The notes under the pieces are model-generated. The model did not search any database and was not told the DNA's origin. It saw only the letters and a list, made by a program, of their open reading frames with translations. Below, piece by piece: positions 1 through 46,185 of a stretch of 46,185 bases of DNA. Within the stretch, counting starts at the first letter, position 1, and the number at the start of each line of letters is the position of its first letter. The position numbers and the translations under genes are program-made. The DNA is from Bacteroidaceae bacterium (GTDB lineage Bacteria; Bacteroidota; Bacteroidia; Bacteroidales; Bacteroidaceae): the NCBI GenBank assembly GCA_017480685.1, contig JAFUSD010000027.1, positions 1 to 46,185 of the forward strand. The letters run 5' to 3'.

Positions 1-1
1 A

Positions 2-42
2 ACAAGGAGTTAAAGTGTTATAGGATTACTTTAACTCCTTGT
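2..42 (-). terminator. Hairpin downstream of ppdK
   Basis: A perfect 15-bp inverted repeat (positions 2-16 and 28-42, core GGAGTTAAAG/CTTTAACTCC) encloses an 11-nt loop. It lies about 33 bp beyond the ppdK stop on the minus strand, so it is a likely transcription end or mRNA 3' stabiliser. The window edge hides any T-tract. The same core word recurs in the large hairpin at 42278-42329. Confidence 0.6.
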
Positions 43-74
43 AATTAACTAATTGATTTTCAATATATTAAATA

Positions 75-2795
75 TCATTCTTCGACGGCTGCCTGCGCGG
101 CGGCAAGGCGGGCGATTGGCACTCGGAATGGTGAGCATGAGGCGTAGTTCATGCCTATCTTGGCACAGAACTTGACGGATGATGGTTCACCACCGTGCTC
201 GCCGCAGATACCGCAGCGGAGGTTTGGACGTACGGCGCGACCTTTCTCTACTGCCATCTTGATGAGCTGGCCTACACCTTTCTGGTCGAGCACCTGGAAT
301 GGGTCAACCTTCAGGATCTTCTTCTCCAGATATACTGGGAGGAATGATGCGATGTCGTCGCGGCTGTAGCCGAATGTCATCTGTGTGAGGTCGTTGGTTC
401 CGAATGAGAAGTACTCGGCTTCGGTTGCGATGCGGTCGGCTGTGAGTGCGGCACGTGGTATCTCAATCATTGTTCCGATTTCGAAGTCGATGGTTACGCC
501 TTCTTCCTCGAACACTTACTTGGCTACTCGCTGTATGATTTCCTTCTGCTGCTTGAGCTCGTAGAGGATACCGATGAGTGGCACCATGATTTCAGGATGT
601 GGGTCGAAGCCTTCTTTCTTGAGTTGACATGCTGCGCCGAGGATGGCACGTGTCTGCATGGCAGTGATTTCAGGGAATGTGATTCCGAGACGGCAACCAC
701 GGTGTCCGAGCATTGGGTTGTTTTCGGCAAGTGAGTGTACGCGCTTCTTGATTTCCTCTACGCTTACTCCCATTTCCTTTGCCATCACTTCCTGTCCTGC
801 TTCATCGTGTGGCACGAACTCGTGGAGTGGTGGGTCAAGCAGACGGATGTTGACATGGAGTCCGTCCATTGCCTTGAGGATTCCGTAGAAGTCGGCACGT
901 TGGTAAGGCAGGAGCTTAGCCAGAGCTTTCTCACGTCCTTCTGCACTGTCGGCCAGAATCATCTCGCGCATTGCGATGATCTTCTGTCCGTCGAAGAACA
1001 TGTGCTCGGTACGTGTCAGACCGATACCCTTAGCTCCGAAGTCGCGAGCTACTTGTGCATCGTGTGGAGTATCGGCGTTGGTGCGTATTTCCATCTTGGT
1101 GTATTTGTCGCAGAGGTCCATGAGTTCCTTGAAGTCGCCGCTGAGTTCGGCTGACTTGGTTGGTATTTCGCCTGCGAAAACCTGTCCGGTTGTTCCGTTG
1201 AGTGATATGTAGTCGCCTTCCTTGTATACAACTCCGTCGATTTCAACAGTCTTTGTCTTGTAGTCTACATTGATGGCACCTGCACCGCTGACGCAGCACT
1301 TACCCATGCCGCGAGCCACAACGGCTGCGTGGCTTGTCATACCTCCACGTGCAGTGAGGATACCCTCGGCTGCTGACATACCTGCGAGGTCTTCAGGGCT
1401 GGTTTCGATACGTACCATCACTACCTTATGACCGTCGGCGTGCCACTTTTCTGCATCGTCGGCATGGAACACGATTTGTCCGCATGCGGCACCTGGGCTT
1501 GCAGGCAGACCTTGTGTGATTGGCTTTGCATTTGAGAGGGCCAGCTTGTCGAATACTGGGTGGAGCAGTTCGTCGAGTTTCTGTGGTTCGCAGCGCAGTA
1601 TGGCAGTCTTCTCGTCGATGAGTCCTTCCTTCAGGAGGTCCATTGCAATCTTAACCATTGCTGTACCTGTGCGCTTTCCGTTACGTGTCTGGAGGAACCA
1701 GAGTTTGCCTTCCTGTACGGTGAACTCCATGTCCTGCATGTCGTGGTAGTGGTGTTCGAGCTTGTCCTGCAGTGCGTTGAGTTCAGCATAAAGCTGTGGC
1801 ATTGCCTCTTCCATTGATGGATACTTGGCTATGCGCTCTTCTTCGCTGATGCCGGCACGCTTTGCCCAGCGCTGTGAGCCAATCTTGGTGATTTGCTTTG
1901 GAGTGCGGATACCTGCAACCACGTCTTCGCCTTGTGCATTGATGAGGTACTCACCGTTGAAGAGGTTTTCGCCGTTACCTGCATCGCGGCTGAAGCAAAC
2001 ACCTGTTGCGCTGGTGTCGCCCATGTTGCCGAATACCATTGCCATGACGCTTACGGCTGTTCCCCACTCGTCGGGGATTCCTTCCATCTTACGGTAGAGG
2101 ATGGCGCGGTCGTTCATCCAGCTGCGGAACACAGCACAGATGGCACCCCAGAGTTGCTCGATTGGGTCGTTAGGGAAGTCGGAGCCTGTCTGCTTCTTGA
2201 TGGCCTCCTTGAAGAGGACAACCAACTTCTTGAGCGACTCGACAGAGAGGTCCTTGTCGAGAACCACACCCTGCTCTTCCTTCACCTTTTCGATGATGGC
2301 CTCGAATGGGTCGATGTCTTCCTTGTTTACTGGCTTCATGCCGAGAACTACGTCGCCGTACATCTGAACGAAACGACGATAAGAGTCGTAAACGAAGAGT
2401 GGGTTCTGTGTCTTCTTCACCATGCCTTCAGCCACTTCGTCGTTGAGGCCGAGGTTGAGGATTGTGTCCATCATACCAGGCATAGAGGCGCGGGCACCCG
2501 AACGTACTGACACGAGCAGTGGGTTGGTTGCATCGCCGAACTTACAATTCATCAGTTGCTCGATATGTTTCACTGCTGCGAGCACATCGTCGTTGAGCAG
2601 TTCCATGATTTTCTGCTGACCAACCTCATAGTATTCGTTGCAAGTGTCGGTAGTGATTGTGAAACCAGGAGGCACTGGCACTCCGATGAGGTTCATCTCT
2701 GCAAGGTTTGCACCCTTGCCGCCAAGCAATTCACGCATGTTGGCGTTACCTTCGGCCTGTCCGTTTCCGAAGGTGTAAACTCTTTTTTGACTCAT
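75..2795 (-). pseudogene. ppdK: Pyruvate, phosphate dikinase, interrupted by one in-frame TAA
   Basis: PPDK interconverts pyruvate + ATP + Pi and phosphoenolpyruvate + AMP + PPi in the cytoplasm. Read through the internal stop the protein is about 906 residues, the normal family length. The N-terminal nucleotide-binding part begins at 2795 (GGKGANLAEM motif), and the swivelling phosphohistidine domain is present with GGMTSHAAVVARGMG (His about residue 489). Codon 760 is TAA at 516-518, after ...QRVAK and before VFEEEG; the family normally has an acidic residue there, so GAA to TAA by one substitution is the simplest explanation. The lost part (75-515) carries the PEP/pyruvate barrel end with GTNDLTQ and the catalytic Cys in CGICGEHGG, so the 759-residue product should be inactive. 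The downstream piece has no disruption and could only start at a GTG (513-515). Either a recent nonsense mutation, readthrough, or a sequencing error. Confidence 0.85.
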
Positions 2796-2889
2796 AGATT
2801 TGTTTTAAAATTATGTATTTAGTTAATATTGATTCCAGAGAAATGCTTGTCGCACCGCGTGCTTTTCAGTCGCCACGCGTGAAACAGCC

Positions 2890-2899
2890 TGCAAAGATA
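2890..2899 (-). promoter_or_regulatory. ppdK promoter -7 box
   Basis: TATCTTTGCA on the minus strand matches the Bacteroidota -7 consensus TAnnTTTG. It is about 95 bp upstream of the ppdK start codon and 153 bp from the first unit of the 22-bp repeat array. Confidence 0.7.
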
Positions 2900-3052
2900 C
2901 ACCTATATTTAATAATAAACAAGCATTTCACAAAATATTTGCATATTCTATCACATGAACCAGTCATATCACGCCTATTTTACCTGTTTCGAGAGCAACG
3001 CCACAGGGAAAAAGCATCGCTTCTACAAGTGGCTGTAAAGGGATGCGCCTGC

Positions 3053-3130
3053 GAGGATATCCTCAACGTCATGCGAGGATATCCTCAACAGCCTGCGAGG
3101 ATATCCTCAACAGCCTGCGACGATATCCTC
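3053..3130. repeat. 22-bp tandem palindrome array 1 (4 units)
   Basis: The palindrome GAGGATATCCTC occurs at 3053-3064, 3075-3086 and 3097-3108, and the variant GACGATATCCTC at 3119-3130. The start-to-start period is exactly 22 bp. Spacers are about 10 bp and similar (AACAGCCTGC type). Each unit contains GATATC at its centre. The array lies between the divergent ppdK and higB promoters, 153 and 159 bp from their -7 boxes. Confidence 0.95.
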
Positions 3131-3198
3131 GCAAGAACGGCAGGTAGCACTCGCAAACCGGCGGCCGGCAAGTCATCCCACCTCTTATCTTCACAATT

Positions 3199-3321
3199 CC
3201 ACTTTGCATACACCGACATTTAGCATGAAACATACACGGCCTTTCCTCTTTTTTATTCTTTTACATTAGTTACTTTCATTATTTTTTTGTAACTTTGCAG
3301 CCGATATGGTATGCAAAGTGG
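3199..3321. repeat. 13-bp inverted repeat flanking the higB promoter
   Basis: CCACTTTGCATAC at 3199-3211 is repeated perfectly as its reverse complement GTATGCAAAGTGG at 3309-3321. The right copy lies just after the higB -7 box, in the position expected for a transcription start/operator. Toxin-antitoxin operons are usually autorepressed by the antitoxin, so these could be HigA operator sites; that is inference. Confidence 0.6.
3290..3298 (+). promoter_or_regulatory. higBA promoter -7 box
   Basis: TAACTTTGC matches the Bacteroidota -7 consensus and lies 88 bp upstream of the higB ATG. Confidence 0.75.
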
Positions 3322-3385
3322 CGAATCATCCCACTTTCATCTGATGCCATGACAGAAGAATTTGAGACAAGCATGACAAAGATAA

Positions 3386-3703
3386 ATGATAGTTACATTC
3401 GATAAGGAATATCTGAGAGAACTATACGTTGAAGGGAAATGCAGTGACAAGAAGCATCGGTTTCAGCCACAGATAGTCGGAAAATACGTAAAAGTAGTTA
3501 ACCTCATGAAGCAGCAACAGAACGTACTTGGACTTACAAAATATGGTTCGTTGCACTACGAAAAACTTCGCGGTAACAAGCATGGGTATTCGTCAGTACG
3601 TATAAACGACCAATACAGGATTGAATTTGTCGAGGAGGTTGAAGACGGGAAACAGATTGCCTCAATTTGTAACATCACAGAATTGTCAAACTACTACAAA
3701 TGA
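3386..3703 (+). CDS. higB: HigB-type toxin (RelE superfamily mRNA interferase)
   Basis: The 105-residue basic protein has the size and pattern of HigB toxins, which cut mRNA on the ribosome. Recognisable features are the N-terminal beta strand (MIVTFDKEYLREL), the central YGSLHYEKLRG segment and the C-terminal SVRINDQYRIEF strand typical of the RelE/ParE fold. The gene comes first and the antitoxin second, the order that is characteristic of higBA. The higA start lies 16 bp after the higB stop with an AAGGAG box at 3705-3710 between them, so the two are co-transcribed. Start chosen at the first ATG after the promoter that keeps the family's N-terminus. Confidence 0.85.
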   Translation: MIVTFDKEYLRELYVEGKCSDKKHRFQPQIVGKYVKVVNLMKQQQNVLGLTKYGSLHYEKLRGNKHGYSSVRINDQYRIEFVEEVEDGKQIASICNITELSNYYK

Positions 3704-3719
3704 CAAGGAGACAGAAGAC

Positions 3720-4064
3720 ATGATAACATTGAAAGGAGTTGACCCAATGATGATAGCCAACAACCTGAAGCCATATAAGCCCACACATCCGGGCGAGGTG
3801 CTGAAAGACGAATTAGAGTTCAGAGGTGTTTCACAGCGCGAAGTGGCAAGAGAGATTGGTGTATCCTATTCTGCCCTCAACGAAGTGCTTAACGGCAAGC
3901 GAGCCCTCAATCCAGAGTTAGCCTTGATGATGGAAGCTGCCATCGGAGTGGATGCTGCTCCGTTGTTAGCCATGCAAAACGAGTATGACATGCAGATGGC
4001 GGAGCGCAATGAGACATTCATGGAAAAGCTGAGGAAAATACGCCACATCGCAGCAGTGTTGTGA
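3720..4064 (+). CDS. higA: HigA-type antitoxin, XRE-family HTH
   Basis: This 114-residue protein carries the HigA signature (PTHPGEVLKDELEFRGVS) followed by a helix-turn-helix (REVAREIGVSYSALNEVLNGKR, about residues 42-63). It should neutralise HigB and repress the operon by DNA binding. The open frame extends further upstream, but I choose ATG 3720 because it is preceded by AAGGAG at the proper distance and the upstream extension overlaps higB. A 65-bp gap separates it from pgk, with no clear promoter or terminator in it, so readthrough into the pgk operon is possible. Confidence 0.87.
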   Translation: MITLKGVDPMMIANNLKPYKPTHPGEVLKDELEFRGVSQREVAREIGVSYSALNEVLNGKRALNPELALMMEAAIGVDAAPLLAMQNEYDMQMAERNETFMEKLRKIRHIAAVL

Positions 4065-4129
4065 AAGGAATAAGTATGAATGACAAAAACAAAGGACGAA
4101 ACATTTTTTCATTATAAACCAAAACAAAC

Positions 4130-5398
4130 ATGAACATCAAAGATTACAACTTCGATGGTAAGAAAGCCATCGTGCGCGTTGACTTCAACGTGCCAATCCA
4201 GGAAGGTAAAATCACCGACATGACCCGCATCAACGGTGCAGCCCCAACACTGAAGCTCATCCTCGAGAAGGGCGGAAGCCTCATCATCATGTCGCACATG
4301 GGTAAGCCAAAAGGCAAGAAAAAGCCAGAACTCTCACTCTCTCAGATTGTAGATGCAGTGAGCCAGACACTGGGTGTACCTGTTAAGTTCGCTCCCGACT
4401 GTGCCGATGCAAGCGAAGCCGCTGCACAGCTGAAGAAGGGCGAAGTGCTCCTGCTCGAAAACCTGCGCTACTATCCCGAAGAGGAAGGCAAGCCAGTGGG
4501 CATCGACAAGGAAGACCCTGCATACGACGCTGCCAAGAAGGAAATGAAGGCCCGTCAGAAGGACTTCGCAAAGAAACTGGCCAGCTATGCCGACTGCTAC
4601 GTGATGGACGCATTCGGAACAGCTCACCGCAAACATGCTTCGACAGCAGTTATCGCCGACTACTTCGATGCCGACAACAAGATGCTCGGCCTCCTCATGG
4701 AGAAAGAAGTGCAAGCCGTCGACAACGTGCTGAAGAACATCAAGCGCCCATTCGTTGCCATCATGGGTGGTTCGAAGGTTTCGACCAAAATCGGTATCAT
4801 AGAAAACCTGCTCGGCAAGGTTGACAAGCTCATCCTCTGCGGCGGTATGACCTACACATTCTCAAAGGCACACGGTGGCGAGATAGGCGATTCAATCGTT
4901 GAGCTCGACAAGCTCGATGTAGCCCTCGGCGTTGAGGAACTGGCAAAGAAGAACGGCGTGGAACTCGTGCTCGGCAGCGACTCAGTATGCTGCACCGGCT
5001 ACGACTTCTCTACATTCTCAGTAAAGCCAGGCGCACAAATCAAGGTGTTCCCTTCAAACGCCATCGAAGCAGGCTGGGACGGCCTCGATGCAGGTCCTGA
5101 CAGCCGCGAAAAGTTTGCAAAGGCAATCGAAGGCGCAAAGACCATCCTCTGGAACGGTCCTGCAGGATGCTTTGAGTGTGAAGACTTCACTGCCGGCTCA
5201 CGCGCAGTAGGCGAAGCTATCGCAAAGGCAACAGCCGAAGGTGCATTCTCGCTCATCGGCGGTGGCGACTCTGTGGCTTGTTTCAACAAGTTCGGACTTG
5301 CCGACAAGGTTTCATACATCTCGACCGGCGGTGGTGCCCTGCTCGAAGCTATCGAAGGCAAGGTGCTCCCAGGCGTTGCTGCAATCAAAGGCGAATAA
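4130..5398 (+). CDS. pgk: Phosphoglycerate kinase
   Basis: This glycolytic enzyme transfers phosphate between 1,3-bisphosphoglycerate and ADP in the cytoplasm. At 422 residues it is normal for Bacteroidales Pgk. Visible landmarks are the N-terminal VRVDFNVP, the SHMGKPKG substrate loop, ENLRYYPEE, the [13 protein letters not shown] segment of the nucleotide domain and the C-terminal GGGDSVACF and STGGGALLE loops. The TAA stop overlaps the ATG of the next gene (TAATG at 5396-5400), so the downstream lipoprotein is translationally coupled. This gene begins a run of five or six same-strand, overlapping or nearly touching genes up to 11493. Confidence 0.97.
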
Positions 5399-6207
5399 TG
5401 CGTAAGACCACACTCATCTCCACCAAGGAGAGAAGACATATTCTGCTTCCAGCCCTAATTATAGGGTTGGGAGCAGTTGTGGCATTCATGCCCACAACAT
5501 CGTGTAGCACCCAAGGAAGCGATGCCGACTCATTGACAGCCGACACCATAGTCCAAAACACATTCCGCATTGCAGTGTTGCCCACAACCGAAAGTGCCCC
5601 ACTGGCAGCAGCACTACAACACGGATTGTTCGACAGTACCGACATGGAAGTAAGGCTCGACACATTCCTCTCGGCCATGGATGCCGACACTGCATTCATA
5701 CGCGGATGGGTGCAGATGATGGTGACCGACACATTTCGCATGGCATACCTCAACACCATCATCCAGGGAGCGACCATCCATTCGGTCATCACCGACACCC
5801 TGCACCTCTCGATGCTCACCACCAAGAGTTCGAGAATCAAGTCGACTCAAAGCCTCAAGGACAAGATCGTGGCAGTGACGCGCAACTCGGCCATCGACCG
5901 ATTTGCCGACCGCACCATGGAACGTGCCCACCTCAAGCCCGAAGGACTGAACCGCCCACAAATCAACGACATCACCCTCAGAGCATCTATGCTCAACCTG
6001 GCACAATACGATGGCGCCATACTGCCCGAACCATTTGCCACACAATGCGAGGAACAAGGTGCACGACGCATAGCCGTAATGCAGGAACCACAGATGAGAG
6101 TGGTAGTGAAATCGACCGACGAACGTAAGCACAAAGCCGACATACAGAAGATTGTAGATGCCTACTGGCAAGAAAGAAACACCCCACCCCAACCCTCCAA
6201 GCCATGA
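5398..6207 (+). CDS. Periplasmic substrate-binding-like lipoprotein
   Basis: The 269-residue product has a basic N-terminus, a hydrophobic stretch and a cysteine (about residue 36, in PTTSC), consistent with a lipoprotein signal. The rest resembles the NMT1/SsuA-like class of ABC substrate-binding proteins: AVLPTTESAPLAAALQHGLFD at the start, a SLKDKIVAVTRNSAIDRF segment and an ILPEPFATQ segment. No ABC permease or ATPase gene is nearby, so it may act as a stand-alone sensor or binding protein. Start chosen at the ATG overlapping the pgk stop rather than an earlier one inside pgk. Its ATGA overlap with the following TPR gene supports one operon. Confidence 0.7.
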   Translation: MRKTTLISTKERRHILLPALIIGLGAVVAFMPTTSCSTQGSDADSLTADTIVQNTFRIAVLPTTESAPLAAALQHGLFDSTDMEVRLDTFLSAMDADTAFIRGWVQMMVTDTFRMAYLNTIIQGATIHSVITDTLHLSMLTTKSSRIKSTQSLKDKIVAVTRNSAIDRFADRTMERAHLKPEGLNRPQINDITLRASMLNLAQYDGAILPEPFATQCEEQGARRIAVMQEPQMRVVVKSTDERKHKADIQKIVDAYWQERNTPPQPSKP

Positions 6208-8474
6208 CTATCAACATATACAGCACCCTGCACGAAGGACAACTGCTCGAAGCCTTCAACATGCTTCAGACAAAAATCGACAGCCTTGCCGACTGGCAGT
6301 TGCATGACGACCTCGACTCGGCTCGTGGCACATACTTCACCATGCTGTCATTTATAGTCAACGGGATGGAAGACCCCATGGCAGGCAAAATAAGACAAGG
6401 CATCATACAACAGGCATACTCCATCAACGACCGTGCCAACATAGCCATCCGGCTGCGCAAAACGCCCAACGACAAATACTGCCAGACACTGAAGCAATGC
6501 TCGGTCGAGACTTTCAACACGACGGCATTGCAGACAGCCATCGCCACCACCGACACACAACTCCGCCAACTCGATGCCAACCCACCGGCACGCGAAAGCA
6601 AAGAACAACACGAACGTGAGGCTCTCATAGCACAACACGACACACTCATGCAACAGATGTTCAACCACACATGGACATCATCCGTATGGACCACCAGCAC
6701 CTATAACCAATATACAGACATCATAGCCGACACCGACATAAGCACAGCCGACCGCGCACTGGTGATAAGCGCCGTGACCATGTCGGCCTTCGAACTCTTC
6801 GACCCGCAGAAACTCATGCTCCTCATGGATGCCTACCTCATGAGCGAAGCCGACATAACGGGCCGCGCACTTGTAGGCCTGCTGATGCTCATCATCCGTT
6901 ACGACAAACGCCTGAAGCACTACCCCGCCATCACATCACGGTTCAATCTCTACACCGAGAACCAGCAATTCATCACCGACTGTTATCAAACACTCATCGC
7001 ATTGCAATACAGCAAGATGACAGACACCGTGAGCGCCAAGATTGCAAACGACATAATGCCGGCAATACTGAAGTCGGCACGATTCAAGAAGTCGAGCATC
7101 ATAGAACTCAACGCCGAGCTCAACAAAAACGGCGAGAACCCCGAATGGCTCAGTGACCCGAAAGACGACTCGATGGCAGAAGAAAAGATACGTCAGATGA
7201 CCGAGATGCAGATGGACGGAGCCGATGTCTACCTCAGTTCGTTCCGTCATCTCAAGGGCTTCAAGTTCTTCTCACAACTGCATCACTGGCTTTCAATCTT
7301 CTCATACAACTACCCCGAAGTATATGCCACCCGAAACTCGCTGAAAGCCGAGACACTCAACATCGTAAGCACACTGTTGCAGACAGCACCATTCTGCGAC
7401 AGCGACAAATTTTCGTTCATAAGCATGCTCGGCAGCATACCGGCCAATGGGCACGACATCATAGCATCGCAGATACAATCGCAGTTTGAAGAAGCCGATA
7501 TGGGCGACATACTCGAGCGTCACAAGCCACGCCAACGCAGCATGAAGGGAGTGATACGGGCATACATCGCCGACCTCTACCGTGTGTTCAAACTCTATCC
7601 CTACCACAGCCAGATGTTCGACCCCTTCAACAAACAACTCAACAACTTCTCGCCACTCTACACACAAACACTGTCGCCACTGCTCGAGCACACCGACCAA
7701 CTCATGTCGATGGCCGAGTTCATGATGCGCAAAGGGCTCTACAACGATGCCCTGCAACTATTCCTGTACCTGAATCCGGCCGAACGCGAAGCTGATGCCA
7801 ACATCTGGCAGAAGATTGGATTCTGTCAGCAGAAGATGGGTCAGACCGAAGCAGCACTCGACACCTACCTCAAAGCCTACGACCTGCAACCACAGTCGAA
7901 GTGGAACATACAACACATAGCACAAACGGCATTCGATTCACAAAACTTCGACACCGCACTGAAGTTCATCGACCTTGTGCTCGAAGGCGATGCAAACAAC
8001 ACCCGATGGTTGTCGCGCAAAGCCGAATGTCTGTTTGCAAAAGCACAATACACAGAAAGCCTGCCCGTACTCTATCAGATGGCTTACATCGACGAGCAGT
8101 CGGAACGCACAAAGGAGATGCTGGCATGGGGGTTGCTCATGAGCGGCCGCACCGACAAGGCCGAGAAAGTATTCACCGACCTCAAGACCGAAAGTCCATC
8201 GGTGAAGAACATCACAGCCTTGGCACACATGCAACTGATACTCGGCAACACGACTCAAGCCATGAACCTCTATCGTCAGGCATTCGATACAGCAAACGAT
8301 GAAGACGAGTTTAACCAGCAGTTCTGGAGTTGGAAGGACTACTTCGCCCACTTAGGTCTCGATGCCGGCAAGATGCAAATCATCAACGATGCCATACGCC
8401 TGGCAGGTTCTTACCCATCATCACACACAGAAACCATAACACAACCATCACAAACCACGACCGATGATAAGTAA
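6204..8474 (+). CDS. Tetratricopeptide-repeat protein of unknown function
   Basis: This 756-residue protein has no signal peptide and is rich in alpha helix. The last third (about residues 500-740) contains TPR-like helices, for example the DANIWQKIGFCQQKMGQTEAALDTYLKAYDLQP and NTRWLSRKAECLFAKAQYTESLPVLYQM regions, suggesting a protein-interaction scaffold. The N-terminal two thirds are not recognised. The start overlaps the previous stop (ATGA, 6204-6207) and the end overlaps the methyltransferase start by 11 bp, so all three are coupled. Function cannot be given from sequence. Confidence 0.75.
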   Translation: MTINIYSTLHEGQLLEAFNMLQTKIDSLADWQLHDDLDSARGTYFTMLSFIVNGMEDPMAGKIRQGIIQQAYSINDRANIAIRLRKTPNDKYCQTLKQCSVETFNTTALQTAIATTDTQLRQLDANPPARESKEQHEREALIAQHDTLMQQMFNHTWTSSVWTTSTYNQYTDIIADTDISTADRALVISAVTMSAFELFDPQKLMLLMDAYLMSEADITGRALVGLLMLIIRYDKRLKHYPAITSRFNLYTENQQFITDCYQTLIALQYSKMTDTVSAKIANDIMPAILKSARFKKSSIIELNAELNKNGENPEWLSDPKDDSMAEEKIRQMTEMQMDGADVYLSSFRHLKGFKFFSQLHHWLSIFSYNYPEVYATRNSLKAETLNIVSTLLQTAPFCDSDKFSFISMLGSIPANGHDIIASQIQSQFEEADMGDILERHKPRQRSMKGVIRAYIADLYRVFKLYPYHSQMFDPFNKQLNNFSPLYTQTLSPLLEHTDQLMSMAEFMMRKGLYNDALQLFLYLNPAEREADANIWQKIGFCQQKMGQTEAALDTYLKAYDLQPQSKWNIQHIAQTAFDSQNFDTALKFIDLVLEGDANNTRWLSRKAECLFAKAQYTESLPVLYQMAYIDEQSERTKEMLAWGLLMSGRTDKAEKVFTDLKTESPSVKNITALAHMQLILGNTTQAMNLYRQAFDTANDEDEFNQQFWSWKDYFAHLGLDAGKMQIINDAIRLAGSYPSSHTETITQPSQTTTDDK

Positions 8475-11400
8475 GAACCAAATAAAATACATCCGCAGCC
8501 TCGAACACAAGAAGTATCGCGACAAGTATGGAGTGTTTGTAGCCGAAGGAAGAAAACTGATTGACGACCTCCGCACACACTTCGATTTGGTCGACTTATA
8601 TGAGGGCGACGATGCATGTCGTGCCAGTTTCCAAGACACGCCACAGGGCATGCTGGCTATATTCCGTCAGGCAGAAGACGGTGCTCCCGAGCCATTTCCC
8701 GAAACTGAACTATGCTTGGCACTCGACAACATACAGAACCCCGGCAACATGGGCACCATCATCCGTCTGGCCGATTGGTTCGGAATCAATCACATTTATT
8801 GCTCAAACGGCTGTGCAGACATCTACAACCCCAAAGTTGTGCAAGCCACAATGGGTAGCATGGCGCGTGTCAGCGTGCATTATGTCGACTTGCCAGCATT
8901 CATATCATCGCTCAACAACACACCCACATACGGCACTTTCCTCGATGGCGAAAGCATCTACACCACCCCACTCTCCCACAACGGCCTCATCATCATGGGC
9001 AACGAGGGCCATGGAGTATCTGACGAAGTGGCAAGCCGAGTCACCCACAAGCTACTCATACCGAGTTATCCACCCGAACGACCCACAGGCGAGTCGCTCA
9101 ACGTGGCGATTGCAACATCAATAGTGTGTGCCGAGTTTAGGAGAAGGAGCCTGAACTTGGCGAACAAGTGCATCGACTCCACAAGTAAAAGTCATAATAT
9201 GGCAAGCAAACTTTGTGCATTCCTGCTTCCGCTTCTGTTTCTTTTCTCATGCTCAGTCGACCGATATGTGGCCGACGACCAGCTTTACCTGAAGCAAGTG
9301 GATGTAGTAGAACTCAACCCACGTGCCACCAAGCACCTCTCGCTTGCCGACTATGTGCTTCAACAGCCCAACAACAAGTGGTTCGGGGCCAAAGTACCGC
9401 TCAAAATATACTGCCTCGGAGGTGTCGACTCTACCAATTGGGCCACACGACTGTTCCACAAGATTGGTCAGAAGCCCGTAATCTACGACTACGATAAAGC
9501 CCTGCGCACCACCTACGACATGCAGCAGGTACTTCACAACGAAGGATATGTGCATGCAAACGTAAAACTTCGCCAGCAAGTGAAAGGCAAAAAACTGTCG
9601 CTAACCTACGAGATTGACCCTGGCGAGCAATATCGCATACACAGCATACGCCGCAACATAGCCGACTCTACACTGGTGCCGCTCATCTGCGGAGCCGATA
9701 CATCGCTGTCGCTGCTCAGGCAAGGCATGCCATTCAACATAAATCGTCTGAACGAAGAGCGCAACCGAATCACGACAAACCTCAGAAGCATAGGCTATTA
9801 TAAGTTCAATAAAGAATATATCACCTTCACGGCCGACACCAGCGCACTGACCAACGATGTAGACATCACTATGAACATCGGGCTGCACATCGACGACGGA
9901 CGCTCGATGCCAGGACTGCACAGGCGCTACAAGATAGGCAACATCAAATACTACATCGACGGAGCTGGCCTGCAAGGAGCACCATCGACGGAGCATGTCA
10001 CAACATCGGGAGCAAGCATCTTCTACTCCGGTCGCATGCATTTCCGTCCGCGTCTGCTCACATCCAACACGGTATTCAACACCGGCAGCTACTTCAACGA
10101 GAATGACCAGAAGCTCACCTACCGCTACCTCACTCGTCTTGGCGCCATAAGCTACACCAACATCCGCATGGACGAAGTGTCGGACACGGTGGTCAGCCCT
10201 TCAATCATCATCAACCACACACCGACCCATTCGCTCAACATCGACCTCGAAGGTACAAACTCGGCTGGCGACCTTGGAGTGGCGGCCAGCACATCGCTCA
10301 CACACAAGAACCTGTTTCATGGTTCGGAGGCACTTACGCTGAAACTCCGTGGAGCCTACGAAGCCATCACAGGGCTTGAAGGCTACGACGGTCACAACTA
10401 CACCGAGTTTGGAGCCGAGGCTACACTGGCATTCCCTGGCTTCCTGATGCCCGTGGTGAGCAAGAAATTCGGTGCCACACACTCGGCTACATCTGAGATA
10501 TCGCTGCAATACAACCTGCAGAACCGTCCCGAGTTCCGCCGCCGAGTGCTCACAGCTGCATGGCGCTATCGCTGGGCAGGCCTCGGACAGAAGACCACAC
10601 ACCGCTTCGACCTGCTCGAAGTGAACTATGTGAAGATGCCGTGGATATCGCGCACCTTCCGCGAACAATATCTCGACTCGTTGGGAAAGACCAACGCAAT
10701 CTTGAAATACAACTACGAGAACCTGCTCATCACAAAGTTGGGATACACCTATGCCTATAATTCGCTCGGCACCGCAGCCACATCGACATACGGGAAGAAC
10801 GCCATCACCCTGAAATTCAACATCGAGACATCGGGCAATGCGTTGGGTTTTATGACACACATCATCGACCCCACCACCAATTCCGAAGGTCAGCGCACAC
10901 TGCTCGGCATAGCTTATGCACAATATGCCAAGGCTGATATAGATATAGCGCGCAGTGTGAGCATCGACAGCCACAACTCTCTGGCATTCCACTTTGCATT
11001 CGGAGTGGCCTACCCTTACGGCAATTCACGCATACTGCCGTTCGAGAAGCGCTACTTTGCAGGAGGAGCCAACAGTGTGCGCGGTTGGTCGGTGCGTTCG
11101 CTCGGTCCAGGTAAGTACAACGGAGCCGACCGCGGCATCAACTTCATCAACCAGTCGGGCGACATAAAGCTCGACCTCAGCCTCGAGTATCGTGCTTTCC
11201 TCTTCTGGAAGTTGCATGGAGCACTCTTCATCGATGGCGGTAACATCTGGACCATCCGCGACTACAAGGACCAACCGGGCGGAGTGTTCCGTCTCAACGA
11301 GTTCTACAAACAGATAGCAGTGGCATACGGAATAGGTCTACGCATGAATCTCGACTTCTTTGTCATACGATTTGATGCAGGTATGAAAGCCATCAACCCC

Positions 11401-11493
11401 GCCTACGAGTCGCGACGTCAGCACTACCCCATCTTCCACCCAAATCTTGACCGCGATTTCACACTACATTTTGCAGTAGGACTTCCGTTCTGA
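8464..11493 (+). CDS. SpoU/TrmH-family RNA 2'-O-methyltransferase read in frame into TamL
   Basis: One 1009-codon frame joins two proteins that I would expect to be separate. Residues 1-228 or so are a complete SpoU methyltransferase: the N-terminal substrate-binding part, then the three SPOUT knot motifs NIQNPGNMGTIIRLADWFG, IMGNEGHGVS and ESLNVAIATSIVCAEFRRR. The family normally ends just after this last motif. Here about 17 unstructured residues follow and then, at residue 246, a Met starts a lipoprotein signal and an Omp85-type protein. No stop codon lies between the halves. A cytoplasmic enzyme fused ahead of a signal peptide is unlikely to work as one chain, so a lost stop with internal initiation at 9199 is more likely than a designed fusion. 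Confidence 0.75.
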   Translation: MISKNQIKYIRSLEHKKYRDKYGVFVAEGRKLIDDLRTHFDLVDLYEGDDACRASFQDTPQGMLAIFRQAEDGAPEPFPETELCLALDNIQNPGNMGTIIRLADWFGINHIYCSNGCADIYNPKVVQATMGSMARVSVHYVDLPAFISSLNNTPTYGTFLDGESIYTTPLSHNGLIIMGNEGHGVSDEVASRVTHKLLIPSYPPERPTGESLNVAIATSIVCAEFRRRSLNLANKCIDSTSKSHNMASKLCAFLLPLLFLFSCSVDRYVADDQLYLKQVDVVELNPRATKHLSLADYVLQQPNNKWFGAKVPLKIYCLGGVDSTNWATRLFHKIGQKPVIYDYDKALRTTYDMQQVLHNEGYVHANVKLRQQVKGKKLSLTYEIDPGEQYRIHSIRRNIADSTLVPLICGADTSLSLLRQGMPFNINRLNEERNRITTNLRSIGYYKFNKEYITFTADTSALTNDVDITMNIGLHIDDGRSMPGLHRRYKIGNIKYYIDGAGLQGAPSTEHVTTSGASIFYSGRMHFRPRLLTSNTVFNTGSYFNENDQKLTYRYLTRLGAISYTNIRMDEVSDTVVSPSIIINHTPTHSLNIDLEGTNSAGDLGVAASTSLTHKNLFHGSEALTLKLRGAYEAITGLEGYDGHNYTEFGAEATLAFPGFLMPVVSKKFGATHSATSEISLQYNLQNRPEFRRRVLTAAWRYRWAGLGQKTTHRFDLLEVNYVKMPWISRTFREQYLDSLGKTNAILKYNYENLLITKLGYTYAYNSLGTAATSTYGKNAITLKFNIETSGNALGFMTHIIDPTTNSEGQRTLLGIAYAQYAKADIDIARSVSIDSHNSLAFHFAFGVAYPYGNSRILPFEKRYFAGGANSVRGWSVRSLGPGKYNGADRGINFINQSGDIKLDLSLEYRAFLFWKLHGALFIDGGNIWTIRDYKDQPGGVFRLNEFYKQIAVAYGIGLRMNLDFFVIRFDAGMKAINPAYESRRQHYPIFHPNLDRDFTLHFAVGLPF
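9199..11493 (+). CDS. tamL: TamL-like outer-membrane Omp85 lipoprotein (internal start)
   Basis: From ATG 9199 a 764-residue protein begins with a typical lipoprotein signal (LLPLLFLFSC, lipid Cys about residue 17). POTRA-like segments follow (for example MQQVLHNEGYVHANVKLRQ and RLNEERNRITTNLRSIGYYKF), then a beta-barrel with the surface-antigen motifs RYFAGGANSVRGW and a final Phe in HFAVGLPF, the signal read by the BAM complex. This order and the lipoprotein start match TamL of Bacteroidota, the partner of TamB in envelope biogenesis. The A-rich stretch before ATG 9199 is what Bacteroidota starts usually look like. It shares the reading frame of the upstream methyltransferase, so readthrough protein may also be made. 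Confidence 0.82.
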   Translation: MASKLCAFLLPLLFLFSCSVDRYVADDQLYLKQVDVVELNPRATKHLSLADYVLQQPNNKWFGAKVPLKIYCLGGVDSTNWATRLFHKIGQKPVIYDYDKALRTTYDMQQVLHNEGYVHANVKLRQQVKGKKLSLTYEIDPGEQYRIHSIRRNIADSTLVPLICGADTSLSLLRQGMPFNINRLNEERNRITTNLRSIGYYKFNKEYITFTADTSALTNDVDITMNIGLHIDDGRSMPGLHRRYKIGNIKYYIDGAGLQGAPSTEHVTTSGASIFYSGRMHFRPRLLTSNTVFNTGSYFNENDQKLTYRYLTRLGAISYTNIRMDEVSDTVVSPSIIINHTPTHSLNIDLEGTNSAGDLGVAASTSLTHKNLFHGSEALTLKLRGAYEAITGLEGYDGHNYTEFGAEATLAFPGFLMPVVSKKFGATHSATSEISLQYNLQNRPEFRRRVLTAAWRYRWAGLGQKTTHRFDLLEVNYVKMPWISRTFREQYLDSLGKTNAILKYNYENLLITKLGYTYAYNSLGTAATSTYGKNAITLKFNIETSGNALGFMTHIIDPTTNSEGQRTLLGIAYAQYAKADIDIARSVSIDSHNSLAFHFAFGVAYPYGNSRILPFEKRYFAGGANSVRGWSVRSLGPGKYNGADRGINFINQSGDIKLDLSLEYRAFLFWKLHGALFIDGGNIWTIRDYKDQPGGVFRLNEFYKQIAVAYGIGLRMNLDFFVIRFDAGMKAINPAYESRRQHYPIFHPNLDRDFTLHFAVGLPF

Positions 11494-11912
11494 AATGCGG
11501 ATGTCCATCTGTACTCTTTGCAAATGCACCGTATTTCTCAAAGCCGCAATGCTAAATACTTTGTTTCTTTGCGTTCAGAAAAAAAATTTATGTCGTGTTA
11601 ATCGAACGCAAAGAGACATAAACCCCAAACCATATAAAGCATTATTCCCCAAAAGAGCATAACGACACTGCAAAGTGACGCAGAGTCTTCCGAATGACTA
11701 ATCTTCAATATTTCTGAACAAGTGCCGATTTTTTATACCTGGAGAGCAAACCATGCCTATCGTGTATAGAAAAAGAAGCAATAACAGGATATTTTTCCTA
11801 AACCTACGCGCGCATGTCACCAATTATTTGTAACTTTGCAGATTGAAGATTAGCCATCTGGATGGAAATAGCTAAATAGTAAAAGGACAAATGAATTAAA
11901 TAGTAAATAAAA
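11494..11912. other. Intergenic region tamL/aspS
   Basis: No gene is seen in these 419 bp. A 14-bp inverted repeat with one mismatch (11563-11576 and 11604-11617, core CTTTGCGTTC/GAACGCAAAG) surrounds a 27-nt loop; it has no T-tract, so a terminator role is unsure. The aspS promoter and a leader with a repeated AT-rich heptamer follow. Confidence 0.6.
11831..11838 (+). promoter_or_regulatory. aspS promoter -7 box
   Basis: TAACTTTG fits the Bacteroidota consensus and lies about 75 bp upstream of the aspS ATG. The leader contains CCATCTGGATGG at 11853-11864 and TAAATAG-type heptamers, both shared with the leader at 24770-24821. Confidence 0.75.
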
Positions 11913-13670
11913 ATGTACAGGACACACACATGCGGCGAACTCCGCATCGAACATGCAGGGCAGACAGTGACCCTGGCCGGATGGGTGCAGCGCACCCGTA
12001 AGATGGGCGGTATGACATTCGTAGATTTACGCGACCGCTACGGCATCACCCAGTTAGTATTCAACGAAGAAAAAGACGCACCGCTGACCGAAGAGGCCAA
12101 CCGTCTGGGACGCGAATACGTGATACAAGTCACAGGCGTGGTGAGCGAGCGCTACAGCAAGAACAAGAACCTGCCTACAGGCGATATAGAAATAGAAGTG
12201 AGCAAACTGAACGTGCTCAACAAGTCGATTACACCTCCATTTACCATCGAAGAAGAGACCGACGGCGGCGATGACCTCCGCATGAAATATCGTTACCTCG
12301 ACCTGCGTCGCCCGAACGTACGCAAGAACCTCGAACTGCGCCACCGCATGTGCATCGAAGTGCGCAACTACCTCAGCAACCTCGGATTCATCGAAGTAGA
12401 GACACCAATACTCATCGGCAGCACACCAGAAGGTGCACGCGACTTCGTCGTGCCATCGCGCATGAACAAAGGACAATTCTATGCACTGCCGCAAAGTCCG
12501 CAGACACTGAAGCAACTGCTCATGGTGTCGGGATTCGACCGCTACTTCCAGATAGCCAAATGCTTCCGCGACGAAGACCTCCGCGCCGACCGCCAGCCGG
12601 AATTCACACAAATCGACTGTGAAATGTCGTTCGTCACACAAGAAGACATCATACAGACATTCGAAGGAATGGCAAAACACCTGTTCAAGACCCTACGCGG
12701 CGTAGAACTCAACGAACCATTCCTGCGTATGCCATGGGCCGAAGCCATGCGACGCTTCGGTAGCGACAAGCCCGACATGCGTTTCGGCATGGAATTCGTA
12801 GAATTGATGGACACACTCAAGTGTGGCACATTCCCTGTATTCGACAATGCAGCATACATCGGAGGTATCTGCGCACCAGGCTGCGCCGTATATACACGCA
12901 AGCAACTCGACCAACTCACCGACTTCGTGAAACGCCCGCAAATCGGAGCCAAAGGCCTCGTTTATGCACGAGTGCAGGAAGACGGCAGCGTGAAGTCGAG
13001 CGTAGATAAATTCTACACACCAGAACAACTCAACGCACTGAAAGAAAAGATGCACGCCAACCCGGGCGACCTCATACTCATCCTCTCGGGCGACGATGCC
13101 ATGAAGACACGCAAGCAGCTCTGCGAACTGCGCCTCGAAATGGGCGGGCGCCTCGGATTGCGCGACAAAAACAAGTTCGCACTACTGTGGGTAACCGAGT
13201 TCCCAATGTTTGAATGGAGCGACGAAGAAGGCCGACTCATGGCTATGCACCACCCATTCACACACCCTATGGATGAAGACATCTACCTGCTCGACACACA
13301 TCCCGAAGACGTACGCGCCGACGCATACGACATGGTGTGCAACGGGATCGAAGTAGGCGGAGGCTCAATCCGTATCCACGACCCAAAGCTGCAAGCCAAG
13401 ATGTTCGAAATACTGGGCTTCACACACGAGAAAGCCGAAGAGCAATTCGGATTCCTCATGAATGCATTCAAGTATGGAGCACCACCACACGGAGGACTCG
13501 CATACGGACTCGACCGTTGGGTGAGCATCTTTGCCGGACTTGACTCAATACGCGACTGCATCGCATTCCCTAAGAACAACAGCGGACGCGACGTGATGCT
13601 CGATGCACCAGCACCAATCGACCAGAAACAGCTCGACGAACTGGAAATTGAAGTAAAACAGAAAGACTGA
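11913..13670 (+). CDS. aspS: Aspartyl-tRNA synthetase
   Basis: The 585-residue protein charges tRNA-Asp in the cytoplasm. It has the N-terminal OB-fold anticodon-binding domain ([24 protein letters not shown], about residues 19-42), class II motif 2 ([23 protein letters not shown]) and motif 3 ([10 protein letters not shown]), plus the bacterial GAD insertion between them. Length is normal for a bacterial AspRS. It has its own promoter. The yidC start follows after 7 bp, so the two form an operon. Confidence 0.97.
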
Positions 13671-13677
13671 CATACGA

Positions 13678-15600
13678 ATGAACATCGACAAAAATACCAT
13701 CATAGGCTTCATACTTATGGCTGCTGTCCTGTTCGGATTCATGTGGTATGAGAATACCAGCCGACAGAAACGAGCAGTGGAACAGCAAAAGGAACAAGCC
13801 ATAGAAGCCGTGGCACAACAGAAAGCTGACAGCATACGCGCAATAGAAGAAGAGAAAGAGGCACGGAAAGTGATGGAGACACTGGCCGACTCGTCGAGCA
13901 CACTATTCGCCGCACGTCAAGTGAACGAAGGTACCACGGTGATAGAAAACGAACTCCTGCGACTCACCATCAACAACCGAGGCGGACAACTCTGCCGCGC
14001 CGAACTGCTCGACCCTACCTACAAAAACCAGCAAGGCGGACAAGTAGTACTCTTCGACGGCGATGACTCGAACATCCAGTTCAACTTCGACGGAAAAGAC
14101 GAGAACATAAGCACCGACGACCTCTATTTCACACCCAAGGACGTGAAAAAGAACTCTGTCACCATGAGCCTGCCGGTAGCAACAGGTACTATCGAAATAG
14201 AATACACCCTGTTGCCCAACTCATACATCCTCGGCATGAACATCAAAGCCCAAGACCTCAGCGGCTTCTTCTCCACCAAAACCAAGACAATGGACATTGT
14301 GTGGACTGAGCGCATGCGTCAGCAGGAGAAAGGATTCGACTTCGAAAACCGCTACAGCACCATTACCTACCGCACAACAGGCGACGACACCGACGAACTC
14401 TCGTCGGCTGGTACCGATAAGACCAAAGACAACTTTGACGAAGCACTCGAGTGGATTGCCTTCAAGACACAGTTCTTTGCGCAAGTGCTGATAGCAGACG
14501 GCGACTTCAAGGCCACAAACATGGAGTCGAAGCAATACAAGCGCGACGACAAGCAGAACCAAGGCTACCTAAAGACCTACAGTGCCGAGTTCAGCACCGA
14601 CTTCGACCCCACAGGCAAACAGCCCACAAAGCTGAAAATGTACCTCGGACCTAACAAGTTCTCGACACTGCGCGAGAACGAAAAACTATGTGAGAGCGAC
14701 AAAGACCTCGACCTCCAGAGCCTTGTTTACCTCGGATGGCCTATCATCAAATACATCAACCGCTTCGTCATGCTCTACATCTTTGACTTCATGACAGGAC
14801 TCGGCATCAACATGGGAATCGTGCTCTTGCTCATCACCATCATACTGAAGATAGCCGTCTATCCACTTCAGCGCAAGAGCTACCTCTCGTCGGCACGCAT
14901 GCGAGTGCTGAAACCAAAGATCGAGGAAGTGACCAAGAAGTATCCAGGTCAGGACCAAGCCATGCAACGCCAGCAGGAAACCATGAAGCTGTACTCCGAA
15001 TACGGTGTAAGCCCCATGGGCGGATGCCTCCCTATGCTGATACAGATGCCTATCTGGGTGGCAATGTTCAACTTCGTGCCGGCAGCCATCGAACTGCGCG
15101 GACAGTCGTTCCTATGGGCCAACGACCTCAGTGCATACGACGACGTGATACATTGGGACACATGGATATGGGGAATAGGCAATCACCTCAGCCTCTTCTG
15201 CGTGCTCTGGTGTCTCTCCACAATTGCAAACACATGGATAAGCATGCGCCAGCAACGCGACACCATGTCGCCCGAGCAGGCACAACAGATGAAGATGATG
15301 CAATGGATGTCATACCTCATGCCGCTCGTGTTCTTCTTCACATTCAACGACTACTCATCTGGCCTCAACTACTACTACTTCGTGTCAGGTCTCATCTCAA
15401 TCCTCACCATGTGGTACCTGCGTAAGACCACCGACGACAAGAAGCTCCTTGCACAGCTCGAACGCCGCCATGCCGAGCGCAAAGCCGCAGGCAGCGGAGT
15501 GCAGAAAACCTCGTCGATGATGGGACGCCTGCAGGCAATGGCCGAGAAGCAACAAGAGATGATGCGCCAGCAGCAGGAGGCTCAGAACCGAAAGAAATAA
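13678..15600 (+). CDS. yidC: Membrane protein insertase YidC
   Basis: YidC inserts proteins into the inner membrane with or without SecYEG. The 640 residues comprise an N-terminal membrane anchor (about 7-24), a coiled charged stretch, a large periplasmic beta domain (about 80-350) and the conserved core of five membrane helices, including the hydrophobic DFMTGLGINMGIVLLLITIILKIAVYPL start and the GGCLPMLIQMPIWVAMF segment with the cytoplasmic helical hairpin before it. The tail is rich in Gln, Met and Lys, as in Bacteroidota homologues. It directly follows aspS. Confidence 0.96.
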   Translation: MNIDKNTIIGFILMAAVLFGFMWYENTSRQKRAVEQQKEQAIEAVAQQKADSIRAIEEEKEARKVMETLADSSSTLFAARQVNEGTTVIENELLRLTINNRGGQLCRAELLDPTYKNQQGGQVVLFDGDDSNIQFNFDGKDENISTDDLYFTPKDVKKNSVTMSLPVATGTIEIEYTLLPNSYILGMNIKAQDLSGFFSTKTKTMDIVWTERMRQQEKGFDFENRYSTITYRTTGDDTDELSSAGTDKTKDNFDEALEWIAFKTQFFAQVLIADGDFKATNMESKQYKRDDKQNQGYLKTYSAEFSTDFDPTGKQPTKLKMYLGPNKFSTLRENEKLCESDKDLDLQSLVYLGWPIIKYINRFVMLYIFDFMTGLGINMGIVLLLITIILKIAVYPLQRKSYLSSARMRVLKPKIEEVTKKYPGQDQAMQRQQETMKLYSEYGVSPMGGCLPMLIQMPIWVAMFNFVPAAIELRGQSFLWANDLSAYDDVIHWDTWIWGIGNHLSLFCVLWCLSTIANTWISMRQQRDTMSPEQAQQMKMMQWMSYLMPLVFFFTFNDYSSGLNYYYFVSGLISILTMWYLRKTTDDKKLLAQLERRHAERKAAGSGVQKTSSMMGRLQAMAEKQQEMMRQQQEAQNRKK

Positions 15601-15664
15601 GAAGATTGAAAATTGAAGATTGAAGTAGCATCCGCTATTCATTATTCATTATCCATTATTCATT
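15601..15664 (+). repeat. Heptamer repeats in the leader of the S9 peptidase gene
   Basis: Two sets of 7-bp tandem repeats follow the yidC stop. GAAGATT, GAAAATT, GAAGATT occupy 15601-15621. ATTCATT, ATTCATT, ATCCATT, ATTCATT occupy 15637-15664. No TAnnTTTG promoter was seen here, so the peptidase gene may be read from the aspS promoter. Confidence 0.75.
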
Positions 15665-15677
15665 AAATACACACATC

Positions 15678-17909
15678 ATGAACAAAACAACACTTGGATT
15701 AGTTATTACAGCTATGGCAATAACAGAAGCATGCACCAAGGTGGACGAGCCCGAGATAATTGGCCGTCAGGACCCAAAGATTGAAGACGGACGAATGACA
15801 CCCGAGGTGCTTTGGGCCATGGGACGCATCGGAAGCTACTCTGTCTCGCCCGACGGCAAGCAAGTGGCATATCAGGTGTCATACTACAGTGTGGAAGAGA
15901 ACCGCAGCAACACGGTGATATATGTAGGACCGGTTGACAACAGCCAGGACGAACCTGCACAGCCCACCCTGCTCGGACTTGGAAGCGACCCCACATGGCT
16001 CGACAACGAGACACTGGCCTTTGCACAGAAAGGCGAAGTATGGACAATGAATGCCGAAGGAAAAGCACGCAAGCAACTGACACAGACCGACGGCGAGGTG
16101 GAAGGATTCCTCTTCTCGCCCGACCAGAAGAAAGTCATCATCATAAAGCAAGTGCCGTTCCACGACATCATCAAGGAACGCCCTGCCGACCTGCCTCAAT
16201 CTACCGGTCGTGTCATCACCGACCTCATGTATCGCCACTGGGATCACTATGTAGAATCAATACCACATCCATTTGTCCTCGACCTGCAGAGCGGCGAACA
16301 GCACGACATACTCGACGGCGAGCCATACGAATGTCCGATGGAACCATTCGGAGGCATCGAGCAACTGGCTTGGAGCCCCGACTCGAAACACATAGCATTC
16401 ACATGCCGCACAAAGACAGGATTGGCATATAGCATAAGCACCGACAGCGACATATTCCTCTATGATGTGGAAAGCGGAAGCCTCGACAACACTGTAAATC
16501 TTTGCAAAGACTGCAGTGAGTTTGGTGTCGTGCCCGACGGATGTCTGCCATACGAGTGTGACAACCTGCTCGACCCAACCAAGACATTCAAAGATCAATA
16601 CTTAAATACCAACGAAGACCTGAAGGACCGCAACTTAGGTTACGACCAGAATCCTAAGTTCTCGCCCGACGGCCGCTATGTGGCATGGCTCTCGATGCAG
16701 CGCGACGGCTACGAATCCGACCGCCAGCGTCTGTGTGTCTATGACCTCGAAGCAGGCACAAAACAGTATGTCACCGAGTCATTCGATTCAGGTGTTGACG
16801 ACTTCTGCTGGGCTCCCGACAGCTACACCTTATATTATTTAGGTGTATGGCATGCAACTGAGAACCTCTACAGCACCAACCTTAAGGGTGAAGTCGTACA
16901 ACTCACCGACTATCAAGCCGACTTCGGTTCGCTGCAGATGGTTCCAACCGAAGGAAACGAAGCAGACAACACACGTCTCGTGCTCGAGCGCCACGACTAT
17001 ATGCACCCTGCCGACCTCTATCTCTGTTCAGTGGTCGGTAATTCGGTTGCCGACATCAAACAAATCACTCACGAGAACGACCATATCCTTTCCAAGCTCG
17101 ATGCAGGTAGCAGCGAAGCCCGCTGGATTAAGACCACTACAGGCGAGGATATGCACTACTGGATAATCAAGCCGCCACACTTCGACCCGACGAAGAAGTA
17201 CCCTACCCTGCTCTTCTGCGAAGGCGGACCACAGAGCCCTGTAAGCCAGTTCTGGTCGTATCGCTGGAACTTCATGATAATGGCATCGCAAGGATATGTA
17301 ATCATTGCTCCAAACCGCCACGGACTTCCAGGCTTCGGTCAGGAGTGGCTTGAAGAAATATCAGGCGACTGGACAGGTCAGTGCATGAACGACTATCTTG
17401 CAGCAATTGACGATGCAGCCGAAAACCTGCCATACGTTGACCGCGACCACATGGGAGCCGTAGGTGCTTCGTTCGGAGGCTTCTCTGTTTATTATCTTGC
17501 CGGACATCACGACGGCCGCTTCAAGTGCTTCATCGCGCACGATGGAGCTTTCAACCTCGAAGCCATGTACACCGAGACAGAAGAGAACTGGTTCTCGAAC
17601 TGGGAGTACGACGATGCTTATTGGAACAAAGACCGTACGGCACGTGCCGCCAAGACTTACGAAAACTCGCCACACCGATTTGTTGACAAGTGGGACACCC
17701 CAATCCTCTGCATCCACGGCGAGAAGGACTATCGCATCAATGCCACTCAAGGCATGTCGGCATTCAATGCAGCACGTATGCGTGGCATAGAGGCCGAGCT
17801 TCTCATCTTCCCCGACGAAAACCACTGGGTGCTCCATCCACAGAACGGTGTGCTTTGGCAGCGCACTTACTTCGACTGGCTCGACCGCTGGCTGAAGAGC
17901 TCCAAGTAA
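15678..17909 (+). CDS. S9-family (prolyl oligopeptidase/DPP-like) peptidase, probable lipoprotein
   Basis: The 743-residue protein has an N-terminal seven-bladed propeller (repeats such as FSPDGRYVAWLS and AWSPDSKHIAFTC) and a C-terminal alpha/beta-hydrolase domain. The catalytic triad is visible: Ser in GASFGGFS (about residue 598), Asp in GEKDYRIN (about 683) and His in DENHWV (about 716). A short hydrophobic N-terminus with a Cys (about residue 19, in TEACTKV) suggests export and lipidation. Such enzymes remove di- or tripeptides from protein fragments in the periplasm or at the surface. The following MFS and two POT transporters make a coherent peptide-use cluster. Confidence 0.88.
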   Translation: MNKTTLGLVITAMAITEACTKVDEPEIIGRQDPKIEDGRMTPEVLWAMGRIGSYSVSPDGKQVAYQVSYYSVEENRSNTVIYVGPVDNSQDEPAQPTLLGLGSDPTWLDNETLAFAQKGEVWTMNAEGKARKQLTQTDGEVEGFLFSPDQKKVIIIKQVPFHDIIKERPADLPQSTGRVITDLMYRHWDHYVESIPHPFVLDLQSGEQHDILDGEPYECPMEPFGGIEQLAWSPDSKHIAFTCRTKTGLAYSISTDSDIFLYDVESGSLDNTVNLCKDCSEFGVVPDGCLPYECDNLLDPTKTFKDQYLNTNEDLKDRNLGYDQNPKFSPDGRYVAWLSMQRDGYESDRQRLCVYDLEAGTKQYVTESFDSGVDDFCWAPDSYTLYYLGVWHATENLYSTNLKGEVVQLTDYQADFGSLQMVPTEGNEADNTRLVLERHDYMHPADLYLCSVVGNSVADIKQITHENDHILSKLDAGSSEARWIKTTTGEDMHYWIIKPPHFDPTKKYPTLLFCEGGPQSPVSQFWSYRWNFMIMASQGYVIIAPNRHGLPGFGQEWLEEISGDWTGQCMNDYLAAIDDAAENLPYVDRDHMGAVGASFGGFSVYYLAGHHDGRFKCFIAHDGAFNLEAMYTETEENWFSNWEYDDAYWNKDRTARAAKTYENSPHRFVDKWDTPILCIHGEKDYRINATQGMSAFNAARMRGIEAELLIFPDENHWVLHPQNGVLWQRTYFDWLDRWLKSSK

Positions 17910-17941
17910 TCAATATGCACTAACTTAACAATACAATAATC

Positions 17942-19300
17942 ATGGCAGAAAAACTTCAACAAATGCTCAGCGAGTCGAAGGCAGCTCGCTGGACCGCCCT
18001 CATCATCGTGTCGTTCACAATGATGTTCGCATATTTCTTCACCGATGTAATGTCTCCGCTCGAGCCAATGCTCACCGCAGCCAAGGGAGCTGACGGCGTA
18101 GGCCTTGGTTGGAGTGCCGACGACTACGGATTCTTCTCCGGTTCCTACGGATTCTTCAACGTATTCCTCCTCATGCTTTTCTTCGGAGGCATCATTCTCG
18201 ACAAGTTTGGCATCCGCTTCACCGGCATCATGGCCACAGGCCTTATGTTTGGCGGTGCGCTCATCAAGTGGTATGCAGTAGGCAACGATTTCGAAGGCGA
18301 AATGTTCGGCTACCCTATGCAGGTCATCATCGCCTGCCTTGGCTTTGCTATCTACGGTGTGGGTTGCGAAATAGCAGGTATCACCGTATCGAAAGTAATC
18401 GTGAAGTGGTTCACTGGTCATGAACTCGCACTTGCAATGGGCCTTCAGGTAGCACTGGCACGTATCGGAACAGCCGGAGCACTGGCACTTGCACTGCCGT
18501 TTGCACAGCAGTTTGGCGGTGTGTCGGCCTCGGTAGGCCTCGGAGCATCGCTGCTCTGCGCAGGTCTCATCAGCTACCTCGTTTATTGTGTAATGGACAC
18601 TAAGTTTGACCAAGAAAAGGCAAGCGCTGCTTCAGCCGAACCCGAAGAAGGATTCCGTTTTGCCGACCTCAAGCTCATCTTCGCCAACAAGGGCTTCTGG
18701 CTCATCACCTTGCTTTGCCTCATGTTCTACGCAGGCGTATTCCCATTCCTCAAGTTTGCAACCAAGCTCATGGTCACTAAATACGGCATCGACCCTGAAG
18801 TGGCCGGCCTCATACCAGCCATGCTTCCGTTCGGCACAATCTTCCTCACCCCGTTCTTCGGTTCCATCTACGACCGCTATGGCAAGGGTGCAACGCTGAT
18901 GGTCATTGGTTCAATCATCCTCACCGTGGTTCACTGCATCTTCGCCATCCCAGGCATCACAGCCGTTGCTGTGGCCATTGCAGCCATGATTCTGCTGGGT
19001 ATTGCCTTCGGCCTGGTGCCTTCAGCCATGTGGCCATCCGTGCCGAAGATTATCCCGATGCAGTTGCTCGGCACCGCCTACGCAGTCATCTTCTACATCC
19101 AGAACATAGGTTTGTCGATGGTTCCAATCCTCATCGGCAAGGTAAACCAGGCAAATACCACCAACGATGTGACCGACTACACCACCTCGATGGCCATCTT
19201 CGCCGCTTGCGGCATCATCTCCATCGTCATTGCAATGATGCTCAAGATGGAAGACAAGAAGAAGGGCTACGGACTGGAACAGGCCAACATAAAGAAGTAA
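17942..19300 (+). CDS. Major facilitator superfamily transporter
   Basis: This 452-residue integral membrane protein has about twelve hydrophobic helices with a cytoplasmic break near residue 220 (DQEKASAASAEPEEGF). The loop GGIILDKFGIRFTG after helix 2-3 corresponds to the MFS signature, and FFGSIYDRYGKGATL is its second-half copy. The substrate is not readable from sequence. Position between a peptidase and two peptide symporters, with only 32 bp to the peptidase, suggests a role in peptide or amino-acid traffic, but that is inference. Confidence 0.85.
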   Translation: MAEKLQQMLSESKAARWTALIIVSFTMMFAYFFTDVMSPLEPMLTAAKGADGVGLGWSADDYGFFSGSYGFFNVFLLMLFFGGIILDKFGIRFTGIMATGLMFGGALIKWYAVGNDFEGEMFGYPMQVIIACLGFAIYGVGCEIAGITVSKVIVKWFTGHELALAMGLQVALARIGTAGALALALPFAQQFGGVSASVGLGASLLCAGLISYLVYCVMDTKFDQEKASAASAEPEEGFRFADLKLIFANKGFWLITLLCLMFYAGVFPFLKFATKLMVTKYGIDPEVAGLIPAMLPFGTIFLTPFFGSIYDRYGKGATLMVIGSIILTVVHCIFAIPGITAVAVAIAAMILLGIAFGLVPSAMWPSVPKIIPMQLLGTAYAVIFYIQNIGLSMVPILIGKVNQANTTNDVTDYTTSMAIFAACGIISIVIAMMLKMEDKKKGYGLEQANIKK

Positions 19301-19318
19301 GAAGCAATCCATTATTAA

Positions 19319-19354
19319 TAAATGGTAAATGGTAAATAGTTAAATAGTAAATAA
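19319..19354 (+). repeat. TAAATRG heptamer leader before the first POT gene
   Basis: TAAATGG occurs at 19319-19325 and 19326-19332, TAAATAG at 19333-19339 and 19341-19347, and TAAATAA at 19348-19354, ending 4 bp before the ATG. The same heptamer type lies immediately ahead of aspS and of the EFR1 gene. Confidence 0.8.
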
Positions 19355-19358
19355 GATT

Positions 19359-20927
19359 ATGTTTCAAGGACAACCAAAAGGATTGTTTGCCTTAGCACTG
19401 GCAAACACAGGCGAGCGTTTCGGTTACTACACCATGCTTGCCATCTTCACACTCTTTATGCAAGCAAAATTTGGTTGGGACGAGTCGGTAGCAGGCAACG
19501 TCTATGCCATTTTCCTTGCTGTAGTCTACTTCTCGCCACTCTTCGGTGGTATGATTGCCGACAAAATTGGTTATGGTAAATGCGTAAGCATAGGTATGGC
19601 CATCATGTTCCTCGGCTATCTGGCCCTGGCCATCCCAACAGGAGCCAACAACACCGGTATGTACGTCATGTTTGGCGGTTTGGCACTCGTATCGCTCGGC
19701 ACAGGTCTGTTCAAGGGCAACCTGCAAGTGCTCGTTGGCAACCTCTTCGATGCACCCGAGTATTCGGCCAAGCGCGATGCAGCATTCAGCCTCTTCTACA
19801 TGGCCATCAACATCGGTGCCATGTTTGCACCTGCCATGGCAAGCTACATCACCAACCAATACCTCAGCCGCTTCGGGTTTGAATACACCGCCGATGCAGC
19901 AGCCACCTACGGCGACCGCGCCGGCGAATACCTCGAAACCCTCTACGGCGCCTACGGCCTTTGCTTCGGAGTGGCATGTGCATCGCTCATCCTCTCAGCC
20001 ATCATCTACTTCGCATGCCGCAGCTGGTTCCGTCATGCCGACGTGACAGCCAAGCAAGCCAAAGCTGCCGCAGCACCCGTCGAGGAACTCACACCGAAAC
20101 AGACCCGCGACCGCATCATCGCCCTGCTGCTTGTCTTTGCAGTAGTCATCTTCTTCTGGATGGCATTCCACCAGAACGGCTCGGCCCTCACATTCTTCGC
20201 AAAGAAATACACCGACCTCAGCGTCACTGGTCCTATCCGCATCGGTTTCAACATCTTCAGCCTTGCATTGCTGGCAGTAGCTGTATACACAGGATTTGCC
20301 ACATTCCAGTCGAAAGCTATGAAGAACCGCGTCATCTGCGGCATCATCACCGTGCTCTGCGTGGCAGGCGCCATCGGTCTCTACCTCGGAATGGCCGACC
20401 CCTACAACGCACAGCCATCCGACTTCCAGCAGTTCAACCCCTTCTTCGTAGTGGCACTCACACCATTCAGCATGGTGTTCTTCGGAGCCCTGGCCAACAA
20501 GGGCAAAGAAGTGAGCGCACCAACACGTATTGCATGGGGTATGCTCGTAGCAGCACTGGGCTTCGGTGTCATCACACTGGCATCTACCGACCTCATATCA
20601 CCTAAAGACCTGGGCGACGGCACACAAGGCATCCTCTCGCCATCATGGCTCATCAGCACCTACTTCACCCTCACCCTGGCCGAGCTGCTGCTCTCGCCAA
20701 TGGGTATATCGTTCGTGAGCAAGGTGGCACCTCCCAAGTACAAGGGAATGATGATGGGTGGATGGTTCGTAGCCACTGCCATCGGTAACTACCTCAGCTC
20801 AATCCCCTCGATGCTTTGGAACAAGATTCCACTCATGGCCAACTGGGGAATCCTCATCGCCCTCTGCCTCATCAGCGCCGTTGTGATGTTTGCACTGCTC
20901 AAGAAGCTGAAACAAATGACCGCATAA
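19359..20927 (+). CDS. POT/PTR-family oligopeptide transporter with variant ExxER motif
   Basis: The 522-residue protein has the proton-dependent oligopeptide transporter layout: GGMIADKIGYGK in the helix 2-3 loop, the FYMAINIGAMFAP segment of helix 5 (PTR2 signature region) and a PMGISFVSKVAPPKYKGMMMG segment in the second half. The first-helix motif is NTGER instead of the canonical ExxER, so the first Glu, which is involved in proton coupling in studied POTs, is missing. An insert near residues 185-200 is unlike the next gene. It is followed after 10 bp by a second POT gene with the canonical motif. Confidence 0.9.
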   Translation: MFQGQPKGLFALALANTGERFGYYTMLAIFTLFMQAKFGWDESVAGNVYAIFLAVVYFSPLFGGMIADKIGYGKCVSIGMAIMFLGYLALAIPTGANNTGMYVMFGGLALVSLGTGLFKGNLQVLVGNLFDAPEYSAKRDAAFSLFYMAINIGAMFAPAMASYITNQYLSRFGFEYTADAAATYGDRAGEYLETLYGAYGLCFGVACASLILSAIIYFACRSWFRHADVTAKQAKAAAAPVEELTPKQTRDRIIALLLVFAVVIFFWMAFHQNGSALTFFAKKYTDLSVTGPIRIGFNIFSLALLAVAVYTGFATFQSKAMKNRVICGIITVLCVAGAIGLYLGMADPYNAQPSDFQQFNPFFVVALTPFSMVFFGALANKGKEVSAPTRIAWGMLVAALGFGVITLASTDLISPKDLGDGTQGILSPSWLISTYFTLTLAELLLSPMGISFVSKVAPPKYKGMMMGGWFVATAIGNYLSSIPSMLWNKIPLMANWGILIALCLISAVVMFALLKKLKQMTA

Positions 20928-20937
20928 ACCAAAGGGC

Positions 20938-22323
20938 ATGACACATCCCAAAGGATTATACCTGCTTTTTGCAACCGAAATGTCGGAGCGTTTCTCGTAC
21001 TACGGTATGAGAGCGCTCCTGACGCTCTATATGATAGCCGCCCTGTTCACCATGGACAGAGCCAGCGAGGTATACGGCACATTCACGTCGCTCGTATACC
21101 TCACCCCACTCATCGGCGGATACATAGCCGACCGCTACTGGGGCAACCCCCGCAGCATACTGGCAGGAGGCATATGCATGGCCATCGGTCAGTTCCTCAT
21201 GTTCCTATCGGCCAGCATCATAAAGCCAAGCATACATGCAGCAGGCGGAGCAATCGACCCCACGGTCGACAACAGCCTCGCACTGTGGCTCATGTTCGGC
21301 GGACTCGGAATGCTCGTAGTGGGCAACGGCCTCTTCAAGCCCAACATTGCAACCATGGTAGGCGACCTCTACGAACTCAACGACCGCCGCAAGGACTCGG
21401 CATTCACCATCTTCTACATGGGAGTGAACATCGGAGCACTGCTCGCGCCACTGGTGTGTGGCCTGTTTGAAGGCGACTTCATGAACCCCACCCGATTCCG
21501 CTGGGGATTCCTCATCGCTTGCATCGTCATCAGCCTCTCCATGTTCATGTTCTGGTTGCTGAAAAGCCGATTCCTCGTCACACCCGAAGGTCATCAGATA
21601 GGTCTGCCGCCCAACCAGCGCCCCGAAAGCTTGAAGGTGCCCAACGAGCCACTCACACGTCGCGACTACATGCACATGCTCGTCATCGTGATTCTGGCCG
21701 TGTTCGTCATCTTCTTCTGGGCAGCCTACGAGCAGGCAGGCGTGTCGCTCACCTACTTTGCTGACAAGCAGACCGACAAGACCTTCTTCGGATGGGAGAT
21801 GCCCACATCGTGGTTTCAGACTTTCCCCGCATTCTTCTGCGTGGTGCTGGCACCCGTCATGAACTGGATGTGGCAACGCATGGGACGATTCGAGCCCCAC
21901 CCCATCCAGAAACTCGCCATCGGTCTCTTGTTCCTATCGCTTTCATATCTCGTGATAGCCGTCGGAGTGAAAGACGTAGGGCCGGGCATAAAGGTCAGCA
22001 TCCTTTGGATCACAACCCTCTATTTCATACAGGAACTGGGCGAACTCTCGCTCTCGCCCATCGGTCTGTCGCTCGTCAGCCGCCTGTCGCCACGCAAGTT
22101 TGCATCGCTCATGATGGGCATCTGGTACCTCTCGTCATCGGTCAGCAACTACTGCGCCGGCTGGCTGGCCACGCTATATCCCGAAGGCGGACAGGCCAAG
22201 AGCCTATTCGGCATAGCAATCACCAACCTCCACGAGTTTTTCCTCATCTTCGTATTCATGTCGGCCATTGCAGGCATACTCCTCTTCATGCTATGCCCTG
22301 CACTGAAACGCATGATGAAATGA
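20938..22323 (+). CDS. POT/PTR-family di-/tripeptide:H+ symporter
   Basis: This 461-residue transporter has the canonical EMSERFSYYGM (ExxER, residues about 14-24), GGYIADRYWGNPR and the FYMGVNIGALLAPLV signature, and PIGLSLVSRLSPRKFASLMMG in the second half. It should import small peptides with protons at the inner membrane. It is in one operon with the variant POT upstream (10-bp gap). The stop overlaps an ATG (ATGA at 22320-22323), but I place the next gene's start further on. Confidence 0.92.
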   Translation: MTHPKGLYLLFATEMSERFSYYGMRALLTLYMIAALFTMDRASEVYGTFTSLVYLTPLIGGYIADRYWGNPRSILAGGICMAIGQFLMFLSASIIKPSIHAAGGAIDPTVDNSLALWLMFGGLGMLVVGNGLFKPNIATMVGDLYELNDRRKDSAFTIFYMGVNIGALLAPLVCGLFEGDFMNPTRFRWGFLIACIVISLSMFMFWLLKSRFLVTPEGHQIGLPPNQRPESLKVPNEPLTRRDYMHMLVIVILAVFVIFFWAAYEQAGVSLTYFADKQTDKTFFGWEMPTSWFQTFPAFFCVVLAPVMNWMWQRMGRFEPHPIQKLAIGLLFLSLSYLVIAVGVKDVGPGIKVSILWITTLYFIQELGELSLSPIGLSLVSRLSPRKFASLMMGIWYLSSSVSNYCAGWLATLYPEGGQAKSLFGIAITNLHEFFLIFVFMSAIAGILLFMLCPALKRMMK

Positions 22324-22367
22324 CACCACAACCACCCCTTAACAGAAAGCAACATCATCACCCACTA

Positions 22368-23459
22368 ATGACATCACGACTCTCAACATACGCACTGCTA
22401 CTCATCGCCGCATGCATGATGCCCCACACGTCACAAGCACAAAGTGGCAGCGACTCGAAGTTCCACCTCGACGTAGCAGGCATCTTCGGCTCCCAGAAAA
22501 TGGGTATCGAGCTTAGCACACCTGTGACGAAAGACATCACGGTGCGCGCTGGTGCCACGTTTTATAAGTTTTCCGACGATAAAAAGATGAGCCTCCCCAT
22601 ACAGACAGGCACCTACGACCCCAACCTCACTGCCGAGGAAAACCTCATGCTGTCGGCATCACGCTTCAACAAGGTCAACGACTTCATCACGCAGTTCAGC
22701 AGTTTCGACATGAATTCACACGTAAAACTGAAGAACAAAATTAAGCACGACAACTTCCACCTGCTGGTCGACATCACTCCGTTCCGCAACAAGCACTGGT
22801 ACCTCACAGCCGGTTTCTACTATGGCAACTCGCAAGTGACCGAGGTCCTCAACCAGGAAGAATCGATGCCTACACTCATGGGCATGTCGATATGGAACAC
22901 TATATACCAGAAAGTGATGGCCGAACAACCCATCATCGACCACAAGGGCATCAACGTCTACCTGCCCTACGGCTTCGAGGAGGCTATACGCACCGAATAT
23001 GGCGAGATGGCTATGGTGGCAGGAACGTATAAGCACGACATCGTTGCCACCGAAGACATTCTGTGGGAATACTCGGCCTACGACCCCATCACAGGCGAAA
23101 CCCTGCACGAAGAGGGCGATGTGCGCTACCACAAAGGCGACATCGTGCACCATCAGGGCGATACCTACTACCTCACTCCCAACGACAACAACATGTTCCG
23201 CCAGACACAACACGTGAGCAAGTTCAAGCCCTACGTGGGTGCCGGCTATCGCGGGCGCCTCACAAAGGACGGACGCAGCATGATACTCGTCGATATGGGT
23301 GTGATGTATATCGGGAGCAACAACATCGCTTTCCACGACGGCATGCGCCTTGGCAAAGATGTGAGTTCGCCACTCGCCAGCGATGTGAAATATGGCATAT
23401 ATCGCAACTCACATTTACATCCATCGCTGAGTGTGCGCATCACTTATCGTTTGTTCTGA
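22368..23459 (+). CDS. Predicted outer-membrane beta-barrel protein, unknown family
   Basis: The 363-residue product begins with a classic signal peptide (hydrophobic YALLLIAACMM, cleavage after TSQAQ). The rest has alternating patterns of strands with many aromatic residues and ends in SVRITYRLF, a terminal Phe typical of barrels inserted by BAM. I do not recognise the family. An upstream in-frame ATG at 22320 would add 16 polar residues before the signal peptide and is less likely. It closes the peptide-use cluster and could be a pore or surface component, which is inference from position only. Confidence 0.7.
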   Translation: MTSRLSTYALLLIAACMMPHTSQAQSGSDSKFHLDVAGIFGSQKMGIELSTPVTKDITVRAGATFYKFSDDKKMSLPIQTGTYDPNLTAEENLMLSASRFNKVNDFITQFSSFDMNSHVKLKNKIKHDNFHLLVDITPFRNKHWYLTAGFYYGNSQVTEVLNQEESMPTLMGMSIWNTIYQKVMAEQPIIDHKGINVYLPYGFEEAIRTEYGEMAMVAGTYKHDIVATEDILWEYSAYDPITGETLHEEGDVRYHKGDIVHHQGDTYYLTPNDNNMFRQTQHVSKFKPYVGAGYRGRLTKDGRSMILVDMGVMYIGSNNIAFHDGMRLGKDVSSPLASDVKYGIYRNSHLHPSLSVRITYRLF

Positions 23460-23560
23460 TATGCAACATGCAGACAAAAGAAACATGACATAAGAGAGAA
23501 AAAGACACTCATAAGTAAAAATAAATGCCTGATGTGAGCTGCAGATTTTGAAAAAAATCG

Positions 23561-23568
23561 TAACTTTG
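23561..23568 (+). promoter_or_regulatory. corA leader promoter -7 box
   Basis: TAACTTTG with following CACGC matches the Bacteroidota consensus. The corA start lies about 240 bp downstream, so the mRNA has an unusually long leader. Confidence 0.75.
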
Positions 23569-23586
23569 CACGCGCAAAAATGGTTA

Positions 23587-23602
23587 CGACAACAAATTGT
23601 CG
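23587..23602 (+). other. Hairpin in the corA leader
   Basis: CGACAA (23587-23592) and TTGTCG (23597-23602) form a 6-bp stem with a 4-nt loop near the expected 5' end of the leader RNA. Confidence 0.4.
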
Positions 23603-23664
23603 AGAAGCAAATAAGAAATCATTTATAAGTAAAAACAAAACATAAACAAACAAAAACGCATTTT

Positions 23665-23721
23665 ATGGACGACAGTTATCCGGCGAAAAGCCAACCCGAC
23701 GAACGCAGGATAGAGCCATAA
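23665..23721 (+). CDS. Possible 18-residue leader peptide upstream of corA
   Basis: An ATG after an A-rich stretch opens an 18-codon frame with two Asp codons at positions 2-3, three Pro codons and the end RRIEP before TAA. Its 3' part (AGAGCC, 23712-23717) can pair with GGCTCT (23741-23746), followed by TTTCC. Translation would open that stem. In Salmonella, corA and mgtA are controlled by short leader ORFs, so a comparable role is possible here. Without a conserved homologue this remains a candidate. Confidence 0.35.
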   Translation: MDDSYPAKSQPDERRIEP

Positions 23722-23809
23722 CAGAAGAATAGTAGGTTTAGGCTCTTTCCGAAATCAAGTGAATTCATACTTTTTCTTATTGATGAATCAAAGCAAAGAG
23801 CGTAAACTT

Positions 23810-24736
23810 ATGCGTACTTATTGGAATTTTAATAAGGGCATCGGGCAACTCAACACATGGGAATCGGGTTGCTGGGTGCAGGTAACATGCCCCGTAGAGG
23901 ACGACGTGAAGTATCTGGTCGATGAACTGGGAATACCCGACTATTTCGTTGAAGACATCAGCGATACCGACGAGCGTGCACGTTACGATTACGACGAAGG
24001 GTGGCTCATGATCATCCTCCGCATCCCACACATCAAAAACATCGCAAGCCGCAGTCCTTACACCACCATCCCACTCGGCATACTTATCAAAGACGACAAA
24101 ATCATCACCATCTGCCATCAAGAGACGAAGATGATGATTGACTTCATCAACCATCAGCAGCGACGCGCCGAAGGGTTCATCGATGCCACCGACCTCGTGT
24201 TCCGGCTCTTCCTCAGTGCCAGCGTGTGGTACCTGAAGTATCTGAAGCAAGTGAACGGACTCATCGAGAAGGCCAAACGAAACCTCGACCGCAACATCGA
24301 CAACAAAGACCTCACCAGCTTGTCACGACTGCAAGACAGCCTCACATACTTTGCTACATCAATACGAGGCAACGAGACCCTGCTTTCAAAACTGAAGTTC
24401 CGCCTGCCGGTCGACGACCTCGATGCCGAACTGATCGAAGACGTGAACATCGAGATGCAGCAGGCGCGAGAGATGACAGCCATCTACTCCAACATCCTCG
24501 ACTCGACGATGGACACATACGCCAACCTCATCAACAACAACATGAACCAGGTGATGCGTCTGCTCACGAGTCTCAACATGATCATCATGCTCCCCACCCT
24601 CGTGGCAAGCCTCTTCGGCATGAACCTCATCAACGGCATGGAAGAAAGCCGCTGGGGATTCATCATCGCAATCATCATCTCCGCCATCCTAACCGTTCTT
24701 GGCTGGTGGTATTTCCGCAAACGTAAGTGGCTTTGA
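23810..24736 (+). CDS. corA: CorA-family magnesium/cobalt transporter
   Basis: The 308-residue protein has an acidic cytoplasmic alpha/beta N-terminal domain, a long helical stalk (about residues 130-245) and two C-terminal membrane helices with the selectivity motif GMN (LFGMNLING, about residue 276) and a basic tail (RKRKWL). It forms pentameric Mg2+ channels in the inner membrane. I choose ATG 23810 (MRTYWNF) because it matches the family N-terminus; an upstream in-frame ATG at 23759 adds 17 residues. An AT-rich palindromic stretch follows the stop, and the gene is isolated between a long leader and the EFR1 gene. Confidence 0.92.
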   Translation: MRTYWNFNKGIGQLNTWESGCWVQVTCPVEDDVKYLVDELGIPDYFVEDISDTDERARYDYDEGWLMIILRIPHIKNIASRSPYTTIPLGILIKDDKIITICHQETKMMIDFINHQQRRAEGFIDATDLVFRLFLSASVWYLKYLKQVNGLIEKAKRNLDRNIDNKDLTSLSRLQDSLTYFATSIRGNETLLSKLKFRLPVDDLDAELIEDVNIEMQQAREMTAIYSNILDSTMDTYANLINNNMNQVMRLLTSLNMIIMLPTLVASLFGMNLINGMEESRWGFIIAIIISAILTVLGWWYFRKRKWL

Positions 24737-24769
24737 GGAATATATAATATATATTGATAATATATAATA

Positions 24770-24817
24770 GCCATTCGGATGGAAATGGTAAATAGTAAAT
24801 GGCTAAATAGTAAATAA
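24770..24817 (+). repeat. Shared leader element: CCATYYGGATGG plus TAAATRG heptamers
   Basis: GCCATTCGGATGG begins at 24770 and is followed by TAAATAG (24789-24795), TAAATGG (24796-24802), TAAATAG (24804-24810) and TAAATAA (24811-24817), 4 bp before the next ATG. The aspS leader (11852-11909) has the same order of parts. Confidence 0.75.
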
Positions 24818-24821
24818 TTCG

Positions 24822-25577
24822 ATGATATTCTATTTCTCAGGAACAGGCAACAGCCAATGGGTGGCGCATTTTCTTGCCGACGAACTCAACGACACCATGC
24901 GTTTCATCCCCGACGAACTCAACACCGAAATGCTCTACACCCTGAAGGATGGCGAGCGACTTGGCTTTGTGTTTCCCACCTACGGATGGGGCGTACCACC
25001 ATTCATCGAGCAGTTCATCAGCAAGATGCAAGTGGGCAACGTAGACTACCTCTACTTTGTAACTACCTGCGGCGATGATACAGGCATGACAGCCGAGATA
25101 TTCTGCGACATCGCGGCTCGGAAGGGCTGGCGATGCAAACTGGGATATGCAGTCCAGATGCCCGAATCGTATGTTTGCCTGCCAGGATTTGATGTCGACC
25201 CCATGCCCAAAGAGCAGCGCAAACTCAACGCAGTGCCTGCACGTATGCATCAAATCGTAGACGACATCATCGACGGCCGTAGCATTTTCGACACTCTTCC
25301 TGGTTCGATGCCGTGGGTCAAGAGCCACATCGTACGACCGTTCTTCAACCGCTTCCTCGTCAATCCACGTTATTTCAAGACCAACGATCAATGTGTGGGA
25401 TGCGGCAGTTGTGTCGAGGCCTGCCCCTTTGGCAACATAACGCTCACAGGAACCAACCATCCGTTGTGGCACGAACGCTGTGTGCAATGCATGCGATGCT
25501 ACCACACCTGCCCCCATCGTGCCATCGAGTGGGGACGATTCACTCGTGGCAAAGGTCAATACCTGAACCGCAGATAA
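24822..25577 (+). CDS. EFR1-family protein: flavodoxin-like domain plus 2[4Fe-4S] ferredoxin
   Basis: The 251-residue protein starts with a flavodoxin-like FMN loop (FYFSGTGNSQ, residues 3-12). The C-terminal third has two [4Fe-4S] motifs, CVGCGSCVEACP and CVQCMRCYHTCP (about residues 194-230). This combination is the EFR1 family common in anaerobes, a cytoplasmic electron carrier or small oxidoreductase whose partner is not known here. It is followed by a strong terminator, so it ends its transcription unit. Confidence 0.88.
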   Translation: MIFYFSGTGNSQWVAHFLADELNDTMRFIPDELNTEMLYTLKDGERLGFVFPTYGWGVPPFIEQFISKMQVGNVDYLYFVTTCGDDTGMTAEIFCDIAARKGWRCKLGYAVQMPESYVCLPGFDVDPMPKEQRKLNAVPARMHQIVDDIIDGRSIFDTLPGSMPWVKSHIVRPFFNRFLVNPRYFKTNDQCVGCGSCVEACPFGNITLTGTNHPLWHERCVQCMRCYHTCPHRAIEWGRFTRGKGQYLNRR

Positions 25578-25601
25578 GGTACAAGCTACAACACAAGAAG
25601 A

Positions 25602-25630
25602 GGGCGACTCATTGTGAGCCGCCCCTTTTT
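25602..25630 (+). terminator. Rho-independent terminator after the EFR1 gene
   Basis: GGGCGACTCA (25602-25611) pairs with TGAGCCGCCC (25615-25624) with one A-C mismatch and a 3-nt loop, followed by CTTTTT. It separates the plus-strand EFR1 gene from the convergent MFS gene. Confidence 0.85.
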
Positions 25631-25655
25631 CGTTGTATTGACAAATGAGTCGCTA

Positions 25656-27305
25656 TTATGCCTTGATTGGCTTATACTTAGGCACGAGTAACTTCATTGC
25701 TACCCACGAGATGAGGTATGCGATTCCGCAGAAGCAGAACATGATGAAGTATCCTGCCGGCTTGCCTTCGAATCCGAGGAAGGTCATTGGTTCTGATACG
25801 ATTTGTCCGCCAAGTTCGGTTATCTTTGTTATCATCTCGCTTGACGACATCGCTTTTTCTATTACGATGCCTCCCTTGTCTATTACGTCTTGCACCTCCG
25901 TACCTACGAGGTCTTGTGCATATTCGACAGGTATGTCGAACACCTTTGATATGTTCTTTTCGGTTATCTCCATTGCTTGTTCTACGCCCTCTGCTTGGAA
26001 TGAACCTGAAGCTGTGGTAAAGAGGTTTCCTGCTATCTTCTGTATGAACATAGAGCCTATACCTCCGGCCGTGGCTCCGATACCAGTGATGGTGGCTATA
26101 GTCGATTTAGGGAACATGTCGCCGATGGTGGAGAAGAGGTTGGCCGACCATGCCTGATGTCCTGCAGCTGCAATACCGATGAGTATTGCAGGCCACCATG
26201 GGCTCGATACTCCCAATGGCTGTGCAGCAAGTGCCACGAGTGGCAGGAATGCGAATATGAGCATTGCGAGCATACGTCCGCTGTATGGGTTCATGCCTCG
26301 TCGCTCGACAAAGAGTTTTGGAAGGTATCCTCCGAAAATGGATATGATTGTCACAATGGCGTAGAGAGTGAAAATGAGGGCTTGTCCCAGCGGACTGGAT
26401 GCCTTGGCATGGAACTGATTGTCGAAGTATGATGGTGCCCAGAACAGGAAGAACCACCACACGCCGTCGGTGAGCAGCTTACCGCAGATGAACGACCATG
26501 TCTGCTTGTAGGTGAAGCACTTGAGGAACGGGATAGCTTTCTCTTCGCCATCAGCGGTTTGCTTTGCTGCTTCTGTCTCGTCGTCTTGGTGTATGTATTC
26601 GAGCTCTGCCTGGTTCACATGCTTGCTTTTTTCGGGTTTGTCATACATGAAGTGCCAGAAGAACATCCACAGGAACCCGAGTCCACCGATGATGATGAAT
26701 GCCCATTCCCATCCGAGGCTCTTGGCCAACGGTGGTATGCAGAGTGGTGCTGCCAGTGCGCCTACGCTGGCTCCTGCATTGAATATACTGGTTGAGAATG
26801 CGCGGTCTTTCTTTGGGTTGTATTCAGCAGTCACCTTGATGGCGGCAGGGAAGTTGCCCGATTCGCCGAGCGCCAGTATGCCGCGGCAGAGCAGGAACAG
26901 ATATACCGAGGTAGTTGATACTGCCAATGCAGCTTTCGAGCCAATCTCTACGGCTGAGATATCGGCCTCGCCGGTGAGGAGCGATGTGCCCCATCCGCAT
27001 GCTGCGTGGAGACATGCACCGGCGCTCCAAACTCCGATGCTCCACAAGTAGCCCTTCTTCGTTCCCATCCAGTCGATGAACTTACCTGCAAAGAGGCAGC
27101 AGATGGCGTAGAAGATGCTGAAGAAGGAGGTGATGGTACCGTAGTCGGCATCTGTCCAACCAAACTCCGGCTTTATGAATTCTTCATAAGTAAGACTGAG
27201 GACCTGACGGTCGAGATAGTTAACTGTAGTTGCCACGAAGAGCAACGAACAAAGCCACCAACGCCAGTTGGTCATCAGCTTTGTCTGTGTAGAGGATTTC
27301 GTCAT
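25656..27305 (-). CDS. MFS transporter, ExuT/ACS-like (probable hexuronate or organic anion)
   Basis: The 549-residue membrane protein resembles the anion:cation symporter branch of the MFS, which includes hexuronate transporters: TTVNYLDRQVLSLTYEEFIKPEFGWTDADYGTI at the N-terminus, the KFIDWMGTKKGYLWSIGVW loop and GILALGESGNFPAAIK in helix 4-5. About twelve helices are visible. An extra hydrophilic, helical insert of roughly 80 residues (about 435-515) separates the last two helices, which makes it longer than typical family members. No sugar-acid catabolic genes are in the window, so the substrate is inferred only from family. Confidence 0.85.
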   Translation of the reverse strand: MTKSSTQTKLMTNWRWWLCSLLFVATTVNYLDRQVLSLTYEEFIKPEFGWTDADYGTITSFFSIFYAICCLFAGKFIDWMGTKKGYLWSIGVWSAGACLHAACGWGTSLLTGEADISAVEIGSKAALAVSTTSVYLFLLCRGILALGESGNFPAAIKVTAEYNPKKDRAFSTSIFNAGASVGALAAPLCIPPLAKSLGWEWAFIIIGGLGFLWMFFWHFMYDKPEKSKHVNQAELEYIHQDDETEAAKQTADGEEKAIPFLKCFTYKQTWSFICGKLLTDGVWWFFLFWAPSYFDNQFHAKASSPLGQALIFTLYAIVTIISIFGGYLPKLFVERRGMNPYSGRMLAMLIFAFLPLVALAAQPLGVSSPWWPAILIGIAAAGHQAWSANLFSTIGDMFPKSTIATITGIGATAGGIGSMFIQKIAGNLFTTASGSFQAEGVEQAMEITEKNISKVFDIPVEYAQDLVGTEVQDVIDKGGIVIEKAMSSSEMITKITELGGQIVSEPMTFLGFEGKPAGYFIMFCFCGIAYLISWVAMKLLVPKYKPIKA

Positions 27306-27333
27306 ATTAAGTATATTTAGGTTTTAACGCCAC

Positions 27334-27341
27334 AAAGATAC
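27334..27341 (-). promoter_or_regulatory. Promoter -7 box of the ExuT-like MFS gene
   Basis: TATCTTTG on the minus strand, about 30 bp upstream of the ATG; 193 bp from the nearest unit of repeat array 2. Confidence 0.7.
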
Positions 27342-27534
27342 GAAAAAGTTTTCGTTGAGTGATAAGTTTTCTACATGTTTAATACCCTTTTTCATTCAAC
27401 TTGCACCTTTTCCCTGCATTTTTCATGGTTCCCGATTGCTTTAAGCACCAGCCACCGACACATTATTATATTTTAACAAAAGAAAAGGCAAGCACACACA
27501 AAAGAAATGAAGGGCATATCGTTTGGCGTCATGT

Positions 27535-27634
27535 GAGGATATCGTCAACAGCCTGTGAGGATATCGTCAACAGCCTGCGAGGATATCGTCAACGCCATGC
27601 GAGGATATCGTCAACAGCCTGCGAGGATATCGTC
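27535..27634. repeat. 22-bp tandem palindrome array 2 (5 units)
   Basis: GAGGATATCGTC occurs at 27535-27546, 27557-27568, 27579-27590, 27601-27612 and 27623-27634, with an exact 22-bp period. All five units share the same imperfect half-site (CGTC instead of CCTC). A degenerate copy, GGGCATATCGTT at 27512-27523, may be a sixth. Spacers resemble those of array 1. The last unit ends 165 bp before the rpmE2 -7 box. Confidence 0.95.
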
Positions 27635-27799
27635 GTCTCAAATGCTGCACGCACAGCCTTGCAGGCACAGCAGCGAGCGATGCCATCTGAAGCCCGTTTT
27701 TTATGCCGACAGAGGTCAAAACACAGCCAAAAACGATAAAAACACATGTAAAAACACATTTTTTACATCCAGGCACACTGCGGTTCGAAAAATAATTCT

Positions 27800-27807
27800 T
27801 ACCTTTG
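27800..27807 (+). promoter_or_regulatory. rpmE2 promoter -7 box
   Basis: TACCTTTG, within AATAATTCTTACCTTTGCAC. The rplY promoter at 40882-40889 has almost the same sequence around it, differing at one position in about 20. Confidence 0.8.
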
Positions 27808-27907
27808 CACGCTGAATTTGGCCACCGGCCTCGATGAAGCACAAGAGTTTATTGTTCACCAGAACAAGAATTGAACTGTATAAAAACAATAAAACAAAGA
27901 AAACGAA

Positions 27908-28162
27908 ATGAAAAAAGGTATTCATCCAGACAACTATCGTCCGGTAGTATTCAAAGACATGTCGAACGGCGACATGTTCCTCTCGCGCTCATGCGCACGC
28001 TCTAACGAGACAATCGAATTTGAGGGTCAGGAATATCCCCTCATCAAGCTTGAAATCTCTTCTACATCTCACCCATTCTATACGGGTAAGGCTAAACTTG
28101 TCGACACCGCAGGTCGCGTAGATAAGTTCATGAGCCGCTACGCCGTGATGAAGAAGAAGTAA
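27908..28162 (+). CDS. rpmE2: 50S ribosomal protein L31, type B
   Basis: The 84-residue protein matches L31 type [22 protein letters not shown] at the start and [11 protein letters not shown] near the end. It lacks the CxxC pairs that bind zinc in type A L31. It is the only gene of its transcription unit, with its own promoter and leader, repeat array 2 upstream and a long hairpin downstream. The leader between promoter and ATG (about 95 nt) might carry translational control, but I see no convincing structure. Confidence 0.96.
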
Positions 28163-28274
28163 GAATCCATTCCTTACTACCCCAAAAGAGGGACAGGCAT
28201 GCGCCGGATGGTTCTCCCCATAAGGGTAGGAAGATGTAAGAATGACACAGGGGATTTCTTATTAAGAACTCAAG

Positions 28275-28347
28275 GACACAGAATATATAAATAGAGAGGC
28301 GAGATGTATCAGCTACATCACGCCTCTCTATTTATATATTCTGTGTC
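28275..28347. terminator. 73-nt near-perfect hairpin between convergent genes
   Basis: Arms of 27 nt (28275-28301 and 28321-28347) are perfectly complementary. After a single A-A mismatch, GATGTA and TACATC extend the stem by 6 bp around a 5-nt loop (TCAGC). It lies between rpmE2 (plus) and the CotH gene (minus), and works on both strands, so a bidirectional terminator or mRNA end is likely. It has no T-tract, and its AT-rich outer arm also resembles a small mobile palindrome. Confidence 0.7.
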
Positions 28348-28377
28348 TAAGGCAACGGGTGCCATGTGTCCCGCGTC

Positions 28378-30252
28378 CTAATGCTTCTGCATGTAGTCGT
28401 AAATCATCAGCACGTCCTGAGTGTCCACCACCCCGTCGCGGTTCACATCCTCGATGATGTCTTCACCGCCGTGTATTATTTCGTCGGTGTTCACCTCGTA
28501 TGGCTGTATATACCACTGACGGTTAAGACTGGTGAGGTTTCTGTCGTCGCTCGTATAGCTTATGACCTTGTTTCCATTCTCAGACGACCCTGCATTGTTA
28601 TTCATTGCAAAGCCAGTCTTCTTGTTGACAAGGTTGTAGACACCACTGTTGTTAACCTCCTGCACCGACCACAACTGGCTGTCGCTCGTTGCATCGGCCG
28701 TAACCACATTGAGCTGGGTAGACGTCATTGCGGTGCCGGGCGTAGGGTCGTTCAGTGCAAGTCCGCTCAAGCGGTTTATGAACTGAACGTAACCTTCAGT
28801 GTCTGATGCCTTGATGCTCCACTGCTGCGAAAGCCACGCCGTGTTTTCCTCCCACGTAACCACCGACGCACCGCTACTGGTTGACTGTCCGTTCACATCT
28901 ACATAGTGGTTGTTGTTGACATTGCGAATGCGATAATAATAGTTGTCGATGAACTTGAACGTGCCGTCATCGTTCACCGGCTCGGCAGCTCTGAGGTCGA
29001 ATGTCTTTGTGAGGAAGGCGGTGTGTTTCCTGATGAATGTCTTGAGGTCGGCCACATACTCGGCATAGGTTGAATGTGTTACACACTCATGATAAATCAC
29101 GGTGTTTATGCTGTACTTCTGGTAGTTGAGTTTCTGCGATTCTTCGATTTCAGCTGCCATCTCGTCTACCTTGCCGAGCAGGTGTTGCTCTATGCCTGCA
29201 GCCACGAGTTCCTTCCAGCGGTTGTTGATGAGTTGACGGAACCAGGGGTCGCCCCACATGCGGGCAAACCAGGTACGTGCCACACCGAATCCGACCTCAC
29301 TCATAAGGCTTTCAGATGTGTCACCCTTGCGGTAGTCGTTGCCGTAGGCTATATCATAGTCCCACATCGGACCGAAGTAGAGGTGTTCGTCGCCTGCTTT
29401 CTTATACATATACATGCTGTAGAATCCATCGGGATTGGCACACATCTCGGTTCCGATGTAGAGGTTGGCAAGCGAAATGGAGTCAACATATTGGCGGTAG
29501 CCTTTATCTGGATCGCGGAAATCGTTGCCCATGAGTGCAGCCTCAAACTTATTGACAAAGGCTGAGATAAACGAAATCTGAGTAGTGGTGTACTCACCGT
29601 CCTTTGGTGAGTGTACACGCACTGGCACTTGGTTCTTCTGTGTCTTGAAGCATTTATGGTCTTCCCACCCGTCGGCTTCAAGGAAGTATCCACGGTCTAC
29701 GAGTTTGCTGTCGAGGTCGCTTCCCAGGTCGAGTCGTCCGTCGTTAGCCTCGGGATGGTCGGTTATCTGATACGTACCCACGTATGTGCCGTTGAGCACC
29801 AGGTCTACAAACTGTGCCCCAGGGCAGAATGGCATACCAAGGAACGATGCCAGCACATTTGATGTGAGCGCATTGCGCAACATTGTCTTGTCGTAAGCAT
29901 TGGCCATGAGCACCCAGTTGTGGGCCGTGGCATGTCCTTCGCCCAGCAATGCAATAGCTTCGTCAAACTTCATGCGGTATGCCAGTTTGGCCTTGCTGGC
30001 AGTGAATGTAGAGTTGCCACGACAGCGAATCTTCATCGAAGCCACTGTCTGCTGGCCGTCGGCCACAAGAGTCATCGTAGCAGTCTTCCACAATTTCTTG
30101 TCGGTAACAGCTGCTTTACCTTCAACATCGACATACAATGTAGGCAGGTTGGTCTTCTGTTCCAAAGTCTGTGCCGACAGCTTTGTTCCTGGCATGAACC
30201 ACATCATCAATGCAAGCATCATGCCAATCATGAGTGAGAAAATTCTTTTCAT
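28378..30252 (-). CDS. Secreted CotH-like protein with ricin-type lectin-like and dockerin domains
   Basis: The 624-residue protein has a signal peptide (cleavage near KLSAQ), then a CotH-kinase-like domain (about residues 40-400; RCRGNSTF, KLAYRMKFDEA, GTYVGTYQITDHPE, FGPMWDYDIAYGND). A beta-trefoil-like part follows (about 440-590) with QQWSIKAS, QLWSVQ and QWYIQP repeats typical of ricin-B lectin folds. It ends in one dockerin-type calcium loop (DVNRDGVVDTQDVLMIYDYM). CotH proteins phosphorylate secreted partners in spores or cellulosomal bacteria; the role here is unknown. Start chosen at ATG 30252, which begins the signal peptide; an earlier in-frame ATG adds 23 residues. Confidence 0.85.
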   Translation of the reverse strand: MKRIFSLMIGMMLALMMWFMPGTKLSAQTLEQKTNLPTLYVDVEGKAAVTDKKLWKTATMTLVADGQQTVASMKIRCRGNSTFTASKAKLAYRMKFDEAIALLGEGHATAHNWVLMANAYDKTMLRNALTSNVLASFLGMPFCPGAQFVDLVLNGTYVGTYQITDHPEANDGRLDLGSDLDSKLVDRGYFLEADGWEDHKCFKTQKNQVPVRVHSPKDGEYTTTQISFISAFVNKFEAALMGNDFRDPDKGYRQYVDSISLANLYIGTEMCANPDGFYSMYMYKKAGDEHLYFGPMWDYDIAYGNDYRKGDTSESLMSEVGFGVARTWFARMWGDPWFRQLINNRWKELVAAGIEQHLLGKVDEMAAEIEESQKLNYQKYSINTVIYHECVTHSTYAEYVADLKTFIRKHTAFLTKTFDLRAAEPVNDDGTFKFIDNYYYRIRNVNNNHYVDVNGQSTSSGASVVTWEENTAWLSQQWSIKASDTEGYVQFINRLSGLALNDPTPGTAMTSTQLNVVTADATSDSQLWSVQEVNNSGVYNLVNKKTGFAMNNNAGSSENGNKVISYTSDDRNLTSLNRQWYIQPYEVNTDEIIHGGEDIIEDVNRDGVVDTQDVLMIYDYMQKH

Positions 30253-30346
30253 AGGTCTGTTTGGGTTTATGTTTAGGATTGTTTTAATAGTTGTTGTACG
30301 CGTGCGAAGTCGGTTATACAATATGATAAAACCGTTTTTCCGCCTA

Positions 30347-30354
30347 CAAATATA
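30347..30354 (-). promoter_or_regulatory. CotH gene promoter -7 box
   Basis: TATATTTG on the minus strand, about 95 bp upstream of the ATG. It is divergent from the next promoter, 77 bp away, with no repeat array between them. Confidence 0.65.
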
Positions 30355-30430
30355 GCGTTTTTTATTGATACGAGACGTGGTTCACAACAAATAAATGCCC
30401 ATTAAGGGCATATATTTAATAAAAAGTCCG

Positions 30431-30438
30431 TATCTTTG
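30431..30438 (+). promoter_or_regulatory. DUF3256 gene promoter -7 box
   Basis: TATCTTTG followed by CATT, about 32 bp upstream of the start codon. Confidence 0.75.
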
Positions 30439-30469
30439 CATTACGAATTAAACAAATACACACAACGTA

Positions 30470-31108
30470 ATGGCCCGACTTTTTCTTCCGCTCATACTAA
30501 TGCTTTGCAGTCTCGGCATAGGTGCACAACCCATGCGCGAACTATTTGCCCAAATGCCCGACTCACTCCTCCCCACCCTCACCCGCAACAATCGTCTCGA
30601 CCTCATCGACTTCATCGAGGCCGGACTCGACAACATGGTGAGCAACCGGCTGGGTGGTGAGTCGCGTCTCACCATGCTAACCGTCAACCGTGCAAAACTG
30701 CGCCTGTCTGAAGGAGCGACCATAGAACTTTGCAAGTTGGAAGGCAGCCAGGTGATGTGCTACATACACAGTGTACGTCTCGACAGTGCATGGCATAGCA
30801 ATCTGCGCTTTTATGATGTATCGACATGGAAACGACTGCCATTGCAACAATATATAACAATGCCCACCACACTTCAATTTCTCAGTCCGCCAGCCGATGC
30901 AACAGCAACCGAACTGCAAAACCTGGAAGTGCTGGCAGGCATGCCACTCATCCACGCATCATTCACTTCTGACACCACAATACATTTCACGTTCTCTTCG
31001 GCCAACCATGCCGACAGCGACTACCGCCGTTACATACTTCCACTGCTAGCGCGCGAAGGCATCAGCCTCGAGTGGCAATCAGGCTCTTCACAATTTTCGA
31101 AGCCTTAG
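30470..31108 (+). CDS. DUF3256-family exported protein
   Basis: The 212-residue protein has a signal peptide (LFLPLILMLCSLGIGAQ) and the DUF3256 look: FAQMPDSLLPTLTRNNRLDLIDF near the N-terminus and a C-terminal EWQSGSSQFSKP. This family is limited to Bacteroidales and has no assigned function. Its 3' end overlaps the 3' end of the convergent flippase gene by 47 bp (31062-31108), so the last 15 codons of each are antisense to each other and there is no room for a terminator. Confidence 0.8.
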   Translation: MARLFLPLILMLCSLGIGAQPMRELFAQMPDSLLPTLTRNNRLDLIDFIEAGLDNMVSNRLGGESRLTMLTVNRAKLRLSEGATIELCKLEGSQVMCYIHSVRLDSAWHSNLRFYDVSTWKRLPLQQYITMPTTLQFLSPPADATATELQNLEVLAGMPLIHASFTSDTTIHFTFSSANHADSDYRRYILPLLAREGISLEWQSGSSQFSKP

Positions 31109-32648
31109 CATGAATCAAGCTACGTCCCTCTGAATCACATCCCAGCCAATATATGCTTGCACCTACCGACAGGAGCGACACCACCGACACCACCAGCACC
31201 TGGCTGAGCGGGTAGCTGTGCATGCCGCCATACTGGTGGACTAACACGGGCAATATACTACCTAATACCATCACGCCCAGTGTGCGCAACACCACTTCCC
31301 TGACATAGCGCCACACGGGCAATTCCACCATCGGACACACAATCAGCACCCTCACCACATGGGTCAAGATAAACACTATGAGCTGAGCCACATATACTAC
31401 AATGGGCGAATAGCCCTTCCACAACAGCCATGCAGCAATGGGCACAATGAGCAGCAACATGTTCGACTCTATCATCTGGAAGCGTGCAATGCGCCCCGTG
31501 GCATGAACCGTAATACACATGACCTGCCCCATGGCCTGAACTATAATCATCATGAGCGACAAGCGCACAAACCACACAGTGTATTGAGGCAAATCCTCGC
31601 CCAGCCACACAAAGAGCACGAAGTGAGTTTCGAGCATGATGGGCAACGAGATGAGGAAGAGCAACAATGCTGCGATGCGCGATGTGTTGAATATGAGTTT
31701 GTGCAGATACTGCCAGTCGCCCGCTGCATAACTCTTTACCATCTGAGGCCGTGCTGCCACCAAGAGGTTGTCGGCAAACGAGCTGACCTTGTTTTGGACA
31801 GCAAATGCAATGCCAAATGCAGCATTGAGCAACGTGCCATAAAAGTAGTTGAACAAGAGGTTGATGCCTTGTGTATAGCCAGTCACCGCCAATGTGCCGT
31901 TGAAAAGCCAACCGCCGAACTTGAGCATACGCACAAAAAGCTGACGGTCAAAACACCACCGGCCACGAGTCTCGGGAAATTGCACATAACAATACCAAGC
32001 ATAAATAACCCGCATACTCACTTGCACCAATATCACAAGCCCTGCATAGAGTATCAGTTTGTCAACCTCTGCATACTGCACTAAAAAAACAATGAGCAGG
32101 TTGGCAAGCACATTGTATATACCAATAGACGCAAATACCCCCATGCGCTCGTGAGCTACGATAAGAGCATCAAACGGGGCACAAAGAATGCCGGTCAAAG
32201 CACCGAACACATAAAATTCGTAGACAACAATGGTGGCAGGGAGTCGGGCAGGCGGAACATTGAGATAATTGCACACATAGTAGAGACCAACCGTCTCGGC
32301 AAGCAGCAACACGATGCCAGCAATGGCAAGATGAACCGATTGGGCAGTGCTGAACACCATATGTTTTCGAGCCTTGTCGGCACCACGTCCTTGCTCGTAT
32401 ATCACAAAACGCATCGTTGCAGACTCTATGGTGTTCAACGTGAGGAAGACACTCATCACCCCGCCCACAACACTGAATATGCCATAATCGCTCTGGCCAA
32501 GAGTATCGAGCACAACACGCGCAGTGTATAAGCTCACCACAAGCTGAACCAACATCTGCCCGTAAAGGTAAAGAGTATTGCGAGCCAGCCTGCCCGAACG
32601 GCTGCCACCCTCTACATCTACACTTATGTTCTCGTTCTCTACTGACAT
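31062..32648 (-). CDS. Wzx-like polysaccharide/oligosaccharide flippase
   Basis: The 528-residue integral membrane protein has about 12-14 hydrophobic helices and the MATE/Wzx-like first helices (RNTLYLYGQMLVQLVVSLYTARVVLDTLGQSDYGIFSVVGG), a pattern shared by lipid-linked oligosaccharide exporters. It would move undecaprenyl-linked sugar units across the inner membrane. No glycosyltransferases are adjacent, although wza and wzc homologues are 4-8 kb away. It has its own promoter and its tail overlaps the DUF3256 gene. Confidence 0.87.
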   Translation of the reverse strand: MSVENENISVDVEGGSRSGRLARNTLYLYGQMLVQLVVSLYTARVVLDTLGQSDYGIFSVVGGVMSVFLTLNTIESATMRFVIYEQGRGADKARKHMVFSTAQSVHLAIAGIVLLLAETVGLYYVCNYLNVPPARLPATIVVYEFYVFGALTGILCAPFDALIVAHERMGVFASIGIYNVLANLLIVFLVQYAEVDKLILYAGLVILVQVSMRVIYAWYCYVQFPETRGRWCFDRQLFVRMLKFGGWLFNGTLAVTGYTQGINLLFNYFYGTLLNAAFGIAFAVQNKVSSFADNLLVAARPQMVKSYAAGDWQYLHKLIFNTSRIAALLLFLISLPIMLETHFVLFVWLGEDLPQYTVWFVRLSLMMIIVQAMGQVMCITVHATGRIARFQMIESNMLLLIVPIAAWLLWKGYSPIVVYVAQLIVFILTHVVRVLIVCPMVELPVWRYVREVVLRTLGVMVLGSILPVLVHQYGGMHSYPLSQVLVVSVVSLLSVGASIYWLGCDSEGRSLIHAKASKIVKSLIATRG

Positions 32649-32737
32649 ATCCTTCTCTTATAACACAATAACGAAAATACATGCCCGCATATTGTGCAAT
32701 CCAACCAATGCAGCCAAACGTATTACGTAATTGATAC

Positions 32738-32747
32738 TGCAAAGTTA
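32738..32747 (-). promoter_or_regulatory. Flippase gene promoter -7 box
   Basis: TAACTTTGCA on the minus strand, about 90 bp upstream of the ATG, divergent from the phosphatase promoter 43 bp away. Confidence 0.75.
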
Positions 32748-32790
32748 GCACTTTTTTAGAGAATAATGCGTGATAGTCGGTATTATTTCG

Positions 32791-32800
32791 TAACTTTGCA
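32791..32800 (+). promoter_or_regulatory. Tyrosine phosphatase gene promoter -7 box
   Basis: TAACTTTGCA on the plus strand, about 100 bp upstream of the start region. Confidence 0.75.
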
Positions 32801-32900
32801 AATATAATTGCAATATAGGTGCAGTCTGTGAGAGCAAATCAGAACAAACGCAGGCTCGGGCAGACGTAAACTGCAAAACACATGACAATACATAAAACGC

Positions 32901-32945
32901 ATGAAACGCATGAAATACATGAAACACATGAAACGCATGAAACGC
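32901..32945 (+). repeat. 9-bp tandem repeat with five in-frame ATGs
   Basis: Five units of ATGAAAYRC type (ATGAAACGC, ATGAAATAC, ATGAAACAC, ATGAAACGC, ATGAAACGC) form the first 15 codons of the phosphatase gene. Copy-number change would keep the frame and change the number of start codons and Lys residues ahead of the signal peptide. Confidence 0.85.
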
Positions 32946-34358
32946 ATCACACTAATAATGCTTCAGCTTGTGTTCTTTGCTTTTTCAGGCACGGCCTGCG
33001 GCAGAACCATTCAGCAAGCCCCCGAAGCAAGACACGCCTCATTCACAGTCAACGTAGAGAACCCAACAACGCAATACCTCATGGAACATGCGGTTTCCAC
33101 CTTCGAGCGTGGCAGCCGCTCCACTCTCGACGATGCTGAGTTTCGCTCGCTCCGTTCCTCTGCCCTTGATTCAGGCTACAGAAACGACGAGCCACAAACG
33201 GTGCAAATACATTTCGACATGAAACAAACAGGCACCGCACATATAGAAATGGCAACCGACAAACGATTCCGCCAACATGTTCTCGATGCCAGTATCGAGG
33301 CCACAAAAGGCAGAAACACATACATACTTCGCAACTTTGTGCCTGGTAACAGATATTTCTACAGGGTGACAGAAGGACGTAAGGTCTTGACACAGGGTAG
33401 CATTGCAGTGACCGGACAATTGCGGATGATTCAGGCATCGAGCAGCTGGAACATACGTGACCTTGGAGGCTGGACTGGATGGCATGGCTACCAAGTGCGC
33501 TATGAGCAGATATATCGTGGGGGCAGCCTTGGCGGACAGAATGCATCACACGAGACATACTTCATGACAGATGCCGACCTGGCAGAGTTGAGCCGCATAG
33601 GAATCAAGGCACACCTCGACCTGAGAGCCATGCCTGGCAAAGGTGCATGGCCACGCGACCCAAAGCGTAATGCTCACTCGCTGGGGTACACCATCCTACC
33701 CGACGCACACTTCATCAACACAGCCACCGACTTTGCACTATATGATGCAACACGATGCTCGGCAGCTGTAGGAAACGTGGCATGGATTATACAGCAACTG
33801 AAAGAAGGACGTCCCGTATACTTCCATTGCCGTACTGGTGCCGACCGCACAGGAGTGATGGGCTATACAATACTTGGGCTGCTGGGATGTGACGAACATA
33901 CCACACCTGCAGGCGGCAACCAAATTGCTGCCGACTACGAACTGACATCGCTTGGCATGGATGAAGAGGGCACAATAGCCTTCAACACCTACGGCACACA
34001 CCCTCGAAACTATAGCAACCGATATGCAAACACCATAGAGACCACAGACTACAACTATTTCCGCACCTTGCGACACATGGAGGCCGGAGATTTTGACATT
34101 AGTACATTCCAGCTGAAATGCTACTATTACCTCAACCGATACTTCATAGACCATGAATGCGAAAGCGCCGGACGCGTAGCCATAAACCGCACAGACCTCG
34201 ACTGGTTCATAAACTACATGCTCGGAATTACCGACCGCATGGGGCATCTTGCCCCAGGACATAAGACTTTATTCACAGGTCCCGACTGGTCTATAGATGA
34301 TGCATCCAACAGTCTTGAAAAGGCCTACACCACTGCAAACCATAAACAATACATGTGA
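32901..34358 (+). CDS. Exported tyrosine/serine phosphatase (Y_phosphatase3-like)
   Basis: The 485-residue protein has an unusual N-terminus of five MKx triplets (MKR, MKY, MKH, MKR, MKR), a hydrophobic signal (ITLIMLQLVFFAFSGTACG, possible lipid Cys about residue 33), a fibronectin-like strand region (about 45-175) and a phosphatase domain with NIRDLGGW, HLDLRAMPG and the P-loop HCRTGADRTG (catalytic Cys and Arg intact). Such proteins remove phosphate from protein tyrosine or from lipids. The start codon is ambiguous because all five tandem 9-bp units contain an in-frame ATG (32901, 32910, 32919, 32928, 32937). Confidence 0.85.
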   Translation: MKRMKYMKHMKRMKRITLIMLQLVFFAFSGTACGRTIQQAPEARHASFTVNVENPTTQYLMEHAVSTFERGSRSTLDDAEFRSLRSSALDSGYRNDEPQTVQIHFDMKQTGTAHIEMATDKRFRQHVLDASIEATKGRNTYILRNFVPGNRYFYRVTEGRKVLTQGSIAVTGQLRMIQASSSWNIRDLGGWTGWHGYQVRYEQIYRGGSLGGQNASHETYFMTDADLAELSRIGIKAHLDLRAMPGKGAWPRDPKRNAHSLGYTILPDAHFINTATDFALYDATRCSAAVGNVAWIIQQLKEGRPVYFHCRTGADRTGVMGYTILGLLGCDEHTTPAGGNQIAADYELTSLGMDEEGTIAFNTYGTHPRNYSNRYANTIETTDYNYFRTLRHMEAGDFDISTFQLKCYYYLNRYFIDHECESAGRVAINRTDLDWFINYMLGITDRMGHLAPGHKTLFTGPDWSIDDASNSLEKAYTTANHKQYM

Positions 34359-34462
34359 ATATAATGCATCATGTAATACATGAAACTGCACATGTAATGT
34401 ATGACACTACAGTTGTCTTCCAGTAGCAATACCTGTGAGCGTATTGCTGGTGAAGCTATGTA

Positions 34463-35248
34463 CTATATTCCTTCACCATCCATAAATCCTATGTGATGGA
34501 TAGGTCGTGACTGACGCACATGCGAGTAGGCTGGCACATCATGTGTTATCCACAAGTTACCACCGATGACCGAGTCGTGACCTATGCGTATGCGCACCAG
34601 CAGCTATGTGTTGGAGTAAATTGTGACATGATCTTCCACGATGGGGTGGCGAGGCTCATCAATCATGCGCCCCGCCACATCGCGAGTAAAGTGTTTTGCA
34701 CCCAAAGTCACTCCCTGATACACCATGACCCCCGTACCGATGATGGCAGTTGCTCCTATAACGATGCCTGTCCCATGATCGATACCAAACGCAGCACCGA
34801 TTTCAGCAGCCGGATGTATGTCGATACCAGTAACCGAATGGGCACGTTCGGTAATGATGCGCGGCAGCAAAGGCACCCCAAGTTTATGCAGAGCGTGAGC
34901 TACACGGTAGTGCAACATAGCCGTGAAGGCTGGATAACAGCTTATGACCTCCAACGGTGATGTAACCGCAGGGTCGTTGGTTGCCACTGCATCTATGTCG
35001 GAACGTAACAGATTGCCAATAAGAGGCAGCTGACCGACCAACTGACTGGCCACAGCCTCGGCATCAGGCGACGTTCCTTCGGCTTTCTGCTCCTGAGTAG
35101 AGAAAGCGAAACAGATGTGATGCACAAGCAGGCCATAGAAGTCGCTGTCGCCGATGGCTCCAAACACCTCTGGAAAAAGCACGCTTGCCACCTCGTGCAT
35201 CATGAGGTCGATATCTGCACTGGTAGGTAATATGAACTTTGGTTGCAT
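34463..35248 (-). pseudogene. cysE: Serine O-acetyltransferase with an in-frame TAG
   Basis: The enzyme makes O-acetylserine from serine and acetyl-CoA, the substrate of CysK. The 214 codons before the stop contain the N-terminal helical domain and the left-handed beta-helix start (GIDIHPAAEIGAAFGIDHGTGIVIGA, YQGVTLGAKHF, RHPIVEDHVTIYSNT). TAG lies at 34604-34606. In the same frame the protein then continues with RIRIGHDSVIGGNLWITHD and ends FMDGEGI at the real stop 34463-34465, 261 codons in all. This tail is conserved family sequence, and a terminal Ile after Gly-Asp/Glu-Gly is what CysE inserts into the CysK active site. The four codons at the break (*, L, L, V) could be point changes or a pair of compensating indels. 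Either a very recent inactivation, readthrough, or sequence error. It follows cysK by 50 bp. Confidence 0.85.
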
Positions 35249-35298
35249 ACAATAAACACTTTATTACAAATAGTTTACTTTATTACAAAAGGGTTTAC

Positions 35299-36213
35299 TT
35301 AATTAAATAATCCTGTAGACAAGTAGCGTTCGCCTGTATCGGGCAGCAGAGCCACAATGGTCTTGCCTTCGTTTTCGGGCAGTTTTGCCAACCTGAGAGC
35401 CGCAGCAAACGCAGCACCCGACGATATGCCTACCAACAGGCCGTCGGTATGTGCCAACGAACGTGCTGCCTGCATGGCTTCTTCGTCGGCAACAGTGAGG
35501 ATGTCATCGATGGTTTCTGCATCATACGTATCGGGCACGAAGCCTGCACCAATTCCTTGAATGCGGTGTTTGCCTGCAATGCCTGTGGATAGCACAGCCG
35601 ATGACAGAGGCTCGACAGCCACCACTTGCACATGCTGGTTGTGTCGCTTCAGTGCGCGTCCGGTTCCACTGACTGTACCGCCGGTACCTACACCTGCAAC
35701 AAATACATCGATGCGGCCATCGGTGTCGGCCCATATTTCCTCACCTGTGGTACGTTCGTGCATAGCTGGATTGGCAGGGTTGATGAATTGTCCGAGTATG
35801 ACGGAACCAGGAATCGATGCCTGCAACTCGTTGGCACGAGCTATAGCTCCTTTCATTCCTGCGCTGCCAGGAGTCAGTTCAAGCTGGGCTCCGTAGGCAC
35901 GTAGCAGATTCCGTCGCTCCTCGCTCATGGTGTCGGGCATGGTGAGTATGACATTATAGCCACGGCTCACTCCCACCCATGCCAGTCCTACACCTGTGTT
36001 GCCACTTGTGGGTTCGATGATTGTAGCACCTGGCTTCAGGATGCCACGTTGTTCTGCATCGGCAATCATGGCCAATGCAATGCGGTCTTTCACGCTGCCA
36101 CCTGGGTTGAAATACTCAAGTTTAACTACTACTCGCGCCACTTGTCCGTCGCGCTGTTTGGTCTCCAACAAAGGAGTGCGACCAATAAGGTCGGTCAGTG
36201 ATTTGTAAATCAT
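35299..36213 (-). CDS. cysK: Cysteine synthase A (O-acetylserine sulfhydrylase)
   Basis: The 304-residue PLP enzyme joins O-acetylserine and sulfide to give cysteine. PLP lysine is in PGGSVKDR (about Lys42), the substrate loop is TSGNTGVGLA and the phosphate-binding loop is GVGTGGTVSGTGR; the C-terminal GISSGAAFAAA is also present. Start chosen at ATG 36213 (MIYKSLTDLIG), the family N-terminus; an upstream in-frame ATG adds 15 residues. It is preceded by a poly-Cys leader ORF and an attenuator-like terminator, and followed by cysE in the same orientation. Confidence 0.96.
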   Translation of the reverse strand: MIYKSLTDLIGRTPLLETKQRDGQVARVVVKLEYFNPGGSVKDRIALAMIADAEQRGILKPGATIIEPTSGNTGVGLAWVGVSRGYNVILTMPDTMSEERRNLLRAYGAQLELTPGSAGMKGAIARANELQASIPGSVILGQFINPANPAMHERTTGEEIWADTDGRIDVFVAGVGTGGTVSGTGRALKRHNQHVQVVAVEPLSSAVLSTGIAGKHRIQGIGAGFVPDTYDAETIDDILTVADEEAMQAARSLAHTDGLLVGISSGAAFAAALRLAKLPENEGKTIVALLPDTGERYLSTGLFN

Positions 36214-36265
36214 GATAGTTTTATTTTGTGTGTTAAACATTCTCCGCTTTTGCCTCACTTCTTAA

Positions 36266-36305
36266 CGAAAAAGAAAACTCCGCCAATCGTGAGTGATTAG
36301 CGGAG
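36266..36305 (-). terminator. Attenuator terminator upstream of cysK
   Basis: Read on the minus strand, CTCCGCTAATC (36305-36295) and GATTGGCGGAG (36288-36278) form an 11-bp stem with one U-G wobble and a 6-nt loop, followed by TTTTCTTTTTC (36277-36267). It is about 50 nt upstream of the cysK ATG. Its first arm is also complementary over 9 bp to a segment inside the leader ORF, giving two mutually exclusive structures. Confidence 0.85.
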
Positions 36306-36353
36306 CTTAATTCTTATCGTTTGTTCTGTTTCGGATGTTTGAACCTTGACATA

Positions 36354-36467
36354 TCACAACGAGGCAGTGCCGCTAATCGGATGATTAACGCAACAACAAC
36401 ATGCTCCTTTCTCGATGAAAGCCACGATGTGTCCAATTGTCTGTATATGTCTTTGTTCTATCTTCAT
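36354..36467 (-). CDS. 37-residue poly-cysteine leader peptide of cysK
   Basis: The frame starts at ATG 36467 and ends at TGA 36356-36354. Residues 21-30 read GACCCCVNHP: four consecutive Cys codons (TGT TGT TGT TGC, 36401-36390). Cys is the end product of the downstream cysK-cysE operon. Directly after the Cys codons comes CCGATTAGCGGC (36380-36369), whose GATTAGCGG can pair perfectly with the first arm of the terminator. Stalling at Cys codons when Cys-tRNA is short would leave this segment free to form the antiterminator; fast translation would let the terminator fold. No conserved protein function is expected. I could not find a TAnnTTTG promoter between wzc and the leader. Confidence 0.8.
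   Translation of the reverse strand: MKIEQRHIQTIGHIVAFIEKGACCCCVNHPISGTASL
36369..36380 (-). promoter_or_regulatory. Antiterminator segment in the cysK leader
   Basis: CCGATTAGCGGC on the minus strand lies about 10 nt after the last Cys codon. GATTAGCGG is exactly complementary to CCGCTAATC of the terminator's first arm (within 36295-36305), giving 9 bp that exclude the terminator. Confidence 0.75.
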
Positions 36468-36474
36468 CAGTTTG

Positions 36475-36525
36475 TGATTATTCAACGGTTATGATTATTC
36501 AATGGTTGTGATTATTCAACGGTTG
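36475..36525. repeat. Three 17-bp direct repeats between wzc and the cysK leader
   Basis: TGATTATTCAACGGTTA, then the same with ATGGTTG and ACGGTTG endings, at 36475-36491, 36492-36508 and 36509-36525, period exactly 17 bp. They begin 8 bp upstream of the leader ATG (minus strand) and fill the space to the wzc stop. CAACCGTTG on the other strand is nearly palindromic, so they could be regulator sites. Confidence 0.8.
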
Positions 36526-36532
36526 TGGGTTA

Positions 36533-39037
36533 TCAGGCTTCGGCCGGCATCTCATCCTTTGAGTTGCTGCTCTTGTGGTGATGACGCTTGTGCTTCTTTT
36601 CGTTTTCACGACCGTAGCCGTATCCGTATCCATATCCGTAGCCATACTTGCGACCGTAGCCGTAGCCATAGCCATACTTGTAGGTGTTCTTGCGCTTCGA
36701 GAGGTCTACACCGTTGAGTGCTATGCAGAACTGGTCGAACTTCTTGTCTACCTTCAGTTTGTTTACAAACTCGATTGCGGCCTTTGGTGTCACGTCGGCA
36801 CGGCATACGTAGACACAGACGTCTGCCACACGGCTGATGATGTCGGAGTCGGTAACGATTGTGATAGGTGCCGAGTCGACAATCACGTAGTCGTATCGTT
36901 TACGCAGTTCTGCGATGGCTTGGTCGAGTGTTTCGCGTGCCACAAGTTCGGTTGGGTTTGGTGGCACAACTCCGCCTGGCAGTATGTCGAGGTTTGAATG
37001 TAAGTAAGAGTGCTGTATGAGGTCGTCGAGCGGATACTCTGTCGGGTTGGCAAGGTAGTTGGATATACCGACCATGCGTGTAGAGAGTTTGAACACTTTG
37101 TTCAGTCCTGGCTTGCGGATGTCGAGACCTACTATGATTGTCTTCTTTCCGAGGAAGGCAAGGCTGACGGCGAGGTTTCCTGCCATGAACGATTTACCCT
37201 CGGCTGGCTGTGTTGATGTGAATTGTATGACTTGCTGTCCGGGTTTGAGCATGAAGAGCAGGTTGGTACGTAGGTTTCGGAATGCCTCTTCCATGAGGTC
37301 GTTCTTGTTTTCGTGTACTACGATTGATCCTTGCTGTTTTGTCACATTGTTAGCATACGGAATCTCTGAGACGATTGGCACGTCGGTGAGTTTCTTTATG
37401 TCGTCGCTGTTTTCTATCTTGTACTTGAGTTGTTCGCGCAGCCAGATGATTGCGAACGGCAGTCCGAGGCCGAGTACGAGTGCAATGAGGTATATCATGC
37501 TTCGACGTGGCGACTTTGGAACTGATGATGCCATCGGTTCTTCGATTATACGTCCGTTGTTGGCTGTTGCGGCCAGGGTGATGAGGTTTTCTTCGCGTTT
37601 CTGTAGGAGCATCATGTAGAGTTCTGACTTGATGGTCTGCAGACGTCCGTAGGTGTTGAGTTCCTTCTCTTGTTCTGGCGAGCGTGCTATCATGCCCTGG
37701 TATGCTCCGGCCTGGCGTGAGAGGTCGTTTTGTGCTATGCGCAGTCCGCGTATGGTGCTTTCCACATTGGTCTTCACGGCTTCATGCATTGCTGCAATCT
37801 GTGAGTTGAGTTGTATGACTTGTGGGTGCTCGGGTGTGGATGTCTGGAGCAGTCGTTGGCGTTCGAGCACGAGTTCGTTATACTGGTTGATTGATGTAGT
37901 GAGGCTCTTGTCCTCGAGTCCTACGTTTACTGGTATCACGTCGTTGTTGTGTGATGGGTCGTTGACGTAGTTGCGCATGTATTCGGCCATGGCTACTTGT
38001 GTGGCCAGTGCTGTGCGTTGCTGGTCGTATGCGGTCTTTTGGTTGAGAGCCACTTGTGCATCGGTTGCCAGGTTTGTCACTCCGGTCTTGCGCTTGTAGC
38101 TTGCTATGTCGTCTTCGGTCTCGCCCAGTTCTTCGTTGATGGCCTTGATACGTTCGTCGATGAATTCGGCAGTACGTTTTGCTACTGCGTTCTTCTCGTC
38201 GTTAGCATCTTGGTTGTAGTCGTCGATGAGTCGGTTGATGAAGTCGATGCCTCGCATGGGGTGAGCATCTGCCACCGAGATCTGTGCTATGGTTGTGGTC
38301 TTCGATGTTGCCTGCACGCTGAGGTTGTTGGCGTAGTTTGATGCTACGATGTCGGGGGCTGTGATTCGTACACGGAGTTCGAGGTCGCGGTCGGGTTTCG
38401 GTACCGAGTCGTTGTATGCAAAGTTTATGGTACCCACTGGCAGTTTCATCGTTGCCGGCAGCGAGGTGAACTTCTGCTTCTTCTGCTCTTTTTCCTTACG
38501 TCCTACGTAGTATGTTGCGTCTACGTCGAATGTTCCGTCCTTTCTGTAGTCTATGTCGAGCACTATGGGTCCCCAGAGTTCGTCGGCAATGGATGTTGGG
38601 AAGTCGACGAGCAGGGGGGTTGAGTGGTAGAGTGGCACGTTTGAGCCGAGTGTGCGCTTGAGCGATGTCGATACGTGCAGGTTGAGGTCGGTCACCACTT
38701 TCTTTATGAGTGTGTGTGTACGGAGTATTTCAACCTCGTTGTCGAAGTTGCGCGATGTGGCTACGTAGCCTAAGTCGAGCATGTCGGTGAGGGCCGACAT
38801 CTGCTCGCTGCCCTTCTTGTCGTTGTCTTTTATGAGTACTGAGCCGGCTATTTCGTAGACTGGTGTCTTGAAGCGCAGGTAGACGAACGCTATGATGAGA
38901 CACACCACTACACTTACTATGAACCATGGCCAATAGAGTGAGAGTATATAGACTAATTTGCTTATGCTGAATCCCTCAGATTCTTCGGTTTGCTGATTTG
39001 TCTGTGCTGTTGTGTTTTGTGATGCTAATGCACTCAT
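36533..39037 (-). CDS. wzc: Wzc-like polysaccharide co-polymerase with BY-kinase domain
   Basis: The 834-residue inner-membrane protein has two membrane helices (about residues 35-55 and 525-545) flanking a large periplasmic Wzz-type domain with coiled coil (about 300-480), and a cytoplasmic bacterial tyrosine kinase: Walker A STQPAEGKSFMAGNLA, Walker A' VGLDIRKPG and Walker B YVIVDSAP. The C-terminus is a YG-repeat tail with more than ten Tyr (about residues 785-815), the autophosphorylation cluster, then a His/Lys stretch. It controls chain length and export of capsule or exopolysaccharide with Wza. Order HAD, wza, wzc on the minus strand suggests one operon. Confidence 0.93.
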   Translation of the reverse strand: MSALASQNTTAQTNQQTEESEGFSISKLVYILSLYWPWFIVSVVVCLIIAFVYLRFKTPVYEIAGSVLIKDNDKKGSEQMSALTDMLDLGYVATSRNFDNEVEILRTHTLIKKVVTDLNLHVSTSLKRTLGSNVPLYHSTPLLVDFPTSIADELWGPIVLDIDYRKDGTFDVDATYYVGRKEKEQKKQKFTSLPATMKLPVGTINFAYNDSVPKPDRDLELRVRITAPDIVASNYANNLSVQATSKTTTIAQISVADAHPMRGIDFINRLIDDYNQDANDEKNAVAKRTAEFIDERIKAINEELGETEDDIASYKRKTGVTNLATDAQVALNQKTAYDQQRTALATQVAMAEYMRNYVNDPSHNNDVIPVNVGLEDKSLTTSINQYNELVLERQRLLQTSTPEHPQVIQLNSQIAAMHEAVKTNVESTIRGLRIAQNDLSRQAGAYQGMIARSPEQEKELNTYGRLQTIKSELYMMLLQKREENLITLAATANNGRIIEEPMASSVPKSPRRSMIYLIALVLGLGLPFAIIWLREQLKYKIENSDDIKKLTDVPIVSEIPYANNVTKQQGSIVVHENKNDLMEEAFRNLRTNLLFMLKPGQQVIQFTSTQPAEGKSFMAGNLAVSLAFLGKKTIIVGLDIRKPGLNKVFKLSTRMVGISNYLANPTEYPLDDLIQHSYLHSNLDILPGGVVPPNPTELVARETLDQAIAELRKRYDYVIVDSAPITIVTDSDIISRVADVCVYVCRADVTPKAAIEFVNKLKVDKKFDQFCIALNGVDLSKRKNTYKYGYGYGYGRKYGYGYGYGYGYGRENEKKHKRHHHKSSNSKDEMPAEA

Positions 39038-39148
39038 GAGTTTTTGTTATTGATATTTCGTGAGTATTCGATTTGTTTCTACACCTATCTTATATATAAT
39101 ATAGGGGGTGGCAGTGGTTGGTTGTGTCTGCCGCCTGATGCCGTTTTG

Positions 39149-39946
39149 TTATTTGAGGATGTTGTAGAGAAGGCTGGCGAGTGATACGAGTATTGATGTA
39201 GCCGAGAACCAGAGGCTGGTGCTTGTACCCACGTCAGAGTTCTTTGCCTTTGTCTTGTTGGGGGTTACGATTACGATGTCGTTCTGTTGCAGCTGGTAGT
39301 ATGGCGAGAATATCACATTGGCATCGTTGAGGTTGAGGTTGTGATACTGGCGCACTCCGTTTGCATCTTCACGCAGCACTTTCACGTTGTCGCGCAATCC
39401 GTAGATTGTCATGTCGCCGGCCTGTGCCAGTGCTTCGAATATGTTTATCTTCTCGTTGGTCACGGTGAATTGTCCCGGGCGGTTCACTTCGCCCACTACT
39501 GATATCTTGAAGTTCGGCATCCTGACGTTCACCACCATGTCTTCGTCGATGAATGTCTTCAGTTTTTGCTTCAGCATGCGTTCACACTCGTTTTTGGTGA
39601 GTCCGGCCACGTGCAGTTCGCCAAGTCCGGGAAAGTCGATGGTTCCTTCGTTGCTCACCAGATACTGCTGCAGTGCGGCCTGCGTGGTCACGCTGCTGCT
39701 GCTCAGTGCCACTGCGGCGTTCGACTGCACTGTGAGGTTGTAGGGTGCCGACACCTTCGGGTCGGTGGTGTTTACGGTGATAGTAAGCAGGTCTTTTGGC
39801 ATGATTTTGGCATCATAGAGCTCCATGGCCCTTACTACGTTTTGTAGCGAATCTGAATTCATCACATAGGGTACGTTTTTATAGGACGTACATGCTGAAA
39901 AGAGTAGCGTTGTGCATACTGCAACTGATAGGATAATTCGTTTCAT
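39149..39946 (-). CDS. wza: Wza-like polysaccharide export lipoprotein
   Basis: The 265-residue protein has a lipoprotein signal (lipid Cys about residue 19, FSACTSYKN), a Poly_export domain (about residues 45-125, ending TIDFPGLGELHVAG), SLBB-type strands (VVGEVNRPGQFTV, about 155-170) and a C-terminal hydrophobic helix (about 240-262). It should form the outer-membrane exit of a capsule or exopolysaccharide and works with the adjacent Wzc. It is shorter than E. coli Wza, as is usual in Bacteroidota. A 111-bp gap separates it from wzc. Confidence 0.92.
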   Translation of the reverse strand: MKRIILSVAVCTTLLFSACTSYKNVPYVMNSDSLQNVVRAMELYDAKIMPKDLLTITVNTTDPKVSAPYNLTVQSNAAVALSSSSVTTQAALQQYLVSNEGTIDFPGLGELHVAGLTKNECERMLKQKLKTFIDEDMVVNVRMPNFKISVVGEVNRPGQFTVTNEKINIFEALAQAGDMTIYGLRDNVKVLREDANGVRQYHNLNLNDANVIFSPYYQLQQNDIVIVTPNKTKAKNSDVGTSTSLWFSATSILVSLASLLYNILK

Positions 39947-39987
39947 TTGTTTTATTTCTTTTTTGTTCGTTTCGTCAGTTATGCCTG

Positions 39988-40428
39988 TTACTTCCCAAAC
40001 AGTCGTTGCAGGAACGATGGGCGGACAGGCTGGTTGTCGTGGTCGGCTTCTTGTTCATAGCGTGCCACAAGATCCTCGTAGGTGAGTTTGTTGTGTATCA
40101 TGTCGTAGATGGTACCCCAGTCGGGCAGGCCGCCAAGGTTGCGGTCATCGATGAAGAGCCCCACCTTCAGTTTACGCGAGAAGTGGTTGTTCTTGTCTTC
40201 TTCCTCCTCGGGATAGTCGCGGTTCACAGCATAGAACTCAAGCCCGCGCTGCCGGCACCATTCCACTGCCTCATCGAGCAGCTGGCCCTCCCTCACACTC
40301 CAAAGTATGAGTTTATGACCCTCATCCTGCAATTTGATAAGGGTCTCTACAGCAAATGGGATTTCCGGTCCTATCTCCGGATAGCGATGTTTCACTATCG
40401 TACCGTCGAAGTCTACTGCTATGAGCAT
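39988..40428 (-). CDS. Small HAD-superfamily hydrolase
   Basis: The 146-residue protein has the HAD nucleophile motif DFDGTIVKHRYPEIG (Asp residues 6 and 8), motif II LWSVRE and the late acidic motif FIDDRNLGG. It should be a phosphatase of a small metabolite; the substrate is not known. Start chosen at ATG 40428 because DFDGT must be near the N-terminus and because the promoter lies just upstream; a longer frame exists. It is 42 bp upstream of wza, so it probably leads the exopolysaccharide operon. Confidence 0.82.
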   Translation of the reverse strand: MLIAVDFDGTIVKHRYPEIGPEIPFAVETLIKLQDEGHKLILWSVREGQLLDEAVEWCRQRGLEFYAVNRDYPEEEEDKNNHFSRKLKVGLFIDDRNLGGLPDWGTIYDMIHNKLTYEDLVARYEQEADHDNQPVRPSFLQRLFGK

Positions 40429-40450
40429 ATTCTGAACATCCGATTTTGCC

Positions 40451-40460
40451 TGCAAAGTTA
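40451..40460 (-). promoter_or_regulatory. Promoter -7 box of the HAD-wza-wzc unit
   Basis: TAACTTTGCA on the minus strand, 22 bp upstream of the HAD start, leaving a very short leader. It is 174 bp from the first unit of array 3. Confidence 0.75.
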
Positions 40461-40634
40461 GTAAATAATGTTGAATAGACATATATATTTTACAAAGTTT
40501 TTGCACACAATGATAAAAAATTGTCAAAACATATCTATATTTGGCTTTCAAAGCAAACATCTACACGACTTTTTTCACACAAACAAGCCCAGCCACCACC
40601 AGCCCCGACGGTGCTCATACAACCGCGCGGTTGC

Positions 40635-40734
40635 AAGGATATCCTCGACGCCCTGCAAGGATATCCTCAACGCCCCGTGAGGATATCCTCAACGCCCTGC
40701 GAGGATATCCTCAACACCCCGTGAGGATATCCTC
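40635..40734. repeat. 22-bp tandem palindrome array 3 (5 units)
   Basis: AAGGATATCCTC at 40635-40646 and 40657-40668, then GAGGATATCCTC at 40679-40690, 40701-40712 and 40723-40734; exact 22-bp period. Spacers are of AACGCCCTGC type. The last unit ends 147 bp before the rplY -7 box. Confidence 0.95.
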
Positions 40735-40881
40735 GTTTTCCATGCGCCGCAGAAACGCCTCCAGACACAAAGCACAGAAACCGCGCCACCAGCACGGAGC
40801 AAAACAACCCATTATCACCCAAAATCACAACCAAACACAAAAAAAACACAAACGGTGTATTGCCAGTTGACAAATAATTCG

Positions 40882-40889
40882 TACCTTTG
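40882..40889 (+). promoter_or_regulatory. rplY promoter -7 box
   Basis: TACCTTTG within AATAATTCGTACCTTTGCAC, nearly identical to the rpmE2 promoter. Confidence 0.8.
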
Positions 40890-41002
40890 CACCGCTTTTT
40901 TGGGCAACACTCAATGAGCCGACCCATCGGGACGGCAACGTGTGATGGCGAATTAAGCACAAACAACTTAATTTATAGTAACACAAAAACAAAGAGAAAG
41001 AA

Positions 41003-41608
41003 ATGAAAGAAATCTCACTCAACGGTCAGCTCCGCACCGACCTCGGAAAGAAAGCCAGCCGCACACTGCGCAGCGAAGGCAACGTACCATGCGTAATCTA
41101 TGGAGTAGAAAAAGACGAAAACGGACAGCCCAAGGCTAAGTCGTTCTGCGTTTCACAGAAAGAACTGGCTAAGCTGCTCTACACTCCAAACGTCTACATC
41201 GTAAACATCAACATCGACGGCACAAGCGTGAAGGCTATCCTCAAGGACCTGCAGAACGACTTCGTGACCGACCGTCCTGTTCATGTCGACTTCTACCAGA
41301 TTACTGAAGACAAGCCTGTAACCATCGAAATACCTATCAAGCTCAACGGACTTGCAGAAGGTGTGAAGGCCGGTGGTAAGCTCGTGGCAACAGTGCGCAA
41401 GCTCAAAGTAAAGGCTCCTTACACCAAGTTCCCCGACACACTCGACATCGATGTCACAAACCTCGGTCTTGGTAAGTCGATCAAGGTGAGCGAGCTCAGC
41501 TTCGAAGGACTTGATATCGTAACTCCAAAGGAAGTGGTGGTTTGCAGCGTACGCATGACACGTGCCGCACGTTCTGCTGCCGAGGCTACAACCGAAGAAG
41601 AAGCATAA
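41003..41608 (+). CDS. rplY: 50S ribosomal protein L25 (CTC form)
   Basis: The 201-residue protein binds 5S rRNA. The N-terminal L25 domain (LRTDLGKKASRTLRSEGNVPCVIYG) and the longer C-terminal beta domain (IPIKLNGLAEGVKAGGKL) identify the general-stress-type CTC form rather than the short E. coli L25. The C-terminal tail is acidic. It has its own promoter with array 3 upstream and is followed after 33 bp by pth, a common pairing in Bacteroidota and other bacteria. Confidence 0.96.
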   Translation: MKEISLNGQLRTDLGKKASRTLRSEGNVPCVIYGVEKDENGQPKAKSFCVSQKELAKLLYTPNVYIVNINIDGTSVKAILKDLQNDFVTDRPVHVDFYQITEDKPVTIEIPIKLNGLAEGVKAGGKLVATVRKLKVKAPYTKFPDTLDIDVTNLGLGKSIKVSELSFEGLDIVTPKEVVVCSVRMTRAARSAAEATTEEEA

Positions 41609-41641
41609 AGCCCTGGCTACAAAAAAACCGATTAGAGAAAA

Positions 41642-42205
41642 ATGAAATACTTGATTGTAGGTCTGGGCAACATCGGCGACGAATACGATGGAACCCGCCA
41701 CAACATAGGATTCCGAGTGTTGGATGCTTTTGCCAAGGCATCCAACATTTCGTTTGAAGACCGACGCTACGGATTCGTAGGCACCGGCCGCGTGAAGAAC
41801 GCCGAGGTGGTGCTCCTCAAACCATCCACCTACATGAACCTCAGCGGCAACGCTGTGCGCTACTGGATGAACAAAGAGAACATCGACCCCGAGCGCCTGC
41901 TCATCATCTGCGACGACATCGCACTGCCTTTCGGTCGCCTGCGATTGCGTCCCAGCGGCAGCGATGGCGGACACAACGGATTGAAGAACATAGCATCGGT
42001 GCTCTGCTCGCAGCAATGGGCACGCATACGCTTCGGAGTCGGAAACGACTTCCCACGAGGCAGTCAGGTCGATTTCGTGCTCGGACACTTCGAACCCGAA
42101 GAACTCGAACACATGGACGAGCGTGTCAACCTCTGCTGCGACATGATTCGCGCCTTCTGCCTTTCTGGCATCACGTTCGCAATGAACAATTATAATAATA
42201 AGTGA
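41642..42205 (+). CDS. pth: Peptidyl-tRNA hydrolase
   Basis: The 187-residue enzyme releases tRNA from peptidyl-tRNA that dropped off ribosomes. The conserved start ([22 protein letters not shown], catalytic His about residue 21), [10 protein letters not shown], the [26 protein letters not shown] signature and VLGHF are all present. Co-transcribed with rplY. A hairpin and a pyrimidine-rich minisatellite follow the stop. Confidence 0.97.
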
Positions 42206-42277
42206 GTGGAAGGGAATGGAAAGGAAGAGAATGGAAGGGAATGGAATTGAAGGGAAAGGAAGTTATCGCTTCGCTCA

Positions 42278-42329
42278 GAAGTTAAAGGGACGATACATGC
42301 CGCATGGCATCATTCGTCCCTTTAACTTC
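42278..42329. terminator. Long hairpin after pth
   Basis: GAAGTTAAAGGGACGA (42278-42293) and TCGTCCCTTTAACTTC (42314-42329) are perfect 16-bp arms, and ATGCC/GGCAT inside extends the fold around GCAT. It lies between convergent genes, so it may end transcripts from both sides. Confidence 0.75.
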
Positions 42330-42461
42330 CCTTTAACTTCCTTTTAACTTCCTTTTAACTTCCTTTTAACTTCCCTTTATCTTCCATTTAACTTCCTTTT
42401 AACTTCCTTTTAACTTCCCTTTTAACTTCCCTTTAACTTCCTTTTAACTTCCCTTTAACTA
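42318..42461. repeat. 11-bp minisatellite, 13 units
   Basis: Units of CCYTTTAACTT type (variants CCATTTAACTT, CCCTTTATCTT) repeat every 11 bp, with one 12-bp unit, between pth and the S4-domain gene. The first unit overlaps the right arm of the hairpin, so the array seems to have grown from that arm. The opposite side (42206-42262) is purine-rich with GGAAGGGAATGG-like repeats, giving strong strand asymmetry. Confidence 0.9.
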
Positions 42462-42470
42462 CCCTTATTT

Positions 42471-42893
42471 TCAATCTTCTTCTTCCTCATCGTCAAAATC
42501 GAAGTCAAAATCGCCGAAGAATGCAGGCTGAACAAAGTCGTCGAGTTCGCGGCGGTCCTTCTTCGTGGGGCGTCCCGTGCCTCGTGCGCGATTCACGAAT
42601 CCGCTTATGCGGTTCATTTCGAGCAGTTCATACTGATCGGGCGGGGTGATATTCTCCAACACTTCGGGCACTAACTTCGCCCCTACCCTGTTCTGTATGG
42701 CTTTCAACACACGGAAAGTGTAGGTCACAGGCGGTTTCCTCACCTGTATCTCGTCGCCCTCCTTTATCATTCGCGAGGGTTTCATCTTCACCCAGCCTAT
42801 CATCACCCTGCCGTTCTTGCAGGCATAGATGGCAATCGAGCGCGTCTTGAATATGCGCGCCGCCCACAACCATTTATCCAATCGTGCTTCCAT
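42471..42893 (-). CDS. S4-domain RNA-binding protein, Hsp15-like
   Basis: The 140-residue protein starts with the S4 fold ([21 protein letters not shown], residues 1-21) as in Hsp15, which rescues stalled 50S subunits carrying peptidyl-tRNA. The tail is very acidic ([13 protein letters not shown]). Its start overlaps the end of pepT by 20 bp, so it is translated as part of the pepT unit. The neighbouring pth, on the opposite strand, also acts on stalled peptidyl-tRNA. Confidence 0.85.
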
Positions 42894-44106
42894 GCTTAGC
42901 CACCATCTTGCAGATATTCACCACTGTCATCATTGCTTTCTCCATCGACTGCACGGGGCAGAACTCATACGGGCCGTGGAAGTTGATACCTCCCGCGAAG
43001 ATGTTGGGACATGGTAATCCCTTGAACGACAACTGCGCACCGTCGGTACCGCCACGTATGGCCTGCACCTTCGGTGTCACTCCTGCTTCCATCATCGCCT
43101 GCTTGGCTATATCTATGATATACATCATCGGTTCCACCTTCTCGCGCATGTTGTAGTATTGGTCGTTCATGTTGAGCACCGCCACATTCTCGCCATACTT
43201 GGCGTTGATTACTGCCACCACTTCCTCCATGCGCTCCTTGCGCTGCTCAAATCTCAGGCGGTTGTGGTCGCGAATGATGAACGAGAGCTGTGCCTGCTCG
43301 CATCCGCCGCTTATGCCGGTCAGGTGGTAGAATCCCTCATATCCTTCGGTCGTCTCAGGAGTTTCGTCGGCAGGCAGCATCTGAGTCAGTTCGGTAGCCA
43401 CGCGTGCCGCGTTTATCATCTTCCCCTTTGCATATCCGGGATGCACTGAGCACCCGTTAATCTGAATCTTGGCCGATGCAGCGTTGAAGTTCTCAAACTC
43501 CAGTTCACCCACATCGCCGCCATCCATCGTGTATGCAAACTGGCAGCCAAACTTCTCCACATCAAACAGATGCGCACCCATACCAATCTCTTCGTCGGGA
43601 TTGAAACCAACGCGAATCTGTCCGTGCTCCACCTCGGGGTGTTCCTTCAGATACACCATAGCCTGCACTATCTCAGCAATGCCGGCCTTATCGTCGGCAC
43701 CCAGCAACGTATGTCCGTCGGTCACGATGAGGTCTTCACCCCTATGCAAAAGCATCTCTGGGAACTTCTCGGGCGATAAATTGATACCTTCGCTCAGCTC
43801 GATTTCACCCCCATCATAGTTCTCCACGATGCGCGGTTTCACGTCCTTTCCCGAGCAGTCGGGGCTTGTGTCCATGTGCGAAATGAAGCCCACGGTCGGT
43901 ACCTCACGCTCAGTGTTGGCAGGCAACGTGGCATATATATATCCATGTTCATCCATCTCCACATCCTCCAGGCCCTCAGCCACCAGCTCCGCCTTCAGGT
44001 ATTCAGCAAACACCAGTTGCTTCGCCGTGCTGGGACACCCCTCAGCCTCCTCGCTCGACTGCGTGTCGAACTTCACATAATTCAAGAATCGTTCTGTTAT
44101 GTTCAT
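42874..44106 (-). CDS. pepT: Peptidase T (tripeptide aminopeptidase)
   Basis: The 410-residue M20-family zinc enzyme removes the N-terminal residue of tripeptides in the cytoplasm. Metal-binding and catalytic residues are visible in [53 protein letters not shown] and [17 protein letters not shown]. Start chosen at ATG 44106 ([17 protein letters not shown]); a longer frame adds 19 residues before it. It complements the S9 peptidase and POT transporters at 15.7-22.3 kb. The promoter is just upstream and the S4-domain gene overlaps its end. Confidence 0.96.
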
Positions 44107-44130
44107 AGTCTTTCTGTTTTGTTTTGATGT

Positions 44131-44140
44131 GGCAAAGATA
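44131..44140 (-). promoter_or_regulatory. pepT promoter -7 box
   Basis: TATCTTTGCC on the minus strand, 25 bp upstream of the pepT start. Confidence 0.75.
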
Positions 44141-44405
44141 CGAAATAAAACGAAAATGCACAACTGATATGACGAGATATTTCACATTGCAGGTGTTATT
44201 TTCGTCCATTACTTCATACAATGCAGTTTGCGAGTGTAGGCATGGCAATATTGGCATAAAGTTTTCTCATGCCGAAGTAGACATTGATTGTGATGTAAAG
44301 CCCGAAACGGCTTAAACAAAGCAGATGATTCTATACAAAAGTTCTTACGATAAGATAGCCAAACAAGACGGCTATAGCAGATAAAACAACAAATATCCAG
44401 GTGTT
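44141..44405. other. Non-coding stretch between pepT and the small membrane protein
   Basis: No gene is supported. A short inverted repeat (ATAGCC at 44355-44360 and GGCTAT at 44370-44375) lies about 30 bp beyond the stop of the next minus-strand gene and could be a weak terminator for it. Confidence 0.4.
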
Positions 44406-44762
44406 TCAGTTGCTGTCACTATCGTCTTTTTCTATCTTTTCTTTCACCACTTGCACCCTTCTCTCATCTGCCGACTCGCCCGCATCACCTTCTGTCAGAT
44501 TGGGTTGTGAGTCTTCAGTTTCCTGCTTTTTCTTCCTCCAGAGTCCGCCTTTCTCATACCATAGAGGTTCGTCGTCCTCATCGGCCTCCTTCCACTTCCA
44601 GAGTTTGTTGATTAATCCATACAACATCGCGGCCAGCACCGTAGCAACGATTTTGATAACTCCTTTGTAGTGATAGTCGGGGTGCCATATAAACAATACA
44701 TACACAATCAAGGCACCAATGATTGCCTGAATTACGAGGTCTTTTTTAGTCTTTGCTCTCAT
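44406..44762 (-). CDS. Small membrane protein with two helices and an acidic tail
   Basis: The 118-residue protein has two hydrophobic segments (about residues 9-27 and 34-53), then a charged cytoplasmic or periplasmic tail rich in Glu, Asp and Lys. I do not recognise the family. It is 80 bp downstream of the lipoprotein gene on the same strand. The frame, an ATG after an AT-rich leader, and amino-acid composition suggest a real gene. Confidence 0.6.
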   Translation of the reverse strand: MRAKTKKDLVIQAIIGALIVYVLFIWHPDYHYKGVIKIVATVLAAMLYGLINKLWKWKEADEDDEPLWYEKGGLWRKKKQETEDSQPNLTEGDAGESADERRVQVVKEKIEKDDSDSN

Positions 44763-44844
44763 AGTAATATATTTTTATTATACACAAATAGTTGAAAAAT
44801 GCACAATGCCATGTATCTGTTATCAGGTACAGGACACAAACAGA

Positions 44845-45453
44845 TTATTTCAGTCGATATTCAGTTTGTGTCTCACCATCTTCTTCCCAAGTGAATTCGC
44901 TGTCGGTAAGCGACACGACACTCAGTGTGCGAGGTTCACGCAGTTGGGAGCGTAGTTCGTCATAAAGATCATCTACATAGTTCTTAAGAAAGTCAATGTA
45001 GTATTCTTCATCTATGTCGATATCAGGATCATCCATTACCTCCTTGGCACTAACAAACTCCGATTCGAACGACTTGAATCTCAAGCGAAGTTCATCTCCT
45101 ACAAGCTCCCACGTACCCTCATAGTGGTCACGATACTCCATTACTATGCAGTAGTAATCATCAAGTTCCTCGAAGTCGAAATAAAACTTAAACTTCGTCA
45201 CTCCATCTTCCACCTCAGTGTGGTCGCTACGAAATTCGTCGGTCGACTCTGTTATATAGTCGAAGCTGAGGTAATCCTCCTCATCACTGACAGAAATGTC
45301 TCGTTCTGTATAAGAACTATCCCATTTGCCAACCAGCAAGCGCTCGCGTTCACTAAGACTCGAACATCCTGTAAACACCAGCATCATTAACATACACAAT
45401 GCCGACAACAAACGGCTGCCACATTGTACATAAAGTGAAATCGTTGTTTTCAT
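44845..45453 (-). CDS. Lipocalin-like lipoprotein, unknown function
   Basis: The 202-residue protein has a lipoprotein signal (SALCMLMMLVFTGCSS, lipid Cys about residue 30) followed by LLVGKWDSSY, the GxW start of small lipocalin-like beta-barrels found in many Bacteroidota lipoproteins, and a YEGTWELVGDELRLRF strand pair. It is rich in acidic residues. Function is unknown. It may be co-transcribed with the small membrane protein downstream. Confidence 0.65.
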   Translation of the reverse strand: MKTTISLYVQCGSRLLSALCMLMMLVFTGCSSLSERERLLVGKWDSSYTERDISVSDEEDYLSFDYITESTDEFRSDHTEVEDGVTKFKFYFDFEELDDYYCIVMEYRDHYEGTWELVGDELRLRFKSFESEFVSAKEVMDDPDIDIDEEYYIDFLKNYVDDLYDELRSQLREPRTLSVVSLTDSEFTWEEDGETQTEYRLK

Positions 45454-45494
45454 ATACCAAAATATTTGATTAAGACAATACTGTCAATAGGCAT

Positions 45495-45762
45495 ACACGC
45501 AAAAATGGCGTGGTATCCTTATGCACTTGACCTTAGGGGCGAGCTTAGGAATCGGAACCCCTGTCCACATAATAAGGCTTACCACACCATGTATGATGGT
45601 GTGTACATAGCTTTATTGTGGACAAAGGCGTGCTTGTTTCCACCTTACGCCCTAGTGCTTCTTAAATCGAACTATTCCTTAAAGAGGGTCCTAAGCTGCT
45701 TCGGTCAAGTGCGAATTAATAAGCATATGCATTCTCACATTCGGGATTTCTCCCCCAAATGC
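45495..45762 (-). ncRNA. Structured non-coding RNA candidate, 6S-like
   Basis: A core of 190 nt (45523-45712) is held together by nested complementary pairs: GCACTTGACC (45523) with GGTCAAGTGC (45703), AGCTTAGGA (45542) with TCCTAAGCT (45689), TGTCCACA (45562) with TGTGGACA (45617) and an apical hairpin CACACCAT/ATGGTGTG (45583-45603). A smaller hairpin GGCGT/ACGCC lies on one side. A TAnnTTTG promoter (45766-45777) points into it on the minus strand, and a bulged hairpin (45494-45516) lies at the far end. A long closing stem, interrupted by loops, with a size near 190 nt is what 6S RNA looks like, and Bacteroidales have a 6S-like motif, but I cannot match primary sequence. No coding frame on either strand explains the pairing. 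Confidence 0.6.
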
Positions 45763-45765
45763 AAC

Positions 45766-45777
45766 GACAAAGGTATA
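45766..45777 (-). promoter_or_regulatory. Promoter -7 box of the structured RNA
   Basis: TATACCTTTGTC on the minus strand contains TACCTTTG, a match to the Bacteroidota consensus, placing the RNA 5' end near 45760. Confidence 0.7.
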
Positions 45778-45829
45778 TCTTTTTTTCAACATACGCAAAC
45801 GCTTACAATAAAAAATATCAAGAATCCAT

Positions 45830-45857
45830 AAAAAAACATCCGCAAACTATGCGGATG
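45830..45857 (-). terminator. Rho-independent terminator upstream of the structured RNA
   Basis: On the minus strand CATCCGC (45857-45851) pairs with GCGGATG (45843-45837), followed by TTTTTT. It would stop a minus-strand transcript coming from beyond the right end and insulate the structured RNA. Confidence 0.8.
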
Positions 45858-46185
45858 CCATTATTTCATCAGTCTCGCAGACCTTTTGCATCTATGCATC
45901 AACCCTCCGTCCCTAGCGTTTCAGGCTTCCGTCCCTAGCATCTCAACCCTCCGCTCCTAGCGTTTCAGGGCAAGACAGCCTGCGCGTACGTACATAAAGC
46001 CCCACGCTTATATACGCACAACCCTTCACGTATATACGTCTCCTCCCGCATGGCCTTACATCTCTTCATCTCTTCATTTTTCATTACTTACATGTTTACA
46101 GGGCCCTTTTATCCGTCATTCTATCACTTTTCTCATCAAACATGCAGACAATCAACAATATAGAATATTATATCATACATAAAAA
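45858..46185. other. Right-end non-coding stretch
   Basis: No gene is seen. Besides the 22-bp array it holds alternating purine-pyrimidine runs: TGCGCGTACGTACATA (45981-45996) and the perfect palindrome ACGTATATACGT (46028-46039). Confidence 0.5.
45903..45968. repeat. 22-bp tandem repeat array 4 (3 units, different sequence)
   Basis: Three units of 22 bp (45903-45924, 45925-45946, 45947-45968) share CTCCGTCCCTAGCGTTTCA-like sequence with a few changes. The sequence is not the GATATC palindrome of arrays 1-3, but the period is the same. It lies about 125 bp upstream of the structured-RNA promoter. Confidence 0.8.

Follow-up and report, generated by a model that had tools for sequence, protein, structure and literature searches.

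A predicted cysteine-codon transcription attenuator ahead of cysK-cysE in Bacteroidales

We analyzed a 46,185-nt stretch of DNA from a Bacteroidaceae genome (the window; its genome is G000 below), whose minus strand carries, in order, a gene for a Wzc-like tyrosine autokinase, a short leader ORF, a terminator-like hairpin, the cysteine synthase gene cysK and the serine O-acetyltransferase gene cysE (Table 1). The leader ATG follows the end of the kinase gene by ~65 nt, and the T tract behind the hairpin ends ~54 nt before the start of cysK. The cysE frame meets an in-frame TAG (34604-34606, minus strand) after 214 aa and stays open beyond it to 34463; its homolog in G086, a genome of the same genus, is intact at 277 aa, and the TAG is either a sequencing error or a recent loss. 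A second serine-acetyltransferase-like ORF was seen elsewhere in the window's genome (G000:C258). Between the kinase gene and the leader (~36475-36530, minus strand), a 17-nt unit (AACCGTTGAATAATCAC-like) occurs three times in tandem and was not seen in G086.

Table 1. Genes and leader elements at the cysK-cysE locus (positions in the window)
Feature	Position	Strand	Basis or remark
Wzc-like tyrosine autokinase gene	36533-39037	-	Upstream neighbor of leader
Leader ORF, 37 aa plus stop (38 codons), MKIEQRHIQTIGHIVAFIEKGACCCCVNHPISGTASL	36354-36467	-	Translation
Four-Cys-codon run TGT TGT TGT TGC, proposed stall site	36390-36401	-	Read directly
Segment 1, GTTAATC, partner of segment 2 (1:2 hairpin)	36383-36389	-	Local fold
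Segment 2, GATTAGCGG, antiterminator strand	36370-36378	-	Perfect 9-nt complement of segment 3
Segment 3, CTCCGCTAATC, 5' arm of terminator, pairs with segment 2 in antiterminator	36295-36305	-	Fold, pairing
Segment 4, GATTGGCGGAG, terminator 3' arm	36278-36288	-	Hairpin fold
T-rich tract TTTTCTTTTT, proposed termination point	36268-36277	-	Read directly
cysK, cysteine synthase A, 304 aa	35299-36213	-	TIGR01139, above cut-off
cysE, serine O-acetyltransferase, read to in-frame TAG	34604-35248	-	TIGR01172, below cut-off, partial profile

A sequence-only reading of this region had proposed a cysteine attenuator composed of a poly-Cys leader and two mutually exclusive stems, and translation bears out its 38-codon ORF with four adjacent Cys codons. 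The hairpin that it placed before cysK, with a T-rich tract behind it, is also present: CTCCGCTAATC and GATTGGCGGAG form 11 bp including one G-U pair, flanking pairs extend the stem to 14 bp, and the folding energy predicted with these flanking pairs is -20.7 kcal/mol. The claimed complementarity to the first hairpin arm proved to be a perfect 9-nt match between segment 2 (GATTAGCGG), which sits inside the leader ORF, and CCGCTAATC within the terminator 5' arm; the gap between the last Cys codon and this segment is 11 nt rather than the 10 nt originally given. We additionally identified an element absent from that description, segment 1, which lies immediately 3' of the Cys codons and pairs with GATTAGC in the window as well as in G086 and in a further genome, G157. 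This pairing is a classical 1:2 hairpin and completes a four-segment attenuator of the trp/his type. The leader matched no Rfam, Pfam or NCBIfam family, and a search of the window and five related loci gave no riboswitch, T-box or leader covariance-model match above its curated Rfam cut-off.

Four features of a ribosome-mediated attenuator are found here: a short leader ORF in which codons for the pathway's end product stand side by side (CCCC before cysK-cysE), a predicted intrinsic terminator between the leader and the first gene, an antiterminator that shares an arm with this terminator, and control codons placed such that stalling there would keep the antiterminator strand uncovered. From this anatomy, the comparative evidence and established attenuation theory, we infer that cysteine controls cysK, and we assign a probability of about 0.87 to the reading that cysK-cysE is under ribosome-mediated transcription attenuation, with charged tRNA-Cys as the signal sensed. 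With ample cysteine, the ribosome on the leader would pass the four Cys codons and reach the stop codon, covering part of segment 2, so that segments 3 and 4 would form the terminator and transcription would end before cysK. With cysteinyl-tRNA in short supply, the ribosome would stall on the Cys run and cover segment 1, leaving segment 2 free to pair with segment 3 before segment 4 is made; no terminator would then form, and cysK-cysE would be transcribed. Without translation, the 1:2 hairpin would favor termination. Such a scheme implies that the leader is translated, that transcription can terminate at the hairpin, and that cysteine supply decides the outcome.

The geometry of the element is consistent with this reading. 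In every lineage that carries it, the antiterminator strand starts at nt 11-13 after the last Cys codon (at nt 12 in the window), leaving a gap of 10-12 nt, and because a ribosome protects ~10 nt beyond its A-site codon (the established toeprint distance), segment 2 would lie just free of a ribosome stalled on the Cys run. In constrained folding of four sequences, a ribosome on the last Cys codon of a transcript that extended only through segment 3 gave the 2:3 antiterminator, and a ribosome at the stop codon gave the terminator, which is the switch that the model requires. When the full leader was folded with the ribosome stalled, the terminator was the more stable structure in G000, G086 and G287 (a different genus of the same family) and the antiterminator in the metagenome-assembled genome (MAG) L119; since the terminator is favored in the former three despite the stall, their switch would have to be under kinetic control, which is also how known attenuators work. 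When G086 or G287 was folded as an untranslated transcript with segment 3 made, the predicted structure was the antiterminator and not the 1:2 hairpin.

We evaluated these pairings against dinucleotide-preserving shuffles, applied in the window to the 81 nt that separate the Cys run from the terminator (n = 2000), of which 3 contained a 9-nt Watson-Crick match. A 2:3 duplex of equal strength arose in 10 of 2000 shuffles for G000, 1 of 2000 for G287 and 60 of 2000 for L119, and combining the three lineages by Fisher's method gave p of about 1.1e-5. The 1:2 hairpin, evaluated by folding the local stretch, was matched in stability by 23, 5 and 1 of 1000 shuffles in G000, G086 and G157, respectively; it is weakly supported in L119 and not above chance in G287, where 634 of 1000 shuffles were as stable.

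As a control, both strands of the window and the collected loci were scanned across 18 amino-acid groups for short ORFs that contain a run of 3 or more copies of one residue and come with a terminator, together with an antiterminator (7 bp or longer) located 5-30 nt after the run. Cysteine gave 5 matches among 85 ORFs, all ahead of cysteine-synthesis genes, compared with 2 among 3,946 for the 17 other groups once alternative frames and the opposite strand of these loci had been removed (Fisher p of about 7.5e-8), in a scan whose thresholds were fixed after the first examples were known, whose G000 and G086 matches are close homologs, and whose loci, picked by cysK similarity, leader similarity or DNA pattern, are enriched for cysK neighborhoods. 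The leader-similarity locus, L003, is the G086 leader, which was also reached by cysK similarity as L033. A leucine leader in another frame overlapping the Cys run (ATG TTG TTG TTG CGT TAA, encoding MLLLR) was considered and rejected because its ATG is absent in G287 and because the genes make cysteine.

Conservation of the Cys run and of the alternative stems in relatives had been named beforehand as a test of the proposal, and the element withstood it: G086, G287 and L119/L120 keep both, and G157 keeps the Cys run and the antiterminator strand, which together with the constrained folds supports the attenuator interpretation. G086, whose CysK is 86% identical, keeps the leader, Cys run and terminator, its leader homolog being 86% identical over residues 1-35 (E 8.8e-19); the two genomes share, without a single difference, a 39-nt block that spans the Cys codons and segment 2, their spacers have diverged, and the terminator stem differs by a single G-U to A-U change. 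Both the Cys run and GATTAGCGG are retained in the sister species G086 and G157. In G157 the leader (MYILNIHNMAQCCCVNRMISGTCRYVNIRF) lies at a contig end, is shorter, and has an N-terminal peptide unrelated to that of G000, with the same GATTAGCGG placed 11 nt after the Cys run; the G157 cysK contig begins inside a terminator-like stem, such that the element is split over two contigs that are probably adjacent.

More distant cases carry the same arrangement in different sequence. G287 has a leader (MKAFMTSLHTTCCCTAPN), a terminator (GGACCTGCCAATCAATCTGGCAGGTCC) and a pairing strand before cysK-cysE, and the MAGs L119 and L120 (the latter labelled Paludibacteraceae) have a leader (MMTVSLFNICCCTTPLWGVA), a terminator (ACGGCTTACCCCATACGAGGTGAGTCGT) and an antiterminator pairing of TATGGGGT with ACCCCATA before cysK, with cysE absent from the stretch read. 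A run of 3-4 Cys is kept in G086, G157, G287, L119 and L120, an antiterminator that shares a terminator arm is present in G086, G287 and L119 as it is in G000, and in every leader-bearing case the next gene is a cysteine synthase. Across the three lineages the stem sequences are unrelated while both alternative pairings are kept in each. Outside the Cys run the leader peptides share almost nothing between lineages; that the peptides differ and the Cys run stays points to the codons rather than the peptide sequence.

On a CysK tree of 110 rows, the six leader-bearing Bacteroidales proteins fall into one 14-member clade (support 99/98) in which leader-less members are interspersed, and the leader label, with one Bacillota case included, requires four changes. 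The attenuator is rare: other species of the genus with a more distant cysK showed no such leader, and many of the leader-less cysK genes in the genus follow a gene resembling O-acetylhomoserine sulfhydrylase. This scattered distribution within the clade, together with the leader-less cysK genes of the genus, suggests repeated gain, loss or relocation of the attenuator. Searches for further examples returned few: a leader protein search of 151 family genomes gave G086 as the sole clear match besides the window (matches at E 0.005-1 were treated as chance); GACCCC and CCCT[AT]P pattern searches of 399 family genomes revealed no further leader in the 30 and 15 loci read, a set from which eight further GACCCC matches without a locus were left out; and an order-wide cysK sample of 393 genomes at a strict cut-off yielded 12 further loci, none with a leader.

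These comparisons also bear on other explanations of the same parts. One is that the hairpin does no more than terminate the upstream Wzc-like kinase/exopolysaccharide operon and that the Cys-rich ORF arose by chance and regulates nothing, as the closeness of the kinase gene to the leader would allow; in addition, the 250 nt preceding the leader showed no consensus promoter in G000 or G086, such that in these two genomes the attenuator may be transcribed from the exopolysaccharide operon upstream. Against a chance arrangement, the same parts occur outside a Wzc context in G157, G287 and L119/L120, each with a promoter-like site of its own, close to the Bacteroidales consensus, that precedes the leader ATG by 24-30 nt; no stretch of the leader is better conserved than the Cys run with segment 2; and the complementarity exceeds that of shuffles, with Cys an outlier among amino acids. 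We therefore regard an ordinary terminator as very improbable.

Just as improbable is a nascent-peptide or metal/redox sensor, in which the poly-Cys peptide would bind metal, become oxidized or arrest the ribosome instead of reporting tRNA-Cys charging. Cys clusters do bind metals and respond to oxidation, and copper-responsive upstream peptides containing Cys are known; unlike arrest peptides, the leaders here are nearly unrelated between lineages outside the Cys run, the gene that follows makes cysteine, and the Cys codons are spaced as a ribosome stalled with them in its A site would require. Least probable of all is an effect on translation rather than termination, as proposed for mycobacterial poly-Cys ORFs, whose leaders are reported as translation attenuation in the passages of PMC13236596 that cite them. 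Each leader described here is followed by an intrinsic-terminator hairpin with a U tract, the antiterminator strand pairs with the 5' arm of this hairpin, and the terminator ends well short of the cysK start, which leaves the start site outside the stem. Transcription attenuation that senses charged tRNA-Cys accounts best for these observations.

Ribosome-mediated attenuation itself is textbook knowledge from the trp, his and leu leaders (the Yanofsky model), which share with the window's element an end-product codon run, 1:2, 2:3 and 3:4 helices and an intrinsic terminator before biosynthetic genes; the window's element differs in its Cys codons, its cysK-cysE genes and its Bacteroidales host. 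Poly-Cys leader ORFs of mycobacteria were reportedly the subject of work by Canestrari et al. in 2020. In Actinobacteria, such ORFs were predicted with no obvious terminators (PMC1262725), and the mycobacterial ones are described, where PMC9031893 and PMC13236596 cite them, as cysteine-responsive, leaderless and apparently acting on translation. These leaders likewise consist of a short ORF with a Cys run before cysteine-synthesis genes, whereas the window adds a terminator-like hairpin and an antiterminator. The uORFC-8-2 motif, found before cysS in Rhodobacterales, likewise combines a Cys-codon uORF with a terminator downstream of it and is predicted to respond to tRNA-Cys charging (PMC8632094); in that alphaproteobacterial motif, unrelated in sequence, two tandem Cys codons lie inside stem 1 and the controlled gene encodes cysteinyl-tRNA synthetase, in contrast to the four Cys codons before segment 1 and the downstream cysK-cysE of the window.

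For Bacteroidota and Bacteroidales, leader-peptide attenuation surfaced only as general hints (PMC7366714, PMC9723704), and within a limited literature set we found no description of a cysteine attenuator of cysK in Bacteroidales. A complete Cys attenuator before cysteine-synthesis genes thus appears undescribed in this order and, attenuation as such being known, would be the first of its type there as far as checked. A complete cysteine-codon transcription attenuator would stand in a phylum with only such hints, and suggests that transcription-translation coupling serves amino-acid control in Bacteroidales. The occurrence of one geometry in three unrelated sequences offers a comparative system for the constraint that the ribosome footprint places on attenuators, and the simple design—a Cys run, about 11 nt, and an antiterminator—is directly testable by reporter.

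Whether this extends into a broader pattern is evenly balanced in our view: Cys-tRNA-sensing attenuators may be a recurrent, often gained, lost or moved form of control over cysteine-synthesis genes in gut and rumen bacteria, with at least three sequence-unrelated Bacteroidales forms in one cysK clade and a separate metY-cysK family in Bacillota and Eggerthellaceae, replacing a palindrome-based control suggested in Bacteroides and Parabacteroides. Among Lachnospiraceae and Eggerthellaceae MAGs, we observed Cys leaders of the form ..CCRML[NY]SRA.. before metY(-cysK) at L160 (938), L171 (469) and L181 (890), in which a CTCCCGG strand, beginning at nt 12 past the final Cys codon, is complementary to one arm of a terminator; pairing as good arose in 19, 0 and 6 of 2000 shuffles, respectively. 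Competition from another hairpin, formed with a GGCCGG-like strand farther downstream, is conceivable at these loci, so their logic may differ from that of the window. A Lachnospiraceae locus with a CLCC leader and terminator before cysK (L174) was not counted because its antiterminator was not above chance (1431 of 2000 shuffles as good). Upstream of metY in Clostridia (L157, L163, L165, L167 and L180), we also observed a second recurring leader peptide, NFR-x-GRM, followed in most cases by CC or C-x-C, together with the nucleotide motif CGAATG; this could be an arrest peptide or a Cys leader.

Finally, a palindrome, TACC-N8-GGTA, occurs upstream of cysK in Bacteroides/Parabacteroides-type genomes (L088, L089, L122, L125, L126, L127, L130, L141, L198, L201, L202 and L209), mostly 84-102 nt before the gene, and is absent from the leader-bearing loci. 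With 13 loci carrying it, 72 lacking it and 27 copies in 936 kb overall, this palindrome is a candidate protein operator.
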